A DNA stretch of 64,000 bases. Origin: Phycisphaerales bacterium (GTDB taxonomy: Bacteria > Planctomycetota > Phycisphaerae > Phycisphaerales > SM1A02). This document shows, in pieces, positions 1 to 64,000 of the stretch. Numbering within the stretch: the stretch's first letter is position 1; each line of letters begins with the position of its first letter. The translations under genes and the position numbers were made by a program. Under the pieces are notes generated by a model, which was not told the origin of the DNA, did no database searches, and was given only the letters and a program-made list of their open reading frames with translations. The stretch spans positions 1 through 64,000 of the forward strand of contig JABAAL010000008.1 of the NCBI GenBank assembly GCA_014238785.1, read 5' to 3'.

Positions 1-402
1 GATTTCATTTGCTGGAATCAGTTTGCCTGTATCCATACCAGGGCAAGGAGTTTCGTCCTTTGCTCGTTGCCAAGCTGCCTCTGAACGTAAATTTTCGCGC
101 CAAAAAGGCCATGTACGACATTGCGACGGGCGAGCTTCATACAACGTGCAACTTGGCAATTCGGATTCTCGATCAAGAAATACGCAGTCGTACTTCCCAG
201 AAATCACGTTCTCTGTCAGCGACCAACGAATACCAACTTTTCGTGCGTATAGCGTGTAAAAATCATCTTCACTGATGCCAAGTTTCTTTGCCATCGCCTT
301 CCCCTCAGCATCAGTAAACCATACCGCACCCGGAGGTCCTGTACAACAATTCCCACACTGCGTACAAGAAAAACGAAGTCCATCTTCAAACCAATCATTC
401 AT
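1..402 (-). CDS. YkgJ-type cysteine cluster protein (partial, C-terminus outside window)
   Basis: The minus-strand frame is open for 134 codons from ATG at 402 to the window edge, so the C-terminus is missing. The N-terminus carries CTQCGNCC (about residues 14-21), the CxxCxxxxCC-like signature of the YkgJ/UPF0153 family of putative metal- or Fe-S-binding proteins. A further cysteine-rich part follows (PSCTLYEARPSQCRTWPFW), also typical of the family. The cellular role of this family is not established. No Shine-Dalgarno is visible. TAGGAT at 409-414 (minus strand) ends 6 nt before the ATG, so the mRNA may be leaderless. The family call is good; the function is unknown. Confidence 0.75.
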   Translation of the reverse strand, partial: MNDWFEDGLRFSCTQCGNCCTGPPGAVWFTDAEGKAMAKKLGISEDDFYTLYARKVGIRWSLTENVISGKYDCVFLDRESELPSCTLYEARPSQCRTWPFWRENLRSEAAWQRAKDETPCPGMDTGKLIPANEI

Positions 403-408
403 TAATGC

Positions 409-414
409 ATCCTA
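409..414 (-). promoter_or_regulatory. Putative -10 element, leaderless start of the YkgJ-type gene
   Basis: On the minus strand TAGGAT is followed by 6 nt (GCATTA) and then ATG at 402. With the usual distance from -10 to transcription start, the mRNA would begin at or next to the A of the start codon. No clear -35 is seen. Confidence 0.4.
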
Positions 415-483
415 TAGCAACTTCTCATACAACACAGCATTAAAAATGGGGTGTATCATCCAAGCAACCAAAAGGACACTTTC

Positions 484-2283
484 ATGGAATTCACCACAAA
501 CGACGTCATCAATGCAATCAATGGTCTTTTATTCCACGAGTATGTTGTCTACGCTCTTCTGGCAACTGGTCTCATTTTTACCCTTTGGAGTGGATTTGGA
601 CAATACCGCGCGCTCACTCATGGTGTTTCTGTTATCCGCGGCAAGTTCGACAAGAAAGATGATCCCGGTGCAATCAGTCACTTCCAAGCACTTTCTGCTG
701 CACTCTCTGCCACCGTTGGCCTTGGGAACATTGCAGGCGTAGCCCTTGCCGTTGCTATTGGAGGTCCCGGCGCTGTCTTTTGGATGTGGGTCATCGGACT
801 TCTTGGCATGGCTCTCAAAATGACCGAAGTCACGCAGTCCATGCTTACACGCGATACGTCGGATCCTAAAAATCCTCATGGCGGTCCTATGTATGTCGTT
901 GACAATTTGTTTAAAAAAGCGGGTGGTAGACTCGGTGCAACCATTGGCGGCATCTTCTGCTTCACCCTTGTGCTCTCTGCAATCACCGGCGGCAACATGT
1001 TCCAAGCGTGGAATGTTGCTGCAGTCACAACCCAATACTTTGATATTCCTGGTGTCTCTGATATAGAAAAAACGGCAAACTTTAACCCCGAAACATTTTC
1101 CATTGGCATTCTGCTCGCGGTCATCGTTGGGTGTGTCATCATTGGTGGCATTAAACGAATCGGCTCGGTTGCTGGCAAACTGGTTCCCTTTATGTGCGTC
1201 ATGTACTTGGCTGCTGGCTTATTTGTTCTCCTTCTCAACATTGGTCAAATTCCTGAACTGCTCATGCTCATCGTCAAATACGGTCTAGGTTTTGGTGATG
1301 CACCAGCGAGTGGCGCATTCCTTGGAGGTTCCATAGGCTATGCAGCTATGTGGGGTATTAAACGTGCGCTCTTCTCCTCAGAAGCAGGGCAAGGTTCCGC
1401 TCCTATTGCACACGCTGCTGCAAAATGCGATGAGCCCGCCCGAGAAGGTGTTGTTGCAGGACTTGAACCATTCATTGACACACTCGTTGTCTGCACCGTT
1501 ACTGCACTCATTATTCTTGCAAGTGGCGCATGGAACCGTGGACCAGAGGCAACCTTTATAGATCAAACCGTAGTGACGCTTTCCCTCGAAGACGATGAAT
1601 GGAAACTGACAACACCCGCTCTTCCCGCAAAAAATGAAGAAGCAAAACGTATCAACGGCGTTGAAGAAACGCAGTCTGGCTGGTCGTTAAATGACTCCGT
1701 ATTTATGATGCTTCGAGCGGGAGAAGACGCGAACACCGGCGACAATTTGCACCGCATTTCGGGAACCGTTGTAAAGGACGGCGATGGGTACGGCGTAAAC
1801 TGGAATGCATTTGATGCAGAGCATGACGATACTGGCAACACCATTCCTGTCACCATTGAAGGGAACGGCGTTTGGGCAAGCTATCCGGGAGCAAGTTTAA
1901 CGGCGCATGCGTTTGACAGAACGGTACCGGGACTTGGCAAATGGCTTGTTGTCATTGCCGCTTGGCTCTTTGCAATCTCAACCATGATTTCATGGAGTTA
2001 TTACGGCGAGCAAGGTGTCATCTACGTCTTTGGTAAGGAAGGAATGGTGTCGGTGTTTGCCGTCACGCTTTACCGAATAACCTATACAGTACTAGTAGCA
2101 GTGTCCACAATTGGCTTCATCACAACAGATGCTGAACTTGACATGTGGACAACCCTTGGCCTTGGTGCAATGCTCGTCGTGAACATTCCAATCATGTGGA
2201 TTTATGGGCCAAAAGCAATGCGTGCCTACCACACATATATTGGCAAACTTAAACGTGGTGAATTTGATTCAAAAGGAGAATAA
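484..2283 (+). CDS. Sodium:alanine symporter family (AGCS) protein
   Basis: A 599-residue multi-pass membrane protein. The family core is clear: GLGNIAGVALAVAIGGPGAVFWMW in the first half, and a later KRALFSSEAGQGSAPIAHAAA segment. AGCS proteins import alanine or glycine with sodium. Start 484 is chosen over an upstream in-frame ATG at 451 because AAAAGGA lies just before 484 and the family N-terminus begins there. Unusual: between about residues 350 and 480 there is a long hydrophilic stretch (ThrLeuSerLeuGluAspAspGlu through a Gly/Asp-rich region) splitting two membrane segments; ordinary AGCS members have only a short loop. A 67-residue membrane protein follows after 1 nt. Substrate specificity is inferred from the family only. 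Confidence 0.9.
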   Translation: MEFTTNDVINAINGLLFHEYVVYALLATGLIFTLWSGFGQYRALTHGVSVIRGKFDKKDDPGAISHFQALSAALSATVGLGNIAGVALAVAIGGPGAVFWMWVIGLLGMALKMTEVTQSMLTRDTSDPKNPHGGPMYVVDNLFKKAGGRLGATIGGIFCFTLVLSAITGGNMFQAWNVAAVTTQYFDIPGVSDIEKTANFNPETFSIGILLAVIVGCVIIGGIKRIGSVAGKLVPFMCVMYLAAGLFVLLLNIGQIPELLMLIVKYGLGFGDAPASGAFLGGSIGYAAMWGIKRALFSSEAGQGSAPIAHAAAKCDEPAREGVVAGLEPFIDTLVVCTVTALIILASGAWNRGPEATFIDQTVVTLSLEDDEWKLTTPALPAKNEEAKRINGVEETQSGWSLNDSVFMMLRAGEDANTGDNLHRISGTVVKDGDGYGVNWNAFDAEHDDTGNTIPVTIEGNGVWASYPGASLTAHAFDRTVPGLGKWLVVIAAWLFAISTMISWSYYGEQGVIYVFGKEGMVSVFAVTLYRITYTVLVAVSTIGFITTDAELDMWTTLGLGAMLVVNIPIMWIYGPKAMRAYHTYIGKLKRGEFDSKGE

Positions 2284-2284
2284 T

Positions 2285-2488
2285 ATGAAAATTTGCTCAT
2301 CAATCATTTCTGGAATTATTGGTCTTGTCTGCGGACTTATCGCAATGTGGTTTGTGTTTGGCGTATTCGAAGTGCCGATTGTGTTGACCAATGTGTACAT
2401 CGCCGCTGGTATCGCTTCGTTCTTCGGTTCATTCTTTGGTTCCTTGTTCGCGGGGAACGCCAAATGCGAAGTCAAAGTTACTGAGTAA
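2285..2488 (+). CDS. Small two-helix membrane protein
   Basis: 67 residues with two hydrophobic segments separated by a short turn (ISGIIGLVCGLIAMWFVFGV, then IAAGIASFFGSFFGSLF) and a short polar C-terminus. The start at 2285 has AAAGGAGAA just upstream. It begins 1 nt after the symporter stop, so the two are almost certainly co-transcribed and it may be a symporter accessory subunit; that role is inference from position only. Its last 11 bases overlap the 3' end of convergent lpxB. I do not recognise the family. Confidence 0.65.
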   Translation: MKICSSIISGIIGLVCGLIAMWFVFGVFEVPIVLTNVYIAAGIASFFGSFFGSLFAGNAKCEVKVTE

Positions 2489-3581
2489 ACGACAGGATAA
2501 TCTCAGCTGCTTCTTTGCTTGGATTGTGCGATTCGTAGATAGCTGCTTCTTTCTGCAACTGATCACGCATTGTTTGCATTGCTTTTTCGTCATGGAGAAG
2601 GTCAATTGCAACTTCTGCAATGTGCCAAGCGATATTCCCGCATGGAATAAATTCAGTAACAATGCGCTTGCCCGCAATCAAATTTGGCAATAAACGGTGC
2701 GGGGTATTCAATACCAGCTTCGAGAGTAGCCTAGATACAACATTCACTTTATACATACCAATCATTGGTGTTGTGTGATTCATAACGTGTAACGACACCG
2801 TGCCCGAGACTGCCAAAGCAAGCGTTCCCCATTCCAAAACGCTCGGCAATTCATCCGCAACAATTTGTAAACCATTTGCAAATTGTTCTACCCGCTCAAC
2901 ATCCTCGCCTCGACAAGCAATGACTGCTTTTGTTTCTGGAAACTCTGAGCAAATTCGCTTCAACACTTCTTGTTGCATCGGAAGATTTTTCAAAATTTCA
3001 CTTTTGCGTGAACCTGGGAGCAAAATAATATTTGGATTGCCTTCTGGAAGTGCGATGTGTGGAACTTCGGTTTTCTTGAGAGCTGGATGCCCAATAAACG
3101 TAGCAGGCATACCTCTTGATTCGAACCACTCTGGTTCAAATGGAAGCAAACACATAACGTGGTCGCTTAATCGTTTCATTTTTTTTATTCGCCACGGTGC
3201 CCATGCCCAAAGTTGCGGCCCTGCAAGGTGCACGACATTACACCCATACTTTCTCGCAACTTTACACACCGGCCAATTTGCAGCGGGCGAATCGATCGCC
3301 ACAACAACATCCGGCTCATGCTCCTTTATCCAAGCCTCAACTACATCGACAAGCCCCTTAATTCGTTTGATTTCTGCAACAGCGCCAACCCCCATCGCTG
3401 CCTCTTTTGTGGTGTGTGCCAATAGCTCGACGCCTTCTGCTTCCATGAGCGCTCCACCCAAACCAACAACGTTGCAGGAAGGGGCCTGTAGTTTAAGCCC
3501 ACGCATCGCCATTGCTCCAAGGGCATCGCCACTTGGCTCAAATGCCGTCATTAAAATTAATTTTGGTTTACTAGATTCCAT
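2478..3581 (-). CDS. lpxB: Lipid-A-disaccharide synthase LpxB
   Basis: 367 residues, the usual length for LpxB, which joins UDP-2,3-diacylglucosamine and lipid X into the lipid A disaccharide at the inner membrane. N-terminal MTAFEPSGDALGAMAMRGLK matches the family (GExSGDxxGA-type opening, here EPSGDALGA). Later segments GPQLWAWAPWR, HVMCLLPFEPEWF, FIGHP and LLPGSRKSEI are family hallmarks. The start at 3581 gives a normal N-terminus; the open frame runs upstream to 3707 but would overlap divergent aspS. Its 3' end overlaps the small membrane gene by 11 bp. No other lpx gene is in the window. It implies an LPS-type outer membrane. Confidence 0.93.
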   Translation of the reverse strand: MESSKPKLILMTAFEPSGDALGAMAMRGLKLQAPSCNVVGLGGALMEAEGVELLAHTTKEAAMGVGAVAEIKRIKGLVDVVEAWIKEHEPDVVVAIDSPAANWPVCKVARKYGCNVVHLAGPQLWAWAPWRIKKMKRLSDHVMCLLPFEPEWFESRGMPATFIGHPALKKTEVPHIALPEGNPNIILLPGSRKSEILKNLPMQQEVLKRICSEFPETKAVIACRGEDVERVEQFANGLQIVADELPSVLEWGTLALAVSGTVSLHVMNHTTPMIGMYKVNVVSRLLSKLVLNTPHRLLPNLIAGKRIVTEFIPCGNIAWHIAEVAIDLLHDEKAMQTMRDQLQKEAAIYESHNPSKEAAEIILSFTQ

Positions 3582-3612
3582 TTGTATCAATCGAGGGTAT
3601 TGGGTGGTCTGG

Positions 3613-3618
3613 TACAAT
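3613..3618 (+). promoter_or_regulatory. Putative -10 element, leaderless aspS start
   Basis: TACAAT followed by exactly 6 nt and then the aspS ATG at 3625. No Shine-Dalgarno lies between. Only 43 bp separate the divergent lpxB and aspS starts. Confidence 0.5.
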
Positions 3619-3624
3619 ACCCGA

Positions 3625-5415
3625 ATGCTTAAAAGAACATGCACATGTGGCGACTCCCGACAAGAAAACGCCGGAGAAACAACCACCCTCAGTGGTTGGG
3701 TAAACACCTATCGTGATCAAGGTAAGGGGCTTGTATTTATCGATTTACGAGATAGATACGGCATGACACAAGTCGTTTTCGATGCGGAAGACACCTCCCC
3801 AGAAGTAATGGCTGAGGGAACGACATTAAGACGAGAAGATGTCGTCAGCGTAACTGGTGTGCTCCGGGTTCGTGATGGCAAGGCAAATAAAAAACTGAAG
3901 ACGGGTGACATTGAACTCGTTGCAAAAGAACTTGAGATTATTAACCGAACTGCAAAGTTACCGATTTTGCCGGACGACCACGATGCTGACAACATTGGCG
4001 AAGAACATCGTTTGCGCTATCGTTACATTGACCTGCGCAGGCCGAAGATGCAAAATATACTTGCGCTTCGACATAAAATTACACAGTTCACTCGGAACTT
4101 TTTTGCAGATCGCGAATTCCTTGAAATAGAAACACCTTTACTCATCACGCCAACGCCAGAAGGCGCACGAGACTTCATAGTTCCATCGAGGCACCAAGCC
4201 GGTCAATGGTATGCCCTACCGCAAAGTCCTCAAATTTTCAAACAAATCTTGATGGTCGCTGGGTGTGATAAATATTTACAAATTTGCAAATGCCTTCGAG
4301 ACGAAGATCCTCGCGCCGATCGCCAAGCAGAGTTTACGCAAATTGATCTTGAAATGAGTTTCGTTGAACAGGAAGACGTGCTTGAAATCATGAGCGAGTT
4401 TGCCACAAATCTCTATAAAGAAGTTGGAGGCATCGACCTTGGTGATCTTCCGCAACTGTCTTGGAAAGATGCGATGGACAACTACGGTTCCGACAGACCT
4501 GACATTCGTTTTGATTTACAACTCAAAGATGTCACCGATCTCGCAGCCAAAACCGACTTTAAAGTATTCAAAGAAGCATGCGATTCTGGTGGTAGCGTAA
4601 AAGCAATGCGTGTCCCCGGTGGTGCCGAAAAACTCTCGCGCAAAAAAACCGATGCGTTCGCTGAAGTCGCAAAAACATACGGCGCCGGTGGACTTCCTGT
4701 TGTGAAGTACCAAGGTGGAGAATTTGTTACAGGCGTGGCGAAGTTTGTTGAACCTATTAAGGACGAACTTGTTGAGGCTCTAGGACTTGAAGATGGCGAC
4801 ATCGTCATGTTCGGCATCGGCACCTACCGCGTCGCATGCATTTCACTTGGTGAAGTACGTTTAGCCGTGGCAAAAGAACTCGACTTAATTCCTGAAGGCA
4901 TGTTCCGAGGTCTTTGGGTTATTGACTTCCCCATGTTTGATTGGAACGAAGAAGCGCAACGCTGGGTCAGCGAGCATCACCCGTTCACTGCTCCGCTTGC
5001 ATCGCATCTCGATATTCTTGAAACAGATCCTGCCAACTGTCTCTCCTCAGGATATGACCTTGTGATTAACGGCGCTGAAGTAGGCGGTGGTTCCATTCGT
5101 ATCCACGCCCCAGAAATTCAGTCCAAAGTCTTCGGTTTACTCGGCTTGTCCGATGAAGAAACCGAAGATAAATTTGGATTCTTGCTCAATGCACTTCGAT
5201 TTGGTGCACCGCCCCATGGTGGCGTTGCGTTTGGTCTTGACCGGCTTGTCATGATGATGATTGGTACGGATAATATTCGTGACGTCATCGCATTCCCAAA
5301 AACGCAAACGGGTGCAGATCTCATGTGCGAAGCGCCCGGCGCAGCAGACGAGGCGCAACTCGACGAACTTGGGATCATCATGCGCCAACCAGTTGAGACC
5401 ACAGAGCAAGCGTAA
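3625..5415 (+). CDS. aspS: Aspartyl-tRNA synthetase
   Basis: 596 residues, matching bacterial-type AspRS. Order: OB-fold anticodon-binding domain (SGWVNTYRDQGKGLVFIDLRDR), class II motif 2 region (KCLRDEDPRADRQAEFTQIDLEMSF), a bacterial GAD insertion domain (about residues 300-410), and motif 3 (GGVAFGLDRLVMMM). It charges tRNA-Asp, or both tRNA-Asp and tRNA-Asn if the organism lacks AsnRS; the sequence alone does not decide which. Start 3625 gives the normal N-terminus and follows TACAAT by 6 nt. The last 38 bases overlap the 3' end of the convergent AsnB-like gene, which is a long overlap. Confidence 0.95.
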   Translation: MLKRTCTCGDSRQENAGETTTLSGWVNTYRDQGKGLVFIDLRDRYGMTQVVFDAEDTSPEVMAEGTTLRREDVVSVTGVLRVRDGKANKKLKTGDIELVAKELEIINRTAKLPILPDDHDADNIGEEHRLRYRYIDLRRPKMQNILALRHKITQFTRNFFADREFLEIETPLLITPTPEGARDFIVPSRHQAGQWYALPQSPQIFKQILMVAGCDKYLQICKCLRDEDPRADRQAEFTQIDLEMSFVEQEDVLEIMSEFATNLYKEVGGIDLGDLPQLSWKDAMDNYGSDRPDIRFDLQLKDVTDLAAKTDFKVFKEACDSGGSVKAMRVPGGAEKLSRKKTDAFAEVAKTYGAGGLPVVKYQGGEFVTGVAKFVEPIKDELVEALGLEDGDIVMFGIGTYRVACISLGEVRLAVAKELDLIPEGMFRGLWVIDFPMFDWNEEAQRWVSEHHPFTAPLASHLDILETDPANCLSSGYDLVINGAEVGGGSIRIHAPEIQSKVFGLLGLSDEETEDKFGFLLNALRFGAPPHGGVAFGLDRLVMMMIGTDNIRDVIAFPKTQTGADLMCEAPGAADEAQLDELGIIMRQPVETTEQA

Positions 5416-6439
5416 GAAGTGTAAATAATTCTTGAGCATTATCTTTTTCTCCGCTTTGATGTGCAGAGAGTTTTTTGATGCACTCGCTTTGATTAATCGG
5501 AAGATTTCCAAATGCATTGGACGAATGTAATGTATCGCTGGCAAGCTGGCCAAGTTGGCTTTGCGAACTACGAAGCCATGAAGCAAGCGGAAATGGGATT
5601 GGTTCTATTGAGTCGCATTGCGTAGAGATAGCGAGATCAACCCCAGTATAATTTGCAATCGCACCAAGTTCCATTCTTCTTGAGGCGTTACGTTGAATCG
5701 CCATCTGTTTTTCTTCTTGCTTCGAATTGAATAATCGCTTGAGAAGTCCTGTTGATTGCGGCATGATTAGACCATCTACAACAGGGCAGCCGATTTCTTT
5801 TGCATATCGATACAGTTGCAACGTTGAAAGCAAATCAGCATTAGCAAATGGTGTTCCTAGAATTCGTACCAATGTTTGGACATCTTCTGCAGGCGTTGTT
5901 GTAAAGTCGCAACTCAGCGTAGTCGTACTTGTTGGGGCGTTCTCTAATTTGTGTTGTATTGGCATCGAATAGAGTGGTGCAAGAAGTCCACCACCCTCCA
6001 TCACAAATCCATCTTGCAAATATCCCTCCACACCTTGCGACAAAGTGGAACTTGGTAATTCTAACTCGCGAGCTATGGTGAGAAGCGGCAAAGGATTTGA
6101 ACTAAACAAAAGTCCATCCCCTACTTCAGCCAAATCGAGCCAGTAAAGTGATTTCTGGCCTGTCCCCTTTCGCCCAAGTTCCAATTCCAACGTTTCCTCG
6201 TTCCACATCGCGTAGGCACATTCGCCTCTCAAATCACCATCCACAACTTTGAGGTCTGACCCCAAAGCGTCTGAACCCGAAAATAGAAGAATGTGAAGGT
6301 CGCCGTGCTCAATGGGGGTGGAATCCTCAAAACGAAATGTCAAAGTCCCACCAAGCAAAAGTGATTGCTCGAGTATTTTGCCCCACTTTTGGGGGACTGG
6401 TCCCCCATCTCGCCTCAAGATGCCTGCAATGCCACGCAT
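5378..6439 (-). CDS. Degenerate asparagine synthetase B-like protein, probably not a synthetase
   Basis: 353 residues. It opens MRGIAGIL, the MCGIAGI start of class II glutamine amidotransferases with the catalytic Cys2 replaced by Arg (CGT against TGT, one base). AsnB-like landmarks continue: AYAMWNEETLELELGR, GLLFSSNPLPLL, a VEGYLQDGFV helix, and a C-terminal FPLASWLR and ELFTLLTLALW that match the end of AsnB. The SGGxDS ATP-binding loop of the synthetase domain is absent and the protein is about 200 residues shorter than AsnB. Glutaminase and synthetase chemistry therefore both look lost. The frame is intact, so it may be a kept pseudoenzyme rather than a fresh pseudogene. The start at 6439 is 19 bp from the divergent symporter start. 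Confidence 0.7.
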   Translation of the reverse strand: MRGIAGILRRDGGPVPQKWGKILEQSLLLGGTLTFRFEDSTPIEHGDLHILLFSGSDALGSDLKVVDGDLRGECAYAMWNEETLELELGRKGTGQKSLYWLDLAEVGDGLLFSSNPLPLLTIARELELPSSTLSQGVEGYLQDGFVMEGGGLLAPLYSMPIQHKLENAPTSTTTLSCDFTTTPAEDVQTLVRILGTPFANADLLSTLQLYRYAKEIGCPVVDGLIMPQSTGLLKRLFNSKQEEKQMAIQRNASRRMELGAIANYTGVDLAISTQCDSIEPIPFPLASWLRSSQSQLGQLASDTLHSSNAFGNLPINQSECIKKLSAHQSGEKDNAQELFTLLTLALWSQLVGA

Positions 6440-6445
6440 ATCGGG

Positions 6446-6452
6446 TAGGGTA
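6446..6452. promoter_or_regulatory. Overlapping divergent -10 elements
   Basis: Only 19 bp separate the divergent ATG codons at 6439 (minus) and 6459 (plus). TAGGGT (6446-6451, plus) and TACCCT (6452-6447, minus) each end 7 nt before their ATG and overlap by 5 bp. There is no room for two ribosome binding sites, so both mRNAs are probably leaderless and their promoters mutually exclusive. TACAAC at 6451-6456 is an alternative but lies too near the plus-strand ATG. Confidence 0.35.
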
Positions 6453-6458
6453 CAACGC

Positions 6459-7754
6459 ATGACACATCGAAGTACGAATATCTTGACATTGTTGATTCTC
6501 ATTGGGCTCGTTGCGGGTGCACTCTTTGGGGAATATGGTCTCTATGCTGCAGGCGCAACTGTTGATGGTGGCCACTGGCTCAAAGCAGCAGGTGATCTTG
6601 TTTTAATTAGACCCTTAAAACTTCTTGTAGTACCGCTAATTTTCTTCAGTGTCATTTCAGGAATATCTCGCATTGGCGATCCATCCAAACTTGGAAAAAT
6701 TGGCGGCGCAACGCTGGTGTATTACCTTGCAACGATGTTCATGGCTGTCTCGCTTGGCACCCTCCTTGTGACTTGGATTTCACCGGGAGTATTACAAGCA
6801 AGTGTGCAAGAAGAACTTATTGGAACCGCGCACGTAATCGGAGCAACGCAAGGGGCAACCAATGACCTAGGTTCTGCTTGGATGAATATCCTCTACCAAC
6901 TCGTTCCTGTCAATATTTTAGACGACATGGTGAAGGTGCAGCCACTTGGCATCATCGTGTTTGCTATCGCGTTTGGTCTTGCGCTTGCTGCGGGCGGTGA
7001 TAAAACAAAAGCCGTAAGAGACATCTGCAACGCTTGCTTTGAAGGGCTCATGATTCTAGTTCGCTGGGTCATTTGGCTTACGCCAATTGGCGTTTTCTTC
7101 CTCGTTGCTTGGACGGTTGGCAGAATTGGTTTTGACTCGATTAAAGGTCCCCTTGGTATGTATATGGTGACCGTATTGCTTGGGCTTGCAATCCACGGGT
7201 TCCTCGTATTACCGCTTGTGCTCTTTCTGTTTTCAAGAAAAAACCCATTCCGATTTATGTGGCAAATGAAACGAGCACTCATGACCGCCGTTGGCACAGA
7301 TTCGAGTTCGGCAACACTTCCTGTGACTATCGATACCGCCGAGACTGAAGGTGGTTGCTCAAAAAAATCTGCAAACTTTGTGCTTCCCTTAGGAGCGACG
7401 ATTAATATGGACGGTACCGCGTTGTACGAAGCGGTTGCCGTTGTCTTTTTGTTTCAACTGTTTGGCATTGAACTCGAATTCGGACAACTCGTCATCGTTG
7501 TGATAACAGCAACTCTTGCTGCAATTGGCGCAGCGGGAATTCCATCCGCTGGATTAGTCACGATGGTCATCGTTATTTCAGCCGTCAATATGAATTTAAC
7601 TGGTAGTGCAAGTGGACCCTTACCGATTGCTGCTATTGGCATCATCATCGGCGTGGACCGAATCCTTGATATGTGCAGAACTGCCGTAAATGTCTGGGGC
7701 GACGCCGTTGGCGCAAAAATAATTTCTCGTATTGCGCCAGATGATCCCGTTTGA
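6459..7754 (+). CDS. Dicarboxylate/amino acid:cation symporter (GltP/DctA family)
   Basis: 431 residues, normal for the DAACS family, which imports glutamate, aspartate or C4-dicarboxylates with sodium or protons. All signature elements are present: serine-rich hairpin 1 (TDSSSATLP), the NMDGTALYE motif in TM7, hairpin 2 (AAGIPSAGLV), and TM8 with DRILDMCRTAVNVWGDA. Hydrophobic segments fill the remainder. Start 6459 is preferred since further upstream the frame runs antisense through the divergent AsnB-like gene. Acidic-substrate specificity is suggested by the TM8 Arg of the CRTAVN motif but not proven. Confidence 0.92.
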   Translation: MTHRSTNILTLLILIGLVAGALFGEYGLYAAGATVDGGHWLKAAGDLVLIRPLKLLVVPLIFFSVISGISRIGDPSKLGKIGGATLVYYLATMFMAVSLGTLLVTWISPGVLQASVQEELIGTAHVIGATQGATNDLGSAWMNILYQLVPVNILDDMVKVQPLGIIVFAIAFGLALAAGGDKTKAVRDICNACFEGLMILVRWVIWLTPIGVFFLVAWTVGRIGFDSIKGPLGMYMVTVLLGLAIHGFLVLPLVLFLFSRKNPFRFMWQMKRALMTAVGTDSSSATLPVTIDTAETEGGCSKKSANFVLPLGATINMDGTALYEAVAVVFLFQLFGIELEFGQLVIVVITATLAAIGAAGIPSAGLVTMVIVISAVNMNLTGSASGPLPIAAIGIIIGVDRILDMCRTAVNVWGDAVGAKIISRIAPDDPV

Positions 7755-7811
7755 GTCCGCAAAGCGGCACAGTCCCCACACTGGACCGAACCAAGTTGTT
7801 GATGTTCCTTG

Positions 7812-8783
7812 TTACTTCGAAAGCGAACTGAGATAATGTTCGGCGTCTAGGGCTGCGATGCATCCCATGCCCGCGGCACTAATGGCTTGTCGATAAATCG
7901 AATCGGCGACATCGCCTGCAGCAAAAACGCCTTCAATGTTTGTCTTGCTGCTTCTTGTATTTAACTCGATGTACTTCGCATCATCAAATTCGACTCCTGT
8001 TCCATCAAGAAATTCTGTCGTGGGCGTGTGGCCGATTGCTACAAAAAGCCCTTTAACTTCTAAGGTAGATTCTTCCCCTGTCACTGTATCTTTCAGTAAT
8101 ACGCCCGTTATTACTTCATCACCAAGAACGTCAACGACCGTTTTATTCCAAACTGGTTCTGCGTTTGAAGCGTTGAAGATGCGTTGCTGCATTGCTTTAG
8201 AGGCGCGGAACTCATCTCTGCGATGAATGATGTACACCTTTGATGCAAACTTTGTCAGGTAACTAGCTTCTTCAAGTGCGCTATCACCTCCACCAACAAC
8301 TGCCAGTGGCTGATCTCTAAACGCCGGCAATGCACCATCGCAAACTGCACAAGCGCTCACCCCGCCACCACTCCGTGCTAGGCGCATTTCGTTTTCAAGC
8401 CCCAACCAGTTTGCTGTAGCACCAGTTGCAATAATTACTGCTTTTGCAAGAATCGTTTCACCCTTATTCGTTACAAGTTTAAATGGTTTCTCCGAAAAAT
8501 CACATGAAACAATGTCTTCGCCACGCTTACGTGCGCCGAATCGTTCCGCTTGCTTTTGGAAGTTTGCCATCATGTCTGGCCCTGTAATTCCCTCAGGAAA
8601 CCCTGGGTAATTTTCAACTTCCGTTGTCAGCATGAGCTGACCACCGGGCAAAACAATAGCGGGTGATGTTTTGGGGACCCCTATAAAAACCAATGGATTC
8701 AACTCGGCCCTCGCAGCGTAAATCGCTGCAGTCCAGCCCGCAGGTCCGCTACCAATAATAATTAGATTTTCAACTTCAGACAT
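7812..8783 (-). CDS. trxB: Thioredoxin reductase
   Basis: 323 residues, usual length. FAD-binding GSGPAGWTAAIYAARA at the N-terminus, the redox pair CAVC at residues 145-148 (CATC in many homologues), the NADPH-binding GGGDSALEEA, and the C-terminal GVFAAGDV FAD motif. It passes electrons from NADPH to thioredoxin in the cytoplasm. It begins directly after the stop of the upstream secreted-protein gene, with AGGAT 12-16 nt before the ATG, so the two form one operon. Only 57 bp separate its end from the convergent symporter gene. Confidence 0.95.
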   Translation of the reverse strand: MSEVENLIIIGSGPAGWTAAIYAARAELNPLVFIGVPKTSPAIVLPGGQLMLTTEVENYPGFPEGITGPDMMANFQKQAERFGARKRGEDIVSCDFSEKPFKLVTNKGETILAKAVIIATGATANWLGLENEMRLARSGGGVSACAVCDGALPAFRDQPLAVVGGGDSALEEASYLTKFASKVYIIHRRDEFRASKAMQQRIFNASNAEPVWNKTVVDVLGDEVITGVLLKDTVTGEESTLEVKGLFVAIGHTPTTEFLDGTGVEFDDAKYIELNTRSSKTNIEGVFAAGDVADSIYRQAISAAGMGCIAALDAEHYLSSLSK

Positions 8784-10253
8784 TTAGTTCAACAATCCTG
8801 CATTTCGCTCAAGAGATTTCATCGGAGGCCAAATAATTGAGTCTAAGTCAGCATCAAGTCCTCCGTCATTTTCTTCGTTAATAGAGAGCCCATACAAAAG
8901 GCACTCGCTTTCCTCAATAGGTATTGAACCTCGAAGCGTACTGATTTTAGTATCTGTGTCGAGAACTCGATAATGAAATTGACCTACAGGGCTAGTGTAT
9001 AGCTCCCAATCCGAATCATTTCGCATTTCATTTTTACACATCGGATCTGAATTGTTACTCCGATGCAAGAATTGAGCATACATTTTTTTGATACTCGAAG
9101 GAAAAGTTCCAAATTGATTGTAATACCCACACAGCGCAGCGGATACGATCGTCCCGTTCAGTTGCGTCAATAATGTTTTTCTTTCTTCGAACAATTCTTC
9201 TGTATTTTGAACAATCATTTTTACTGCAGCATAATTTACTGCGTTAGCATTTTCAAAATGTGTTGGCGTGGCAAGCATTGGGTGGAAAAATCTCAATTTC
9301 CAACGCCTCCACCAATCGTCATACATCATCTGTAAACGATTTTGTGAATCCCCATAGCCAAGGTGCCCCCCTGCAATCTTTGTCCAATATCGAGTAGCCC
9401 CAAAGCCTGTAAGAGATTCTCCATCCACCTGCATTTTGGCGAGCACTTCATTAAATTTTACTGCATCAGCAATACCTTGTGGATTAAATAACTCTGCCAG
9501 AAGGGCTTCGCTTAAAATTTGATTACCGGTTGGCATTAATAATGAAGTTGGACCGGTTCTAATATTTGGTATCCATTCCATGGATAGCCTTCTAAACTGG
9601 GTTGGCTTTATATCGGAACGATACGCATAAAACATATCCCGAGAGTTTGACAATGCCTCACTCAATAGTTCCATGAAAGTAATTTTTTCTTCGAGAAACT
9701 CTCGGTCGCAAAACTTTCGTAACACAATCAACTCGGACATCATGAGATGCATTGCTCGATTCGTTTCGCCCTCCATGAATAACACGTATGATTCTGCTGT
9801 TGCCCAAAGGCAAGCAAGTTTTACACTTTCAATATACCCAAAGTCGAAATTGTTTAGATTTCCATCAACTCCTATTTCAGCAAATATTCTCTTAGCAATA
9901 TATTCTGCAGAGACATTCTCGCTGCCATACGGTAAACCGACAATTGCACGTTTTGTCGTTTCAATAAAAATATGTTCCATGTGCTCATTTTGCGCAGCCC
10001 ATCGAGCAACTTTATCCCAACCATCCATCCCTGGCCAAACGGTATTCATTGAAAATGAATTACTCAACGGTGTTGGAGGAGGTGTTATCTTAAGGCAAGC
10101 ATCAAAAAATAGTTCCCAAGATTTTGCATCATCACTCACGTTCATCGAGGAAGCGATGTTGAGTTCATGGATCACAGCTTCTCTATTCCCTGCTGAAGCA
10201 GCAGATGAAATGAGGAGCAACATGGCCAAAAGGTGTATAAATCTTATTAACAT
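8784..10253 (-). CDS. Secreted protein of unknown function
   Basis: 489 residues with a Sec signal peptide (MLIRFIHLLAMLLLISSAASA) followed by an otherwise soluble, largely alpha-helical-looking chain. I recognise no domain. Start 10253 is supported by AAGGAGA 8-14 nt upstream; the frame extends to 10346 but those codons overlap the regulatory region in front of ald. It is co-transcribed with trxB, whose ATG touches its stop. The link to thioredoxin reduction is positional only; the mature part has only a few cysteines, one in CGYYNQFG and one in DPMCKNE. Confidence 0.7.
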   Translation of the reverse strand: MLIRFIHLLAMLLLISSAASAGNREAVIHELNIASSMNVSDDAKSWELFFDACLKITPPPTPLSNSFSMNTVWPGMDGWDKVARWAAQNEHMEHIFIETTKRAIVGLPYGSENVSAEYIAKRIFAEIGVDGNLNNFDFGYIESVKLACLWATAESYVLFMEGETNRAMHLMMSELIVLRKFCDREFLEEKITFMELLSEALSNSRDMFYAYRSDIKPTQFRRLSMEWIPNIRTGPTSLLMPTGNQILSEALLAELFNPQGIADAVKFNEVLAKMQVDGESLTGFGATRYWTKIAGGHLGYGDSQNRLQMMYDDWWRRWKLRFFHPMLATPTHFENANAVNYAAVKMIVQNTEELFEERKTLLTQLNGTIVSAALCGYYNQFGTFPSSIKKMYAQFLHRSNNSDPMCKNEMRNDSDWELYTSPVGQFHYRVLDTDTKISTLRGSIPIEESECLLYGLSINEENDGGLDADLDSIIWPPMKSLERNAGLLN

Positions 10254-10379
10254 TGGTGATTCTCTCCTTAATGAGCGTTTCCTAGGGTGCATGAGTGTAC
10301 CAGATGCGGGATACCGCTGGTCGGACGAGCAATGACTCGATATCATACGCCAAATTGTGAGAAATCAAGGAGACTCGCT

Positions 10380-11489
10380 ATGACAATTGTTGGCGTACCA
10401 ACCGAAGTAAAAAAAGATGAATACCGAGTAGGAATGCGCCCAGTGGGGGCGGAGATACTCGTTCGCAATGGGCACACAGTCCTTATCCAAACGGGCGCTG
10501 GCCTTGGTAGTGGGTATGAAGATTCCCTTTACGAACTAGCTGGTGCACAGATTGTTTCCACAGCGGACGAAGTTTGGGGCACCGCGAACATGATTGTAAA
10601 AGTGAAGGAGCCACAACCACAAGAAGTTGCGTTACTACGCGATGGACAGACGGTCTTTACGTACTTCCATTTTGCTGCTGATCGAGACTTAACGCTTGGT
10701 TGCCTTGAACGTGGTTGCATTTCCGTTGCATACGAAACACTGACTGATGACCATGGACACTTGCCACTTCTCACGCCTATGAGTGAAATCGCTGGAAAAC
10801 TTTCTGTTCAAGAAGGTGCAAAATATCTCGAACGACCACAAGGCGGGCGAGGCATACTTCTTGGAGGAGTTCCCGGTGTTGAAGTCGGGAAGGTACTCGT
10901 TCTTGGCGGTGGTGTCGTTGGCACGTGTGCGGCAAGTGTCGCAGCTGGCATGGGCGCCGACGTTGTCATGATGGACATTAACATTGACCGGATGCGACAA
11001 CTTGATGAGTTCATGCCTGCAAACTGCCGAACTATTTATTCCGACCCTCAAGCAATTCGCGACCACTTGGCTTGGGCAGATCTTGTCATCGGAGCCGTTC
11101 TAATTCCAGGCGCTAAAGCACCAAATTTAGTAAGTCGTGACGATCTTTCACATATGAAAACTGGCTCAGTCATTGTTGATGTTGCAATCGACCAAGGGGG
11201 TTGTGTTGAAACAGCGAAAGTCACAACGCATACCGATCCCATTTACACAATAGATGGCATCGTACATTATTGCGTTGGCAATATGCCTGGAGCAGTTGCA
11301 CGGACGTCGACGCAAGCACTTACAAACGCGACCATGCCGTGGGTTATAAAACTCGCTTCTTCTACAGCAGTGCAACTTGCAAGCGATGACCACCATTTTG
11401 CAAATGCAATCAACACGCATTGCGGGATGCTCACAAATCAACCAGTTGCAGAAGCGCACGATTTACCTTTTGAAGCAATCGCAACCTAA
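10380..11489 (+). CDS. ald: Alanine dehydrogenase
   Basis: 369 residues, the standard size. N-terminal VGVPTEVKKDEYRVGMRP contains the Arg used for substrate binding, KVKEPQ carries the catalytic Lys, FTYFHFAAD the catalytic His, and VLVLGGGVVGTCAA is the NAD-binding loop. It interconverts alanine and pyruvate plus ammonia with NAD. The ATG at 10380 has AAGGAGAC upstream. It is followed after 3 nt by a cysteine desulfurase-like gene; both handle alanine (as substrate or product), which may explain the pairing. The alanine symporter at 484 is not linked to it here. Confidence 0.95.
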   Translation: MTIVGVPTEVKKDEYRVGMRPVGAEILVRNGHTVLIQTGAGLGSGYEDSLYELAGAQIVSTADEVWGTANMIVKVKEPQPQEVALLRDGQTVFTYFHFAADRDLTLGCLERGCISVAYETLTDDHGHLPLLTPMSEIAGKLSVQEGAKYLERPQGGRGILLGGVPGVEVGKVLVLGGGVVGTCAASVAAGMGADVVMMDINIDRMRQLDEFMPANCRTIYSDPQAIRDHLAWADLVIGAVLIPGAKAPNLVSRDDLSHMKTGSVIVDVAIDQGGCVETAKVTTHTDPIYTIDGIVHYCVGNMPGAVARTSTQALTNATMPWVIKLASSTAVQLASDDHHFANAINTHCGMLTNQPVAEAHDLPFEAIAT

Positions 11490-11492
11490 GTG

Positions 11493-12662
11493 ATGCAACG
11501 ATACTTTGACAACGCTGCGACGTCGTTTCCAAAACCAAATGAAGTTCTCGATGCGATGCAGTCGTATCACCTCCACTGCGGCGCAAGTCCAGGACGAGGC
11601 GCGTATAGCCAAGCTATTGATGCAACTGATATGTTGGATTCGTGCCGTGAACTTCTTTGCGAACTCGTCAACGCAACGTCGACAAAGCATTGTATTTTTA
11701 CACTTAATTGCACCGACGCTTTGAATCTTGCCATTGCTGGAATTTCTTCTCCTCACACCGCAAAAGGCGAGCCCGTTCATATTATTACAACAGCAATGGA
11801 TCACAACTCTGTCCTTCGACCGTTGCATTATTTTCTTTCCAACAATGTAACACATACTATTGTCCAAGCAGATTCGTCGGGAATCATTTGTCCAAGTGAC
11901 ATACAAAAAGCCATCACGAAACATACACGCCTTATCGCTGTTGCTCACGGTTCAAATGTAACTGGCACCGTACAAGATGTAGAATCAATTGGTCTTGTTT
12001 GTGGTGACATCCCATTTCTTGTGGATGCGGCGCAAACCATGGGGCATACGCCAATCGATGTCCAAACTATGCGAATTGATTTACTTGCATTTCCAGGTCA
12101 TAAAGGGCTGCTTGGCCCGCTTGGCACCGGTGGCCTCATCATGAAACCCGGTATGGAAAAAATCATTGCTCCACTTCGCACGGGTGGCACAGGAAGTGAA
12201 AGCGAACATCCCGTTCAACCTGAAACGCTCCCTGATAAATATGAACCTGGCTCACACAATATGGTTGGCATTGCGGGTCTTGTTGCAAGCGTGCGGTGGA
12301 TTCTTGAAATGGGCGTCGACAATCTGCACAAAAAAGAGAACCAACTAACAGCCCAATTCATACGTGAAATACGCAACATCGAAGGCGTTCGAATTGCAGG
12401 CCCTCAAACAATCGATAACCGGCGTGGAGTTTTTTCTTTGGTACTCGATGGTTGCCCGCACTTGGCTGCGAAAGAATTAGAAAGCACGTTCGCTATTTGC
12501 TCGCGCAGCGGATTACACTGCGCACCATTTGCTCATCAAACAATTGGCACTCATAAACTTGGTGGAACACTCCGAGTTTCCTTTGGCCCTTTCCACACAG
12601 CAAAAGATATTTCATATCTCACACAAGCAATTGCCCATTGCGCCCAACTTTGTTACGCTTAA
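11493..12662 (+). CDS. Cysteine desulfurase-like class V aminotransferase
   Basis: 389 residues. RYFDNAATSFPKPNEVLDAM at the start and FPGHKGLLGPLGTGGL around the PLP-binding Lys match the cysteine desulfurase-like subfamily typified by the Enterococcus EF2568 group. C-terminal SRSGLHCAPFAH contains a cysteine at the position expected for the persulfide-carrying residue. Likely reaction: removal of sulfur from cysteine (or selenium from selenocysteine), leaving alanine. Start codons GTG 11490 and ATG 11493 are adjacent; ATG is preferred. Translation is probably coupled to ald. The 3' end overlaps the convergent MscS gene by 4 bp. Confidence 0.85.
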   Translation: MQRYFDNAATSFPKPNEVLDAMQSYHLHCGASPGRGAYSQAIDATDMLDSCRELLCELVNATSTKHCIFTLNCTDALNLAIAGISSPHTAKGEPVHIITTAMDHNSVLRPLHYFLSNNVTHTIVQADSSGIICPSDIQKAITKHTRLIAVAHGSNVTGTVQDVESIGLVCGDIPFLVDAAQTMGHTPIDVQTMRIDLLAFPGHKGLLGPLGTGGLIMKPGMEKIIAPLRTGGTGSESEHPVQPETLPDKYEPGSHNMVGIAGLVASVRWILEMGVDNLHKKENQLTAQFIREIRNIEGVRIAGPQTIDNRRGVFSLVLDGCPHLAAKELESTFAICSRSGLHCAPFAHQTIGTHKLGGTLRVSFGPFHTAKDISYLTQAIAHCAQLCYA

Positions 12663-14011
12663 CCTTCGCCGCCCTCGCCGCCCTCGCCGGTAACATGGCC
12701 GCCCTGTCTTGCACCAGTAAACTTGTAAGGCGGTGGAATATGTTTACGCCAATCGTCGTCTGCTGTAAATTGCTCAACAAGTTCTCTGCCTTCATCCTCT
12801 GATACTTTCATCCAATCTGGAGGATACGTTGCAGAAATTTTTTCTGGACCCTTTTCCCAATTTTCTTCATTACGCAAATAAAGCGTTCGAGAGGGATACG
12901 CAAACTCAACGCCTAAATCTCCAGCAAGTCGAATGATATCCAACATAAACCGATGCCGTTCTCGTAACTCCGTTGGCCAGTCTGGCGCAGCCCAGAACAC
13001 ATACACTAATACATCTAAACTTGAACTCGCAAACCCATTAAGCCAGACTTGGTAGTAATCTTTTCTCGTATACGGATGCACTCGTAGCAACTCACGTATA
13101 CCTTCACAAAAAGCAGATATCTTTTCTGGCGGTGTCCCGTAGCCGATGCTCACCATTTGTTTCCACCTTCGATACCGACGCTTGGAATAATTGTCACATT
13201 TTGTGGTAACAAGAATCGAGTTTGGCATTGTCACAATCGAATCATAAAACGTACGGATACGAGTTGAACGCATACCAACAGAAGCGACCGTCCCCTCCAC
13301 GCCATCAACGATTATCCAATCACCAATCTCAAATGGTTTATCGAGAATGACCGTAATGGACCCAAAGAAATTTTTAATCGTATCTTGGGATGCAAAGGCA
13401 AAGCCCAAACTTCCGATACTTAGCCCTGCAATTATCGGTGCTAATTGGATTTTCATACTGTCAGCAAGGTAGACCACGCCAAAAACAATGACTATTATTT
13501 TGAGGCTTTTTCGAAGGAGTGGGACAAGTAAATCGTCGAGCGTGTTCTTCGTCTTTCTCGCTTTTTGGTTCGCCACCCAACCGATAAGATCCGTGCCCCT
13601 AAAACCAAACCATATACACGCAAGGGTGATGTAAACATGAATTGCAGGTTGTAGATAAAAGACAAGGCCTTCGGATAGTCCAATGAGCGGTAATAAAATG
13701 AGCCACACGGCTCCCCCTGCTGCGCTGCCCGCTGGTCTTGGTACCTGCTTAAGAAGTTGTACGAGTTCAGCATCGTGTGTATCTTCATGCGTAATATTGC
13801 GAAGAATGAAGCGCAAGACAAAGCGAACAATAAAATCGGCGATAAAACCTACCGAAATCATCGCAGCAATAGCGAACAATTGCCAATACTCTATCCCAAT
13901 GATTTCGGATTTAAACCACACAGAAAGATGGTCGGTAACCCATGCATCTAAAGAAAGTTTTGTTTGCGGCACTGCGCTCACGATTACTTGCAACATCTTG
14001 ATATGTACCAT
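12659..14011 (-). CDS. MscS-family mechanosensitive ion channel
   Basis: About 450 residues. Four to five N-terminal hydrophobic segments precede the conserved pore helix and beta domain: APIIAGLSIGSLGFAFASQDTIKNFFG followed by FEIGDWIIVDGVEGTVASVGMRSTRIRT, then a C-terminal cytoplasmic domain. Such channels open on membrane tension and release osmolytes. ATG 14011 is preferred because TACTAT ends 6 nt before it; ATG 14041 and ATG 13996 in the same frame are alternatives. The C-terminus ends in a GEGGEGGEG tail encoded by a short 9-bp tandem repeat at about 12663-12690, perhaps a recent slippage product. Confidence 0.92.
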   Translation of the reverse strand: MVHIKMLQVIVSAVPQTKLSLDAWVTDHLSVWFKSEIIGIEYWQLFAIAAMISVGFIADFIVRFVLRFILRNITHEDTHDAELVQLLKQVPRPAGSAAGGAVWLILLPLIGLSEGLVFYLQPAIHVYITLACIWFGFRGTDLIGWVANQKARKTKNTLDDLLVPLLRKSLKIIVIVFGVVYLADSMKIQLAPIIAGLSIGSLGFAFASQDTIKNFFGSITVILDKPFEIGDWIIVDGVEGTVASVGMRSTRIRTFYDSIVTMPNSILVTTKCDNYSKRRYRRWKQMVSIGYGTPPEKISAFCEGIRELLRVHPYTRKDYYQVWLNGFASSSLDVLVYVFWAAPDWPTELRERHRFMLDIIRLAGDLGVEFAYPSRTLYLRNEENWEKGPEKISATYPPDWMKVSEDEGRELVEQFTADDDWRKHIPPPYKFTGARQGGHVTGEGGEGGEG

Positions 14012-14017
14012 AGCGGC

Positions 14018-14023
14018 ATAGTA
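14018..14023 (-). promoter_or_regulatory. Putative -10 element for the MscS gene
   Basis: TACTAT on the minus strand, then 6 nt, then ATG at 14011. This is the reason for choosing 14011 rather than the longest frame from 14041. Confidence 0.35.
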
Positions 14024-14204
14024 AGGCAGAACAGCATCCAAATGGAATGCTGGTTCTCAGATTACCCAATTTGACACTTCTTCCACCCCAAACAGTACAG
14101 ACCCAACCCCGATCCGTGTATTTTCCTCTTACCCTTAGGTTCAGTACTTTTGGTGCCGAAAGACTCTCCATGGTGTCCATTGTGAGGCACGTTGAGATTT
14201 CAAA

Positions 14205-14924
14205 ATGAAGCAAACCAAATTTATACTCCCGATAACGATTGCTACATCTATCCTAATCGCCTCAGCAGAAGCTGAAATTATTCAGATTAACAACGCTTCT
14301 GGCTCGGTGCAACTACATTCGCAATCAATGGAACTTCTCAGTTCTACATCACCCTATCTATCCACAACTGACCTCTCAATTGCGCGTTCTGCGCTAGGTG
14401 ACTGGGGAATTTCTACCGATGGAAAGATAACCATCCTTCCAGTAAACACTAGCCAAGGTCTCTCGCTCTTCACGATCATTGACAATGAACTCGGCGGAGG
14501 CGACACCGGTTCTGATGCATCCCTTGGATTAGTAACAACTGCCTCAAGTATGTTAGGGATGTTTATTAATGACGCCGATCAAGATTCTTGGGAACTTATT
14601 GGATCACCTTTTGGATCGCAAACTCTAGGTGCAACCTTTAGCTGGGACAGTAACGGCAGCGGGGATGGATTTGCTTGGACTGATTTAGCCTACGGAGACG
14701 CTCTATCCTACTCCTTTACGGATCTTGATGGAGATGGTGGCGCGATTGATGCCGAGGCATTCCAATTTCTTAGCTGGGATGCTATCGAAGGCTGGGGCAT
14801 AGCCTCCACGAATGGGTTCAAAGTCGATGGCACATCTGTATTTACAGGATTAGTGATTCCAGCGCCTCCGGCTGCACTTATGCTGACGGCACTTGCAATG
14901 GGTCTCAGGCGCAGACGCCGCTAA
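14205..14924 (+). CDS. Secreted protein with PEP-CTERM-like sorting tail
   Basis: 239 residues: signal peptide (about 1-24, ending SAEAE), a globular middle, and a tail made of VIPAPPAA, a hydrophobic helix and a final run of arginines (GLRRRRR). This is the three-part layout of PEP-CTERM sorting signals, with IPAPP in place of the canonical VPEP. Such tails direct export with exopolysaccharide and processing by an exosortase in Gram-negatives. The middle has several Asp/Gly-rich loops (NDADQD, DSNGSGDG, DLDGDGGAID) that could bind calcium. No exosortase gene is visible in the window. The specific role is unknown. Confidence 0.8.
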   Translation: MKQTKFILPITIATSILIASAEAEIIQINNASGSVQLHSQSMELLSSTSPYLSTTDLSIARSALGDWGISTDGKITILPVNTSQGLSLFTIIDNELGGGDTGSDASLGLVTTASSMLGMFINDADQDSWELIGSPFGSQTLGATFSWDSNGSGDGFAWTDLAYGDALSYSFTDLDGDGGAIDAEAFQFLSWDAIEGWGIASTNGFKVDGTSVFTGLVIPAPPAALMLTALAMGLRRRRR

Positions 14925-14938
14925 ACCCAATACTCCGT

Positions 14939-14944
14939 TAAAAT
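14939..14944 (+). promoter_or_regulatory. Putative -10 element, leaderless start of the MauE-thioredoxin operon
   Basis: TAAAAT (5 of 6 matches to TATAAT), 6 nt (CTTAGC), then ATG at 14951. There is no Shine-Dalgarno in the gap. It starts the plus-strand operon that runs to 20580. Confidence 0.5.
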
Positions 14945-14950
14945 CTTAGC

Positions 14951-15940
14951 ATGATAGAATCAAACACCCCTGCTTCAAGGCAGTTTATTGTCATTGGATG
15001 GATTGGCGCCATACTGATACGACTCGTTGTGCCTGCGTGGATAATTTTTGGTGCCCTACAAAAGGCAACCGGCGGCACTCCAAAATCATTGCCAAGATCG
15101 ATCTTAGACGCAGGAAGTACGCTTGGAGTTACTGACCATTTCCTTCTTCTTGCCACGCTTGTTTCTATCGAATTTGTATTCGTCGCCTTCATGCTCTTCT
15201 CGCCTAAATTAGCCAAGCCTGCCGGCATCGTCATGTTGGGAACCTTTCTTATAGTGCTTTGCGTTGAGATGTTTGGCTATGGGAACTATGAAAGTTGCGG
15301 ATGTTTCGGTGAAAAATCCCTCTCCCCAATGGCAATGTTCGCCATTGATTTCACGCTCTTACTTGGAATCATTTTCATCCCACAACGAAAAAGCGCATGC
15401 TCAAGTAACTGCTGGAATTGGAGTTTTGTTCTTGTACCCACCTTTGCCTTGCTTGCAACGCTCTTTACATTTACTACTGTGATGGGGAATAAGCCCAGTA
15501 ACTCGACGAGTACAGAAAACCCATCATTACCGCCGTTACCGGCCTCGTGGTATCCACAAAATATCAGCAATTGGCTCGACAAACCAGTTGATGAAATTCC
15601 CCTGTTTGATTGGGTGAAAGAATGGCCAATTGATATTCGCCAAGGCAAACAATACATCATCTTTTATTCCCTTACATGCGACCATTGCGAAGCGTTACTC
15701 TGGGAATACTTTGAATTTCCTGCTTTTCCAACAACGCTTGTCGCCATCCCGCAATCAACAGATGGTTTTAATTACGATGGTGCGTTTGACAACCCGTGTC
15801 AAGATTGTCAAAAGACTGAACTCCGTATAGGCGTTGATTGGATTATTGGAACGCCTCTTGTCGTTGCCCTTGAAAACGGTATAGTAAAATGTGCAACAGA
15901 AAACGAAGAATATGAGGCCCCCGCATGTCTAATTCATTAA
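14951..15940 (+). CDS. MauE/DoxX-like membrane protein fused to a thioredoxin-like domain
   Basis: 329 residues. The N-terminal half has four hydrophobic segments and the motif ESCGCFGE, characteristic of the MauE-type branch of the DoxX/VKOR-like membrane proteins involved in thiol-disulfide handling. The C-terminal half resembles a thioredoxin fold: IIFYSLTCDHCEALLW holds a CxxC pair, and a later CQDC pair and WIIGTPLVVAL (cis-proline region) follow. A plausible role is moving reducing or oxidising equivalents across the inner membrane; this is inference from the two modules. The last 16 bases overlap the start of the M20 peptidase gene, indicating translational coupling. Confidence 0.75.
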   Translation: MIESNTPASRQFIVIGWIGAILIRLVVPAWIIFGALQKATGGTPKSLPRSILDAGSTLGVTDHFLLLATLVSIEFVFVAFMLFSPKLAKPAGIVMLGTFLIVLCVEMFGYGNYESCGCFGEKSLSPMAMFAIDFTLLLGIIFIPQRKSACSSNCWNWSFVLVPTFALLATLFTFTTVMGNKPSNSTSTENPSLPPLPASWYPQNISNWLDKPVDEIPLFDWVKEWPIDIRQGKQYIIFYSLTCDHCEALLWEYFEFPAFPTTLVAIPQSTDGFNYDGAFDNPCQDCQKTELRIGVDWIIGTPLVVALENGIVKCATENEEYEAPACLIH

Positions 15941-17322
15941 ATCCAGTCCTTGAGCAGATTGAAAAGAATTTCGATGGCTCTATAGAACGACTGCAATCTT
16001 TTTTACAAATTCCAAGTATAAGCACAGACCCTGAATATAAAAAGGAAGTGCGAAGATGCGCTGAATATATCACGAACGATTTAAAATCTATTGGTCTAAA
16101 TGCACAAATGCATAACACCATTGGGCATCCGATGGTCGTTGCAACGGATGATAGTGCTGGACCTGATGCGCCTAGAGTGTTGTACTACGGCCACTACGAT
16201 GTGCAGCCAGTTGAACCACTCGAAGAATGGAAATACCCTCCATTTGATGGTGCGGTTGTCGATGGACCTCGCGGGAGACGGTTTGCTGCTCGTGGAGCCG
16301 CCGATGACAAAGGGCAACTCATGACATTTGTCGAAGCGATACGCGCTTGGAAGCAAGTGCACGTCACACTTCCAGTTCGAGTTGTCATCTTGCTAGAAGG
16401 TGAAGAAGAAAGCGGCAGCGAATCCCTTGTTCCTTTTTTAACAGAACACAAAGATGAACTTCAAGCTGATACATGCATTGTTTGTGATACCGGCATGTGG
16501 GACGAAAACACACCGGCAATCACAAGTCGTCTCCGCGGACTTGTCTACATTGAAGCAACCCTTCACGGACCAGCCCATGACTTGCACAGTGGCGGTTACG
16601 GCGGCGCCGTTGTAAATCCTGCAAATGCACTTGCAAAAATTCTAGGCCAACTCCATGACGATGATGGACGAATTCAAATCGAGGGCTTCTACGACGATGT
16701 TGAAGAGGTAAGTGCTCAACAGGTTGCGCAATGGAATTCTCTTGGTGACGCCGATGCACTCACTCTTGAAAGTTCTGGTGCAAAGGCAACCTTTGGCGAA
16801 AAAGGGTACAGCACACTCGAACGTTTATGGTCGCGGCCAACGTGCGACGTAAACGGGCTCATTGCTGGCTACACTGGCGAAGGTGCAAAAACTGTTATAG
16901 GTGCGAAGGCGACTGCAAAAATTAGTTGCCGACTTGTTGCAAATCAAAAACCAGAACAGATTGAAAAAGCACTCTTTTCCTTTTTAGAAGTACGAACACC
17001 AGCAGGCTGCCACTGGGATTTAAAAAGTTTTGGTACGGCTCCCGCAATTGCTGTCCCTGTCGACTCTCCATGGCTCGCAGCAGCAAGCGGAGCCCTTACA
17101 AGTGTATTTCCAAATCCAGCGGTACTCATCGGATCAGGCGGTTCCATTCCTGTTGTCGGAGAATTCCAAGAAATACTTGGCGTTGACACTGTTATGGTTG
17201 GCTTCTCTCTCGATGACGACCTCATCCATGCACCAAATGAAAAATTTGAAGTATCTTGCTTCCACCGTGGCATTTTGTCACAGGCTGCAATTCTAGAAGC
17301 GTATGCGAACATTACTCCATAA
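15925..17322 (+). CDS. M20-family metallodipeptidase
   Basis: 465 residues, typical for dipeptidases of the carnosinase/DUG1 type. Metal-site and catalytic motifs are present: YYGHYDVQPV, RGAADDKGQ, LEGEEESGS with the general base Glu, CDTGMWD, and the dimer-domain HDLHSGGYGG. It should hydrolyse di- or short peptides using two zinc ions; no signal peptide, so it is cytoplasmic. The start ATG at 15925 lies inside the end of the MauE-thioredoxin gene, and its own end overlaps the next gene by 20 bp. Confidence 0.92.
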   Translation: MSNSLNPVLEQIEKNFDGSIERLQSFLQIPSISTDPEYKKEVRRCAEYITNDLKSIGLNAQMHNTIGHPMVVATDDSAGPDAPRVLYYGHYDVQPVEPLEEWKYPPFDGAVVDGPRGRRFAARGAADDKGQLMTFVEAIRAWKQVHVTLPVRVVILLEGEEESGSESLVPFLTEHKDELQADTCIVCDTGMWDENTPAITSRLRGLVYIEATLHGPAHDLHSGGYGGAVVNPANALAKILGQLHDDDGRIQIEGFYDDVEEVSAQQVAQWNSLGDADALTLESSGAKATFGEKGYSTLERLWSRPTCDVNGLIAGYTGEGAKTVIGAKATAKISCRLVANQKPEQIEKALFSFLEVRTPAGCHWDLKSFGTAPAIAVPVDSPWLAAASGALTSVFPNPAVLIGSGGSIPVVGEFQEILGVDTVMVGFSLDDDLIHAPNEKFEVSCFHRGILSQAAILEAYANITP

Positions 17323-19642
17323 CCTCGCTGTTCTACTTCTCGTTACCCAACTTGGATATGCAGCCGAAGATTTTTCAATTACCGTAAACAATGTTGGCAT
17401 TGGGAACAACTGGCGTGCAGGCGACATCATTCCTATCAATATTACAGTCGCGTCGAACAAACCAGAACCCCTCGCTGCGTGGATACAATGGGAAGTCCCC
17501 GATGCTGATGGCGACATAGTTCTCTGGGGAAGGGCAATCACGCTCGCACCAATGAGTGAAACTTCAACTTGGCTGTACGCCCCAACTCGAGGATGGGACA
17601 AACCCGATACTGCTTGGACAGTTCGCCTTAAACAATTCGAAGACAATACGCCAACAAAAGAATTACAAGTCCTACGTTTTTCTCCTCAATCTGTTGGTGC
17701 GTTGCAAATAGGTGCACGAATAGAGTCGTACGCTGTTGTGGGAACAAGACGCCTTGGTCTTGAACACTACCTACCAACATTGCCAGAAGTAAAACAAGAA
17801 GCCGCGATGGTTGTCTCTGGACTTTCTTCTAACGAACTCCCCGACGCATGGCCCTGTTACCAATCGCTCGATGCACTCATTTGGGCAGACGCATCCCCTG
17901 ATATCAGTTTTAGGCAAACGGAAGCAATTCAGAACTGGGTATCGCGTGGCGGTCATTTCATTCTCAGTTTGCCAAACATTGGCGATCCATGGGCACTGGG
18001 CTCTCAAAAAGGTCCCCTTGAATCACTCCTTCGCGGAGTTCAAACAGAAATAACGCAAGTTCCTATCCAATCGCTCGAAAATATTTTAGGAAGAAACAAT
18101 ACGCTGTCCGAAAATAATTGGCCCAAAATGGATGTCTCTGTTCGAGTGTTTGGAACCGTGCATGCACCATGGGACAAGGACATCGTCCCATTAATTTGGC
18201 TTGAAGATGGAAGCGTTATAGCAATTCAAAAAACGTTTGGTTTTGGTTCTGTAACTATGGTCGGGATTGATCTAACGAGCGGGCAATTAGCATCGCTACG
18301 TTTACCACATGCAGATGTATTATGGAATCGGATTTTTGGCAAGCGCAATGACACCCCTTCCCAACTTACTATCCAACAGTTAAAAGACGCAGACAAGTTC
18401 TCACCCACACTTCATAAAATTACAACCTTGTCTACGGGGAAAATAATTGCACAAGAAATTGCAATGTCAACAACTGCAAGCGGAAAACTTGGCATTGTAT
18501 TTCTTCTCGTTCTTTCGTATTGGATTATTGGGGGGCCAGTTGGGTATTACATACTCAGCAGAAAAGGGAAATTGCAATGGTCTTGGGTACTTTTTGCAAC
18601 TTCTGCAGTCGTCTTTTCGATAGGCGCATGGATTATCGCAGCGAATACTTCTGGAGTTCCTGTCCCGTTAAAACATGTAAGTATTATCGATCACGTGTAT
18701 GGTGGCAATGGGCAGCGAGTCACGGGATGGTTTTCACTTTTTCTACCAAACTTTGGAAAGACGAAAATTTCATTAGAAGGAGATGCGGGCAATTTGCTTC
18801 TTCCTTGGACACCACCGGACGCCTCAATGACGCCAGATTTTATTGATAGGCGAGAAGTCATGGTGCACGTTGACAACGTACCACACACATTCGACCAACC
18901 CGCGCGCGCAACAACCGCTAACTTTTCATTTAATTGGATGGGCATTGTTGAAGATTCATTTTACAAATCACTTTTGCGTATTGCTCCCGAAGATGCTCCT
19001 ATGGTGGAGGACGGAGGAAACTCCCCACATCCGTTGCAACTCATCGGATCCATAAAAAACAATACGAGCACAGCACTGCAAGATGTCACCATTATTTGGG
19101 TCACGGCTAAACAAGTAGTAACGCCCACTTTCGATGTTGATAACGCAGATGATTTCCCGGTGACGTGGGTTGCTCCAAGTCAAAGTGGGCAAGTTCTAAA
19201 CAAAATGTATGCCTGGAGGAAAGCTTCTTGGGAAAGTGGCACTTATTTGAATCTCAACGATTTACATGCAAATAATGCAACCACGTTTACAAACGCTGTA
19301 AATAATCGATATCGTTTTGAAAATGAATTCAGGGTGAACACCTTGTCTCCAAAAGAATGGAGAACAAAAATAGAAATGCTCTCACTGTATTCCCATCTTA
19401 CGCCGCCGGTGTACCAAAAAAATTCGGGTTCAAAACAAGGGCCAGAAAGTTACCGCGCTATCCGTGAGGGAGGAAGGGTTTTAGACTTCGCAGAATGGTT
19501 CAGCCGCCCCTGTCTTATTGTGATGGGCTTCATCCCAAATGCTCCACTTCCTGTGTCCATTACTTCGGATGGGGAAGAAATTAAACAAAGCAAGGGCGTC
19601 ACGCTCGTTCGATGGGTGTATCCTTTAGAGCAAGTCCAATGA
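17303..19642 (+). CDS. Large exported/membrane protein linked to an ABC ATPase
   Basis: 779 residues: signal peptide (about 1-20, ending GYAA), a beta-rich domain, then a Rossmann-like stretch (DALIWADASPDISF, IQNWVSRGGHFILSLP) reminiscent of the glutamine-amidotransferase-like fold found in gliding-type and DUF4350 proteins. Two membrane helices lie near the middle (about residues 395-445) and a large soluble C-terminal part follows. No catalytic residues are evident. The start overlaps the M20 gene by 20 bp and its TGA overlaps the ABC gene ATG. Similar large proteins sit next to ABC-2 type transporters in other planctomycetes as I recall, but I cannot name a function. Confidence 0.65.
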   Translation: MRTLLHNLAVLLLVTQLGYAAEDFSITVNNVGIGNNWRAGDIIPINITVASNKPEPLAAWIQWEVPDADGDIVLWGRAITLAPMSETSTWLYAPTRGWDKPDTAWTVRLKQFEDNTPTKELQVLRFSPQSVGALQIGARIESYAVVGTRRLGLEHYLPTLPEVKQEAAMVVSGLSSNELPDAWPCYQSLDALIWADASPDISFRQTEAIQNWVSRGGHFILSLPNIGDPWALGSQKGPLESLLRGVQTEITQVPIQSLENILGRNNTLSENNWPKMDVSVRVFGTVHAPWDKDIVPLIWLEDGSVIAIQKTFGFGSVTMVGIDLTSGQLASLRLPHADVLWNRIFGKRNDTPSQLTIQQLKDADKFSPTLHKITTLSTGKIIAQEIAMSTTASGKLGIVFLLVLSYWIIGGPVGYYILSRKGKLQWSWVLFATSAVVFSIGAWIIAANTSGVPVPLKHVSIIDHVYGGNGQRVTGWFSLFLPNFGKTKISLEGDAGNLLLPWTPPDASMTPDFIDRREVMVHVDNVPHTFDQPARATTANFSFNWMGIVEDSFYKSLLRIAPEDAPMVEDGGNSPHPLQLIGSIKNNTSTALQDVTIIWVTAKQVVTPTFDVDNADDFPVTWVAPSQSGQVLNKMYAWRKASWESGTYLNLNDLHANNATTFTNAVNNRYRFENEFRVNTLSPKEWRTKIEMLSLYSHLTPPVYQKNSGSKQGPESYRAIREGGRVLDFAEWFSRPCLIVMGFIPNAPLPVSITSDGEEIKQSKGVTLVRWVYPLEQVQ

Positions 19643-20580
19643 TACAAACCACTAATTTAACACGAAAGTACGGGCAACTTACCGCGCTAGACAACCTGAA
19701 TCTTGAGATTGCAGAGGGAGAATGCTACGGCTTCATCGGACCAAACGGTGCCGGTAAAACGACAACAATAAAAATCCTTGCCACGTTGCTAAAACCTTCG
19801 TGGGGTGAAGCGAGGGTGGATGGAAAAGTTATTGGATACCAAAATCCAGAGATTCGACCGATCATAGGGTACGTTCCAGATTTCATGGGCTCATACGATG
19901 ACATGAACGTCAATGAGTACCTCGACTTTTTTGCAACATGTTATGGGCTCAGCGGATCACAGCGACACCGTGCTGTGGGCGACGTTCTTGAATTGACTGA
20001 CTTGAATTACAAGGCAACGTCACAAGTTGCGAGCTTAAGTAGAGGCATGAGCCAGCGTCTTTCAATCGCTCGTGTACTTTTGCATGATCCAAAAGTCTTA
20101 TTGCTCGATGAACCTGCTTCTGGGCTTGACCCAAGAGCGCGAATTGAAATCCGAGCGTTGTTAAAAGAACTCCATCGCATGGGCAAGACGATTTTAATTA
20201 GTTCGCATATCTTGCATGAACTTGCCGAACTCTGCACAAGCGTAGGCATTATTGAACAAGGGAAATTATTATTCTCTGGAAAAGTAGATGATATTCTTGC
20301 ACGAGCAAAGGTAGGACAACGTATTCATCTTGAGGTGACGCAGCGGTCCGAAGATGCCGCTACGTTGCTTCGGACTGTTGATGGAATTCGTTGTGTGGAT
20401 ATTGTCACTGAGAATGGGCAGATTCGAATCGATGTCACCATTGACTCTGATTCTGCACTTGATGTCTCTGAACTCCCAAACCGATTAATTGCCCAGGGAT
20501 TCCGCATAACTTCCATGCAAGCCGAGCAGGTCAACCTTGAAACTGCCTTCATGCGATTAACCAAGGGACTCGTCGGGTAA
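19639..20580 (+). CDS. ABC transporter ATP-binding protein
   Basis: 313 residues with all nucleotide-binding motifs: Walker A GPNGAGKTTT, signature SLSRGMSQRLSIAR, Walker B VLLLDEPASGLD, and the switch His in LISSH. A C-terminal extension after about residue 220 matches the CcmA/ABC-2 export class. It would energise a membrane partner, but no ABC-2 permease follows. The only nearby membrane partner is the 779-residue protein whose stop overlaps this start (ATGA). Either the permease is elsewhere or the partner is unconventional. Confidence 0.9.
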   Translation: MIQTTNLTRKYGQLTALDNLNLEIAEGECYGFIGPNGAGKTTTIKILATLLKPSWGEARVDGKVIGYQNPEIRPIIGYVPDFMGSYDDMNVNEYLDFFATCYGLSGSQRHRAVGDVLELTDLNYKATSQVASLSRGMSQRLSIARVLLHDPKVLLLDEPASGLDPRARIEIRALLKELHRMGKTILISSHILHELAELCTSVGIIEQGKLLFSGKVDDILARAKVGQRIHLEVTQRSEDAATLLRTVDGIRCVDIVTENGQIRIDVTIDSDSALDVSELPNRLIAQGFRITSMQAEQVNLETAFMRLTKGLVG

Positions 20581-20638
20581 CAGGCGAATCTGCCCCAAAA
20601 TCAATGAGCCCTTGGTCATTTAATTTTCTCGGCTAGGG

Positions 20639-20644
20639 TACAAT
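20639..20644 (+). promoter_or_regulatory. Putative -10 element for nadK
   Basis: TACAAT overlaps the first in-frame ATG (20643) and ends 7 nt before the second ATG (20652). If it is a promoter, translation must start at 20652 on a leaderless mRNA. Confidence 0.4.
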
Positions 20645-20651
20645 GGCAAAT

Positions 20652-21461
20652 ATGGCGCTGCAACGAATAACTATGCTCGCAGATCGGTCAATCCAACATA
20701 TTGATGTCATTGCGTCGAAATTGGAGTCTGGGCTCGCCGATGTTGTTGAATTCCTACCCATCGGAAGTGAGGGGATTACGCTTGCAATCGCTATCGGGGG
20801 TGATGGAACACTCATCCAGCACGGTAGAACACTCGCACAGCAAAATATCCCCCTTGTAGGCGTAAATAGTGGAAGGCTGGGGTTCCTTGCTCGATTTGAT
20901 GTAGATTCGCTTATGGAATATCGCGAAGCCATCTTCACCCAATCACCAAAAATCCTCCAAGCCATGCTTCTGGATATTACGGTTGACGACCACCCACCAA
21001 CTATTGCGATGAACGAAGCTATGATTGCAGCTGGCGCACCTTTCCGATTGGTAGAGCTCGGGATCACTATCGATGGGATTCCAGCTCCAACTCTTCGAGG
21101 CGATGGTGTCATCGTAGCAACACCAACCGGTTCAACTGCACATAACGCCTCTGTTGGTGGACCAATCGTAGACCCCTCGACAAACGCTTTTATCCTAACG
21201 CCTATCGCTGCACACTCTCTTGCTGTTAGACCAATTGTTCTTGACGGAAGCGCAAACATTTCATTTGAAATAATGCAAGCAAATGAAGGTACCTCACTCG
21301 TCATTGATGGGCAAGTGCATTGCACGATGAAGCAAGGCATGAAAATGCATGTCCAACAATCAAAGTACTCGCTTTCAATTGTCTTACACCCTTTACGCTC
21401 ATATTGGAACACCTTAGTTGATAAACTTCACTGGGCAGCACATCCAGAACTACAAGAATAA
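20652..21461 (+). CDS. nadK: NAD kinase
   Basis: 269 residues from ATG 20652 (272 from ATG 20643). NAD kinase makes NADP from NAD and ATP. Motifs: AIGGDGTLIQ (the GGDG catalytic loop with Asp), VNSGRLGFLA, the NE of AMNEAM, and TPTGSTAHNASVGGP. The C-terminal half is the usual beta-sandwich. The second ATG is preferred because a TACAAT box overlaps the first. serS follows after 12 nt, and tilS after that, suggesting one unit. Confidence 0.93.
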   Translation: MALQRITMLADRSIQHIDVIASKLESGLADVVEFLPIGSEGITLAIAIGGDGTLIQHGRTLAQQNIPLVGVNSGRLGFLARFDVDSLMEYREAIFTQSPKILQAMLLDITVDDHPPTIAMNEAMIAAGAPFRLVELGITIDGIPAPTLRGDGVIVATPTGSTAHNASVGGPIVDPSTNAFILTPIAAHSLAVRPIVLDGSANISFEIMQANEGTSLVIDGQVHCTMKQGMKMHVQQSKYSLSIVLHPLRSYWNTLVDKLHWAAHPELQE

Positions 21462-21473
21462 ACCGAATAACCA

Positions 21474-22895
21474 ATGATTGATATTAAACAACTCAGAGAA
21501 AATCCACAACGTTTCATTGATGGTGCGTTAGAGAAAAACAGTACCGTCGATATCATTACGTTGCTTGATCTCGATGAGCAAAAGCGAATCTTTACAAGGC
21601 AACGCGAAGAACGGCGTGCTGAACAAAAAAAGATTTCAAAAGAAATCGGACCACAAATTGGTAAACTCAAAGGACAACTCAAAAGTGCTGACGAAGAAAC
21701 CGTCGCAGAAATTCAAACGCAACTCAAGGAGCTCGAATCGAAACCGATTGCGTTGAAGAACGAAATCCAACGGCTTGATGATTCTATTTCTGAAATCGAA
21801 CCAAGATGGAAAGATTTGCTCCTTCAAATACCTCAACCAGCAGACGATGATGTGCCCAAGGGATCCAGCGCTGACGATAATGTTGAACTTCGAACTTGGG
21901 CACCAGATGGATACAACCTCGACGAGTCCTTCGCCACAAACCGAGGCTTCAACCCAAAGACGCATCTAGAACTTGTAAAAGAATTAGAACTCGCAGACTT
22001 TGAACGCGGTGTAAAAATGTCTGGAACACGTCACTATATGATGTCGGGCAACGGCATGCGATTGCACCAAGCAATGCTTCGATTCGCATTTGATTTAATA
22101 ACAAACGAGCACGGCTTTACGCCCATGTCTGTTCCAGTAATTTTGCGGGAAGAGTGTATGGTTGGCACTGGCTTCTTTCCAGCAGGCAGAGATCAGGCGT
22201 ACCACATTGAAGAATCAAAACGCGGAGCTGGACATGATTTATACCTCGCAGGAACTGGCGAGGTTGGCCTCATGGGCATGTACGCAGATGAAATTATCGA
22301 CAGCAACAAACTCCCAATTAAAATGGCAACTGTCTCAACTTGTTTTAGGCGGGAAGCCGGTGCCGCTGGGAGAGACACTGGGGGCTTGTATCGCATTCAC
22401 CAGTTCGACAAGGTCGAGCAAGTAATCATTTGCAAATCCGACGAAGAAGAAAGTCGCAAGTGGCACAAAGTGATGCTCACGATTGTCGAAGAACTCCTCC
22501 AGCAATTGCAACTCCCCTACCGGCTACTGCAATGTTGCACCGCTGATTTGGGATCAAAAAATGCCGACATGATTGACATCGAGTGCTGGATGCCAGGAAG
22601 AGGCGAGCTTGACGATAACGGTCAACCAACAGGAGATTGGGGAGAAACGCATTCCGCTTCTCGACTGTACGATTACCAGTGCCGACGATTAAATATGCGA
22701 TACCGAGGCGAAGATGGCACCACCATCTTTGCACATTCACTTAATAACACAGTACTCGCAAGTCCGCGTATTTTAATACCACTTCTTGAGATGCATCAAC
22801 AACAAGATGGTTCCATCGCTATTCCTTCTTGTTTACAGCCTTACATGCACGGTTTAAAAGTGCTTGAATCAAGTGCAATAACTGCAAACACATGA
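21474..22895 (+). CDS. serS: Seryl-tRNA synthetase
   Basis: 473 residues, slightly longer than the common 425-430. The N-terminal coiled-coil arm that grips tRNA-Ser spans about residues 30-110 (EERRAEQKKISKEIG onward). The class II core has TGFFPAGRDQAYHIEE, motif 2 STCFRREAGAAGRDTGGLYRIHQF, and motif 3 in the LASPRILIPLLEMHQQ region. It charges tRNA-Ser. Motif 3 is somewhat divergent (NNTVLASPRIL in place of the more usual NGSGLAVGRTL), though the Arg is kept. Its TGA overlaps the tilS ATG. Confidence 0.95.
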   Translation: MIDIKQLRENPQRFIDGALEKNSTVDIITLLDLDEQKRIFTRQREERRAEQKKISKEIGPQIGKLKGQLKSADEETVAEIQTQLKELESKPIALKNEIQRLDDSISEIEPRWKDLLLQIPQPADDDVPKGSSADDNVELRTWAPDGYNLDESFATNRGFNPKTHLELVKELELADFERGVKMSGTRHYMMSGNGMRLHQAMLRFAFDLITNEHGFTPMSVPVILREECMVGTGFFPAGRDQAYHIEESKRGAGHDLYLAGTGEVGLMGMYADEIIDSNKLPIKMATVSTCFRREAGAAGRDTGGLYRIHQFDKVEQVIICKSDEEESRKWHKVMLTIVEELLQQLQLPYRLLQCCTADLGSKNADMIDIECWMPGRGELDDNGQPTGDWGETHSASRLYDYQCRRLNMRYRGEDGTTIFAHSLNNTVLASPRILIPLLEMHQQQDGSIAIPSCLQPYMHGLKVLESSAITANT

Positions 22896-23845
22896 ACAAG
22901 CAATCTATTCCACTTGCCATTCGTAGGCACAGACTTGTTGCAACCGTTCGTAAAGCAATTGGCCATCAAGATATTGTCATTGGAGTAAGCGGTGGAGCCG
23001 ATTCGGTCGCTCTTTTACTTCTTAGTTGCGCAGCAGCAATGCAAGAATCCGCCGACTTTAACGTCGTTGCTGCTCACATCAACCACGGCCTTCGCCCAGA
23101 AGCAAACGACGAACAAAAAACAGTTGAGCAATTATGCGCGTGCCTCGGCATTCAGTGTGAATCCGTACTTGTTAATGTACAACCGATTAATGGAAGCATT
23201 GCTGCTGGTGCAAGAGAAGCCCGTTACGAAGCGCTCAAAAAAATCGCGACATCTTTAAATATACAAACAGTTGCTGTTGCGCACCACGCCGAAGATCAAC
23301 TCGAAACAATGCTCATGGCACTCTGCCGTGGCGGTGGCCTTCGAAAACTATCGGGTATTGCCGCTATAAGATCATTGAGTGATACCATCGACCTTCACCG
23401 ACCCCTCTTGCATGTTAAAAAAAGCGAACTGCTGCAAATTTGTGAATTAGCAAAAATGCCATGGTGCAAAGACCCAACAAACCTTGATCCATCGACACCT
23501 CGAGGGCGTCTTCGTGTTGATGTAATTCCTGTCCTTCGGGAACTGTGGAGTTCCGCTGACAAGCACGCTGCAAATGCTTCAAAACTATTACATTCCGCTA
23601 CCGATGCATTTCATGCAAACATTCCCGATGGGAATGAGTGGGATCGAGGACTACTCTCAGAACTACCAATACCTGTCATTGATGCAACGTTGCAACAAGC
23701 CATCGGTGAAACGGCTACATTTGAAACTATTCAATCCATTACAGAAGCTGTAGTTGACGAAAACATGCACGCAAGAACATTTCAATTATCCGATGGATGG
23801 CGAGCCACAGTTACATCAAAAAAAGTCACTATCATTCACTCGTAA
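22892..23845 (+). CDS. tilS: tRNA(Ile)-lysidine synthase
   Basis: 317 residues. The N-type ATP pyrophosphatase loop is SGGADSVALLLL; HINHGLRPEANDE, GAREARYEAL and AHHAEDQLETMLM are TilS family signatures, and PWCKDPTN follows. It converts the anticodon wobble C of tRNA-Ile2 to lysidine, an essential step for reading AUA. It is a short form lacking the full C-terminal domains of E. coli TilS. It is coupled to serS by a 4-base overlap and overlaps the convergent dapF-like gene by 10 bp. Confidence 0.92.
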   Translation: MNKQSIPLAIRRHRLVATVRKAIGHQDIVIGVSGGADSVALLLLSCAAAMQESADFNVVAAHINHGLRPEANDEQKTVEQLCACLGIQCESVLVNVQPINGSIAAGAREARYEALKKIATSLNIQTVAVAHHAEDQLETMLMALCRGGGLRKLSGIAAIRSLSDTIDLHRPLLHVKKSELLQICELAKMPWCKDPTNLDPSTPRGRLRVDVIPVLRELWSSADKHAANASKLLHSATDAFHANIPDGNEWDRGLLSELPIPVIDATLQQAIGETATFETIQSITEAVVDENMHARTFQLSDGWRATVTSKKVTIIHS

Positions 23846-24558
23846 CTTGCTGGCCCTGCCATAACAACTTCACCCTTTTCGTTGAATCTATATGTAAGTG
23901 TTCCCCCTACACTTGAAACAAAAAAGGGCCCAACAGTTCCAGAAGCTACAAAAACAGAAGCACCGCCAGTCCCTGATGCATGGGTATTACCTACGCCCCG
24001 CTCGAAGGATGCGCACGTTGCATACTGCTCCCCATCTCTTCGTGCAAAGTGCACGTTCATACCATTTGTAAATTGCGCATTGCTTGAAAGTTGTTCTCCT
24101 AACGCTTCGCGCACTTCCACAGGGTCGTCCTGTGTCCAGTACACCGCGTTTGGGTTTCCCATATTTACAAAAAAAAGTTTTTCTACCGAAGAATCTGCAT
24201 AGCTTTCTACTGTTGGAATACACATTGACACTTCAACTTCATTACAGTCTTCGCGAACAACGCATTGGCTAACGCCTGCTAGTGTTCGTATTACAAGTTC
24301 ATTTTTCTCTACGAGTTTACTTCGAACGAGATGCAACGCAACGCATCGCAAACCATTTCCACACTGCTCTGCTTCTGTTCCATCCGCATTAAAAATTCGA
24401 ACAAAAGCATCCACTTCATCGTCTTCTTGCACTAGTAAAACACCATCCGCCCCCTGTAATTGCTCGCGCAAACATAAAAACTGAGGGTCACCCTCGCCTA
24501 GATGCACTAAAAAACGGTTGCTCGCTCCGTGCATAAAGAGTTGTTGATGATAATTCAA
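23836..24558 (-). CDS. dapF: Diaminopimelate epimerase family protein, second catalytic Cys replaced by Ser
   Basis: 240 residues against roughly 270-280 for most DapF. Family features: LFMHGASNRFLV at the N-terminus, FNADGTEAEQCGNGLRC with the first catalytic Cys, VNMGNPNAV, and SFERGVGNTHASGTGGA. DapF inverts L,L- to meso-diaminopimelate for lysine and peptidoglycan using two cysteines. In the second site the usual ACGTG reads ASGTG (codon TCA), so one catalytic base is Ser. The N-terminal HGLGNDF consensus is also altered to HGASNRF. It may be a slow or repurposed enzyme. Its ATG overlaps the stop of the M48 peptidase gene. Confidence 0.8.
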   Translation of the reverse strand: MNYHQQLFMHGASNRFLVHLGEGDPQFLCLREQLQGADGVLLVQEDDEVDAFVRIFNADGTEAEQCGNGLRCVALHLVRSKLVEKNELVIRTLAGVSQCVVREDCNEVEVSMCIPTVESYADSSVEKLFFVNMGNPNAVYWTQDDPVEVREALGEQLSSNAQFTNGMNVHFARRDGEQYATCASFERGVGNTHASGTGGASVFVASGTVGPFFVSSVGGTLTYRFNEKGEVVMAGPASYE

Positions 24559-25772
24559 ATGAGAATTCCTAAAAGAAAGGATACAACAAGTGCAATTTTA
24601 AGAAAGAACACTTGCTTATTGATCGGTATTCCAGAAAAAGAACATCCAACAAGTGCCTGGATATCACGCTGTCTTGAAGTGATCGACCCATGCAGCAAAT
24701 CTTTGCGGCTTGGGTTTATGCACTGCGTTTGTGCGATTGCGCCAAGCGCTGACGCAAGGGGACTCGCGCCTTCTGATGTGATAGATTCACTTCCAGACGC
24801 TGCTGAAAGAGCAACCGCAGCATACGCATCCGCTTGCTTCTCAAAAATTCTTGAGACAAGGATTATTGCTAACACCATGAGAACCAATTGCGATAGAAAA
24901 ACAAATCCGCCTCCAATATCAAACCCCATAAGTAGAAGAACCTTGCTTGACAAAACCATAACTGTAATAGTTGTAAGAATAAGAAACGGTATGTGCCAAT
25001 ACTTGTGATGTCCAAATTCATGCGCGGTTACCGAACGTAATTCTTGTTGCGTTAGATTTGCAATGAGTTTATCCGTTAACACTATTGTTTTTGGTTGAAA
25101 TATGGCTCCAATTGCAAGTGCGTTCATAATTCGATTATGAGTGTTCCAAACTAAAATGTTTGATCGGCGAACCCCCGCCATTTTGCCGATGTCCGAAATT
25201 GAAGAGCGTAGTTCGTAATTGCTCATCGGCTTCGCAGAAAGAATCTTCGCCATAAAGAACGGCGCAGACGCTAATAGTACAAGGAATGCGAGGAGTTCTA
25301 TAATTTCAACATTTTCTTCTGAAACACCACACAGCACTGCAACATCACTTACCGCAAACAGGAAAAACACTGGTGCCAATAAAAGAACTATGTCCAGACG
25401 AAAACGATGGGACACCCATGACATTCTATTGGAAATAGGAGATGTCACAAACCATAAAGCGAGTAGCCAGAAGATGGCAGGAATTACAATGAAAAAGTCC
25501 TCAACAAAAAGCATATTCTGCGTGAGTTTTTGAACAAATATTGCCCACGAAAAAAAATAGACTGCTACAAACCAAGAGAGAAGTACAGCAAACGTAGCAA
25601 AAAGTAGCATCGCCTTCGCCTGTTTTGCAACTTGAACTGTCGCTATGAAAATAATTGGAAGAATAAGCAAAAAAACCATCAGCCAGATTAACTTTGGCGG
25701 GTGCATTGCTGCCGATGCATGATTCGCAACTAAAAGTCCAATGAGCAAGAATAAAGAAATCGGGCGAATCAT
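24555..25772 (-). CDS. M48-family membrane metallopeptidase (HtpX-like)
   Basis: 405 residues with many hydrophobic segments. The zinc site HEFGHH lies at about residues 251-256 and the third ligand Glu in FEKQADAYA. Members degrade misfolded membrane proteins or act as CAAX-type proteases; HtpX-like is the closer layout, although this protein carries several more N-terminal membrane segments than E. coli HtpX. Motifs MNALAIGAI and VLTDKLIANLTQQELRSV are usual for the family. It sits between a lipoprotein gene and the dapF-like gene with 4-base overlaps on both sides. Confidence 0.88.
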   Translation of the reverse strand: MIRPISLFLLIGLLVANHASAAMHPPKLIWLMVFLLILPIIFIATVQVAKQAKAMLLFATFAVLLSWFVAVYFFSWAIFVQKLTQNMLFVEDFFIVIPAIFWLLALWFVTSPISNRMSWVSHRFRLDIVLLLAPVFFLFAVSDVAVLCGVSEENVEIIELLAFLVLLASAPFFMAKILSAKPMSNYELRSSISDIGKMAGVRRSNILVWNTHNRIMNALAIGAIFQPKTIVLTDKLIANLTQQELRSVTAHEFGHHKYWHIPFLILTTITVMVLSSKVLLLMGFDIGGGFVFLSQLVLMVLAIILVSRIFEKQADAYAAVALSAASGSESITSEGASPLASALGAIAQTQCINPSRKDLLHGSITSRQRDIQALVGCSFSGIPINKQVFFLKIALVVSFLLGILI

Positions 25773-27169
25773 CGAGTTATTGTTCCGACGTCTACAATCA
25801 CTCCGCTGTGTCGATAATAATCCACATTCATTGTGTCTTTATCGACAAAGGTAAATACAAGGCAATTTGCCCTTGTGTTTTCTGCAAAATTTTTATCACC
25901 CATTCCAGGACCAGCGTGGTCACCATTGTGTAATTTTTGTGCATGAAAGTGAAAATGAAATAATGCGGTATACATCGCATCAAACAACTCTTGGGGGCTA
26001 TAAAAAACTCGATCGTGGTATCGGATCTGTGGCTCAAATTCTAAAATTTCAAATCGTCCCTTTTCATCTAAAGCGATGACTCCGCCATACTCCGTCGACG
26101 TGTCAACGTTGTCTCGTTCTGCGTAATCAAATAAGTGCTCTCTAACTTGTGGGACATCGAGTGCAACCAATAACATCTCTAATGTCACCGCATCGCCCCA
26201 TGTCAATGTATCTTTGTGTGTAGATAGTTTCTCACTTCGAGAGTTGTACTGTCCGCCACCTTCTGTCTCATTGTAATGCCGAACATCTTTTAGTTTTAAA
26301 GTAATTTGATCAACGATACTTTTCGTAGATCTTGTAAAAGCATCTTCCCCACCGTGCCTGAGTAAAGATACGGCGATTGGAATATCTCTCATTTCTATTT
26401 TACTTGTGCGCGCATAATTCAACTGCTTAAGAGCTTCTATTGCTTCATCCCAAAATGATTTGTACTCGGGTTTTGCAAGTTCTCGTATCCACAATATTTC
26501 CTCTCGCCTTTTTGGGACAATCCCTAACTCAAGCTTAGCACGTTGCAGGTCTTTAAAAAATAAATCATCGTTGCCAAATTTCGCTTGCTCGAGAAACTCT
26601 TTGAGTTGTTCTCTTTTGCCGAGCCGGTGCAGCAGTTCCCAACAACGAGTCCGATACCCTCTCTTTCTTGAATTTTCCATAGATTTAAAAATCAAGTTTG
26701 CGAGTTCCTCTTCGCCGTACATATGTTGCAATGCCTTCCATTCTGGGCGTTCCTTTTCTTGATGAATCACTGAATTTGGCGTTGCCCATGCACTTATTAA
26801 TGCTTCATGAAGTTCGATGACACCCTCATCTGCTATCCATTGGCAAAGTTCCGTAAGCCAAGACCAATTATCGAGTCTTGGCAACTGTTGACGAATAATT
26901 CGAATCGTCCCCGTTTTATCTTCTGCCCACAGGCGGGATAACGCTTCTCTTCTGGCATCATTTGTATAACCAGGAACCCAAAGCATTCGCTGCAACTGGG
27001 TGTGGTATTTTTTATTTTCAACACCAATACTTTCATCAAGCAATTCCATCGCTCGTATATGAACACGTGATGGTCGCCCAGTTTCTTTTAGGATTGCGCT
27101 CGGATTGCTCATTGTCTGTGCGCTGCAGGAAGTCATGAGAATAACAAAAAGAAAAGTAATTCTGTACAT
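25769..27169 (-). CDS. Lipoprotein of unknown function
   Basis: 466 residues. The N-terminus has a lipobox (FVILMTSC), so the mature protein should be anchored to a membrane via Cys15. The rest is soluble, rich in charged residues and probably helical in its first half (HEAT-like in feel, but I cannot identify repeats). Near the end is a His-rich LFHFHFHAQKLHNGDHAGPGMGD segment. It heads the three-gene unit lipoprotein, M48 peptidase, dapF-like. No Shine-Dalgarno; TACACT ends 6 nt before the ATG. Confidence 0.65.
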   Translation of the reverse strand: MYRITFLFVILMTSCSAQTMSNPSAILKETGRPSRVHIRAMELLDESIGVENKKYHTQLQRMLWVPGYTNDARREALSRLWAEDKTGTIRIIRQQLPRLDNWSWLTELCQWIADEGVIELHEALISAWATPNSVIHQEKERPEWKALQHMYGEEELANLIFKSMENSRKRGYRTRCWELLHRLGKREQLKEFLEQAKFGNDDLFFKDLQRAKLELGIVPKRREEILWIRELAKPEYKSFWDEAIEALKQLNYARTSKIEMRDIPIAVSLLRHGGEDAFTRSTKSIVDQITLKLKDVRHYNETEGGGQYNSRSEKLSTHKDTLTWGDAVTLEMLLVALDVPQVREHLFDYAERDNVDTSTEYGGVIALDEKGRFEILEFEPQIRYHDRVFYSPQELFDAMYTALFHFHFHAQKLHNGDHAGPGMGDKNFAENTRANCLVFTFVDKDTMNVDYYRHSGVIVDVGTITR

Positions 27170-27175
27170 CTTTAC

Positions 27176-27181
27176 AGTGTA
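27176..27181 (-). promoter_or_regulatory. Putative -10 element, leaderless lipoprotein start
   Basis: TACACT on the minus strand, 6 nt (GTAAAG), then ATG at 27169. It faces the NifU-domain gene promoter; only 56 bp separate the two start codons. Confidence 0.4.
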
Positions 27182-27211
27182 CAGGTGCTAGCGGAAAAAA
27201 CGAGTTCAGCG

Positions 27212-27217
27212 TACCAT
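27212..27217 (+). promoter_or_regulatory. Putative -10 element for the NifU-domain gene
   Basis: TACCAT, then 8 nt, then ATG at 27226, with no Shine-Dalgarno between. Confidence 0.3.
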
Positions 27218-27225
27218 TTAGCTAG

Positions 27226-27483
27226 ATGTCGAAAAAAGAGAGTCCAACCGAAAAAGAGCTCTTCACGAAAGTGAGTGATATTGTTGCATTGATTCGACCT
27301 TCTATCCAAGCCGATGGCGGCGACGTTGAGTTAGTTTCTGTTGATCAATCTGGGGTTGTTTCAATCCGATTTTTAGGCGCATGCATTGGGTGCCCATCCT
27401 TGGATATGACACTTCAATCCACAATTGAAACAACGTTGAAAAACCGAGTTGCGGGCATTACGTCCGTACGAGCAGTAGAGTAG
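27226..27483 (+). CDS. NifU C-terminal domain protein (Fe-S cluster carrier)
   Basis: 85 residues forming a stand-alone Nfu domain. IRPSIQADGGDVELV and the CIGCPS motif (two cysteines that bridge a cluster between two subunits) are diagnostic. Such proteins carry 4Fe-4S clusters to apoproteins. The protein has no N-terminal A-type extension. It is a single gene, divergent from the lipoprotein gene and 153 bp before csrA. Confidence 0.93.
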   Translation: MSKKESPTEKELFTKVSDIVALIRPSIQADGGDVELVSVDQSGVVSIRFLGACIGCPSLDMTLQSTIETTLKNRVAGITSVRAVE

Positions 27484-27617
27484 GTTTTTTCGCAACATAC
27501 TGTCGTTTCAGAGGTTGCGATGATTTTATGAGGGATTATCTGGCATTTCGTTCTACTTGTTGCTACCATGTAACCTGGTGGTTCACGTAGGCTGCGTGAT
27601 ATTTTTCAATTGAAGTG

Positions 27618-27633
27618 GCGACAGGAGGTTCGC
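27618..27633 (+). promoter_or_regulatory. csrA ribosome binding site in a hairpin loop
   Basis: GCGA (27618-27621) can pair with TCGC (27630-27633), exposing CAGGAGGT in the loop. This loop is the csrA Shine-Dalgarno and holds GGA, the core of CsrA binding sites. CsrA represses its own mRNA this way in proteobacteria; here it is inferred from the sequence. Confidence 0.5.
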
Positions 27634-27636
27634 AAC

Positions 27637-27855
27637 ATGCTTGTAATTACTCGAAGAGAAGGTGAAGAAATCGTTATTGGAGATCCAACAAACCCGCTTG
27701 GAGTGATCAGAATTGCTTCCATCAAGGGTGATCGAGTTCGAATTGCTCTGGATTTCCCACGCGAAGTAGCTGTGCATCGACGTGAAATTGCAGCTGAAAT
27801 TGCTAAATCTGGCCCAGCAATCGCTGGAAAAATCCGACCCGCCTCTCTCGATTAA
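27637..27855 (+). CDS. csrA: Carbon storage regulator CsrA
   Basis: 72 residues. MLVITRREGEEIVIGD at the start and DRVRIALDFPREVAVHRREI contain the beta strands and the Arg of the RNA-binding surface (VAVHR, Arg44-type position). CsrA dimers bind GGA motifs in mRNA leaders and alter translation or stability, commonly of motility, surface and central-carbon genes. ATG 27637 has AGGAGG 8-13 nt upstream; the frame opens at 27610 but those codons cover the binding site. It is monocistronic, followed by an inverted repeat and a candidate structured RNA on the other strand. Confidence 0.95.
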   Translation: MLVITRREGEEIVIGDPTNPLGVIRIASIKGDRVRIALDFPREVAVHRREIAAEIAKSGPAIAGKIRPASLD

Positions 27856-27942
27856 TATACTTTTTTATTCCAAACTAGCCTATTTGCACGTATCGAAAAC
27901 TGCACTAGCTCGCTTTTTTGGACATCTTCAAACTAAAAAAAA

Positions 27943-27994
27943 TCCTCCAAGGGATTTATTTCTACTCGGATGAATAAATTATTACCTTGGAGGA
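27943..27994. terminator. Long inverted repeat, likely bidirectional terminator after csrA
   Basis: TCCTCCAAGG (27943-27952) pairs perfectly with CCTTGGAGGA (27985-27994). An inner TTTATT/AATAAA pair (27955-27960, 27973-27978) can extend the stem. It is followed by five T on the plus strand (27996-28000) and preceded by a run of A (27934-27942), that is T on the minus strand. It can end csrA mRNA and anything arriving from the other side. Confidence 0.7.
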
Positions 27995-28049
27995 GTTTTT
28001 ATCTCCTCAGAGGAATTAATTTGGCTTAATGCCGTATTGGGTCTTGTGT

Positions 28050-28082
28050 AAAAAAAATGACCCGCGGCATGTGGTGGGTCAT
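28050..28082 (-). terminator. Intrinsic terminator of the candidate RNA / mraZ transcript
   Basis: On the minus strand ATGACCC (28082-28076) pairs with GGGTCAT (28063-28057) around a 12-nt loop, followed by seven T (28056-28050). A competing hairpin CGGCATG/CATGCCG (28086-28080 with 28071-28065) shares bases with it and cannot form at the same time. Confidence 0.75.
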
Positions 28083-28326
28083 GCCGAGGGCCAAAAAGGG
28101 AAGGTGGTCGAACATTTCGTCCAACCGACTTGAGGAAGAGCTCTCGGCCCTTGAAGGAGCCGAGAACCATGACTGATTAGTACCGTGCGTCCGTGCTGGC
28201 ACTTTCTCGCAAACAAGCCATCCTTGGCTCGTATCTTGCAGCCCTTGCTGCGTATATTTCAAGCAAGGTGCAATCGTCGTCCCTGACGCAGGCGCCCTTG
28301 CGACCCGAGCGTCCCTGCTCGGGTAT
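28050..28326 (-). ncRNA. Candidate structured RNA with GGA-loop hairpins (CsrA-sequestering type)
   Basis: This stretch is visibly richer in G and C than its surroundings and has several minus-strand hairpins. Three display GGA in a six-base loop: 28324-28303 (8-bp stem ACCCGAGC, loop AGGGAC), 28288-28275 (4-bp stem CGTC, loop AGGGAC) and 28231-28214 (6-bp stem, loop AAGGAT). A fourth, 28202-28185 (stem GTGC), has CGGAC in a larger loop, and a TTGGAC lies at about 28123. Non-GGA hairpins are at 28251-28238 and 28165-28142. It ends in an intrinsic terminator at 28050-28082. GGA in hairpin loops is the hallmark of CsrB/RsmZ RNAs that titrate CsrA, and csrA is 195 bp away. The 5' end is uncertain; it may be a trailer of mraZ mRNA. 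Confidence 0.45.
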
Positions 28327-28365
28327 AGAAATCTGTGTTTGTTGGTGTACGACGAATTTCATCAT
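28177..28365 (-). CDS. Possible small protein coupled to mraZ
   Basis: A 62-codon frame whose ATG (28365) overlaps the mraZ stop in ATGATGA and has GGGGG just upstream. The product (MMKFVVHQQTQISI, then Arg-rich, ending TDARY) matches nothing I know. The codons pass through the 8-bp perfect hairpin and the other GGA hairpins of the candidate RNA, so base choice looks driven by RNA structure rather than protein. It is listed only because of the start/stop overlap. Confidence 0.2.
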   Translation of the reverse strand: MMKFVVHQQTQISIPEQGRSGRKGACVRDDDCTLLEIYAARAARYEPRMACLRESASTDARY

Positions 28366-28817
28366 GTACGCCCCCTGCTTTTTCGAACTCGAATCATTAT
28401 TTCTCGAAGTTTTGAGAGATTCTCGTCCCTCACAGGACCCCATTGCACGGCATCGACTACTTCGAGGTGATCCCGCACTCCAAGAATCACCGCTTGGCGC
28501 GATATTCCTGCAAGTGTCAGTAACATCTCTGGCAATCGAATTCGCCCCTGCTTGTCTATTTCGAGTCGTCTTGATTGGGAAAACAAGACTTGCTCGAGAT
28601 CCATTTCGTCCTCGTCCTGCAATAAGGATTGCTCGATAGTGCTTGCCCTGGATTCGAATGTGGCCTCTGGCCAAAGCCAAATTGATGCGTTGGGGCCTGG
28701 GGAAGCATAGACGATGCTGGTCCCGTGATCCGCTGCAAAAGCAAGTCGCATCTCCGTTGGAATAGAGATTCGCTGCTTTTCGTCGATAGATCGTTCTGTT
28801 TCGCCTGTGAATAACAT
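28362..28817 (-). CDS. mraZ: MraZ transcriptional regulator
   Basis: 151 residues with two SpoVT/AbrB-like half domains: LFTGETERSIDEKQRISIPTEMR (about residues 2-24) and LEIDKQGRIRLPEMLL (about residues 86-101), the twin signature of MraZ. MraZ binds repeats upstream of its own gene and represses the division and cell wall cluster. Here no rsmH, ftsL or ftsI follows; only the small frame, the candidate RNA and a terminator do. Three TGGGG boxes precede the gene. It may control itself and remote targets. Confidence 0.92.
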   Translation of the reverse strand: MLFTGETERSIDEKQRISIPTEMRLAFAADHGTSIVYASPGPNASIWLWPEATFESRASTIEQSLLQDEDEMDLEQVLFSQSRRLEIDKQGRIRLPEMLLTLAGISRQAVILGVRDHLEVVDAVQWGPVRDENLSKLREIMIRVRKSRGRT

Positions 28818-28849
28818 TGTGTATGCTCTGGTTCTTCATTACCAATCGC

Positions 28850-28882
28850 CCCCACAGTACCCCACCTTTCCCCATTTTGCAA
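28850..28882 (-). promoter_or_regulatory. mraZ promoter with three phased MraZ boxes
   Basis: On the minus strand TGGGG occurs at 28874-28870, 28864-28860 and 28854-28850, exactly 10 bp apart, the TGGGN-N5 arrangement known for MraZ operators. They overlap a possible promoter: TTGCAA (28882-28877), 17 bp, TACTGT (28859-28854). Occupancy would block RNA polymerase, giving autorepression. The start codon is 33 bp downstream. Confidence 0.75.
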
Positions 28883-28989
28883 CACTTTATCAAAAAAAGG
28901 TGAAGTTGTTTGTTCTCGGACGTTGCTTTTTCTCCACTGCGTGGCACCCTAAGTACTGTAGGCACAGTATGTTCTGGTGGTTTATCGTC

Positions 28990-28995
28990 TACAAT
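28990..28995 (+). promoter_or_regulatory. Putative -10 element, leaderless flavin reductase-like gene
   Basis: TACAAT, 6 nt (TTCAAT), then ATG at 29002. No Shine-Dalgarno is present. Confidence 0.5.
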
Positions 28996-29001
28996 TTCAA
29001 T

Positions 29002-29544
29002 ATGGCGAATACGCAGATTCATCCACATCTAATCCACAATGCATTGCAGCAGCTACCCTCCGCAATGTTCGTTCTCACATGCGCCCACGATAAGCGTAGA
29101 GACGGCATCATGACGAGATGGGTCCAACAGTGCAGTTCAGACCCACCGATGCTCGTTGTTGCAATTCCAAAGGGTCAGCCAATTGAGCCAATGCTCCGAG
29201 ATGCCCGAGCGTTCGCCCTCTGCATGGTTCCAGCAAACGACAGACGCGCCCTGCATTTGTTTGGCAGCGTACACGAGAGAGACGAAGATCCATTTTTATC
29301 TATTACAACAATAACCGCAAAAACAGGCATGCCGATTCTTCCGGAATCTCGCATCTGGTTTGATTGCAAACTGGATGGGCACTTATCTCCCGAAGCTGAT
29401 TGCAGGCTGTACCTTGGTCAAGTTTTAGCTGCGCATGTCGAACTTCCAAAACGAACAAAAGAATCTACCGAGCCAATTACACCGCCGATACATGATCGTC
29501 GAAAGTCCCCCCGCTCAACTCCGGCAACATCAACTACAACGTAA
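29002..29544 (+). CDS. Flavin reductase-like FMN-binding protein
   Basis: 180 residues. LPSAMFVLTCAHDKRRDGIMTRWVQQCSSDPPMLVVAI follows the flavin reductase domain pattern (a start strand, then a G-I/M-T-x-x-x-x-Q-x-S segment, then P-P-hydrophobic), and ARAFALCMVP and HLFGS continue it. Members bind FMN and reduce flavin or act as small NAD(P)H oxidoreductases. The substrate is unknown. The C-terminal 30 residues are low-complexity (Ser/Thr/Pro/Lys rich) and lie where the gene overlaps the convergent glycosyltransferase-like gene by 15 bp. The frame extends upstream to 28807 but TACAAT placement favours 29002. Confidence 0.8.
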   Translation: MANTQIHPHLIHNALQQLPSAMFVLTCAHDKRRDGIMTRWVQQCSSDPPMLVVAIPKGQPIEPMLRDARAFALCMVPANDRRALHLFGSVHERDEDPFLSITTITAKTGMPILPESRIWFDCKLDGHLSPEADCRLYLGQVLAAHVELPKRTKESTEPITPPIHDRRKSPRSTPATSTTT

Positions 29545-30603
29545 GAGTGCGTTCGCTGAAATCCGTTGCAAAAGCCCTTCTATAAAACGAGATGGAGCAG
29601 CAATCGACCGTACGCTCGCGTTTACTTCTGATGCTCTCGTGCCTGCTCGATGTATACCACGAATACTATCTATAATCCAACTGCTCACATCAATACTATC
29701 GCGTGCCCAAGCAATGTTCGAGCCCAATGTTGGAACACTATGTACTGGGTGCGTGCATTGCGCTGCAATCGGTACATGTTCCCAAGCAGCCTTCAGAACA
29801 TCGAGCACTGTGCTAGTTGTGTCAAAGGAAACTGCATTGGGTGCCCAAACACAATCAGCATGAACAAGCACGTCAATTGAACGAAGTCTGGCGGGGGTAC
29901 TGATGATGCATTTTCCAAGTCCTCTTTTTTTGGCTTCGAGCATCAATCGCCCTCGATATGCATAGTAGGGAGGCAAAATAAAAACTAGTTCCATCCCAGT
30001 GCTATGCATTCGAAAGACCATTTCTAGTATTTCTTGCCAAGAAGCCCTGTTGCCAACGACATACACAAATCGATTCGTTTTGTCTATCTGTAATTCATCT
30101 TCCACAATAGACCGATCAGCTACGCATGATGTCGGCTCCACGCCAATCAACGGCTCGGCAATTACATTGCTATTGATTCCACTATCAACCAAAATATCTG
30201 AGCCGCGCCAACTCGATGGAATAACAGCGAAATCAATTGAACTACGCGAAACCGAGTGATGTATCCCATCCACAAATCCAATTTTTCTAACGGAAGTTTC
30301 AAGCCCGCACAACATAGTTGTTGCGGACCATCCCCATGCGATTACATTCAGAAGATTACCTTCCGAATGTAACTCGATTAATCGGTTCACCCTTGAAGCA
30401 AGCGTTTTCGATACATCCATGGGACCCGGCACAGATCCTAACACAGGAATCCCGCATGACCGCAAATGCTTCGTTTCTACATTGCCACCAATAACAAGTG
30501 TTTTGTGTTGACCACCGACCTGTTGCTGCGTCAATCTAACAAGACCCATTATTTCTGGAGAAGTCAGAGGATCTGAAGGAGCAACTATATGCAACATCTG
30601 CAT
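29530..30603 (-). CDS. Glycosyltransferase-like protein
   Basis: 357 residues. It has the two-lobe feel of GT-B enzymes: LHIVAPSD at the N-terminus, a central VIPSSWRGSDIL (acceptor-domain end seen in GT4 proteins), RFVYVVGNRASWQEIL as the second Rossmann strand, and a late VLDVLKAAWEHVPI where GT4 enzymes have the nucleotide-sugar-binding Glu region. It lacks a crisp EGFGLxxxEA motif, so sugar transfer is inferred. It closes a four-gene unit with DUF2752 and two lipoproteins, pointing to the cell envelope. Confidence 0.55.
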   Translation of the reverse strand: MQMLHIVAPSDPLTSPEIMGLVRLTQQQVGGQHKTLVIGGNVETKHLRSCGIPVLGSVPGPMDVSKTLASRVNRLIELHSEGNLLNVIAWGWSATTMLCGLETSVRKIGFVDGIHHSVSRSSIDFAVIPSSWRGSDILVDSGINSNVIAEPLIGVEPTSCVADRSIVEDELQIDKTNRFVYVVGNRASWQEILEMVFRMHSTGMELVFILPPYYAYRGRLMLEAKKRGLGKCIISTPARLRSIDVLVHADCVWAPNAVSFDTTSTVLDVLKAAWEHVPIAAQCTHPVHSVPTLGSNIAWARDSIDVSSWIIDSIRGIHRAGTRASEVNASVRSIAAPSRFIEGLLQRISANALLRCS

Positions 30604-30606
30604 ATA

Positions 30607-31254
30607 TTACTTCCGATTCAACTGTTCACCAAGGCGACCAATGTTGTGATCATAAAACACTTTCGCAATAGAATCGCCAAGTTCTACCGCAAGTTCTGCT
30701 GCCAACTTTCTATTCTCGCTATCAGATGTGACGCGGTGTGGGTTTACACGCTTAAGATTTGCCGAAACATAGTCCGCAGCTTTATCTATTGGAAACAGCC
30801 GTTTGTTTTCAACTGAATTAATGACTCGAATACTACAACTAGCTACTGGGTTTGCCGTTTGGCCATCATTCGTCAATCCAAAAGATTCCATTTCAACATA
30901 AATCACAACCTCAGCGTCAACGAGTTTCCCAAGCTCTGCAATGGGGAGCGGCTGGTTGTATTTATCATTCGAAGCACTTGCTCGCATAATATCTTTTGGA
31001 GAAACTATCGTGGTAACAAGTTTGAGCGCTAATAGTTCCTCTGTAATTTTGTCTGCAATTACCAATCGGAGTCTACTCGGATGCATGACATTTCTTTGAT
31101 CATCGACAAAGACGACAGTCCTAACATCTTCAAGTGTATATTTTGCTTTTTGCTCAGGATCCGATGAGATGATGTAAGAAACACCCGCGGCTATATTGCA
31201 AGAAGACAAAATAAGGTAACTGCAAAAAGCAAAAATAAGTACAACTATTTTCAT
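30607..31254 (-). CDS. Lipoprotein, CsgG/GNA1162-like fold suspected
   Basis: 215 residues with lipobox LILSSC (Cys19). The mature part has a beta strand TVVFVDD, a segment KITEELLALKLVTTIVSP, and LVDAEVVIYVEMESF, the pattern of small periplasmic lipoproteins that build a nucleotide-less Rossmann-like core (CsgG, GNA1162). The neighbouring lipoprotein (31251-31925) follows the same plan and is probably a paralogue. The ATG overlaps the stop of that gene. The function is not known. Confidence 0.6.
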   Translation of the reverse strand: MKIVVLIFAFCSYLILSSCNIAAGVSYIISSDPEQKAKYTLEDVRTVVFVDDQRNVMHPSRLRLVIADKITEELLALKLVTTIVSPKDIMRASASNDKYNQPLPIAELGKLVDAEVVIYVEMESFGLTNDGQTANPVASCSIRVINSVENKRLFPIDKAADYVSANLKRVNPHRVTSDSENRKLAAELAVELGDSIAKVFYDHNIGRLGEQLNRK

Positions 31255-31925
31255 GCGTCAAGTTCCGGACGATATCGGTCGGGATGTTTAGGCTCTATAT
31301 GACGATAGAAAAGCCAAGAAGTTTGTTTAATAAATTCAGCAAGTAGCCCACGCTCTATATCTGATTCTTTTGCTTCTTCGTGACTCAGTACGCTTGGCCG
31401 TGTCGGAAAATTTACCGTAACTAGAAATGTTTCTTCGTAACCGTCTTGCTCATAACTGTTTGCTTCAATGATTCCAATGGTTGCCGAGCACTCCCCTTCC
31501 CAAAGCCACTGATTGCCCGGCGGTGTCAGCCGGTACTCTTGCAAATCAATAAAAATAACACAATCAGCATTCAGTGATTTTGTAATCTCCGTTGTGGGCA
31601 TAGCGCTCCATTGCGGCGTTTCGAATTGCCACTGTGCAACTGCGCCGGGGTGAACAACTTTTACCTCTTCACCAAATTTTGCAATTCGACCTGCGATTGC
31701 CTCAGCAATTAAGTTAGAGATTCCTGGATGTTCGTAATGCACTGACAAATCCGTATCTATCACGACGGCAACCGTCTTGCCTTTCAGATCATACTCGGCA
31801 TATTTTTCAATCAATTTTTGATCTTCGTGCGCTTGAGCCATCGAGCCACCAAATGCAAACATAGAACAGCCAGAACCAACCAAGATATACAAAAAACTAA
31901 TGAGATATATAAGAATTCGAATCAT
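31251..31925 (-). CDS. Lipoprotein, paralogue-like partner of the next gene
   Basis: 224 residues with lipobox LVGSGC (Cys20). KTVAVVIDTD, ISNLIAEAIAGRIAKFGEEVKVV, and LNADCVIFIDLQEYRL follow the same order as in the protein encoded by 30607-31254 (TVVFVDD, ITEELLALKLVTTIV, VDAEVVIYVEMESF). Two such lipoproteins in tandem could form a heteromer on the periplasmic face. Its ATG overlaps the DUF2752 stop. Confidence 0.6.
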   Translation of the reverse strand: MIRILIYLISFLYILVGSGCSMFAFGGSMAQAHEDQKLIEKYAEYDLKGKTVAVVIDTDLSVHYEHPGISNLIAEAIAGRIAKFGEEVKVVHPGAVAQWQFETPQWSAMPTTEITKSLNADCVIFIDLQEYRLTPPGNQWLWEGECSATIGIIEANSYEQDGYEETFLVTVNFPTRPSVLSHEEAKESDIERGLLAEFIKQTSWLFYRHIEPKHPDRYRPELDA

Positions 31926-32389
31926 AAAACGCCTCTGTGTAAAAGGATTTTAAACACCCACGACAAAAATGCCAGTGATGCGAGCACAATTAATACTTTT
32001 GTTGGCGAAAAACGATAGAGGAGCCATTGGAAGGAGTAGCCTGTCAAAGCAGTCACAAATCCACCAATTGCGACCAGCCCGGCTGCAAAGGCAAGCAACA
32101 TCCCTAGCGGCTGAGACATAAACGCGCTTGAGAGCTGTCCACGGACGGTATGGCTCCAAGCAGTTGTCATTCCACAAGTCGGGCATGGAAAATCCGCGGC
32201 AAGAATCCACCCACACGTCGGCAATCCAAGTTGCTGATGCGTGCCTACGCCATCCGTAGAAGGTGAAAGCATAGCCGCTAGACCAAGCAAGACCGCAGCG
32301 ACCAAGCCTATGCCAAAAGCGTGCAACCGCCGAGATCGCTCGGATTTCACCGGCATGCATATATCCCTATTTGAATCTTCAATGCTCAC
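31922..32389 (-). CDS. DUF2752 membrane protein
   Basis: 155 residues. FPCPTCGMTTAW is the DUF2752 signature (CPxCGxT), followed by two membrane helices; another helix precedes it. The motif suggests metal or cluster binding but no function is established. It begins with GTG at 32389; an ATG at 32356 would give 11 fewer residues and leaves the domain intact. A strong AAGGAGG lies 16 nt before the GTG but is better spaced for a five-codon frame described separately. Confidence 0.8.
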   Translation of the reverse strand: MSIEDSNRDICMPVKSERSRRLHAFGIGLVAAVLLGLAAMLSPSTDGVGTHQQLGLPTCGWILAADFPCPTCGMTTAWSHTVRGQLSSAFMSQPLGMLLAFAAGLVAIGGFVTALTGYSFQWLLYRFSPTKVLIVLASLAFLSWVFKILLHRGVL

Positions 32390-32403
32390 GTCTGGTACAG
32401 CAT
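32386..32403 (-). promoter_or_regulatory. Five-codon upstream frame before the DUF2752 gene
   Basis: ATG CTG TAC CAG ACG TGA on the minus strand, with AAGGAGG (32412-32406) just before it. Its stop overlaps the GTG start of the DUF2752 gene (ACGTGA). It may couple or regulate translation of the four-gene unit. It could also be chance. Confidence 0.25.
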
Positions 32404-32469
32404 ACCCTCCTTGAGATTCGATGACAATACGTTCGAATTGACCCTCTATTCGTCCAAAGAAACTGAGGA

Positions 32470-33642
32470 TTATTTATTTAAAGGGGTACAGAATTTGCCA
32501 AGTTGCCCATCGACTTCAATATCCGTAAGAAGATGCATTCGTAATCCGGTCCCATACAAGTCCGAAACCGAAACTGCATCACTCGTGAAAAGATGTTGCA
32601 CGGGTGGCGTTGTCGTGTCAATGCATAATCCACCACAAGCCATTGCGAGCAATTCATGGTGTCGAGCTGCCCACGCTGAAACTATAGAGATGTCTCGGAT
32701 ATTTTGGGCATCAGCCAAAATATGTAAACAACCACTCGAATCAACGGCTAACTCAATATGTTCGTGCTCGGGGCAACGCGGTGTTATTGCAAGCAAACCA
32801 TCAACGTACGAAGCATAGGTTGTTGTTTCATTTGCAACGATAGTTGTGTTGATTCGCTGATCAGTAGATTCAGGTTGAATGACAGCTTCACTTGCAACTT
32901 CGGTCAATAGTTCAGGAATAACAGGAACTGCTGGTTTAGCAACACGAGTTGTTGTTGGGCATGCCTCTTCAGTTGTTTCGCCATTTCGAATTCTTCCCAA
33001 TAAATCAACAACATTGCTTCCTCGAGGGAAGGAAACTTGCGATATAACTTTGGTTGAACTTCCCATTGCTGGAAGTGCCGTTCCAACTTCAACGTGTACA
33101 CCTAGTTGATGATGCGCCGTTTGAACTATTCGAGTTGCAGCATCTGTAGCTGCTTTTTCTTCAGCGCCAACAATTACAAGTTGTATGTTTGGCAATTCAT
33201 TGGCATCGCCCGAAGTTGTAATTAAGCCCTTTAGCAATCGATAGGCACCGACAACTGCTGCTTGGTCTGCTCCTGAGAGCAATGTGACTCGATCAGCGTC
33301 GCAGTGCAGCAATGATGTTGGGTCAGCATCTGTTGGAGGCTGAATAACCCAGTGGATATTCGGGGCATTAATTTTCTGCAGTACATCTTCCATCGAAACG
33401 CAGCTAGTCACATCGAAATTACCTTGACCAAGTACCGCAACATCGATTGTATCTTCATGCATTCGTACAAGGATTGATGTTCCTTGCGCAGCTTCTCTCC
33501 CGGCGTAGGGGACTAACCAAAGACCACCCTGCACTGGCAAATGAGCTGGCAGTAGTAACTCTATAGAGGTTGTAACGTCATCATTCTCACATGTCGTGAA
33601 CAGCGCAGCGAGTTGTGCATATTGTTCAGAGCTTGGCGGCAT
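32470..33642 (-). CDS. Protein of unknown function downstream of parA
   Basis: 390 residues, soluble, no signal peptide. The middle carries ATDAATRIVQTAHHQLGVHVEVGT, and the C-terminal third a possible nucleotide- or ligand-binding sheet (HIELAVDSSGCLHILADAQN). I do not recognise a domain. The start overlaps the parA 3' end by 17 bp, so it is translated with ParA and is likely to act with it, for instance as its cargo or regulator. Some planctomycete ParA/MinD genes have such an unknown follower as I recall; that is not evidence here. Confidence 0.55.
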   Translation of the reverse strand: MPPSSEQYAQLAALFTTCENDDVTTSIELLLPAHLPVQGGLWLVPYAGREAAQGTSILVRMHEDTIDVAVLGQGNFDVTSCVSMEDVLQKINAPNIHWVIQPPTDADPTSLLHCDADRVTLLSGADQAAVVGAYRLLKGLITTSGDANELPNIQLVIVGAEEKAATDAATRIVQTAHHQLGVHVEVGTALPAMGSSTKVISQVSFPRGSNVVDLLGRIRNGETTEEACPTTTRVAKPAVPVIPELLTEVASEAVIQPESTDQRINTTIVANETTTYASYVDGLLAITPRCPEHEHIELAVDSSGCLHILADAQNIRDISIVSAWAARHHELLAMACGGLCIDTTTPPVQHLFTSDAVSVSDLYGTGLRMHLLTDIEVDGQLGKFCTPLNK

Positions 33643-34549
33643 CGAGATTCTCTTGTGGCATTATTCTCCCCACAACTGGTGAGTCTTCCGTAGATTCAGT
33701 GAAAGCGCCAACTCTTCTTGCCAGTTCCGCTGCACGTCCTTCACTTCCTGCCGTTACTTCAACAAGTGGCGCAGGTGGAACATATATTTCCTCAAGCCAC
33801 GAAACAAGTGCTTCAAAATCTCGTTCAGCTTCGCTGTCTGGCGCGAACGTAATCACAGGTTGACCAAAACTCGCAGCTTCACGAAGCGTTTCATGATCGC
33901 GAATGACTGTCGGAGCGACTTCAGGTGCGAAAGATTCCTGTAACGAAGCGAGGAGTTTTCTTGCAAGTGGGGACGAACGGTGAATCGACGGAATAATTCT
34001 GCATGGAAGTGGTTTGCCAATTCTTGCAATAAGGGCATCGATTGTTTTTCTTTGCCTCCGCGCGCCACGCAACGAAAAGTATCCAGTTTCAACCGGAATT
34101 AATGCCTCGGTTGCTGCTCGAAGTGAGTTGTACGTCAACAATCCAATATTTGGAGGGCAATCAATGACGCATCGATCAAAATCGTTACTCCAAAGTTTCA
34201 GCAGACCTTCCAATCGGCGGTCGCGATCGGGCATTGTCTGAAGGCTGCCACCTGGCGCTTCAAGTGCCGAGAGCATCATCGTGCTTGGTGCAAGATGTAG
34301 ATTTCGCGTTATTTCCCACAGATAAGACTCTTTATCGAGCGTCTCATCGTGTGGCGAAATCATGGCATCGCCGATATGCCGTTCTATTTGTTCTTCGGGG
34401 ACACCCAAACCTGCGGCGCAGTGTGACTGGGGATCCATATCGATTAATAACGTCCTAAGACCTCTGCGAGCGTAAACAGCAGCAACATTTATTGATGTTG
34501 TTGTTTTCCCACAGCCCCCCTTTTGATTAATAATTGCAAATGTACGCAC
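33626..34549 (-). CDS. ParA/MinD-family ATPase
   Basis: 307 residues. Deviant Walker A KGGCGKTTTSINVA with the signature Lys at the first K, switch I DMDPQSHCAAGLG, and Walker B CVIDCPPNIGLL are all present. ParA ATPases use DNA- or membrane-bound dimer gradients to place chromosomes, plasmids or protein assemblies. GTG 34549 is preferred: GAGAGGAT sits just upstream and the next longer start is TTG at 34570. No parB is adjacent and no parS-like palindrome was seen, so a chromosome-segregation role is unproven. Confidence 0.88.
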   Translation of the reverse strand: MRTFAIINQKGGCGKTTTSINVAAVYARRGLRTLLIDMDPQSHCAAGLGVPEEQIERHIGDAMISPHDETLDKESYLWEITRNLHLAPSTMMLSALEAPGGSLQTMPDRDRRLEGLLKLWSNDFDRCVIDCPPNIGLLTYNSLRAATEALIPVETGYFSLRGARRQRKTIDALIARIGKPLPCRIIPSIHRSSPLARKLLASLQESFAPEVAPTVIRDHETLREAASFGQPVITFAPDSEAERDFEALVSWLEEIYVPPAPLVEVTAGSEGRAAELARRVGAFTESTEDSPVVGRIMPQENLDAAKL

Positions 34550-34645
34550 AAGAATCCTCTCTGGCTCCAAAAAAGAAGCAACAATTCTTTATCGGAACCG
34601 TTGGCTCGTTTCCTTGAGAAAGAGACAGGGAGGTTGATGGGCAAA

Positions 34646-35755
34646 TTATGAAGAAGTTACGCCAACAGAAGCCCAAGCGAGCAATATTGCGTTCTTGTCA
34701 ACATCATCGACGATCATCGCGCCATCTTTGGATGGAAGCACGAGGCGATTGCACGAATCGATAACTTTTTTATCTTTCTGCATGAGACCCATTGCATCTT
34801 CAAGTTGGATGGGCATAGGCAGCCTGGTGGGTAAGCCTATCGAAACAAGAAGTACGCGGATTTGATCAACAAAATCGGCGTCAATCATGCCAAGGGCTTC
34901 GCTACACGAACAAGCTGCACACAAGCCAATTGAAACTGCCTCGCCATGAAACAGCCCCAACTCTTTCATTGGTTCGATTGCATGTGCAAATGTGTGCCCC
35001 AAATTAAGAAGCGCCCGAGAGCCAGCCTCTCTCTCGTCTTTTGCTACTACTTCTGCCTTAATTGCAACGCTCTGAGTTACGAGTTCAATCAGAACTTCTT
35101 CATCACGATTGAATATTCCATCGTGATTCTCTTGAATGAAAGATATCACTTCTGGATGCCCAAGCATTGCATGCTTCACGCATTCAGCAAGTCCACAACG
35201 GAGCTGTCGATCATCAAGCGTTTGTAACGCTGACACATCAGCGACAACCAACCTTGGTTGCCAAAATGAGCCCGCTAAATTTTTACCTAATATTGTTGTG
35301 CCATCTGGACGCTTCGTTGGCAAATTGATTCCAGTTTTTCCGCCAACCGATGCATCAACCATGGCCAACAGTGTTGTTGGAACTTGTATCAACGGTACAC
35401 CTCGAAGGTATGTCGCAGCTGCGAATCCACCAACATCTCCGGTAAGACCACCGCCAATTGAAATAACAACAGTACCCCGATCACACCCTTGGTTGAGCAT
35501 AGAGGACCAAATGCTATCAATTGTATCTGCTATTTTGTTTGATTCAACAGCTTCAAGCGCGTAGTGGTCTGTTTTACAAGCAAACGAATCCATTGCAATT
35601 TCACCATGCGTGGCTTCGACATTTGTATCAAGCACAAAGAAAAACTGTGATGCGGAGAGTACATCCTGCACTAAACAATTAAGTTCGGGCAAGATGTTGG
35701 AGCCGATGAGTACATCATACGATCGCTCTTGAAGAGAAACTTGAACTCTATTCAT
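34646..35755 (-). CDS. aroB: 3-Dehydroquinate synthase
   Basis: 369 residues, standard length. SIGGGLTGDVGGFAAATYLRGVPLIQVPTTLLAMVDASVGGKTGINL is the NAD-binding and catalytic core; zinc ligands lie in LAECVKHAML, LNLGHTFAHAIE and LFHGEAVSIG. It makes 3-dehydroquinate from DAHP in the shikimate pathway. The start overlaps the stop of the upstream membrane-protein gene by 4 bp. Confidence 0.95.
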   Translation of the reverse strand: MNRVQVSLQERSYDVLIGSNILPELNCLVQDVLSASQFFFVLDTNVEATHGEIAMDSFACKTDHYALEAVESNKIADTIDSIWSSMLNQGCDRGTVVISIGGGLTGDVGGFAAATYLRGVPLIQVPTTLLAMVDASVGGKTGINLPTKRPDGTTILGKNLAGSFWQPRLVVADVSALQTLDDRQLRCGLAECVKHAMLGHPEVISFIQENHDGIFNRDEEVLIELVTQSVAIKAEVVAKDEREAGSRALLNLGHTFAHAIEPMKELGLFHGEAVSIGLCAACSCSEALGMIDADFVDQIRVLLVSIGLPTRLPMPIQLEDAMGLMQKDKKVIDSCNRLVLPSKDGAMIVDDVDKNAILLAWASVGVTSS

Positions 35756-36474
35756 CTATCGCCTTCCGATTGTTGGTGCATTGCTGCAAGTGCTTGGGAT
35801 GCGTCTTCTGGCAATTCGCCTGCATTCTCATTCGCCGCACTAATTACTTCTTCTGTTTCAATAGATAGTTTTTGTTTTTGATATTTCTTATTTGTTCCAA
35901 GTCGAGAAAGAACAAAGACAATAACAGAACCAAGTGCAACTATTGGCAACAGAATAAAAAGGAGAGATGCTTCTGAAGAAGTTGCAAGGATTGGAATAAC
36001 AATCGAAGACGTCACAAACGTAGGGTACATTCTGAACCGCTTGTCGCGACCCTCCATTTCAATCGTTTTGTAAAACCTTGCAGGAACTTGCAATCGCATT
36101 CCTTGTTGAAGTTGCGATTCCCCAACAACATACAAGCAAAAAGGTGTGCCTTTTGAATTTCTGATAAACCATTCTTCAATTCCGTCCCAAGGTTCTTGGA
36201 GTCTATTTCCTTGTTCAGCAACGCCTTGAAGTGAAAATACTCGCCCTCTTGCACGGCTTGGATCCTCCATAATCCAATCGAGCCCCTGCGCATGCTCTGC
36301 GAGAATAGTGTCATCCCAGACCAGTACGTCCTCCACAAGTGCTGCAAAGCCCTCGCCTAAGGAATCTGAGCCATCAACAACGGTTTGTAGGCGTTCCATC
36401 GCACCAACGCCAAGTTGCCTCTCTTCATCGGAAGGTGAAATGAGGCACAAAAGGAGTGTCTGAAGAATGAACAT
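35752..36474 (-). CDS. Membrane protein of unknown function
   Basis: 240 residues. A short hydrophobic N-terminus (FILQTLLLCLI) may be a signal sequence; a soluble region follows, then one or two helices (SSIVIPILATSSEASLLFILLPIVALGSVIVFVL) and a charged tail. There is no family I can name. It leads the unit with aroB. TATCCT ends 6 nt before its ATG, so its mRNA may be leaderless. Confidence 0.6.
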   Translation of the reverse strand: MFILQTLLLCLISPSDEERQLGVGAMERLQTVVDGSDSLGEGFAALVEDVLVWDDTILAEHAQGLDWIMEDPSRARGRVFSLQGVAEQGNRLQEPWDGIEEWFIRNSKGTPFCLYVVGESQLQQGMRLQVPARFYKTIEMEGRDKRFRMYPTFVTSSIVIPILATSSEASLLFILLPIVALGSVIVFVLSRLGTNKKYQKQKLSIETEEVISAANENAGELPEDASQALAAMHQQSEGDR

Positions 36475-36480
36475 TTTCTA

Positions 36481-36486
36481 AGGATA
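36481..36486 (-). promoter_or_regulatory. Putative -10 element, leaderless start before aroB operon
   Basis: TATCCT on the minus strand, 6 nt (TAGAAA), then ATG at 36474. It lies 44 bp from the divergent tRNA-Glu. Confidence 0.4.
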
Positions 36487-36530
36487 CACGCAGCAGCAAT
36501 CCCGCGAGTACGGTATCATTCCTCGCCGTA

Positions 36531-36604
36531 GGTCCCATCGTCTAGCCAGGTCAGGACACCAGGTTTTCATCCTGGGAACAGGGGTTCGAATCCCCTTGGG
36601 ATCA
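36531..36604 (+). tRNA. tRNA-Glu (anticodon TTC)
   Basis: A complete cloverleaf: acceptor GGTCCCA pairs with TGGGATC (one G-U), anticodon stem CCAGG/CCTGG encloses TTTTCAT with anticodon TTC, and the T arm is AGGGG-TTCGAAT-CCCCT. The CCA end is not encoded (A at 36604, then TTA). TATCAT at 36514-36519 is a likely -10. A single tRNA, 20 bp before the PagL-like gene. Confidence 0.95.
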
Positions 36605-36624
36605 TTAAAAGTGGAGTTTTCATC

Positions 36625-37260
36625 ATGATTCAAGTGCTCACGATCATTCTTACCTCTGCTTCGGCAGAATACAAACCCATTGATATTGCTGCTGCGTCCT
36701 CCCTTACGTTTACGTATACCGAAGAATTGCTTGCTGAGCAACCAGTCAAAAACTCCGAGGGTACACCCTTATCTGTTTCTTCCTCCGTTTGGGGCAACGA
36801 AGGAACTTGGCGTTGGGGACTTCAAGCGGGCTACGCTAAGGATTTCAAACATTCAGAAAATACCCTTGTTGATTTTGGGGTTGAATTTGAATATTTTGTC
36901 GCCAATAACCTCAGCCTCGATATGGGGTTAGCTGGGATTAGTATTGATCAAGAGGGTAAAAATACGCGCGGGCTTAACGCCACGCTTCAATTACGGTGGC
37001 ATTGCATCACAGAGGATCGCTGGTCCTTTTTCCTTGAGTGCGGCGCTGGCTTGTTGCAAACGAGCAATAAAGTGCCTTCTGAAGGTTCATCTTTCAATTT
37101 TACTCCACAAGCTGGGCTAGGCTTTACGTTCGATATAGGCAACCAAGCGAGGTGGATGATTGGGGCGAAGTGGCATCACATTTCAAATGCCAATACGCAT
37201 AGTTCAAACCCAGGTCGCGACTCCGGAATGGTTTGGACAGGCATTTCATTTCCATTCTAA
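36625..37260 (+). CDS. PagL-like lipid A deacylase / acyloxyacyl hydrolase family
   Basis: 211 residues. A beta-barrel-like chain ends WMIGAKWHHISNAN, NPGRDSGMVWTGISFPF, closely matching the C-terminus of PagL (HxSN, NPGxxS, terminal aromatic). In PagL the His and Ser of this region, with a Glu further on, remove the 3-linked acyl chain of lipid A at the outer membrane. The N-terminus is a short signal-like segment (MIQVLTIILTSASAE). GTGGAG lies before the ATG. Together with lpxB it indicates a modified LPS outer membrane. Confidence 0.8.
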   Translation: MIQVLTIILTSASAEYKPIDIAAASSLTFTYTEELLAEQPVKNSEGTPLSVSSSVWGNEGTWRWGLQAGYAKDFKHSENTLVDFGVEFEYFVANNLSLDMGLAGISIDQEGKNTRGLNATLQLRWHCITEDRWSFFLECGAGLLQTSNKVPSEGSSFNFTPQAGLGFTFDIGNQARWMIGAKWHHISNANTHSSNPGRDSGMVWTGISFPF

Positions 37261-37315
37261 GAACGTGCGTCTTTTTAGGTTTTTGGTTTGTCTCATCAGA
37301 CGAACGGTTAAGCAT

Positions 37316-37340
37316 AAAAAACAATCCCGCAGGTCGTTAA
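37316..37340 (+). repeat. Short dispersed repeat, copy A
   Basis: AAAAAACAATCCCGCAGGTC and following bases. Closely similar stretches occur at 51638-51663 and 51677-51700, with a shorter match (CAATCCCGCGAGT) at about 36498-36510. Three copies sit in the same orientation near the ends of minus-strand operons. The rest of 37261-37446 shows nothing I can support. Confidence 0.4.
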
Positions 37341-37446
37341 TCTGAAAGCACTTGGCCTGGCAACATCGCATTGCTATCCAATACTTGAGCCAGACCGACC
37401 ACCCTGCCATAGCGGCAAAAAAAGTATTGCACGTTGGCCTAAGGTA

Positions 37447-38703
37447 TTACCCGTCAAACTTTGCCAGAGCAAGTGAAACGTTATGTCCACCGAATCCGAA
37501 AGAATTGTTCAAAGCAACTTTTATCTCGCGTTCCTGTGGTGTATTCGCGACAAAATTCAAGTCAAAGCCATCGTCGGGATTGTCAAGATTAATAGTTGGT
37601 GGCATTACACCCTCATTGATTGCTTTTACAACCGCTATTGATTCAACGCCACCAGCTGCACCAAGCGTATGGCCGGTGCATGATTTTGTTGAACTCATTG
37701 CAAGGTTGTATGCATGATTACCAAAAAGAGTTTTAACTGCATGCACTTCAGCTGCATCGCCAAGTGGGGTCGATGTGCCGTGAGCATTTATGTAATCAAC
37801 TTGGTCAGTATTAATATTTGCATGTCGAAGCGCAGCTGTCATCGCCGCTTTTGCGCCTGTACCTTCTGCATCTGGTGCCGCAATATGAACGGCATCACCA
37901 GTAATTCCAAATCCTACTATTTCTGCAAGAATGGATGCACCGCGAGCCTTTGCGTGTTCTAACTCTTCGACTGCCAAAACTGCTGCGCCTTCTGCAAGAA
38001 CAAACCCATCTCGGTCACGATCAAAGGGTCGCGAAGCAAGCATTGGTTCATCGTTCCGTGTCGAGAGCGCTTTCATCGCAGAAAATGAACTTACGCAAAC
38101 AGGACAAACTGCTCCTTCTGCTCCGCCAGCGAGTATGAAATCTGCTTGGTTCATCGCGATAAACATATACGCCTCTGCAAGCGAATGTCCACCTGTCGCA
38201 CAAGCAGTTGCAGGTGCAGAATTCACGCCGCGCAAGTTAAAACGAATAGAAACGTTTCCTGCAATAGCGTTCACCATAAGTTTAGGAACAGTAAAGGGAC
38301 TAAGTCTTCGAGGACCTTTTTCCTTAAGCACGCCTGAAAAATGTTCAATTGTTTGTATTCCGCCAACACCAGAACCGATGACAACACCACGTCGATAGGC
38401 GTCGCCCTGCTCCCAATCTAAACCACTATGTTCCATCGCTTCGATTGCTGCCCATAATCCGAGTTGCGCGAACCGATCGGTTTTTTTAATCTCGCTGTTA
38501 TCCAATTTATCAGCAGGATTCCAATCGTGTACCTCGCCCGCAATACGAGAGGGCCATCGATCATCTTGTTCAAAAGCTGTAATTGGACCAACCCCAGAAC
38601 GTCCTTCAAGCAAGCCAGACCATGTCGAATTAACATCGTGACCTAAATTTGAAATGGCTCCGAGGCCCGTTATTACAACGCGACGTTGAGAGTTTGATGT
38701 CAT
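37447..38703 (-). CDS. fabF: 3-Oxoacyl-ACP synthase II
   Basis: 418 residues, the usual length. Catalytic Cys in ATACATGGH, His in NAHGTSTPLGD and His in KSCTGHTLGAAGG; C-terminal NNSFGFGGHN is diagnostic. It elongates acyl-ACP with malonyl-ACP. It is the last gene of the rpmF-to-fabF cluster, 14 bp after acpP. Confidence 0.95.
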   Translation of the reverse strand: MTSNSQRRVVITGLGAISNLGHDVNSTWSGLLEGRSGVGPITAFEQDDRWPSRIAGEVHDWNPADKLDNSEIKKTDRFAQLGLWAAIEAMEHSGLDWEQGDAYRRGVVIGSGVGGIQTIEHFSGVLKEKGPRRLSPFTVPKLMVNAIAGNVSIRFNLRGVNSAPATACATGGHSLAEAYMFIAMNQADFILAGGAEGAVCPVCVSSFSAMKALSTRNDEPMLASRPFDRDRDGFVLAEGAAVLAVEELEHAKARGASILAEIVGFGITGDAVHIAAPDAEGTGAKAAMTAALRHANINTDQVDYINAHGTSTPLGDAAEVHAVKTLFGNHAYNLAMSSTKSCTGHTLGAAGGVESIAVVKAINEGVMPPTINLDNPDDGFDLNFVANTPQEREIKVALNNSFGFGGHNVSLALAKFDG

Positions 38704-38717
38704 ACCGTAACTCAGTA

Positions 38718-38966
38718 TTATTCAGCGCCAGATGCGCCAGCGATAAAATCAACCGCGCTTCCAACTGTTTGAATTTGTTCTGCTTTGTCATCAGGAATTG
38801 ATGTCGAAAACGCATCTTCAAGTTCCATCACCAATTCAACGGTGTCAAGACTATCTGCATTCAAATCATTTGCGAAACTAGATTCTAGTTTCACTTCTGC
38901 TTTATCAACTCCAAGTTGAGTTGAAACGATATCGATTACTTTTGCTTCAATTTCTGTACGGGTCAT
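38718..38966 (-). CDS. acpP: Acyl carrier protein
   Basis: 82 residues, acidic, with the phosphopantetheine serine in [14 protein letters not shown]. It carries growing acyl chains. AAGGAGAT precedes the ATG. It appears to have its own promoter (TATAAT at 39016-39011), which would allow the high level needed for ACP. Confidence 0.96.
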
Positions 38967-39010
38967 CGTAGGTATCTCCTTAAAAATCCGGGACTATCGC
39001 GGATGTCGGT

Positions 39011-39053
39011 ATTATATCACGGAGTCGAATCGCTGGGCACACCGCAGCGATTC
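39011..39053 (-). promoter_or_regulatory. fabG-acpP spacer: 9-bp hairpin and TATAAT promoter
   Basis: On the minus strand GAATCGCTG (39053-39045) pairs with CAGCGATTC (39035-39027); then comes TATAAT (39016-39011), 45 nt before the acpP ATG. The hairpin lacks a T run, so it may be an mRNA processing or stability element rather than a terminator. No good -35 is seen. Confidence 0.5.
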
Positions 39054-39059
39054 CCTCTT

Positions 39060-39809
39060 TTAGCAGGTCAATCCGCCGTCAACGACAAGGACCTGCCCAG
39101 TTACGTAGCCTCCGCCTTCGGATGCTAAAAACGATACTGCAGCAGCAATTTCTGAGGGCTGACCATACCGTCGTAGCGGAACAGAGTTCTCAACGCCTTT
39201 TCTAATTTCATCGCCAAGCACCGCTGTCATATCAGTTTCAATAAAACCGGGGGCAATTGCATTTGCAGTAATACCTTTTGAACCAAACTCTTTTGCGATA
39301 GTCTTGGTAAGACCGACCAATCCTGCCTTTGCAGCAGCGTAATTCGCTTGACCAGCATTTCCGTTTAAGCCAGTTACCGAAGTGATGTTTATCATCCGAC
39401 CCCAACGTCCCCGCATCATAGGGCGCGCAGCAGCTTTGCAGCCGGCAAACGCTGCTTTAAGATTCACATTGATGACAGCATCAAAATCTTCTTCGGACAT
39501 TCTAAGCATCAAACCATCTCTCGTCATCCCTGCGTTGTTCACAAGGACATCGAGTCGACCGTACGTTTTAACTATTGCTTCGATCGTGGCTGTATATGCA
39601 GTGGAATCTAACAGATCGCAAACATGCGAACTCGCCTGCCCACCCCCGCCTTCAATTTCAGCTTGAACTTGCGCGAGCGCTTCCGCGTTCCGGGCGATTA
39701 GTGCGACGTTGAATCCGTCTTCTGCAAGTTTTGTTGCAATAGCCCGGCCAATTCCACGGCTTGCACCTGTAACAACAGCAATTCTACTTTCGTCTACGTT
39801 ATTACTCAC
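39060..39809 (-). CDS. fabG: 3-Oxoacyl-ACP reductase
   Basis: 249 residues. NADPH loop GASRGIGRAIA, NNAGMTRDGLMLRM, and the catalytic Ser-Tyr-Lys in ITSVTGLNGNAGQANYAAAKAG. It reduces 3-oxoacyl-ACP. The start is GTG at 39809 with GGGAG upstream. Confidence 0.95.
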   Translation of the reverse strand: MSNNVDESRIAVVTGASRGIGRAIATKLAEDGFNVALIARNAEALAQVQAEIEGGGGQASSHVCDLLDSTAYTATIEAIVKTYGRLDVLVNNAGMTRDGLMLRMSEEDFDAVINVNLKAAFAGCKAAARPMMRGRWGRMINITSVTGLNGNAGQANYAAAKAGLVGLTKTIAKEFGSKGITANAIAPGFIETDMTAVLGDEIRKGVENSVPLRRYGQPSEIAAAVSFLASEGGGYVTGQVLVVDGGLTC

Positions 39810-39829
39810 GATTACTCCCTACTAGTACG

Positions 39830-40564
39830 TTAGTCTAAAGGTCCACCTGGAGCCGTTGGAGCGCCAGGGCTTGGGTTCGGTCCTGGTCCTGGTCTTGGTC
39901 GACCGGAACCTGTTGATTCACTAGAGCCTGAGGTTGAACCACCAAAAATAGTGTATGAAGAATCATCATCTGGTTGATTCGCGATTTCAATCATCTCTTC
40001 TTGAAGTTCAAAAAAGTTTGTCAACCAATCGCCACGCAAAATGTTTGCAAGGTTTGGCGGTGTTTGCGCTGCAGCAAAGGTGAATGCACCACCACTTTTT
40101 GTTAGATACCAAACCTGCACCTGATAGTCCATGCCAATTTCATAGACACCCATCAAACATTGGCGACCATCTGGGCTTGAGCCGATTTGTATAGCAACAT
40201 TTGAAACGTCATCCATTTGCGAGGCTAGTCCATTCTTAACCATTTCGTCAAGTGAAATCTGATCCATTTCTGGAAGAACTTTTTTCAATGAGACTGTATC
40301 AACGTTCAACATAGCGTTGAAGAATTCCAATATTGCAATTCTAGAAGGTTCATCTTTTGGCGCTTCTTCCTCCTCCAATTTCACACGTGGGTCGATTGAT
40401 AGTTTGTTCATCAAAACTTCTATCGTTTTTGCCTTTGGTTTAGGTGGTGGTGGTGCTTTAACAACTGGCTTTGGCGGTTCAACAACTTCTTCAGTGCAGC
40501 CATTACCCAACGTTGAGAAACCAATCAAAAGCATTGCAATTATTGTGATTTTACGTAGGTTCAT
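39830..40564 (-). CDS. Proline-rich lipoprotein inside the fatty-acid cluster
   Basis: 244 residues: lipobox LGNGC (Cys23), a Pro/Lys-rich linker (PPKPVVKAPPPPKPKAK), a soluble domain of about 130 residues, then a Ser/Gly and Pro/Gly-rich tail (GRPRPGPGPNPSPGAP). The linker could span periplasm or peptidoglycan. No domain is recognised. The start overlaps fabD by 14 bp, so it is translated with fabD, yet nothing in it suggests lipid enzymology. It is an unusual member of this cluster. Confidence 0.6.
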   Translation of the reverse strand: MNLRKITIIAMLLIGFSTLGNGCTEEVVEPPKPVVKAPPPPKPKAKTIEVLMNKLSIDPRVKLEEEEAPKDEPSRIAILEFFNAMLNVDTVSLKKVLPEMDQISLDEMVKNGLASQMDDVSNVAIQIGSSPDGRQCLMGVYEIGMDYQVQVWYLTKSGGAFTFAAAQTPPNLANILRGDWLTNFFELQEEMIEIANQPDDDSSYTIFGGSTSGSSESTGSGRPRPGPGPNPSPGAPTAPGGPLD

Positions 40565-41468
40565 TGTGTGTTTCTACCTTCACGTCTCGAGTTATACGTC
40601 GCATGAGTCCACGTAGGACGCCGCTTGGAGCAAGTTCATGCCAACTGCACCCATCATACCGCGTTGCCATCTTGCTGCAAGATTGTGCCCAACGGACTGA
40701 GTCGGTTATTTGGTCAACAAGCCGATCGGCAATGGCTTCTGGTGTATGCAATGCAGCTGTTACATTCGACCAAACATCGATTTCTGGTGTGTTCAACATT
40801 GCCTCTGCAAGTGCTTGGCGCATGCCCTCTGCTGCAGGCGCCATAAACGGTGAATGAAACGCACCCGCGACAGATAACGGCGTTGCTCGAACACCTTTTT
40901 CTTCTGCGAGCGTTGCAACACGTTCGCATGCAGAAACCGATCCACTCAAGACGGTTTGTCCGGGAGCGTTAAAGTTTGCAGCGACAAGAATTTCATCGCC
41001 CTCTCTTGCTTCATCACAAAGTGCGAGGGCCGCTTCATCGTCACCCATCACGGCGACCATTGTGCTTTCTTTTGCTTCGGCTGCTGCTTGCATAAGTTGT
41101 CCACGCTTTGCGACAAGACGCAAACCATCGGCGAATGAAAAGACACCAGCAAGATGAAGCGCCGTGTACTCGCCAAGCGACAACCCAGCTGCTGCAACCA
41201 TCTCGCCTTCAAGCCCCTGTTCGCGAAGACCATGCCACGACGCAACCGAGCATGTATAAATTGCTGGCTGACTTATGTTCGTCTTGTTAATTTCACCACA
41301 GGGATCATTGAAACAAATTTCACTCAGTGGCAATCCAAGTGCGTTACCAAGAACTGCATCCGCTTCTTCAAAAATTGTTTTTGCTGCAGGCGAAGCATCA
41401 AACCATGCTTTGCCCATACCTGCTTTTTGTGCGCCTTGTCCCGGACACAGTGCAACGAGTTTTGGCAT
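40551..41468 (-). CDS. fabD: Malonyl-CoA:ACP transacylase
   Basis: 305 residues. CPGQGAQ at the start, active Ser in AAGLSLGEYTAL, His in GAFHSPFM, and Gln/Asn pocket residues typical of FabD. It loads malonyl groups onto ACP. ATG 41468 is preferred to a codon 10 residues earlier; GGAG lies upstream within the spacer after fabH. Confidence 0.94.
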   Translation of the reverse strand: MPKLVALCPGQGAQKAGMGKAWFDASPAAKTIFEEADAVLGNALGLPLSEICFNDPCGEINKTNISQPAIYTCSVASWHGLREQGLEGEMVAAAGLSLGEYTALHLAGVFSFADGLRLVAKRGQLMQAAAEAKESTMVAVMGDDEAALALCDEAREGDEILVAANFNAPGQTVLSGSVSACERVATLAEEKGVRATPLSVAGAFHSPFMAPAAEGMRQALAEAMLNTPEIDVWSNVTAALHTPEAIADRLVDQITDSVRWAQSCSKMATRYDGCSWHELAPSGVLRGLMRRITRDVKVETHNEPT

Positions 41469-41470
41469 TG

Positions 41471-42466
41471 TTAAATTCTCCAAGCGCTGCTTGCCCATGT
41501 AAGCCCACCGCCAAAAGCGAGAAGCACGATGACATCGCCTCGATTAATTTTTCCATCTTGCCAAAGTTGATCAAAGCAAAGCGCAGCTGCGCCTGCGGAA
41601 CTATTTCCAAAGTGACTGATGTTTTTATACACTTTTGCGTCATCGAGTCCAAGTTTTTTTTGTGCGGATTCGATGATGCGCATGTTTGATTGGTGGCAGA
41701 TAAATTGACTTACGTCATCTGGCGTCAAGCCCGTTTCTTCAAGGAGTGTTTCTGCAATTTCCTGGAATGTCGTCACAGCAAACTTATAAACTTCCTTGCC
41801 ACGCATACGCAAATTCCCGTATGTTGTTGTAGCAGTATCTCCCTCAACAACTTCTTCTTCACACGAGGGAATATACAACGCTGGCCACGGCTCGCCATCT
41901 GCGTTCATGGTCTGAAAGAAACAACCAATTTCTGGGTCGTCGCATGTTTGCAAAATGACTGCGCCTGCGGCGTCACCAAACAAAATGGAAGTGCCGCGAT
42001 CAAGTGGGTCGGTCAATTTGCTCATTGCATCACAACCAATAACGGCGATCGTATGTTGCCTGCCGCTTCGAATCAAACTGTCTGCAAGGTTCATCGCATA
42101 CACGAAACCAGAACATGCCGCAACAATATCAAATGCACCAGCGGGCGCAGCGTTCACTTCATTTGCAACACGACAAGCATTTGACGGACACGTCATTTCA
42201 GACGTCACCGATGCACAAATAATCAGCGAGAGGTCGGAGCCCTTCATGCCTGCATTATCCAGTGCTTTTTTCAGTGCGCGGGTTTGCAACTCAAACGTAC
42301 CCTCATCCTCGCTGCAGTAATGCCGTTCAATAATACCAGTGCGTTGTTCAATCCACTCGACGTCGACGTCAAAGCGTTTTGCCAACTCTTCATTACCAAG
42401 AATATTATCTGGAACAGCAGAGCCCGTACCAACAACACGAACACCACACGGCTTGAACGTTGTCAT
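41471..42466 (-). CDS. fabH: 3-Oxoacyl-ACP synthase III
   Basis: 331 residues. Catalytic Cys in DIVAACSGFVYA, His in FICHQSNMRI and Asn in ISHFGNSSAGAA. It starts fatty acid synthesis by condensing acetyl-CoA with malonyl-ACP. Its ATG overlaps the plsX stop by 4 bp. Confidence 0.95.
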   Translation of the reverse strand: MTTFKPCGVRVVGTGSAVPDNILGNEELAKRFDVDVEWIEQRTGIIERHYCSEDEGTFELQTRALKKALDNAGMKGSDLSLIICASVTSEMTCPSNACRVANEVNAAPAGAFDIVAACSGFVYAMNLADSLIRSGRQHTIAVIGCDAMSKLTDPLDRGTSILFGDAAGAVILQTCDDPEIGCFFQTMNADGEPWPALYIPSCEEEVVEGDTATTTYGNLRMRGKEVYKFAVTTFQEIAETLLEETGLTPDDVSQFICHQSNMRIIESAQKKLGLDDAKVYKNISHFGNSSAGAAALCFDQLWQDGKINRGDVIVLLAFGGGLTWASSAWRI

Positions 42467-43485
42467 GCAACACTCACTTCTTCTGAAATGGTTGCGAGTT
42501 GTTCAATAATATGTTTGTTTACACCGGCAGTCGAGAATTGCTTTGCGCGAGTAATCGCGTTTGCAATTGTTCGTGCTTCCGAACTACCGTGACAAATCAT
42601 GCTGATGCCGTTCACGCCAAGAAGTGGTGCGCCACCATATTCGTGGTAGTCATAATCAGCGTAAAACTTTTTCATAATTGGCTTGAATGCTTCGGCAAGT
42701 TTTGGATCTGCTTCTGCGACATCACGAGCAATTTTTGTTAGCAATCCAGTTGCAAGACCTTCGGCAAGTTTGATGCTGACGTTTCCGACAATGCCATCGG
42801 TGATGACCACGTCTGCGCCGCCGTCAAAGAGCGTTCGCCCTTCGATATAGCCAACAAAGTTGATGTCTGGAGCAGCGCGAAGCATGTCTCGAACGAGTTT
42901 AAGGTTGCTTGTGCCCTTTTGTTCTTCGCCGCCAACATTCATAAGTGCGACTCGGGGATTATCGATACCAAGAATTTGTTTTGCGTAGATTTTCCCCATT
43001 ACGCCATACTGCGCAAGGTGAATTGGTTTTGGTTCGATGTTTGCGCCGACGTCAATGAATGCAACGGTTCCTGCAAATGTTGGAACTGCCGCTGCAATGC
43101 CGGGTCGGTGCACACCCGAGAGTCTTCGCAAGTACATTTGACTTCCAGCGACAAATGCACCGGTGTTACCTGCGGAAATAACTGCGTCAAGTGGGTTTTC
43201 TGCTTTTTGCGAACCGTCTTTGCACATCACAACAAGCGAGCTATTTTGTTTGCTGCGAACGGCATCGACTGGACTTTCATCCATTGAAATTGTTTCGGTT
43301 GTTCCGACTACTTCAACTTTGGCTGGACCAAGGGTTGTGTTTTCAATACCCTCGCGAATAATTTGTTCGTCGCCGTATAAAACAACAACGTCATCGACTT
43401 CTAGTTGTGCGGTTGCGGCAAGGGCACCCTCAAGAATAGGATCGGGCGCAAGATCGCCCCCCATCACATCAATGCCAATTCGCAT
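42463..43485 (-). CDS. plsX: Phosphate acyltransferase PlsX
   Basis: 340 residues. RIGIDVMGGDLAPDPILEGA at the start, MDESPVDAVRSKQNSSLV, AVISAGNTGAFVAGSQM and EYGGAPLLGVNG are PlsX hallmarks. It makes acyl-phosphate from acyl-ACP for phospholipid synthesis. It sits 6 nt after rpmF, the common bacterial arrangement. Confidence 0.96.
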   Translation of the reverse strand: MRIGIDVMGGDLAPDPILEGALAATAQLEVDDVVVLYGDEQIIREGIENTTLGPAKVEVVGTTETISMDESPVDAVRSKQNSSLVVMCKDGSQKAENPLDAVISAGNTGAFVAGSQMYLRRLSGVHRPGIAAAVPTFAGTVAFIDVGANIEPKPIHLAQYGVMGKIYAKQILGIDNPRVALMNVGGEEQKGTSNLKLVRDMLRAAPDINFVGYIEGRTLFDGGADVVITDGIVGNVSIKLAEGLATGLLTKIARDVAEADPKLAEAFKPIMKKFYADYDYHEYGGAPLLGVNGISMICHGSSEARTIANAITRAKQFSTAGVNKHIIEQLATISEEVSVA

Positions 43486-43491
43486 GAATGG

Positions 43492-43671
43492 TTACGCCTT
43501 AGTAGCTTTTACTTGAAGACCCGGCCGTACGTACCCGCAGCTTGGACATGAACGATGTGGCAAGCGGTTGCTGCCACAATTTGGGCAGAGCGCTAAGTTC
43601 GTGCTGTTGAGTGCGTGGTGTGAGCGACGCTTTCGCTTTCGTGCTGGGGATGTTCGTAGTTTTGGGAGCAT
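43492..43671 (-). CDS. rpmF: Ribosomal protein L32
   Basis: 59 residues. MLPKLRTSPARKRKRRSHHA is a basic N-terminus, followed by a zinc ribbon: LCPNCGSNRLPHRSCPSCGYV with four cysteines in two CxxC pairs. L32 belongs to the large ribosomal subunit. It heads the plsX-fab cluster. A TACAAT box lies 66 bp upstream (43742-43737). The usual upstream partner YceD (DUF177) is not present. Confidence 0.93.
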   Translation of the reverse strand: MLPKLRTSPARKRKRRSHHALNSTNLALCPNCGSNRLPHRSCPSCGYVRPGLQVKATKA

Positions 43672-44058
43672 CGTTCTATACCTTCTTCAAAAAACGAGCC
43701 CTCCGCGACTATGCGTGGCTCTGGAATGAATGCGGAATTGTAGCAAAAATGGGAAATCACCGCCACCTCATTGCAAATATACCCGTTTTTAGCATAATTT
43801 GGCTCAGAGCCGCATTATTCCAAAACATCCTTAGCGCAGTTTTTCTTTTTTGAGAAAATGGCTCCGTAGGAGAGTTTATTTGATCATTTCCCCAATGTGG
43901 CAACAATTCGCACATCGCTCGATACAGACCCTTTATAAATCAACAGAATGCAATCATTGCGTTAAAGGCATATCCATTGGATACACCGAAACTCGATGTC
44001 AAAGAGTTGGCTGATTTGAGCAGCGCTTCACAAGAATGATGTTTCAATGCGCTCGCTA
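43672..44058. other. 387-bp spacer with rpmF promoter
   Basis: No convincing gene is seen on either strand. TACAAT on the minus strand at 43742-43737 is the best candidate -10 for rpmF and the fatty-acid cluster; no good -35 matches it. No strong terminator with T run was found for the upstream membrane operon, only weak short stems. Confidence 0.4.
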
Positions 44059-45018
44059 TTAACTCGAGGGTATAAAATGTAGCCAATCGCCGAACAAGAA
44101 TTCGAGGCGGGCGGCAAGCAGTGCAATACGACCCATCACGGTGTAGCCAAAGGAAGCACCGAATGTAATCATAAGGAACCAAATACCAACGCGCGCTGTC
44201 TTGCCAACAAGACCCTTGTGCTCTATCGAGAAGAAGAAGTAGATCATCGCAGACAACGTCGCAACTGTCAGTAAAATTGCGTTAAACGTCGGCCAGAATT
44301 CGAAACCACCTTCGCCTGTAATCCAAAGCGGAACAATACCCGCTTTAATTTGCGCAACAAGGTCCGCTTCAACATACCCAATCATTCGGTATCCAGCAGT
44401 AATACCAATAAAGAATGCAATTGGCCATCGGCTAATCCAACCGCCACTTGGCATAAGTTGGAAGAGCAACATGATGATTAAAATCGCTGGAATAATGTAG
44501 AGCCACTGGAATCCGCCCGAAGCATCCATACCCGGCAATGTCCAACTTTGCACAAGTACGGGGAATAATTTCGCAAGCAAGTTCGGAACGAACACATCCC
44601 AAAGACCAATAACCATCACATACCCTGCCGAGGTTCCGACAACCATCGCTTCAGCAAACTTGTACGCAGGGTTATCGCCAACGAGGAACGATAAAATGAA
44701 TAAGGTAAAGATTGCGGAAAGCCACAAACCAATTGTGCGCGACCAACTTAAACTTGCTTCGCCGCTGTCGATTACTTCCTGCGTAAGCTCACTATCTGGA
44801 ACAACGTTGTAAGTTGTCCATTCAATGTCACCAGCAACCGGCGTTTGGGTAGTACTGTATTTTCCGTCAGCGTCCGCGGTGAATGCATGTTGTTCTGGCG
44901 TGATCCATACCTGACCGGTACGCGAAGTTGTCATACTCCAAACAAGCATGATTGCGCCAATCACAAAGATTATGCCCCAAATCAACGCGTTTGATTTTTT
45001 TGGTGTATCAGTACTCAT
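44059..45018 (-). CDS. Seven-helix membrane protein of the MutL/DUF6754 operon
   Basis: 319 residues with about seven membrane helices: one at the N-terminus (ALIWGIIFVIGAIMLVW), then, after a soluble loop of about 80 residues, six more. Short charged loops carry Gly/Pro turns (LPGMDASGG, MPSGGWISRWP). No transporter or enzyme motif is recognised. It is the last gene of the eight-gene unit, overlapping its neighbour by 4 bp. A core membrane subunit of whatever complex the operon builds is the best guess. Confidence 0.6.
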   Translation of the reverse strand: MSTDTPKKSNALIWGIIFVIGAIMLVWSMTTSRTGQVWITPEQHAFTADADGKYSTTQTPVAGDIEWTTYNVVPDSELTQEVIDSGEASLSWSRTIGLWLSAIFTLFILSFLVGDNPAYKFAEAMVVGTSAGYVMVIGLWDVFVPNLLAKLFPVLVQSWTLPGMDASGGFQWLYIIPAILIIMLLFQLMPSGGWISRWPIAFFIGITAGYRMIGYVEADLVAQIKAGIVPLWITGEGGFEFWPTFNAILLTVATLSAMIYFFFSIEHKGLVGKTARVGIWFLMITFGASFGYTVMGRIALLAARLEFLFGDWLHFIPSS

Positions 45019-45866
45019 GCCTGACCTCGCTTTCGACTCATAAAGAAAATCCAGTTACCAACGAGGATCAATACAATCATCAAACTGTGCGCGACCAACT
45101 GTGGTCCCATTCGACGTTTTGCTTCTTGCGCTTTGGGATTGTCTGCAATAGATGGATACGCGTCATCAATCGCAGCTTCGTATTCTGCCGCAGCTTTAAT
45201 CGCACCAAGCACACCAGCAAGTTGTTCTGGAATGTATGGATACATTTGCGGTGCCTGTACGCCCGTGCAACCTGAAACGGTTGTAATTCCAAAAGGCGTT
45301 GCAGCAAACTGCACCCATTGTTTTGTACCGGGGTCACCAGCAGAAACGTTAATAATCAAGTCCATGTCTTGAATGTTTTTAACATTCTTTGTCATAGGAA
45401 TGTCATCAAGCGAGATGCCTTTTGAATCAAGTTCAAACATACCGCGCAAGTCTTGCGTAATCATTCGAATGACTGCTTCCCCGCCTGTTTTGTAATCAAA
45501 CTTGACGTAGTCTTCGCCGTACACCAAGTCTGGGTATTCAGATTCAATCGTGTCGATTGACAAGTCAACCATCGGTGAACCAAGTGGCCAAAGCGCCATG
45601 TAATATTGCTTGTGCCCTTTGATGGAGCAATGACGCGTGAACGCTTGCGCCATTGGGAGCAATTCACCCTGCGATGCAGGATCAAAGTCGTACGACAAAA
45701 GAACGCGCGAACCATCTGGCAAATCATCAATCGCATCAAAGACCAGTTTGGCTTGCCTGGAAATAACTTCAGGAAAGACTGTCTTGGCAAGAATTGGAAT
45801 TGAAACCGCCAACAGCATTGACAGGAAAATCCAACGTCGATCTAGGTTTTGTAGTGTGTGTAACAT
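45015..45866 (-). CDS. Membrane-anchored protein with large extracytoplasmic domain, MutL/DUF6754 operon
   Basis: 283 residues: an N-terminal helix (WIFLSMLLAVSIPILAK), a soluble domain of about 200 residues, and a C-terminal helix (LMIVLILVGNWIFFMS). Both termini should be on the same side, with the domain outside. The domain contains DDLPDGSRVLLSYDFDPASQGELLP and a later NVSAGDPGTKQWVQ, and looks alpha/beta. No known family. It overlaps the following gene and is 3 nt after the preceding one. Confidence 0.6.
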   Translation of the reverse strand: MLHTLQNLDRRWIFLSMLLAVSIPILAKTVFPEVISRQAKLVFDAIDDLPDGSRVLLSYDFDPASQGELLPMAQAFTRHCSIKGHKQYYMALWPLGSPMVDLSIDTIESEYPDLVYGEDYVKFDYKTGGEAVIRMITQDLRGMFELDSKGISLDDIPMTKNVKNIQDMDLIINVSAGDPGTKQWVQFAATPFGITTVSGCTGVQAPQMYPYIPEQLAGVLGAIKAAAEYEAAIDDAYPSIADNPKAQEAKRRMGPQLVAHSLMIVLILVGNWIFFMSRKRGQA

Positions 45867-45869
45867 GAT

Positions 45870-46565
45870 TTAATCTTGCCCCAAGTAAGAACGGTCAACA
45901 CCAAGAAGAATTCGAAGGGAAGTCGCAACCACACCAAGGGCAATACCAATCGTAATCGCACGAGTTCCTGCAGTATTAGGAATTTCCATAATCCAAACAG
46001 TCAAGTTGTCAAAACGTAGCCACAGCATAGATTCAGGAAGCCAACCATCAAAGAGCCAAACGCCAGCATACGTTCGACCAAGAAGAACAATGCCCGCCGT
46101 GACAAGTAGCAACGTTGCTTCGGTGTTCTTTGCACGGAAGGCGCGGAACGCTGCAGTTGCAACATAAAACGCTAGCATCGCAAACATCATCGACGTCAAT
46201 GGTACGATCATGTGTTGGTAAATCCACCACAAACCAGAACCACTCTCAAGATAGTACCCAGACCAAGCATAGTCTGGATAGAGCGTGTTTGGATGGACGC
46301 CCATTTTGGACATACCGATAATGATGGTGCCAAAGAAACAGACAATGGTGACGAGAGAATAGCCCCAGCCTTTCCGTTGTCCCGATACTTTCATAAGGTG
46401 AAGTTTGACAAGGTTTCCCCCACCTAACACCATCGCACCGACTGCAAGAATGTTAAACCATTCTTGTGCCGTTAAACCCCAGCCCTCAGCAAAGGGGATG
46501 AAGTTCGCAATGAGCAGGACGAAGCCTGCAACTATTGCAATTACAAGTGGGACTGTTCTTTTCAC
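45870..46565 (-). CDS. Six-helix membrane protein of the MutL/DUF6754 operon
   Basis: 231 residues, about six membrane helices with short loops. A conserved-looking PLTSMMFAMLAFYVATAAFRAFRAKN segment is followed by LLGRTYAG. No recognised motif. Start overlaps the stop of the FN3-DUF6754 gene by 4 bp. Confidence 0.6.
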   Translation of the reverse strand: MKRTVPLVIAIVAGFVLLIANFIPFAEGWGLTAQEWFNILAVGAMVLGGGNLVKLHLMKVSGQRKGWGYSLVTIVCFFGTIIIGMSKMGVHPNTLYPDYAWSGYYLESGSGLWWIYQHMIVPLTSMMFAMLAFYVATAAFRAFRAKNTEATLLLVTAGIVLLGRTYAGVWLFDGWLPESMLWLRFDNLTVWIMEIPNTAGTRAITIGIALGVVATSLRILLGVDRSYLGQD

Positions 46566-47896
46566 GAGTCATCTCCCTCAATATCAGTATCTCCACCACC
46601 AAAGGAACCAAATCCCTCATTGCCGAGTATGTTGTTCTGTATATAGTTTAATGCGCCAGCGCCAAATCCATCACTCTCATCGGATTCCGTCATTGAAATA
46701 GTTGTTGCAAAGAAGATGCCAATGATTAATACTAATACGCTGAGAAATTTGCCGTAATCCTGTCCCTTAAGTGAACCGATTTGAAGCGGGTCACCTGAAA
46801 GGTACGCAGAAGCTGCGAAGAATTCTTCGCCAATCAAGGTGTAGTCGCATGATGCAACAAAGAACGGCAACTGGCTTGGCATTGCTGTACCAGCCACTTG
46901 GATCGCGCCGATGTGGTTACCTGTTTCGGCAAGAATAAGCGACTCTGCATAAAAACCGCCCATGTAAATACATGCTGCTGGTTCTTCGCGAACCATATAC
47001 CCCGTCACGCCCGCAACAAATGCAAACTGTTCATCGGTTAGATAGTGAATTCTGTCGGGTTGGTACGAGTCGGGAGCACCAGCTGCAAGATACGCTGCTT
47101 CGACCGTTTCGCGTGCAGCCGCCATCACCAACGACCGACACGTTGGCACTTCGATTTGTGCGCCGTATTCTGCCGCGGTTTTTGCAACACGTGAAAGCAC
47201 GGTTAAGCCAGCAAGCGTTTGAATTTCATTGATGTCTTGAATCCCCGCAACAAACAAAATGGGTCGTCCCATTTCGGTTGCACGACCGACGGCTTCGTCG
47301 ATTGCTTCAAGCCCTGCAATTTTTCGCACCCAAAGTTTTTTGCCCGAACGTGCGCAATTAATAAAGTAGGCAATAAACGCGCCGAATAAAAGCATCCAAA
47401 TTGCAAGCCATGCTTTTGACATGTTAAACATTTGCATCACTGGAGTAACCGATCCACTTGCGTTGCACCACGTTGACTTGTCGCCTTGATTGTCCACCGC
47501 GCAAACTCGATAATCGTATGACCAACCAAGGTTTACACTTCGATCGGTCCATTGAGATTCGCCCGCACCAATTTCAGAAACCTTGCGCCATGACGCATCT
47601 TCGTCGCTGACTTCATTCCCGTTACCGTCCGTAACTTTTCGTTCCACTGTATACGTAGCAACAATCTGTTGTGGGTTTACTTCTTGGGTGTCCGAAAGTA
47701 ATGTATTAAATACATCACTCTCCGAGAGATTCCAATGCACCTCGACGGAGTTCCCAGCGTCGTCTGGAGTGTCAGCAACAATTAAATCGGTTGGTGGCTC
47801 GGGGACAAGGGAAGGGGCTGGTGAGGGTGATTGTGCTGCGGCAAAGCAAGTCATTGACATTGCAACCACGACAGCAAGTATGTTTCGTATTCTCAT
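46562..47896 (-). CDS. FN3-like and DUF6754 membrane protein
   Basis: 444 residues: signal peptide (1-21, ending FAAA), a fibronectin type III-like domain (about 35-150, with PPTDLIVADTP, SYDYRVCAVD), a helix (about 157-178), a cytoplasmic domain of the DUF6754 type (LEAIDEAVGRATEMGRPILF onward, ending around DYGKFL), another helix (about 393-412) and a Gly/Asp-rich tail. DUF6754 has no assigned function. The topology puts the FN3 domain outside and DUF6754 inside, a layout for linking an outer contact to an inner partner. Confidence 0.7.
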   Translation of the reverse strand: MRIRNILAVVVAMSMTCFAAAQSPSPAPSLVPEPPTDLIVADTPDDAGNSVEVHWNLSESDVFNTLLSDTQEVNPQQIVATYTVERKVTDGNGNEVSDEDASWRKVSEIGAGESQWTDRSVNLGWSYDYRVCAVDNQGDKSTWCNASGSVTPVMQMFNMSKAWLAIWMLLFGAFIAYFINCARSGKKLWVRKIAGLEAIDEAVGRATEMGRPILFVAGIQDINEIQTLAGLTVLSRVAKTAAEYGAQIEVPTCRSLVMAAARETVEAAYLAAGAPDSYQPDRIHYLTDEQFAFVAGVTGYMVREEPAACIYMGGFYAESLILAETGNHIGAIQVAGTAMPSQLPFFVASCDYTLIGEEFFAASAYLSGDPLQIGSLKGQDYGKFLSVLVLIIGIFFATTISMTESDESDGFGAGALNYIQNNILGNEGFGSFGGGDTDIEGDDS

Positions 47897-47902
47897 ATTT
47901 AG

Positions 47903-49024
47903 TTATGCCTCGATAAGTTCCACATTCGCTCTGGGCACAATAACCGATTCGCCCGAACTTAGTTTTACTTCAAGTACGCGGGCTTTGGAGCCAGAGCCAA
48001 GGACGTGCGGTTCCGATGGAAGCGCACTCACGGTTCCGAGCATTCCAAAGTAAGGATCGCGGATGATTCGAAGTGGCAAACCAATTTCGAGATACCCGCC
48101 GACTTGTTCCGTCTCTTCTTCGCAATCCCCTGCCTCTAAAGGAATTATGATTTCTGGACGCATTACGCCAGCGCGAATTTGAGTTGCGCCATTGACCGAT
48201 GCTTCTTTCCCTTCAAACTTTTTAAGAAGATCGAAGGTACGACTTGCCATGGTGATATCGCCAAAGCCTTCTGTAACGATGACGGTGATCCCTTTTTTCT
48301 CGCTACCTGTAATTGCAACGCCTAGGTCGTATCCAAGAAAATCACGCAAGTCTTGGTCGTCCATGCCGCCGCCAATAAGCGCGACGACCCCAACTTTGCG
48401 CGCAGCTTCGATAGATTCTACGGAGATTCGTGCACCGCCAATAACAACGCAGCCCTTCATGTCCTCAGAAATATTATTTGCAGATATGGCTTCGTCACAG
48501 TTTTCGACTGCAAACTTAATTGGACCACACGTTTCGCCACCGATACCAAAGATACCTTGAATAAACGCTACGTCTGTTTCTATGGTGCAACCGATTTCAG
48601 GATTCACTGCAGTGACGGCACCTGTTACGTACGCCTTCACTTCAACTGGAATGTCTGGCCCGCGAAGAATGACTTGACCTGTTACATCGGAAACTGTTTC
48701 AATCGTTCCTGAGTACGGCGAGTTGTATTTCTTTTTGAACTTGCCAAAGAGTCCTGCGGTTTCAGCAATTGCTTCACCTTTTTCTACTTTCTCGCCTTCT
48801 TTGCGAAGCATTAAACTTGCAACATCTTTGGGGGGAACGGCAAGAAGGTTCGCCATGTTCAGTGGGTACACATCACCGGGCATGTAGGTTGCCGCAACAA
48901 TTTGGTTAGCGTTTACATTATCGCCAACTTTTACCATCACATCGCCTTTAATTGGCAACATGCGAATGACGGAGTACGTCATTCGATTTGTAACTTTGAG
49001 TCCAGGGGTGTATGCATGTGCCAT
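47903..49024 (-). CDS. Biotinyl/lipoyl-like barrel and KOW-like protein of the MutL/DUF6754 operon
   Basis: 373 residues, no signal peptide or membrane helix. The first third reads like paired barrel-sandwich halves (GDVMVKVGDNVNANQIVAAT, EGEKVEKGEAIAET, NSPYSGTIETVSDVTGQVI) as seen in RnfC-like and efflux-adaptor proteins. The C-terminal part (VGGYLEIGLPLRIIRDPYFGMLGTVSALP, then VLEVKLSSGESVIVPRANVELIE) resembles a KOW-type motif. There is no lipoyl-lysine motif. It could be the cytosolic adaptor between the MutL-type ATPase and the membrane proteins. Confidence 0.6.
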   Translation of the reverse strand: MAHAYTPGLKVTNRMTYSVIRMLPIKGDVMVKVGDNVNANQIVAATYMPGDVYPLNMANLLAVPPKDVASLMLRKEGEKVEKGEAIAETAGLFGKFKKKYNSPYSGTIETVSDVTGQVILRGPDIPVEVKAYVTGAVTAVNPEIGCTIETDVAFIQGIFGIGGETCGPIKFAVENCDEAISANNISEDMKGCVVIGGARISVESIEAARKVGVVALIGGGMDDQDLRDFLGYDLGVAITGSEKKGITVIVTEGFGDITMASRTFDLLKKFEGKEASVNGATQIRAGVMRPEIIIPLEAGDCEEETEQVGGYLEIGLPLRIIRDPYFGMLGTVSALPSEPHVLGSGSKARVLEVKLSSGESVIVPRANVELIEA

Positions 49025-49029
49025 AATGA

Positions 49030-50856
49030 TTATGCAGAAACGACTGCTTCCTCCATCTCTTTATACAGCGCCATGTTTTCGACCCATCGCGCAATTGTTT
49101 GTTGACATTGTTGTCGTTCTTCTGGAAGTCCAAGGGGGCGACCACGACCATCGATAACGAGACCGACTGTGCCGCCGCAAACTTCGTGTGTTACTTTCTT
49201 ACCATTGCCGGCTCCAAGGTCAAACCCGCGAGCTGGTTCGCAGACAATTGTTGCGGTTTCTTTGGGACCCATTTCAATGAGTTCGATGTCACCAAAGTTA
49301 CAGGTGCCAGATGTAGCAACATCACCAGAGAGTGTCCAACTAAAACATGGCTTGCCTTCTTTGCCAAGACCTTTTGCTGCGATACATGTCCCCAAGTAAA
49401 TCAAGCAATCTCGTTCGAATACTTGCGCTGCCGCTTCGGGGTGCACCGCGGAAAGTACGCCAAGGTGAGGCATCATAAAGATGGAGTCCTTCGCCAAGTT
49501 TGTGCAACCTTCGGGTTCAAATGCATCAATGAGCATCATTGCAGTTTGATTCATGCTTGGCGCGTGGGAAAGTACACCACCTGATGCAACAAGCAGGTTA
49601 AGTTTCATATTATCGACGATGGTATTGCCACCAGTTTGCTGACTAAAGGTGTCACCAACTGTACGTTGTTGTTGCACCCCTTTGAGCGTTGTCGCAAACT
49701 CTTTGTGTTGTTTATACGCAAGTCGTAGCGCTTCACGGGCAACGGCCTGTTCAAAGATAAGCGATTCAAGCGATTGCGGAATCGTTGTTGGTCGAATCAT
49801 TTTGTTTTTAACGCGATTTCGAAGTTGCCGTTCGTCCATATCAAACTGCACCCAACGCAAGACGTTTGGCATGGTTGCTTCTGCGCATACATTGGAGATG
49901 GAATAACTCATGCCAAGGTTTGCTGATACCGTCCGGTTAAACGTTTCGTCAAATACGCTAAAAACGTCGGTGGTTGCGCCACCAATGTCAACGCCAACAA
50001 CGTTTATGTTTTCTTTCTTTGCAATTGTTTGAAGGATGTTGCCAACCGCACCGGGCGTTGGCATGATGTCGGCATCTGTCCAATCCATAAGCATGTCATA
50101 CCCTGGAGCATGCGCCATCACGTGCTCAAGAAATACGTCATGGATTTTATCGCGGGCTGGTCCAAGATTTTCTTGTTCAAGTGTTGGGCGTAGATTCTCA
50201 ACAACAGCAAGGTCAATCCAGTCCTCTTGCAAGGTTGCTTCCACTTCGCCTGAAGCCATTTTGTTACCTGCAAAAATGATTGGCATTTCGTATTCACTAC
50301 CAAACCGTGGCTGAGGTTTTGCGGGAGCGATGAGTTCGGCAAGTTGCACAACTTTTTCGGTTGTGCCACCATCGGTTCCACCTGAAATTAAAATCATGTC
50401 AGGACGAAGTTCGCGAATACGCTGAATTTGTTCGTGCGGTCTACGTTTGTCGTTTGAAGAAATAACATCCATGACGATTGCACCAGCACCAAGTGCTGCA
50501 CGCTTTGCCGATGCCGCTGTCATTTCTGCTATCACACCAGCAACCATCATTTGAAGACCGCCACCGGCACTTGAAGTTGAAATGTACATGTCACACCCAT
50601 CGGAATCTGAAGCAGGTGTTTTTATCGTGCCGTCTTCGTTTGTGAGTTGCCTGCCTGCGAGTTCACCAACTTCGGTCACAGCATTGGTCACGCCGATGGT
50701 GACGTTTGCAAAAGGTTTTTCAACCGTGGTTGGCGCTTCGCCTCGGTATGTTTGACGATAGGTGCCATCCACTTTTTCGATGAGAATTGCTTTGGTCGTC
50801 GTACTTCCGCAATCCGTTGCGAGGATGACATTAATGTTTTCTAAATCGATTGTCAT
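49030..50856 (-). CDS. MutL-family actin-fold protein (glutamate mutase L-like)
   Basis: 608 residues. ATDCGSTTTKAILIEK is the phosphate-1 loop of the actin/Hsp70/sugar kinase fold, VGVDIGGATTDVFSVF the phosphate-2 loop, and STSSAGGGLQMMVAG with GAGAIVMDVISSND continues the MutL pattern. MutL/GlmL proteins are annotated as partners of B12-dependent glutamate mutase, but no mutase subunit is in the window and this copy is embedded among membrane proteins. It is more likely the nucleotide-driven subunit of that membrane system. ATGA overlap with the upstream 114-residue protein. Confidence 0.8.
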   Translation of the reverse strand: MTIDLENINVILATDCGSTTTKAILIEKVDGTYRQTYRGEAPTTVEKPFANVTIGVTNAVTEVGELAGRQLTNEDGTIKTPASDSDGCDMYISTSSAGGGLQMMVAGVIAEMTAASAKRAALGAGAIVMDVISSNDKRRPHEQIQRIRELRPDMILISGGTDGGTTEKVVQLAELIAPAKPQPRFGSEYEMPIIFAGNKMASGEVEATLQEDWIDLAVVENLRPTLEQENLGPARDKIHDVFLEHVMAHAPGYDMLMDWTDADIMPTPGAVGNILQTIAKKENINVVGVDIGGATTDVFSVFDETFNRTVSANLGMSYSISNVCAEATMPNVLRWVQFDMDERQLRNRVKNKMIRPTTIPQSLESLIFEQAVAREALRLAYKQHKEFATTLKGVQQQRTVGDTFSQQTGGNTIVDNMKLNLLVASGGVLSHAPSMNQTAMMLIDAFEPEGCTNLAKDSIFMMPHLGVLSAVHPEAAAQVFERDCLIYLGTCIAAKGLGKEGKPCFSWTLSGDVATSGTCNFGDIELIEMGPKETATIVCEPARGFDLGAGNGKKVTHEVCGGTVGLVIDGRGRPLGLPEERQQCQQTIARWVENMALYKEMEEAVVSA

Positions 50857-51197
50857 TTTTTTATGTTCTCTTTGGTTTCTTCCATCTCATTCTCTAACTG
50901 TTCAATGCGGTTTCGAATCCAATCGACCGAGCCGCGATGTTCTAAAAACTCTGCTACTGCGCTCCAACTTTTTGTTGGCACAAACGCTGAAATAAGCGGA
51001 GTGAAAAAATGCATTGTCTGCGACCCAATAAAATTCAAGGGGCGCCCCATTTCCACACCAATAATCGCTGGAGTGGTTAATCCGCGCCGAATGATACCCA
51101 GACACAGCTTGTCTAGGGCATTTTTTTGGATTTCATTAGGTTCTATTGGACTATCGTCGTCCACATGAAATGCATCTTTGAACCACCCTTTTTTCAT
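50853..51197 (-). CDS. Small conserved-looking protein before the MutL-type gene
   Basis: 114 residues. After a polar N-terminus comes LGIIRRGLTTPAIIGVEMGRPLNF, then FFTPLISAF, and a charged coil ending IRNRIEQLENEMEETKENIKK. There is no signal peptide. Start ATG 51197 is chosen since the longer frame to 51284 overlaps the PH-like gene. It overlaps both neighbours by 4 bp and therefore should be made in step with the ATPase. The hydrophobic middle and coiled end suggest a docking or stabilising subunit. Confidence 0.55.
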   Translation of the reverse strand: MKKGWFKDAFHVDDDSPIEPNEIQKNALDKLCLGIIRRGLTTPAIIGVEMGRPLNFIGSQTMHFFTPLISAFVPTKSWSAVAEFLEHRGSVDWIRNRIEQLENEMEETKENIKK

Positions 51198-51616
51198 GTT
51201 ACAACATCCTCTGCCAAATAACATTTCAAAGCAGAAACAACTTCGTCTCGCTTTTTGCCGTAAAATATTGACATTCCAGACCAACCATCACGATTCGACG
51301 GTTTTTTACGGGTGCAAACGTAACATAGTTCTTTGTAAAACGTCGCTCGACGAATTCTAGCCCATGTATAGAACTTGCTTCGAATTAGATATTTCGCTCG
51401 AAGACCATCCTCTGAAATAAAGTACTTCGTTGGAAATAAAAAGGTTCCTTGAGTCGCGATCAGCGTGGCTGTAAGCACTATGCCTAAAATAATGCTGTTT
51501 GAACCTATCGCAATTGCTACAAAAATGATAACCAACCACGCGAACACTGCTCTGATGGGGTGCATCGAAGCTGGGCAGGACTTCCACTGCAATTCAAAAG
51601 GCGCTCGTTCTTCCAT
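51194..51616 (-). CDS. Two-helix protein with bacterial PH-like domain
   Basis: 140 residues: two closely spaced N-terminal membrane helices (AVFAWLVIIFVAIAIGSNSIILGIVLTATLIAT) followed by FPTKYFISEDGLRAKYLIRSKFYTWARIRRATFYK, the typical entry of bacterial PH domains (bPH2/YdbT-like). It is the first gene of the eight-gene unit. ATG 51616 is preferred; a GTG at 51634 in frame is possible. TAGTAT ends 8 nt before the ATG. Confidence 0.6.
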   Translation of the reverse strand: MEERAPFELQWKSCPASMHPIRAVFAWLVIIFVAIAIGSNSIILGIVLTATLIATQGTFLFPTKYFISEDGLRAKYLIRSKFYTWARIRRATFYKELCYVCTRKKPSNRDGWSGMSIFYGKKRDEVVSALKCYLAEDVVT

Positions 51617-51624
51617 AGCCCCAC

Positions 51625-51630
51625 ATACTA
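51625..51630 (-). promoter_or_regulatory. Putative -10 element of the MutL/DUF6754 operon
   Basis: TAGTAT on the minus strand, 8 nt, then ATG 51616. One weak GTGGGG stretch lies in the gap, so a very short leader is also possible. Confidence 0.3.
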
Positions 51631-51637
51631 CCACGCC

Positions 51638-51663
51638 AATAAACTATCCCTCGGGTCGTTTAT
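51638..51663 (+). repeat. Short dispersed repeat, copy B
   Basis: AATAAACTATCCCTCGGGTC and following bases, 39 bp from copy C and similar to copy A at 37316-37340. Confidence 0.4.
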
Positions 51664-51676
51664 GGGATTTGCTTAC

Positions 51677-51700
51677 AAAAAACTATCCCGCGAGTCTTTT
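51677..51700 (+). repeat. Short dispersed repeat, copy C
   Basis: AAAAAACTATCCCGCGAGTC and following bases. It overlaps one arm of the hairpin at 51692-51727. Confidence 0.4.
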
Positions 51701-51727
51701 ATTGAATTTAGGGGAAATAAAAGACCC
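51692..51727 (-). terminator. 12-bp hairpin after birA, probable terminator
   Basis: On the minus strand GGGTCTTTTATT (51727-51716) pairs with AATAAAAGACTC (51703-51692), one G-U, 12-nt loop. A run of six T follows 9 nt further on. It lies between the birA stop and the MutL operon start. Confidence 0.55.
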
Positions 51728-51746
51728 GATGAATAGGTTATCTTGC

Positions 51747-52418
51747 TTATTTGCAGTGGGTTACGATTGCGGAGGTAGCGGCGGGTAATTCAAGGATACC
51801 AATGTCGGTTTGAAGAAGCAGGTTATGGCAGGGGTCAATACTAATAACTATGCCCTCAACGAGATTGTCACCTGAACACACTGTTTGGTGCGTACCAACG
51901 AGAATATCGCGTTTCCGCCAATGGCTAACTGCTGTATTTTCATCAAGATGTGTTGCATCAAGGACGCTTGATACGACCAAGGCACTCACTTCACCCCTAT
52001 CTGGCTCAGAGCCAAGTTGGGACAAAGCGACGGCGGTTGGGAGCGGCGCTTCCAAAATATTAAGTCCAACGCCGATTAAGCAGCGGCCTTCGCGTTGTTC
52101 GATAAGGATTCCTGCGAGTTTTTTCCCGTCAACGTATAAATCATTTGGCCACTTGATACCAATGTGATGTGTTGGAGTAAGATTGTTAAGTGCAGTTGCG
52201 AGTGTTGCAGCAACAGCAATAGGCAAGTGCTGCGTTGCTTTTTCAACCACCACCGTAACAGCCACACCACCACTTGCATCCCATGCGTTTCCTCGACGGC
52301 CCCGCCCTGCTGTCTGGTTAAAAGATACACACGCATCACCAACTTGCAAATCATGTTCTATCGCCGCATCTTGCGTTGATGTCACTTCATCAAGAACGAG
52401 TATTTGCCCCTTATGCAT
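51747..52418 (-). CDS. birA: Biotin-[acetyl-CoA-carboxylase] ligase
   Basis: 223 residues, the single-domain (non-repressor) type without an N-terminal helix-turn-helix. VLDEVTSTQDAA, the biotinyl-AMP loop FNQTAGRGRRGNAW and GIKWPNDLYVDGKKLAGIL are diagnostic. It attaches biotin to carboxylase carrier proteins, in keeping with the fatty-acid genes nearby. ATG 52418 is preferred over a TTG at 52442; it overlaps the end of nadC by 8 bp. Confidence 0.9.
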   Translation of the reverse strand: MHKGQILVLDEVTSTQDAAIEHDLQVGDACVSFNQTAGRGRRGNAWDASGGVAVTVVVEKATQHLPIAVAATLATALNNLTPTHHIGIKWPNDLYVDGKKLAGILIEQREGRCLIGVGLNILEAPLPTAVALSQLGSEPDRGEVSALVVSSVLDATHLDENTAVSHWRKRDILVGTHQTVCSGDNLVEGIVISIDPCHNLLLQTDIGILELPAATSAIVTHCK

Positions 52419-53265
52419 CCATAGCGTCCAAGCCGATGTCAATCCAAGTTGCTTGATGTATCAAACCGCCGATCGAAATTCGATCGACTCCGGTTTTAGC
52501 AATCTCACGAACCGTTTCTATCGTTATTCCGCCAGATGCTTCGAGCAGCGGTGACAAATCGGACGCATCACGAAGTACGACTGCCTTTATTAATAATTCC
52601 GGGGACATGTTGTCGAGCAAAATAATATCTACAGGTAGCTGCAACACTTTTTCAAGTTGCGCAATCGTGTCCACTTCAACTTCCACAAACTTCAACTCGC
52701 TATTTTCTTTTACGCTGTTAATTGCTGCATCAAGTCCTTTTTGCAAATCATCAAATTCTGCAAGATGGTTGTCCTTGTATAACGCCGCGTCGTGCAAACC
52801 CATTCTATGTGAAGTGCCTCCGCCACAAACGACCGCATACTTATCGAGCATGCGTAATCCGGGCGTTGTTTTTCTGGTATCGCAAATAACGCAGTCAATC
52901 CCTACAACCCTATCAACAAACGTAAATGTCTTTGTTGCAACCCCAGAAGCGTAACTAACAATATTGAGAATCGTCCGTTCGGCAACAAGAATTGCTTCAA
53001 CCGAACCCTCAAGAATTGCAATGGTTTTATCGCATACTTCTTCACCATCGTTCTCTAACACTGTCATCGAAACATCACCAAAAACATCCATCACCTTTGC
53101 AATCGGTTCAAGTCCTGCAACTATTCCCCGCCCCCGAATGTTCATCGCGAATCTGCCTCGTTGGTCGGAAAAGGACAACGAATTCGTTGTGATATCGCCA
53201 TGCAATCCGCCATCTTCCTCGAGGCATCGCTGAATCAATTTTCTCATATACAACGTAATACTCAT
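52411..53265 (-). CDS. nadC: Nicotinate-nucleotide pyrophosphorylase (quinolinate phosphoribosyltransferase)
   Basis: 284 residues. GGLHGDITT, ERTILNIVSYASGVAT, CDTRKTTPGLRMLDKYAVVCGGGTSHRMGLHDAALYKDNH and ASGGIT are the standard landmarks. It turns quinolinate and PRPP into nicotinate mononucleotide for NAD synthesis. Its ATG overlaps the stop of the kinase gene. Confidence 0.95.
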   Translation of the reverse strand: MSITLYMRKLIQRCLEEDGGLHGDITTNSLSFSDQRGRFAMNIRGRGIVAGLEPIAKVMDVFGDVSMTVLENDGEEVCDKTIAILEGSVEAILVAERTILNIVSYASGVATKTFTFVDRVVGIDCVICDTRKTTPGLRMLDKYAVVCGGGTSHRMGLHDAALYKDNHLAEFDDLQKGLDAAINSVKENSELKFVEVEVDTIAQLEKVLQLPVDIILLDNMSPELLIKAVVLRDASDLSPLLEASGGITIETVREIAKTGVDRISIGGLIHQATWIDIGLDAMDA

Positions 53266-56200
53266 TTTTTAGTATTCGTCCGCCTTGAAGAACGAGACAT
53301 CCCATCCATCAACTGAATCGTAGCCATCCCGCCGCCAATTGCCAACCGATGCCCATCGCTAGAGACCGCGATACATTCAATAGATTCATTTGAGGGGAAT
53401 GATGCGATTAAACTAAATCTATCCATATCCCATATTCCAACTGTCCCATCTGCCAGTGCTGTTGCAAATCGTTCACCGTTGGGAAAAATAACCATGTCCC
53501 ACAGTGCACTTCCAGTGGCAGTGAGTGAATTTAATACTTCCCCAGATGAAGCATCTAGTAATTGCACATTGTAATTTGCAGTTGCTGCCAAAACCACATT
53601 TTCGTTTTCAACGAACTCAATAGCGATAACATCTCCTATTGACTCACTGTGCACCCACAACTCTTTCCCCGTTTGAGCGTGCAACGCGTACATATTCCCA
53701 CCGCTGGTTGAGACAAAAATCGTATCACCGGAGTCATCAAATGCCAATGCAACAATAATTGAGTCGCCAAGTTGTTCGCTCATTATTTGTTTCGATGTCC
53801 GAGTATTCCACACGGACACCTGCCCCTTAAATGTTCCGGCAACAACGAATTTTCCGAAATGCGAAACAGCTATAGATGAAATTTGGCCATCGCATGAACC
53901 AAGCAACTCTCTTTGTTGCATATCTTCGACATCCCACAAACGGATATCCCCCTCAACGTCCCCTGTCACAACAAGCGATGTTGTTGGTATAAATTTAATA
54001 ATCGACAACTCTTGATCCACTTCTGATGGGATCATTTCATGCTCCCCTGTCGAGACTTCTATAACCTGAACACCCGAGTTAAACTCTGAAACTACTACAA
54101 GAGAGTCATTCCATACAAAAGCAATATCAGACGCAGGAAAAGTTCCAGGCACTTGCAGGGCTGTCGGAATTGATGATGTCGAACTCCACCAATGCAACCA
54201 CCCATCTCTTCCAACACTTACAAAACGGTTGTTTGCCAATGAACCGACTGACCAAACTGTCTTATCGTGTCCGCGCAGTGAATCGACAAGACTATAATCT
54301 TCAACATTCCAAATCCGCACAACGTCATCTTCACCAACCGTCGCAATCGTATCACCAGTGTGTGCCACTCCCAAAATGCCTCCGTGATTGGATTTAATTG
54401 TTGCCAATTTCGTTTCTAATTCTGCGTCCCACCAAATTAACTTGTCATCAGACCCCGCAGTAATTAACGTGCCGTCATCTAAAAACAAGACTGCATGAAG
54501 GGAACCACCATGTTCACGTATTTTTTTTAATTGCCGTTCCCCTCGATTATTCCAAACATGCATGCTACCGTCAATGGTTCCTGCCGCTAAACGATTGTGC
54601 AGAATGTCGTAGTCCAAAGTCAACACCATGCCGCTTTCCGTATTTAAACTTCGAATTAGCTCGCCATCAGTTTTCCAAACATATATGGAACCATCAGTAT
54701 GACCAGCAATAAACACGCCATCGCCCGCTGAAGTAATTGCAGTGACCGAAGAGTCTAGTTCGCCAATTGTAAGCCGTGTGCTTTTTTCAAGATCTAAGAT
54801 AGCAATTTGTCCGCTAGACAACCCAAGGAATAGCTGCTTGCCACTCTCTGAAAAATCCATTGACATGACTTTTGAAGGTAAAATCACATCACGAGAAACC
54901 TCTCGACTCTCGTCGAGCAACGCTACTCGAGTTCCCTCAAATGACACCGCAATTTGATCCCCATTTTTTGAGGTAACAAGGCCTGTGGGCCGATCTCCTA
55001 TCAACCATGTTCGTAAAGATTGATCTACGACCCCTAAAAGAAAATGCCATTCCCAGCCTCGTTGATTACGGTCCGTTGCAACGAGATGATGTTTTGCCAT
55101 TCCCCACGATTCATTAGCTATCGCAGCTTGTGCTGTCCCAATCGTTGCGGTGTACGCAATCTGCTGCGCATTCTCCCTTGCCTTTTTTTCGATTGCCAAA
55201 GCATTGCGCATGTTATTTTGGCTAGATTCAGATTCAATGTATCCCCAAATCATTCCAGCCAATCCTAACATCACCGCCAACGCCACCATGATTCCTGCGC
55301 GGAATTTTAACTGATTGCGACGAGCATACAATCGTAAACGATGTATCCTCGTTGGAGGTTTCGCGTGAATCGGTTCATTACCCAAGAAGCGACGAATATC
55401 CATCGCCATCTCAGCGACTGATTCGTAACGAGAGATTCTTTCTTTAGACAACGCCTTGGCAAGTATTTGTTCTATTTCAAATTCAATTGCCGGGTCAATA
55501 CTTCGAGGCGATGTTGGACTTGTTTCTTGCACAACAACTGGAGCCCTAAACAAAGGAATACCTTTTAAGGAATACGGAAGTTCGCCTAACATTAACTGAT
55601 ACAAGACTACTCCAAGCGAATACACATCTGTTCTCACATCAACGTCGTGCGGGTCATCGCCACATTGTTCTGGGCTCGACCACTGTAAAGTCCCCACAAA
55701 CCGACCCGCAACCGTGATTACTGTCTCAATTTCATCACCACCAGACATCAATGCTACGCCAAAGTCAATAACTTTTGGTTTGCACGAATTTGTGATAAGA
55801 ATATTCGAAGGTTTCAAGTCCCGATGAATAACTCCACGTCCGTGCCCATACTGCACAGCGTCACAAACGAGTAGAAACAGTTCCAATCGCTGATTTCTAC
55901 TGAGTTCTTCATCTTCAGAGTAATCCGTAATGGACTTACTTCCCGGAACATATTCCATTGCAAAATAAGGAAGAAGTGTATCGCCTTGAATTTGATGCCC
56001 CGAGTAATACACTTGCGCAATGCCTTGATGTTGCAGTCGTGCAAGCATTTCGCTTTCCATTTCAAAACGTTGCAACGCCGCTGGTGTTGCAGCGGCTGAT
56101 TTTACAATTTTTATAGCAACGGATCTATGTGGATGCGATTGTTTCGCCTCGTACACATTACCCATTCCACCCGTACCAATAATCTGGATGATTTCAAATT

Positions 56201-56351
56201 GGCCAATGGTCTGGCCAATCCACTCATCAGTTTTCGCGCCAACGCTTGACTCAAGCCACTCTTTGCCAGAACTCTCGCTGTCATGCGTAATCGCATTTGG
56301 GTCAAGTCCGCCATCACTTTCATCAAGAGTTATATTAGAATCGTCCACCAT
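53262..56351 (-). CDS. Membrane Ser/Thr protein kinase with WD40-repeat domain
   Basis: 1029 residues. The kinase domain (about 50-320) has GTGGMGNVY, VAIKIVK, HRDLKPSN, DFGVA and SPEQC. A single membrane helix (about 353-373, AGIMVALAVMLGLAGMIWGY) follows, then a long beta-propeller region from about 430 with repeated SGSxDxxIxxWD-like units (for example TAGSDDKLIWWD, ATVGEDDVVRIWN, VTGDVEGDIRLWD). The propeller is predicted to be outside the cytoplasm and may sense ligands or cell wall. Such fusions are abundant in planctomycetes. TATCAT ends 6 nt before ATG 56351. It leads the unit with nadC and birA, an odd pairing. Confidence 0.93.
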   Translation of the reverse strand: MVDDSNITLDESDGGLDPNAITHDSESSGKEWLESSVGAKTDEWIGQTIGQFEIIQIIGTGGMGNVYEAKQSHPHRSVAIKIVKSAAATPAALQRFEMESEMLARLQHQGIAQVYYSGHQIQGDTLLPYFAMEYVPGSKSITDYSEDEELSRNQRLELFLLVCDAVQYGHGRGVIHRDLKPSNILITNSCKPKVIDFGVALMSGGDEIETVITVAGRFVGTLQWSSPEQCGDDPHDVDVRTDVYSLGVVLYQLMLGELPYSLKGIPLFRAPVVVQETSPTSPRSIDPAIEFEIEQILAKALSKERISRYESVAEMAMDIRRFLGNEPIHAKPPTRIHRLRLYARRNQLKFRAGIMVALAVMLGLAGMIWGYIESESSQNNMRNALAIEKKARENAQQIAYTATIGTAQAAIANESWGMAKHHLVATDRNQRGWEWHFLLGVVDQSLRTWLIGDRPTGLVTSKNGDQIAVSFEGTRVALLDESREVSRDVILPSKVMSMDFSESGKQLFLGLSSGQIAILDLEKSTRLTIGELDSSVTAITSAGDGVFIAGHTDGSIYVWKTDGELIRSLNTESGMVLTLDYDILHNRLAAGTIDGSMHVWNNRGERQLKKIREHGGSLHAVLFLDDGTLITAGSDDKLIWWDAELETKLATIKSNHGGILGVAHTGDTIATVGEDDVVRIWNVEDYSLVDSLRGHDKTVWSVGSLANNRFVSVGRDGWLHWWSSTSSIPTALQVPGTFPASDIAFVWNDSLVVVSEFNSGVQVIEVSTGEHEMIPSEVDQELSIIKFIPTTSLVVTGDVEGDIRLWDVEDMQQRELLGSCDGQISSIAVSHFGKFVVAGTFKGQVSVWNTRTSKQIMSEQLGDSIIVALAFDDSGDTIFVSTSGGNMYALHAQTGKELWVHSESIGDVIAIEFVENENVVLAATANYNVQLLDASSGEVLNSLTATGSALWDMVIFPNGERFATALADGTVGIWDMDRFSLIASFPSNESIECIAVSSDGHRLAIGGGMATIQLMDGMSRSSRRTNTKK

Positions 56352-56357
56352 ATGCCC

Positions 56358-56363
56358 ATGATA
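56358..56363 (-). promoter_or_regulatory. Putative -10 element, leaderless WD40-kinase mRNA
   Basis: TATCAT on the minus strand, 6 nt (GGGCAT), then ATG at 56351. No Shine-Dalgarno is present. Confidence 0.5.
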
Positions 56364-56390
56364 CGCTCAAGCGACTAGAAGGGTCATGAA

Positions 56391-56795
56391 TCAGAACCCT
56401 TGCTGGATTACTTTGGCAAGTTCTTCGCCATCTTGCAACTCACGAGGGTTCCAATCAAGCGCAAGACCATCATTTGCTTCGTACGATGGGATAATATGAA
56501 AGTGCACATGAAAAACTGCTTGGTGAGCAAATTTGCCGTTATTCTGAAGTATGTTGTAAGCATTTGCACCAGTTGCTTTCACGACCGCCTTTGCAACTTT
56601 TACAAGAGCAACACCAAGTGCTGCGCTGCTTTCTTCAGAAAGTTCGTGCAATGACGATGCGATTTGTTTTGGAATAAGAAGCGTATGGCCCTTGCTCAAT
56701 GGTGCAACATCTAGAAATGCCAACACATGCTCATCTTCATACACTTTATGGCATGGGATTTCACCAAGAATAATTTTTTCAAATACCGTTGCCAT
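56391..56795 (-). CDS. HIT-family nucleotide hydrolase
   Basis: 134 residues. FEKIILGEIPCHKVYED at the start and the histidine triad HVHFHIIP near the end identify an Hint-type HIT protein. It hydrolyses AMP- or nucleoside-phosphoramidates. The gene lies 2 nt after the ppdK stop, so it shares its transcript. Confidence 0.93.
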   Translation of the reverse strand: MATVFEKIILGEIPCHKVYEDEHVLAFLDVAPLSKGHTLLIPKQIASSLHELSEESSAALGVALVKVAKAVVKATGANAYNILQNNGKFAHQAVFHVHFHIIPSYEANDGLALDWNPRELQDGEELAKVIQQGF

Positions 56796-56797
56796 TA

Positions 56798-59467
56798 TTA
56801 CGAGTCTTTAATTGTCGCTTGTGCTGCAGCAAGTCGAGCAGTCGGAACTCTAAAAGGCGAACAACTAACATAATCAAGCCCAGCACCGTGACAAAATTCC
56901 ACCGAAAGCGGATCGCCGCCATGTTCACCGCAAATTCCGATTTTCAATTTCGGTTTCACGCTACGGCCTCCACTAACGCCCATCTCAATTAATGTACCCA
57001 CACCATCAAAATCAATAGTTTGGAATGGGTCTCGGACAAGAATGCCATCATCAAGATAGTGCGGAAGGAATGAGCCTATGTCATCTCTGCTAAATCCATA
57101 GGCTAATTGTGTTAAGTCATTTGTTCCAAAACTAAAAAAGTCAGCAACCTCTGCAATTTGATCTGCGACAATCGCAGCACGTGGAATTTCAATCATCGTG
57201 CCGATTGGAATGTTCAGCTTGCCTTTATAGCGTTCCTTTTTAGTAACTCTTTTAATCGTTTTAGAAGTAAGTTCGCGAAGTTGCGAAAGCTCTTCTCTAA
57301 TTCCAACAAGTGGAATCATAATTTCCGGCCTGGCATCAATTCCTTTTTTCTTACATGCAATCATTGCTTCAACAATTGCAGTAACTTGCATAACAAGGAT
57401 TTCTGGATAGGTCACAGCAAGGCGACAGCCACGATGCCCGAGCATCGGATTGAACTCATGGAGTTGCTCAACGCGACGGCGAACCAGTGAAACTTTAACG
57501 CCAAGCGCGTCGGCAACTTCTTTCTGACCGATGTTATCGTGCGGTAAAAATTCGTGCAACGGTGGATCAAGCAAACGCACTGTCACAGGAAAACCCTTCA
57601 TCGCTTTAAAGATGCCAACAAAATCGTCTCGTTGATATGGCATTAACCGTTCAAGTGCTTCGACTCGAGCTTCACGGGTTTGAGCGAGAATCATCTGTCG
57701 CATTACGAGAATTCGATCACCCTCGAAGAACATATGCTCGGTTCTCGTCAGTCCAATTCCTTCCGCACCAAATGAACGAGCTCGTCTTGCGTCAGTTGGT
57801 GAATCCGCGTTTGTGCGAACCTTCATCCGTCTTCGTTGATCTGACCACCGCATTATCGTTTCAAAGTCACCACTCAATTTTGGTTCGTGGCGCTCCACTG
57901 CGCCAAGCATTACCTCGCCCGTTCCGCCATCGATTGAGAGCACATCTTTCTCGCCGTATTTCTTGCCATCGACTGTTACCGTTTTTCGATTTGCATCAAT
58001 ATAGAGTGAAGAAACACCCGCGACACAACACTTGCCCCAACCACGAGCAACGACAGCTGCGTGACTTGTCATACCACCGGTTGATGTCAAAATCCCAACA
58101 GCATGTTGCATGCCATCAATATCTTCTGGCGAGGTTTCTTTGCGAACAAGCAATACATCTTCGCCTGCTTTCTCTCGCTCAACCGCATCTTCGGCACTAA
58201 ACGATAGCGCACCAGTTGCCGCTCCAGGAGAAGCTGGCAATCCTTTTGCAATCGTCTTTACTTTTTGTTTACTCTTCGCTGTAAAACTAGGAAGAAGAAG
58301 TTGCACAAGATCACCGGAAGGAATTCGAAGGAGTGCTTCATCTTTCTTTATCAGTCGACTTTTTACCATATCAACTGCAATTTTTACCGCTGCTGCCGCA
58401 GTTCGTTTTCCACTTCGAGTTTGCAACATCCAAAGTTTTCCGCGTTCAATCGTGAATTCAATATCTTGAATATCTCGGTAATGGTGTTCGAGAATTTTTT
58501 TATTTTGAAGAAGTTCTCGATATATTTTATCGTTCCACTTTTTCATTTGTGAAACTGGTTTTGGAGTTCGGATACCAGCAACAACATCTTCCCCCTGGGC
58601 ATCAATCAAAAATTCGCCGAAAAATTTATCTTCGCCTGTGGAAGGGTTACGAGTAAACGCAACGCCTGTGCCAGAGTCCGTTCCCATGTTTCCAAACACC
58701 ATAGCCTGTACATTTACCGCAGTACCTTGCAATCCAATGATACCTTCAATCTGCCGGTAGCTTTTTGCACGGTCTGCGTTCCATGAACGAAATACTGCTT
58801 CTACAGAAAGGGTGAGTTGTTTGTATGGATCTTGCGGGAAGTTGCTCCCTACATGTATTTTATATGCTTTCTTATACCGATCGCAAACCTCTTCAAGTCC
58901 CTCTGCGGAAAGTTCAGTATCAAGAACAACACCATACTTCTTTTTCACAATAGCAAATTCGTGTTCAAAATCTTCATGATCCATTCCCATGACAACATCA
59001 CCAAACATGTTGATAAGTCGCCTATACGCATCCCAACCAAATCGTGGATTGCCCGTGAGTTCAATCATGCCTCGAACAGCGTCATCCGTGAGCCCAAGGT
59101 TCAGAACAGTATCCATCATGCCAGGCATAGATACTGCAGCACCCGACCGAACGGAAACGAGCAGAGGATCTGTTTTTGATCCAAATTTTTTGCCTGTTTC
59201 TCGTTCAATTCGGCGAATTGCTTTGACTGTTTCTTTATCGAGCCCATTTGGCATTTTTCCGCCTTCTTCGTGATAGGCTGCACAAATTGTTGTTGGAATA
59301 GTAAATCCGGGAGGTACCGGCAAGCCAATAGTTGTCATTTCAGCAAGGTTTGCGCCTTTACCGCCCAATAGTTCCTTTTTGGTCGCATCCCCTTCGGTTT
59401 TACTCGCGCCCCAGCAGTACGTCATTTTTTGGCGGACAGTTTTTGGTTTTCGTTTTGCAGTTGGCAT
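56798..59467 (-). CDS. ppdK: Pyruvate, phosphate dikinase
   Basis: 889 residues, typical. The N-terminal ATP-grasp domain has LLGGKGANLAEM and SVRSGAAVSMPGMMDTVLNLGL; the swivelling His is in GGMTSHAAVVARGWGK; the C-terminal TIM barrel has TRTEHMFF, LGHRGCRL and the catalytic Cys in SFGTNDLTQ/CGEHGGDPLSVEFCHGAGLDYVSCSPFRV. It interconverts pyruvate, ATP and phosphate with PEP, AMP and PPi. ATG 59467 has GGAGA upstream; the frame continues to 59530 but overlaps the pabB promoter region. Confidence 0.95.
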   Translation of the reverse strand: MPTAKRKPKTVRQKMTYCWGASKTEGDATKKELLGGKGANLAEMTTIGLPVPPGFTIPTTICAAYHEEGGKMPNGLDKETVKAIRRIERETGKKFGSKTDPLLVSVRSGAAVSMPGMMDTVLNLGLTDDAVRGMIELTGNPRFGWDAYRRLINMFGDVVMGMDHEDFEHEFAIVKKKYGVVLDTELSAEGLEEVCDRYKKAYKIHVGSNFPQDPYKQLTLSVEAVFRSWNADRAKSYRQIEGIIGLQGTAVNVQAMVFGNMGTDSGTGVAFTRNPSTGEDKFFGEFLIDAQGEDVVAGIRTPKPVSQMKKWNDKIYRELLQNKKILEHHYRDIQDIEFTIERGKLWMLQTRSGKRTAAAAVKIAVDMVKSRLIKKDEALLRIPSGDLVQLLLPSFTAKSKQKVKTIAKGLPASPGAATGALSFSAEDAVEREKAGEDVLLVRKETSPEDIDGMQHAVGILTSTGGMTSHAAVVARGWGKCCVAGVSSLYIDANRKTVTVDGKKYGEKDVLSIDGGTGEVMLGAVERHEPKLSGDFETIMRWSDQRRRMKVRTNADSPTDARRARSFGAEGIGLTRTEHMFFEGDRILVMRQMILAQTREARVEALERLMPYQRDDFVGIFKAMKGFPVTVRLLDPPLHEFLPHDNIGQKEVADALGVKVSLVRRRVEQLHEFNPMLGHRGCRLAVTYPEILVMQVTAIVEAMIACKKKGIDARPEIMIPLVGIREELSQLRELTSKTIKRVTKKERYKGKLNIPIGTMIEIPRAAIVADQIAEVADFFSFGTNDLTQLAYGFSRDDIGSFLPHYLDDGILVRDPFQTIDFDGVGTLIEMGVSGGRSVKPKLKIGICGEHGGDPLSVEFCHGAGLDYVSCSPFRVPTARLAAAQATIKDS

Positions 59468-59532
59468 CAAGCGTCTCCATATTTTTTGCTCAAGACGTGC
59501 ATGATACTCGACCTGTACACTGCGTACCATTC

Positions 59533-60834
59533 ATGCTCCCATTTAACGCAAAGCCAATTCCACACCTCTCTGCAAGCCCTGCGCAAGTTGCAGCGTCTTG
59601 GTCAAGAAAAGAACCAATTGTTGCGCTCATTGGCAATGGAAAACACTCCCGGTGGTCTAGATGGAGCATCATCGCGCCCGCAACAGGAGAACGACTCACG
59701 CTCGATGGACCAGAGGCGATGGCTACTTTGCGAGCGCGCATGCAAAATAACCCCAATGATTCACTGTTGCCCAACTGGATCGGATACCTTGGTTATGAAC
59801 TTGGATTTGTTATTGAGCCTTCCGTTGCTTCGCTACCGACTCAAGCATGGCCGCTCGTTGATCTTTTTTGGTGTGAAAAGGCACTCGTCCATGACAGCAA
59901 AACAAATGAATGGTGGTCAGTTGGAGAAATCGATCCACCTAAAATTTCTACGCCCCTTACTTCTTCTCTTACGTGTTCGACTCTGACTGATTGTGCAGAC
60001 GACGCATCCTATATAGATGCTGTCAAGAAGACGATTGAGTACATTCATGCAGGAGATGTTTTCCAAGCGAATATAACGCGTCGCTTTACTTCAGTCATTG
60101 ACGGAGATATTCGCAGTGCTGCTCTGGCTATGCTCGATAACCAAGGCGGTTGGTTTGGCGCATGGATTGAGTTTCCAGAGGATGGCCGGTTTTTACTATC
60201 AATGAGCCCCGAACTCTTTTTGCAAGTCAATGGAGAAAACGGCGAAATAATCACAAGACCAATGAAGGGAACGCGACCCGAGGCGGAAAGTCCAGAAACA
60301 TTACTTTCCTCTGAAAAAGATGCTGCAGAGTTGCACATGATTGTTGACTTAATGCGCAACGACTTGGGTAGGGTTTGTGAATTTGGGACCATCGAAGTCC
60401 GCGAAGCTCGAACAATTGAAAAACATCCAACGGTTTGGCAATGTGTTGGTGAAATTCGAGGCAAAATGCGTAAAGACGCTTCAATTTGTGATGTATTGGA
60501 AGCAACATTCCCTGCCGGCTCCATTACCGGAGCGCCAAAGATTCGGGCGATGCAAATTATTGACCAACTCGAAGATTCGCCAAGGGGTCCATACTGCGGT
60601 GCAATTGGCATTCTTGGCAATTCTACTATGCTTAATGTGGGTATTAGAACCGCCCTCTTCACTGGATCGAAAGATCCAGTGAATTTTCAAGGGACCATGA
60701 CCTACAGTACTGGTTGTGGAATCGTTGCAGAATCTGACCCGCACGCCGAGCTTGCTGAATCTGAAGTCAAAACCCATATCCTCCACACACTCGTTGGAAC
60801 TATCCAAAAAAATTCCTCCGAGGTATTACATTAG
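59533..60834 (+). CDS. pabB: Aminodeoxychorismate synthase component I
   Basis: 433 residues. The chorismate-binding C-terminal half is complete: DAVKKTIEYIHAGDVFQANITRRF, RPMKGTRPEA, MIVDLMRNDLGRVCEFG, TFPAGSITGAPKIRAM, YSTGCGIVAES. The N-terminal half contains GYLGYELGF, which fits PabB better than TrpE. It aminates chorismate for folate synthesis together with a glutaminase subunit (PabA), not in the window. ATG 59533 is chosen because upstream codons overlap ppdK. The convergent PilZ gene ends 16 bp away. Confidence 0.9.
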   Translation: MLPFNAKPIPHLSASPAQVAASWSRKEPIVALIGNGKHSRWSRWSIIAPATGERLTLDGPEAMATLRARMQNNPNDSLLPNWIGYLGYELGFVIEPSVASLPTQAWPLVDLFWCEKALVHDSKTNEWWSVGEIDPPKISTPLTSSLTCSTLTDCADDASYIDAVKKTIEYIHAGDVFQANITRRFTSVIDGDIRSAALAMLDNQGGWFGAWIEFPEDGRFLLSMSPELFLQVNGENGEIITRPMKGTRPEAESPETLLSSEKDAAELHMIVDLMRNDLGRVCEFGTIEVREARTIEKHPTVWQCVGEIRGKMRKDASICDVLEATFPAGSITGAPKIRAMQIIDQLEDSPRGPYCGAIGILGNSTMLNVGIRTALFTGSKDPVNFQGTMTYSTGCGIVAESDPHAELAESEVKTHILHTLVGTIQKNSSEVLH

Positions 60835-60850
60835 CTCTGGGCTACTTAAT

Positions 60851-61696
60851 TTATGCGGCGCGGAGCTGTTCGCGTTGTTGGATAGCAACGGCGCGAGTAA
60901 TTTGTTGTGTGACAAAACGTTTATGTGATGGATTGAAAGAAAAGTCAAACATCAAACCCATGTATGTTGTATTTCCCGCTTCAAGATGCCAATGCATCAA
61001 CTTCGCCGTCACACAAAGTGGCGGTGAATCCAAGCCCGGTAGCGGAAATCGCAACCAATGTAAACGGTGACGACCAATACCACTTGCTTCGCCTGCAGGA
61101 ACTTGCAACCCCACACCCCCACCACCCATATTAACCAACGTCGCTTTAAAAGCAGGTCCAACATCAGGCATCACATTTTGCTCGGGCAACGCTTCTGGAC
61201 TTAGGTCTCCGCTGATGTGACGCTCCATTCTCAATTGACACATACGTTCTGACAAAACGACAGAACGTGGATCAAGTAATGGCCAAGCGGAAATCTCTGG
61301 CAACTCCAAAGAGTCGGTCGTTATTCTGTAATCTCGTCGACGTTGACACCGTTCAACTGTATTAGGCATACGCAAGCGCAATCCAAGACCATCTCGGCCA
61401 TTCGATCGATGTGCAACACTCCCCAAACAATTCGTTCGAAACATCCAACGATTCTGCCCTATTGCAATAATTCCAAGTAGCGCCACGCCTTCTTCCAGCG
61501 GAAGCGGCTCACCGGCAGCAGTTGGCATCTCCACCAAAATCTCGTTTTCACTCAATGAAATAAGTTTTGCCCTCCAGATAAAATCCCGACCGGTGGGTCC
61601 ATTTGGTGCAAGAGCAACTTGCAAGGATCCTTTGTGATCAACAAGTTGTTGAAGGCATCGACGCCATCCAGTTGTTCGTGAGCGTTGTGCTGGCAT
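60851..61696 (-). CDS. PilZ-domain protein (YcgR-like)
   Basis: 281 residues. An N-terminal beta-barrel-like part is followed by a PilZ domain whose entry QRRRDYRI carries the RxxxR c-di-GMP-binding arginines; the second motif (D/NxSxxG type) appears as VNMGGGGVGLQV. Binding of c-di-GMP normally alters motility or surface polymers. CGGAGAT is upstream of ATG 61696. The N-terminal positioning suggests a YcgR-type layout. Adjacent genes do not reveal its partner. Confidence 0.85.
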   Translation of the reverse strand: MPAQRSRTTGWRRCLQQLVDHKGSLQVALAPNGPTGRDFIWRAKLISLSENEILVEMPTAAGEPLPLEEGVALLGIIAIGQNRWMFRTNCLGSVAHRSNGRDGLGLRLRMPNTVERCQRRRDYRITTDSLELPEISAWPLLDPRSVVLSERMCQLRMERHISGDLSPEALPEQNVMPDVGPAFKATLVNMGGGGVGLQVPAGEASGIGRHRLHWLRFPLPGLDSPPLCVTAKLMHWHLEAGNTTYMGLMFDFSFNPSHKRFVTQQITRAVAIQQREQLRAA

Positions 61697-61796
61697 AAAA
61701 CTAATCTCCGTAGTAAAAAGGTGTAGAAGAATTCAACCAATCGTCCTTTGAATCTACTCAAGCAAGTTCTTCACCTAAAATACGCCTTCTCAGGCC

Positions 61797-62471
61797 TCAC
61801 ACAGCCCGCATGACCAGTATTGCCCCTGCAACCGGTACTTCAGGTGCCGATAAATCCGCTAAACGAGCCGCTAATTGCATTGCACCCATCGTCCAAAGTC
61901 GCACTCGTTCATCGATCTCCTTCAATTCCCAACACTCCACATCTACCTCTTCCCCCTCTCGAATCGCAAATACCGCATCATTTTCTGCCCAGACAAACTG
62001 CAAAGAGCCCTCCTCGTTCACACCATTTGCCCAACTTCCTTGCGCAACCTCCGGCCACAAGTCCCCTGGAATATCATCCAAAATAATAACTCCTCCCGAG
62101 CGAAGCGATTTCTTAAATACCTTGAGTGCTTCTACCGCTTCTTCAACATCGTGTAACAACATGAAAGTTTGGCCGCAGCAAACTATCGTGTCAACTGGCT
62201 CTGATAGTGGAAGAATATCAAACAAACTACCCTCGAGTAATTCCGCATCAATCACTGCCTCAGAACACTGCGCAGCACAAGCGCTCATTGCAGTAGGGTC
62301 AACATCAATTCCAACAACACGATGCCCAGCGACCGCCATTGGAATGAGAAGACGACCATCACCGCAGCCGATATCGACCACATCCAGTGGCGTATCGCCA
62401 AGCAATTCTATAATAGATTTAATTTGTATGACGGATTGCTCATGATCCATCGGAAGCCAATCGTTCATCAT
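61797..62471 (-). CDS. Class I SAM-dependent methyltransferase
   Basis: 224 residues. VVDIGCGDGRLLIPMAVAGH is the SAM-binding glycine loop (motif I), VVGIDVDPTAMSAC motif II, and the later LLHDVEEAVEALK, GGVIILDDIPGDLW follow the fold. The substrate is not apparent. ATG 62471 overlaps the stop of the transglutaminase gene (ATGA); a second ATG follows directly at 62468. Confidence 0.85.
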   Translation of the reverse strand: MMNDWLPMDHEQSVIQIKSIIELLGDTPLDVVDIGCGDGRLLIPMAVAGHRVVGIDVDPTAMSACAAQCSEAVIDAELLEGSLFDILPLSEPVDTIVCCGQTFMLLHDVEEAVEALKVFKKSLRSGGVIILDDIPGDLWPEVAQGSWANGVNEEGSLQFVWAENDAVFAIREGEEVDVECWELKEIDERVRLWTMGAMQLAARLADLSAPEVPVAGAILVMRAV

Positions 62472-64000
62472 CTTTTATCCTTTTGCAATAATGCTTCGAA
62501 GCGATGTACCGCCTGCATAAGTTTCAAACGCTCTCCTCTACTTGGCCTATAACTACCAAACCGTATTTGATAATATGTTTCTGTCAATGATATGGCCAAT
62601 GTAGATGATTCACCCTCTAAAGACAAAGATTCTACCCACGTTCGCGCTGGCACAAATACAGGACGCACCTTGCCTAAACGAAAAAGTGCTCGTTGTACGC
62701 GAGCATAAAACTCCATGTGCACCGCTGGAATATCTTCTTGCGTAGACAAGGAAATCGACAAAATATTTTCCGTCCTTCGCCTTCGCCAACGAATAAGTAA
62801 CATGGATGTTCCTGCAAGAGCCAGCGCACCCATGGCTAGATCTATCCACAACCTTTCGACTGCACCTATATCAAACCAATCAACGAGCCAAGAATATGCC
62901 CTTCTACTTTGCTCAAGTAGCTCTGATGTATGATTTCGCCAAAAAGGAGCAACAAAACCCAACAGTTTCCCTTGTGCGAGGGCATCGTATCCAATTACAT
63001 TCGCAGTCCACGCCGCCTCCCACCTCTGCCATTCATAACGAATTCGTTGCGTAAAAGTCATTGCCATTTGTTGTGTTGGAGAACCAGCAGCTGTTGGTGT
63101 TGGATCAAATGTAACCCATGCCATCGGCTCCGACTCTACTTCTACCCAAGCGTGGGCGTCTCGTTCAAGCACAATATATTTACTTGTCATGGTGTCCCAC
63201 CGCTCAACATAAAAACCTGTAACTATTCGTGCGGGCAAATCTACCGTGTCACACAGTGCAACCATCGCAGCTGCAAAAAATTCGCAATGTCCCTGTTTAT
63301 GTGTAAACAAAAAAGTTGCAACTGGATCCTCATCCTCTTCGAAAGCCACTCGATCAACAACGGTAAGAGAAGAAACGTCCGTGGTGTATCGGAACTCATC
63401 AGATTGAAGATACGAAGCAAACACCCTTGCAACTTGCATATTCACAAGAGGGTTCTTTTGTATCTCACTTGCTTGTAACCCAGCATCGTCTAAAAGTTGT
63501 ATTGCCAAATCTCGAACATCATCATTCGAATAAAAATAACGTTTTTGTCTAGAAGAAGAAGTTACCGTTTTTTCAAAATCAACTTCTACACGGTAACGCC
63601 TAAGCTTCGGCGAACCCAAACTTAGCCTCATAGTCGAATTCATTGTGTTTAACGAAATTCTTGTAGGCGGCGTTGTTTCAAGCGAGATTGGTCTATACAA
63701 CGAGTACAAAATATTTACTGGTTGTTGCAACTCTACTTCCATAAATATTGTTTGGCGGTCCGATTCGGTTTCTATCGGAGTCATTTTCGATTCTGATGTA
63801 AGCACTGTTGACCTCATGTGCATAGATGCTTCCCACACACCGTCACCAAGATATGCGTCAAGAACTTTTCCCCTCAACCGTAATCCTTGGGTCATCTGGA
63901 TTGGCGTACCTGACGCGTCTCGCAGTGAAACAGTCATGACTTGTCTTGTGCTCAGTAAAATATCACGTTCGGGATGTAACTCAATTCGTTCAAGACCACT
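62468..64000 (-). CDS. DUF3488/TgpA-type transglutaminase (partial, N-terminus outside window)
   Basis: 511 residues are visible and the frame is open to the window edge (a local ATG at 63937 is unlikely to be the start). The transglutaminase core holds the triad: Cys in KQGHCEFFAAAMVAL, His in DAHAWVEVE and Asp in FDPTP. A membrane helix follows near visible residues 388-407, then a C-terminal domain (DUF4129-like position). TgpA proteins have an N-terminal bundle of helices, here cut off. The domain faces the periplasm. The methyltransferase gene overlaps its stop. Confidence 0.85.
   Translation of the reverse strand, partial: SGLERIELHPERDILLSTRQVMTVSLRDASGTPIQMTQGLRLRGKVLDAYLGDGVWEASMHMRSTVLTSESKMTPIETESDRQTIFMEVELQQPVNILYSLYRPISLETTPPTRISLNTMNSTMRLSLGSPKLRRYRVEVDFEKTVTSSSRQKRYFYSNDDVRDLAIQLLDDAGLQASEIQKNPLVNMQVARVFASYLQSDEFRYTTDVSSLTVVDRVAFEEDEDPVATFLFTHKQGHCEFFAAAMVALCDTVDLPARIVTGFYVERWDTMTSKYIVLERDAHAWVEVESEPMAWVTFDPTPTAAGSPTQQMAMTFTQRIRYEWQRWEAAWTANVIGYDALAQGKLLGFVAPFWRNHTSELLEQSRRAYSWLVDWFDIGAVERLWIDLAMGALALAGTSMLLIRWRRRRTENILSISLSTQEDIPAVHMEFYARVQRALFRLGKVRPVFVPARTWVESLSLEGESSTLAISLTETYYQIRFGSYRPSRGERLKLMQAVHRFEALLQKDKR

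Follow-up and report, generated by a model that had tools for sequence, protein, structure and literature searches.

A MutL-type actin-fold protein in a conserved membrane-protein operon of Phycisphaerae and distant bacterial phyla

The operon at positions 44059–51616 (minus strand) of the window, the 64,000-nucleotide stretch of Phycisphaerales DNA analysed here, encodes a multi-protein system that is conserved. Its core of at least six proteins, found in bacterial phyla far apart and in almost every anammox genome sampled, has no assigned function. Judged by its sequence, the MutL-type protein of the operon is not GlmL, and databases appear to mislabel it as the helper of a vitamin-B12 enzyme. 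The ATPase is named after an enzyme, glutamate mutase, that its hosts lack. We give an even chance to the reading that the operon encodes an ATP-driven inner-membrane machine, in which the pair of MutL-type protein and adaptor (g3 and g4) would drive four membrane proteins (g5–g8), most likely in the movement or release of a ligand.

The operon consists of eight open reading frames, named here g1 to g8:

g1, 51194–51616, minus strand: 140-aa PH-like membrane protein with a hydrophobic hairpin; weak bPH_6 match
g2, 50853–51197, minus strand: 114-aa soluble protein with a short conserved core, RGL.TPAI..LEM..PL.F.GSQ
g3, 49030–50856, minus strand: predicted MutL-type actin-fold (ASKHA) ATPase of 608 aa; PF13941
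g4, 47903–49024, minus strand: soluble adaptor of 373 aa with barrel-sandwich-hybrid, alpha/beta and KOW domains
g5, 46562–47896, minus strand: 444-aa protein with signal peptide, FN3, TM, DUF6754 and TM in that order; PF20539
g6, 45870–46565, minus strand: six-helix membrane protein of no Pfam family, with a highly conserved cytosolic RAFRA loop
g7, 45015–45866, minus strand: TM, Rossmann-like domain and TM, the domain predicted to be exoplasmic
g8, 44059–45018, minus strand: six- or seven-helix membrane protein of no Pfam family, with a conserved DNPFYKFAEH loop

The genes form the tight unit that the initial annotation had described. Overlaps of 4 nt join g1/g2, g2/g3, g5/g6 and g7/g8, and gaps of 5, 6 and 3 nt separate g3 from g4, g4 from g5 and g6 from g7, respectively; g1 has an alternative GTG start at 51634. 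The MutL and DUF6754 labels given to g3 and g5 hold firmly (PF13941, E 1.2e-128; PF20539, E 1.1e-119), and each gene occurs once in the 1.8-Mb genome; sequence and structure model alike confirm FN3 in g5. Other labels stand in part. The PH-like character of g1 is weak (bPH_6, E 0.006, under the cut-off), and five membrane proteins (g1, g5, g6, g7 and g8) are predicted, where five or six had been counted. The six helices read in g6 stand; for g8, in which seven had been read, a threshold scan gives six, and an N-terminal hydrophobic stretch in this lineage may add the seventh. Compared with a close relative (L033), g3–g8 show pN/pS values of 0.06–0.15, which represent strong purifying selection, and purifying selection is weaker on g1 (0.44) and g2 (0.25).

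Upstream of the operon, here and in close Phycisphaerae, lies a gene for a 1029-aa protein (53262–56351, minus strand), whose sequence we read as that of a probable Ser/Thr protein kinase with WD40-like repeats towards its C-terminus. Between the upstream gene and g1 (51637–51741) are two 34-nt direct repeat copies, 82% alike and 39 nt apart, and a third, looser copy that is inverted; a further loose copy is found at 37319–37341. Shuffled sequences give no such repeats as those at 51637–51741 by chance, and these are possibly an interspersed repeat or a regulatory element. No RNA elements were found in 43400–52000.

A scan of a genome collection for g5 yielded 31 loci, with hosts among Phycisphaerae, Acidobacteriota, Zixibacteria, Neomarinimicrobiota and Poribacteria, and one unplaced bacterium. 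Profile searches of these loci, together with regions taken from other families of planctomycetes, recovered the same genes in nearly the same order, and the operon is kept far beyond this genome, in several phyla. The order is g1-g2-g3-g4-g5-g6-g7-g8 in Acidobacteriota and g3-g4-g2-g5-g6-g7-g8 in Neomarinimicrobiota, g5–g8 precede g3-g4 in two planctomycete loci (L065 and L069), and the membrane module recurs in Zixibacteria and Poribacteria. Homologues of g1 are present in Phycisphaerae, Acidobacteriota and some other planctomycetes, and g2 in relatives adjoins g1 or g3, or sits between g4 and g5. The genes flanking the set vary by phylum, including diacylglycerol (DAG) kinase and cytidylyltransferase genes or oligopeptide ABC genes in Neomarinimicrobiota, and BatA/VWA and DUF4175 genes in Acidobacteriota. 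Because the genes outside differ between phyla, the set stands alone, and no neighbour gene across the phyla examined hints at a substrate.

The presence and absence of five components (MutL, g4, DUF6754, g7 and g8) were followed across 294 Planctomycetota genomes, with 64 carrying all five, 214 none and 16 a part. Counted singly, DUF6754 is present in 76 genomes, g7 in 77, g8 in 73 and g4 in 71. For operon-type MutL the count is 74, by our own classification of 86 PF13941-positive genomes after removal of weak matches and of GlmL-type genomes, the type being assigned by profile scores for six loci and by genus for one genome (G098). Pairwise Fisher p-values range from 3e-51 to 2e-70 and overstate the strength of association, as related genomes are not independent; the genus-level counts agree (DUF6754 58, g4 52, g7 59 and g8 55, of 210 genera). 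The co-occurrence is not due to linkage, since it is kept where the genes are unlinked on the single chromosome of one genome (G024), in which they occupy four places (g4–g5 at 0.29, MutL at 0.79, g8 at 2.30 and g7 at 3.53 Mb). The set is spread over two or three places in three more genomes (G283, G105 and G088). MutL was present in all 11 genomes checked behind the named loci, and g4 in seven of eight. One of the families (f48) is anammox, with the hydrazine synthase alpha domain in nine of ten genomes tested, and nearly all anammox genomes sampled carry the set.

The g3 protein aligns over the full MutL profile of Pfam (PF13941, positions 1-450), scoring 430 bits against a gathering score of 27, and ends in a C-terminal extension of about 125 aa. 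The ASKHA nucleotide-site motifs TDCGST, STSSAGGGL, DIGGATTD and SGG.LSH are kept in 26 operon-type sequences; with its phosphate and adenosine motifs in place, g3 has the marks of an ASKHA ATPase and would be expected to hydrolyse ATP. There is next to no probability that g3 is an ordinary GlmL accessory protein of a B12-dependent glutamate mutase, with the membrane genes as unrelated neighbours, even though it shares the Pfam family and has the GlmL equivalog of NCBIfam (NF040745) as its best named match. Its score on this equivalog, 237.5 bits, is half the cut-off of 475; the cut-off alone is not decisive, because a mutase-linked control (L107) also falls below it, with 437 bits. Against the operon MutL profile, GlmL-type genes from the same phylum (L103–L108) score no more than 29–135 bits, and complete operon members about 880–1121. 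In the MutL tree, where several GlmL rows are long and their placement relative to each other is unsure, a fully supported branch of 4.2 changes per column splits the operon-type proteins from the GlmL rows. Methylaspartate mutase E of glutamate mutase (PF06368) is absent from the 21 operon genomes searched, and stands beside GlmL in both control genomes (G235 and G290); L107 directly precedes it, and L104 precedes a B12-binding protein. The near-complete co-occurrence of the MutL-type gene with the membrane genes also stands against the GlmL reading. Partnership with glutamate mutase is ruled out as far as sequence allows, and no linkage to it was found in the relatives checked, in support of the earlier proposal that the MutL-type ATPase is tied to a membrane complex instead. 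In one Zixibacterium (G298), the MutL gene (L089:1468-3324) is split by a stop codon into two frames, which may be an assembly error or a real break.

The barrel and KOW domains initially read in g4 are borne out across its relatives, with RnfC_N in 23, Biotin_lipoyl in 22 and KOW in nine of 31 members, whereas the copy in the window falls just under the cut-off (RnfC_N, 24.7 against 25.6 bits). At L112:8275-10749 (minus strand), an 824-aa MutL paralogue continues in-frame as the barrel and alpha/beta regions of g4, without the KOW. This natural fusion argues that MutL and g4 act together; their association is shown by fusion, and the two presumably work as a unit. The genomes of the fusion family (f72) also carry the operon, and the fusion points to a possible second pathway for the MutL–g4 ATPase pair. 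Separate MutL–g4 paralogue pairs are found at L111:8506-13565 and L113:2001-5017, neither adjoining g5-g8; the former adjoins a single-TM protein with a coiled-coil-like match. A tblastn search with g4 gave no match in either the plasmid or the phage collection, and carriage as plasmid or phage cargo was set aside.

Within the membrane module, g5 belongs clearly to DUF6754 (398.7 bits against a gathering score of 27), and this domain, predicted to be cytosolic, is the most conserved long domain among the membrane proteins (conservation 0.82). By its positive-inside pattern, g6 is predicted to run N-in through six helices, and conservation is for the most part higher in its inner loops (0.55–0.84) than in the outer ones (0.38–0.57). 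Conservation is shown to be biased to the cytosolic face of the membrane proteins. The AlphaFold2 model of g7 (pLDDT 90) is a helix, a Rossmann-like domain and a helix, with the domain predicted on the exoplasmic side; a structure search returned no specific PDB relative, its matches all being generic Rossmann-like folds of poor TM score. The g5 model is poor outside FN3, and FN3 is the only domain that a structure search with it returned. Searches of g6, g7 and g8 against Pfam gave no credible family and no transporter family, g5 and g7 showed no homology by profile comparison, nor did g6 and g8, and PDB sequence searches with g4, MutL, g6, g7, g8 and the DUF6754 domain gave nothing significant.

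Copy numbers add to this picture. Fourteen genomes hold two or more DUF6754 copies, in a table compiled by hand from DUF6754, PF13941 and g4 scans; a single operon-type MutL is present in 12 of them and two in another, and the possibly incomplete G037 has none. The same pattern is followed by g4, except that none was found in G099. In all, one MutL/g4 pair accompanies two or three diverged membrane modules in 11 of the 14 multi-module genomes, and one Zixibacterium has three modules, one MutL and one g4. The module duplications are old, since tandem g7 copies fall in separate deep branches of the g7 tree. Taken with the conservation of the cytosolic faces, the copy numbers suggest that a common ATPase unit in the cytosol acts on a complex of four membrane proteins. 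The diverged modules could instead be subunits of one larger complex.

In the machine that we propose, g3 would hydrolyse ATP and work as a unit with the adaptor g4. The pair would dock at the cytosolic face, onto g5 at its DUF6754 domain and onto g6 and g8 at their conserved inner loops. These three proteins would relay the ATPase cycle to FN3 in g5 and to the Rossmann-like domain on the exoplasmic side of g7. The most likely result would be the movement or release of a ligand across the membrane. One ATPase pair could serve several modules, much like the common energising unit in ECF transporters, and the roles of g1 and g2 would be accessory. The model is supported by the conserved gene order, the five-component co-occurrence, the ASKHA motifs, the fusion and the copy-number asymmetry, as well as by the conservation of the g6 inner loops and DUF6754 and the low pN/pS of the core (0.06-0.15). 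Transport is our best guess at the function, with chaperone action or gating also possible, and several points weigh against it. No transporter family matches g6-g8, the neighbours that differ between phyla name no substrate, and the diverged modules could be parts of one complex rather than alternatives. Moreover, ASKHA proteins are chaperones or kinases more often than transport motors.

In the main rival, MutL and g4 would use ATP to assemble, remodel or reactivate a module of g5-g8 that itself works independently of ATP, comparable to the diol-dehydratase reactivating factor with its Hsp70 fold. We regard such a membrane chaperone or reactivase as possible but doubtful; the evidence hardly separates it from the transport reading, given that the ASKHA fold fits it and one ATPase for several modules fits equally well, but g5-g8 bear no known-enzyme motif and the client activity therefore lacks a candidate. 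Another reading is an envelope sensor, in which the exoplasmic domains, FN3 in g5 and the Rossmann-like one in g7, would perceive a ligand or stress and pass the signal by way of DUF6754 to the ATPase; the nucleotide state of the ATPase would then act through the g4 KOW domain to control a target in the cytosol. KOW domains of this kind are known as binders of RNA or of transcription and translation factors, in keeping with such an output. A sensor is nevertheless unlikely, as regulator, kinase and output genes show no consistent linkage, and two polytopic proteins exceed what a sensor usually needs. Very unlikely is an actin-like filament machine, in which the MutL-type protein would polymerise on the membrane and organise the envelope or internal membranes. 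The actin fold would suit it, and the set is carried by planctomycetes that include anammox bacteria, which have an internal membrane compartment; the system, however, also occurs in phyla without such compartments, and we know of no filament formers among the nearest relatives of the MutL-type protein.

Conservation of this kind indicates that the set probably does something important. If an actin-fold ATPase does power a membrane process, it would be a new way of energising membranes. Tentatively, the operon may represent a new class of membrane machine, driven by an actin-fold ATPase and not by an ABC, P-type or rotary one, with one pair driving one to three interchangeable four-protein modules; to our knowledge, no machine of this composition has been described. 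No paper on DUF6754 or PF13941 was found in the open-access literature searched, where absence is not proof, and the open-access literature on GlmL and on anammox with glutamate mutase held nothing on this system. The operon offers a defined gene set for work in culturable planctomycetes and in existing anammox proteomes.

Several known systems resemble the operon in part. No PADLOC model of a known anti-phage defence system matches any of the eight genes. With GlmL/MutL (PF13941, NF040745), g3 shares the ASKHA domain and the whole Pfam profile, but differs in its added C-terminal extension, its half-cut-off score, its lack of a mutase and its constant partners, g4 and the membrane module. The diol-dehydratase reactivating factor, an ATP-driven Hsp70-fold chaperone, is alike in broad fold class and in its ATP-driven action on a protein complex, but its client is a soluble B12 enzyme and it has no membrane module. 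The N-terminal domain of g4 resembles the barrel-sandwich-hybrid of RnfC/NqrA, yet the operon has no other Rnf/Nqr subunit and no Fe-S family match; an Rnf/Nqr complex was rejected, as only the g4 barrel is similar and g5-g8 match no Rnf/Nqr family. The C-terminal KOW of g4 recalls NusG/Spt5, from which g4 differs in having no NGN domain match. An ECF transporter was likewise rejected, no EcfA, EcfT or S component match (Pfam or NCBIfam) being found in the eight genes. ECF ATPases are ABC proteins, whereas the operon has no ABC ATPase and its g6-g8 belong to no Pfam family; the likeness lies in arrangement only, a single energising unit in the cytosol being shared by several membrane modules within a genome.
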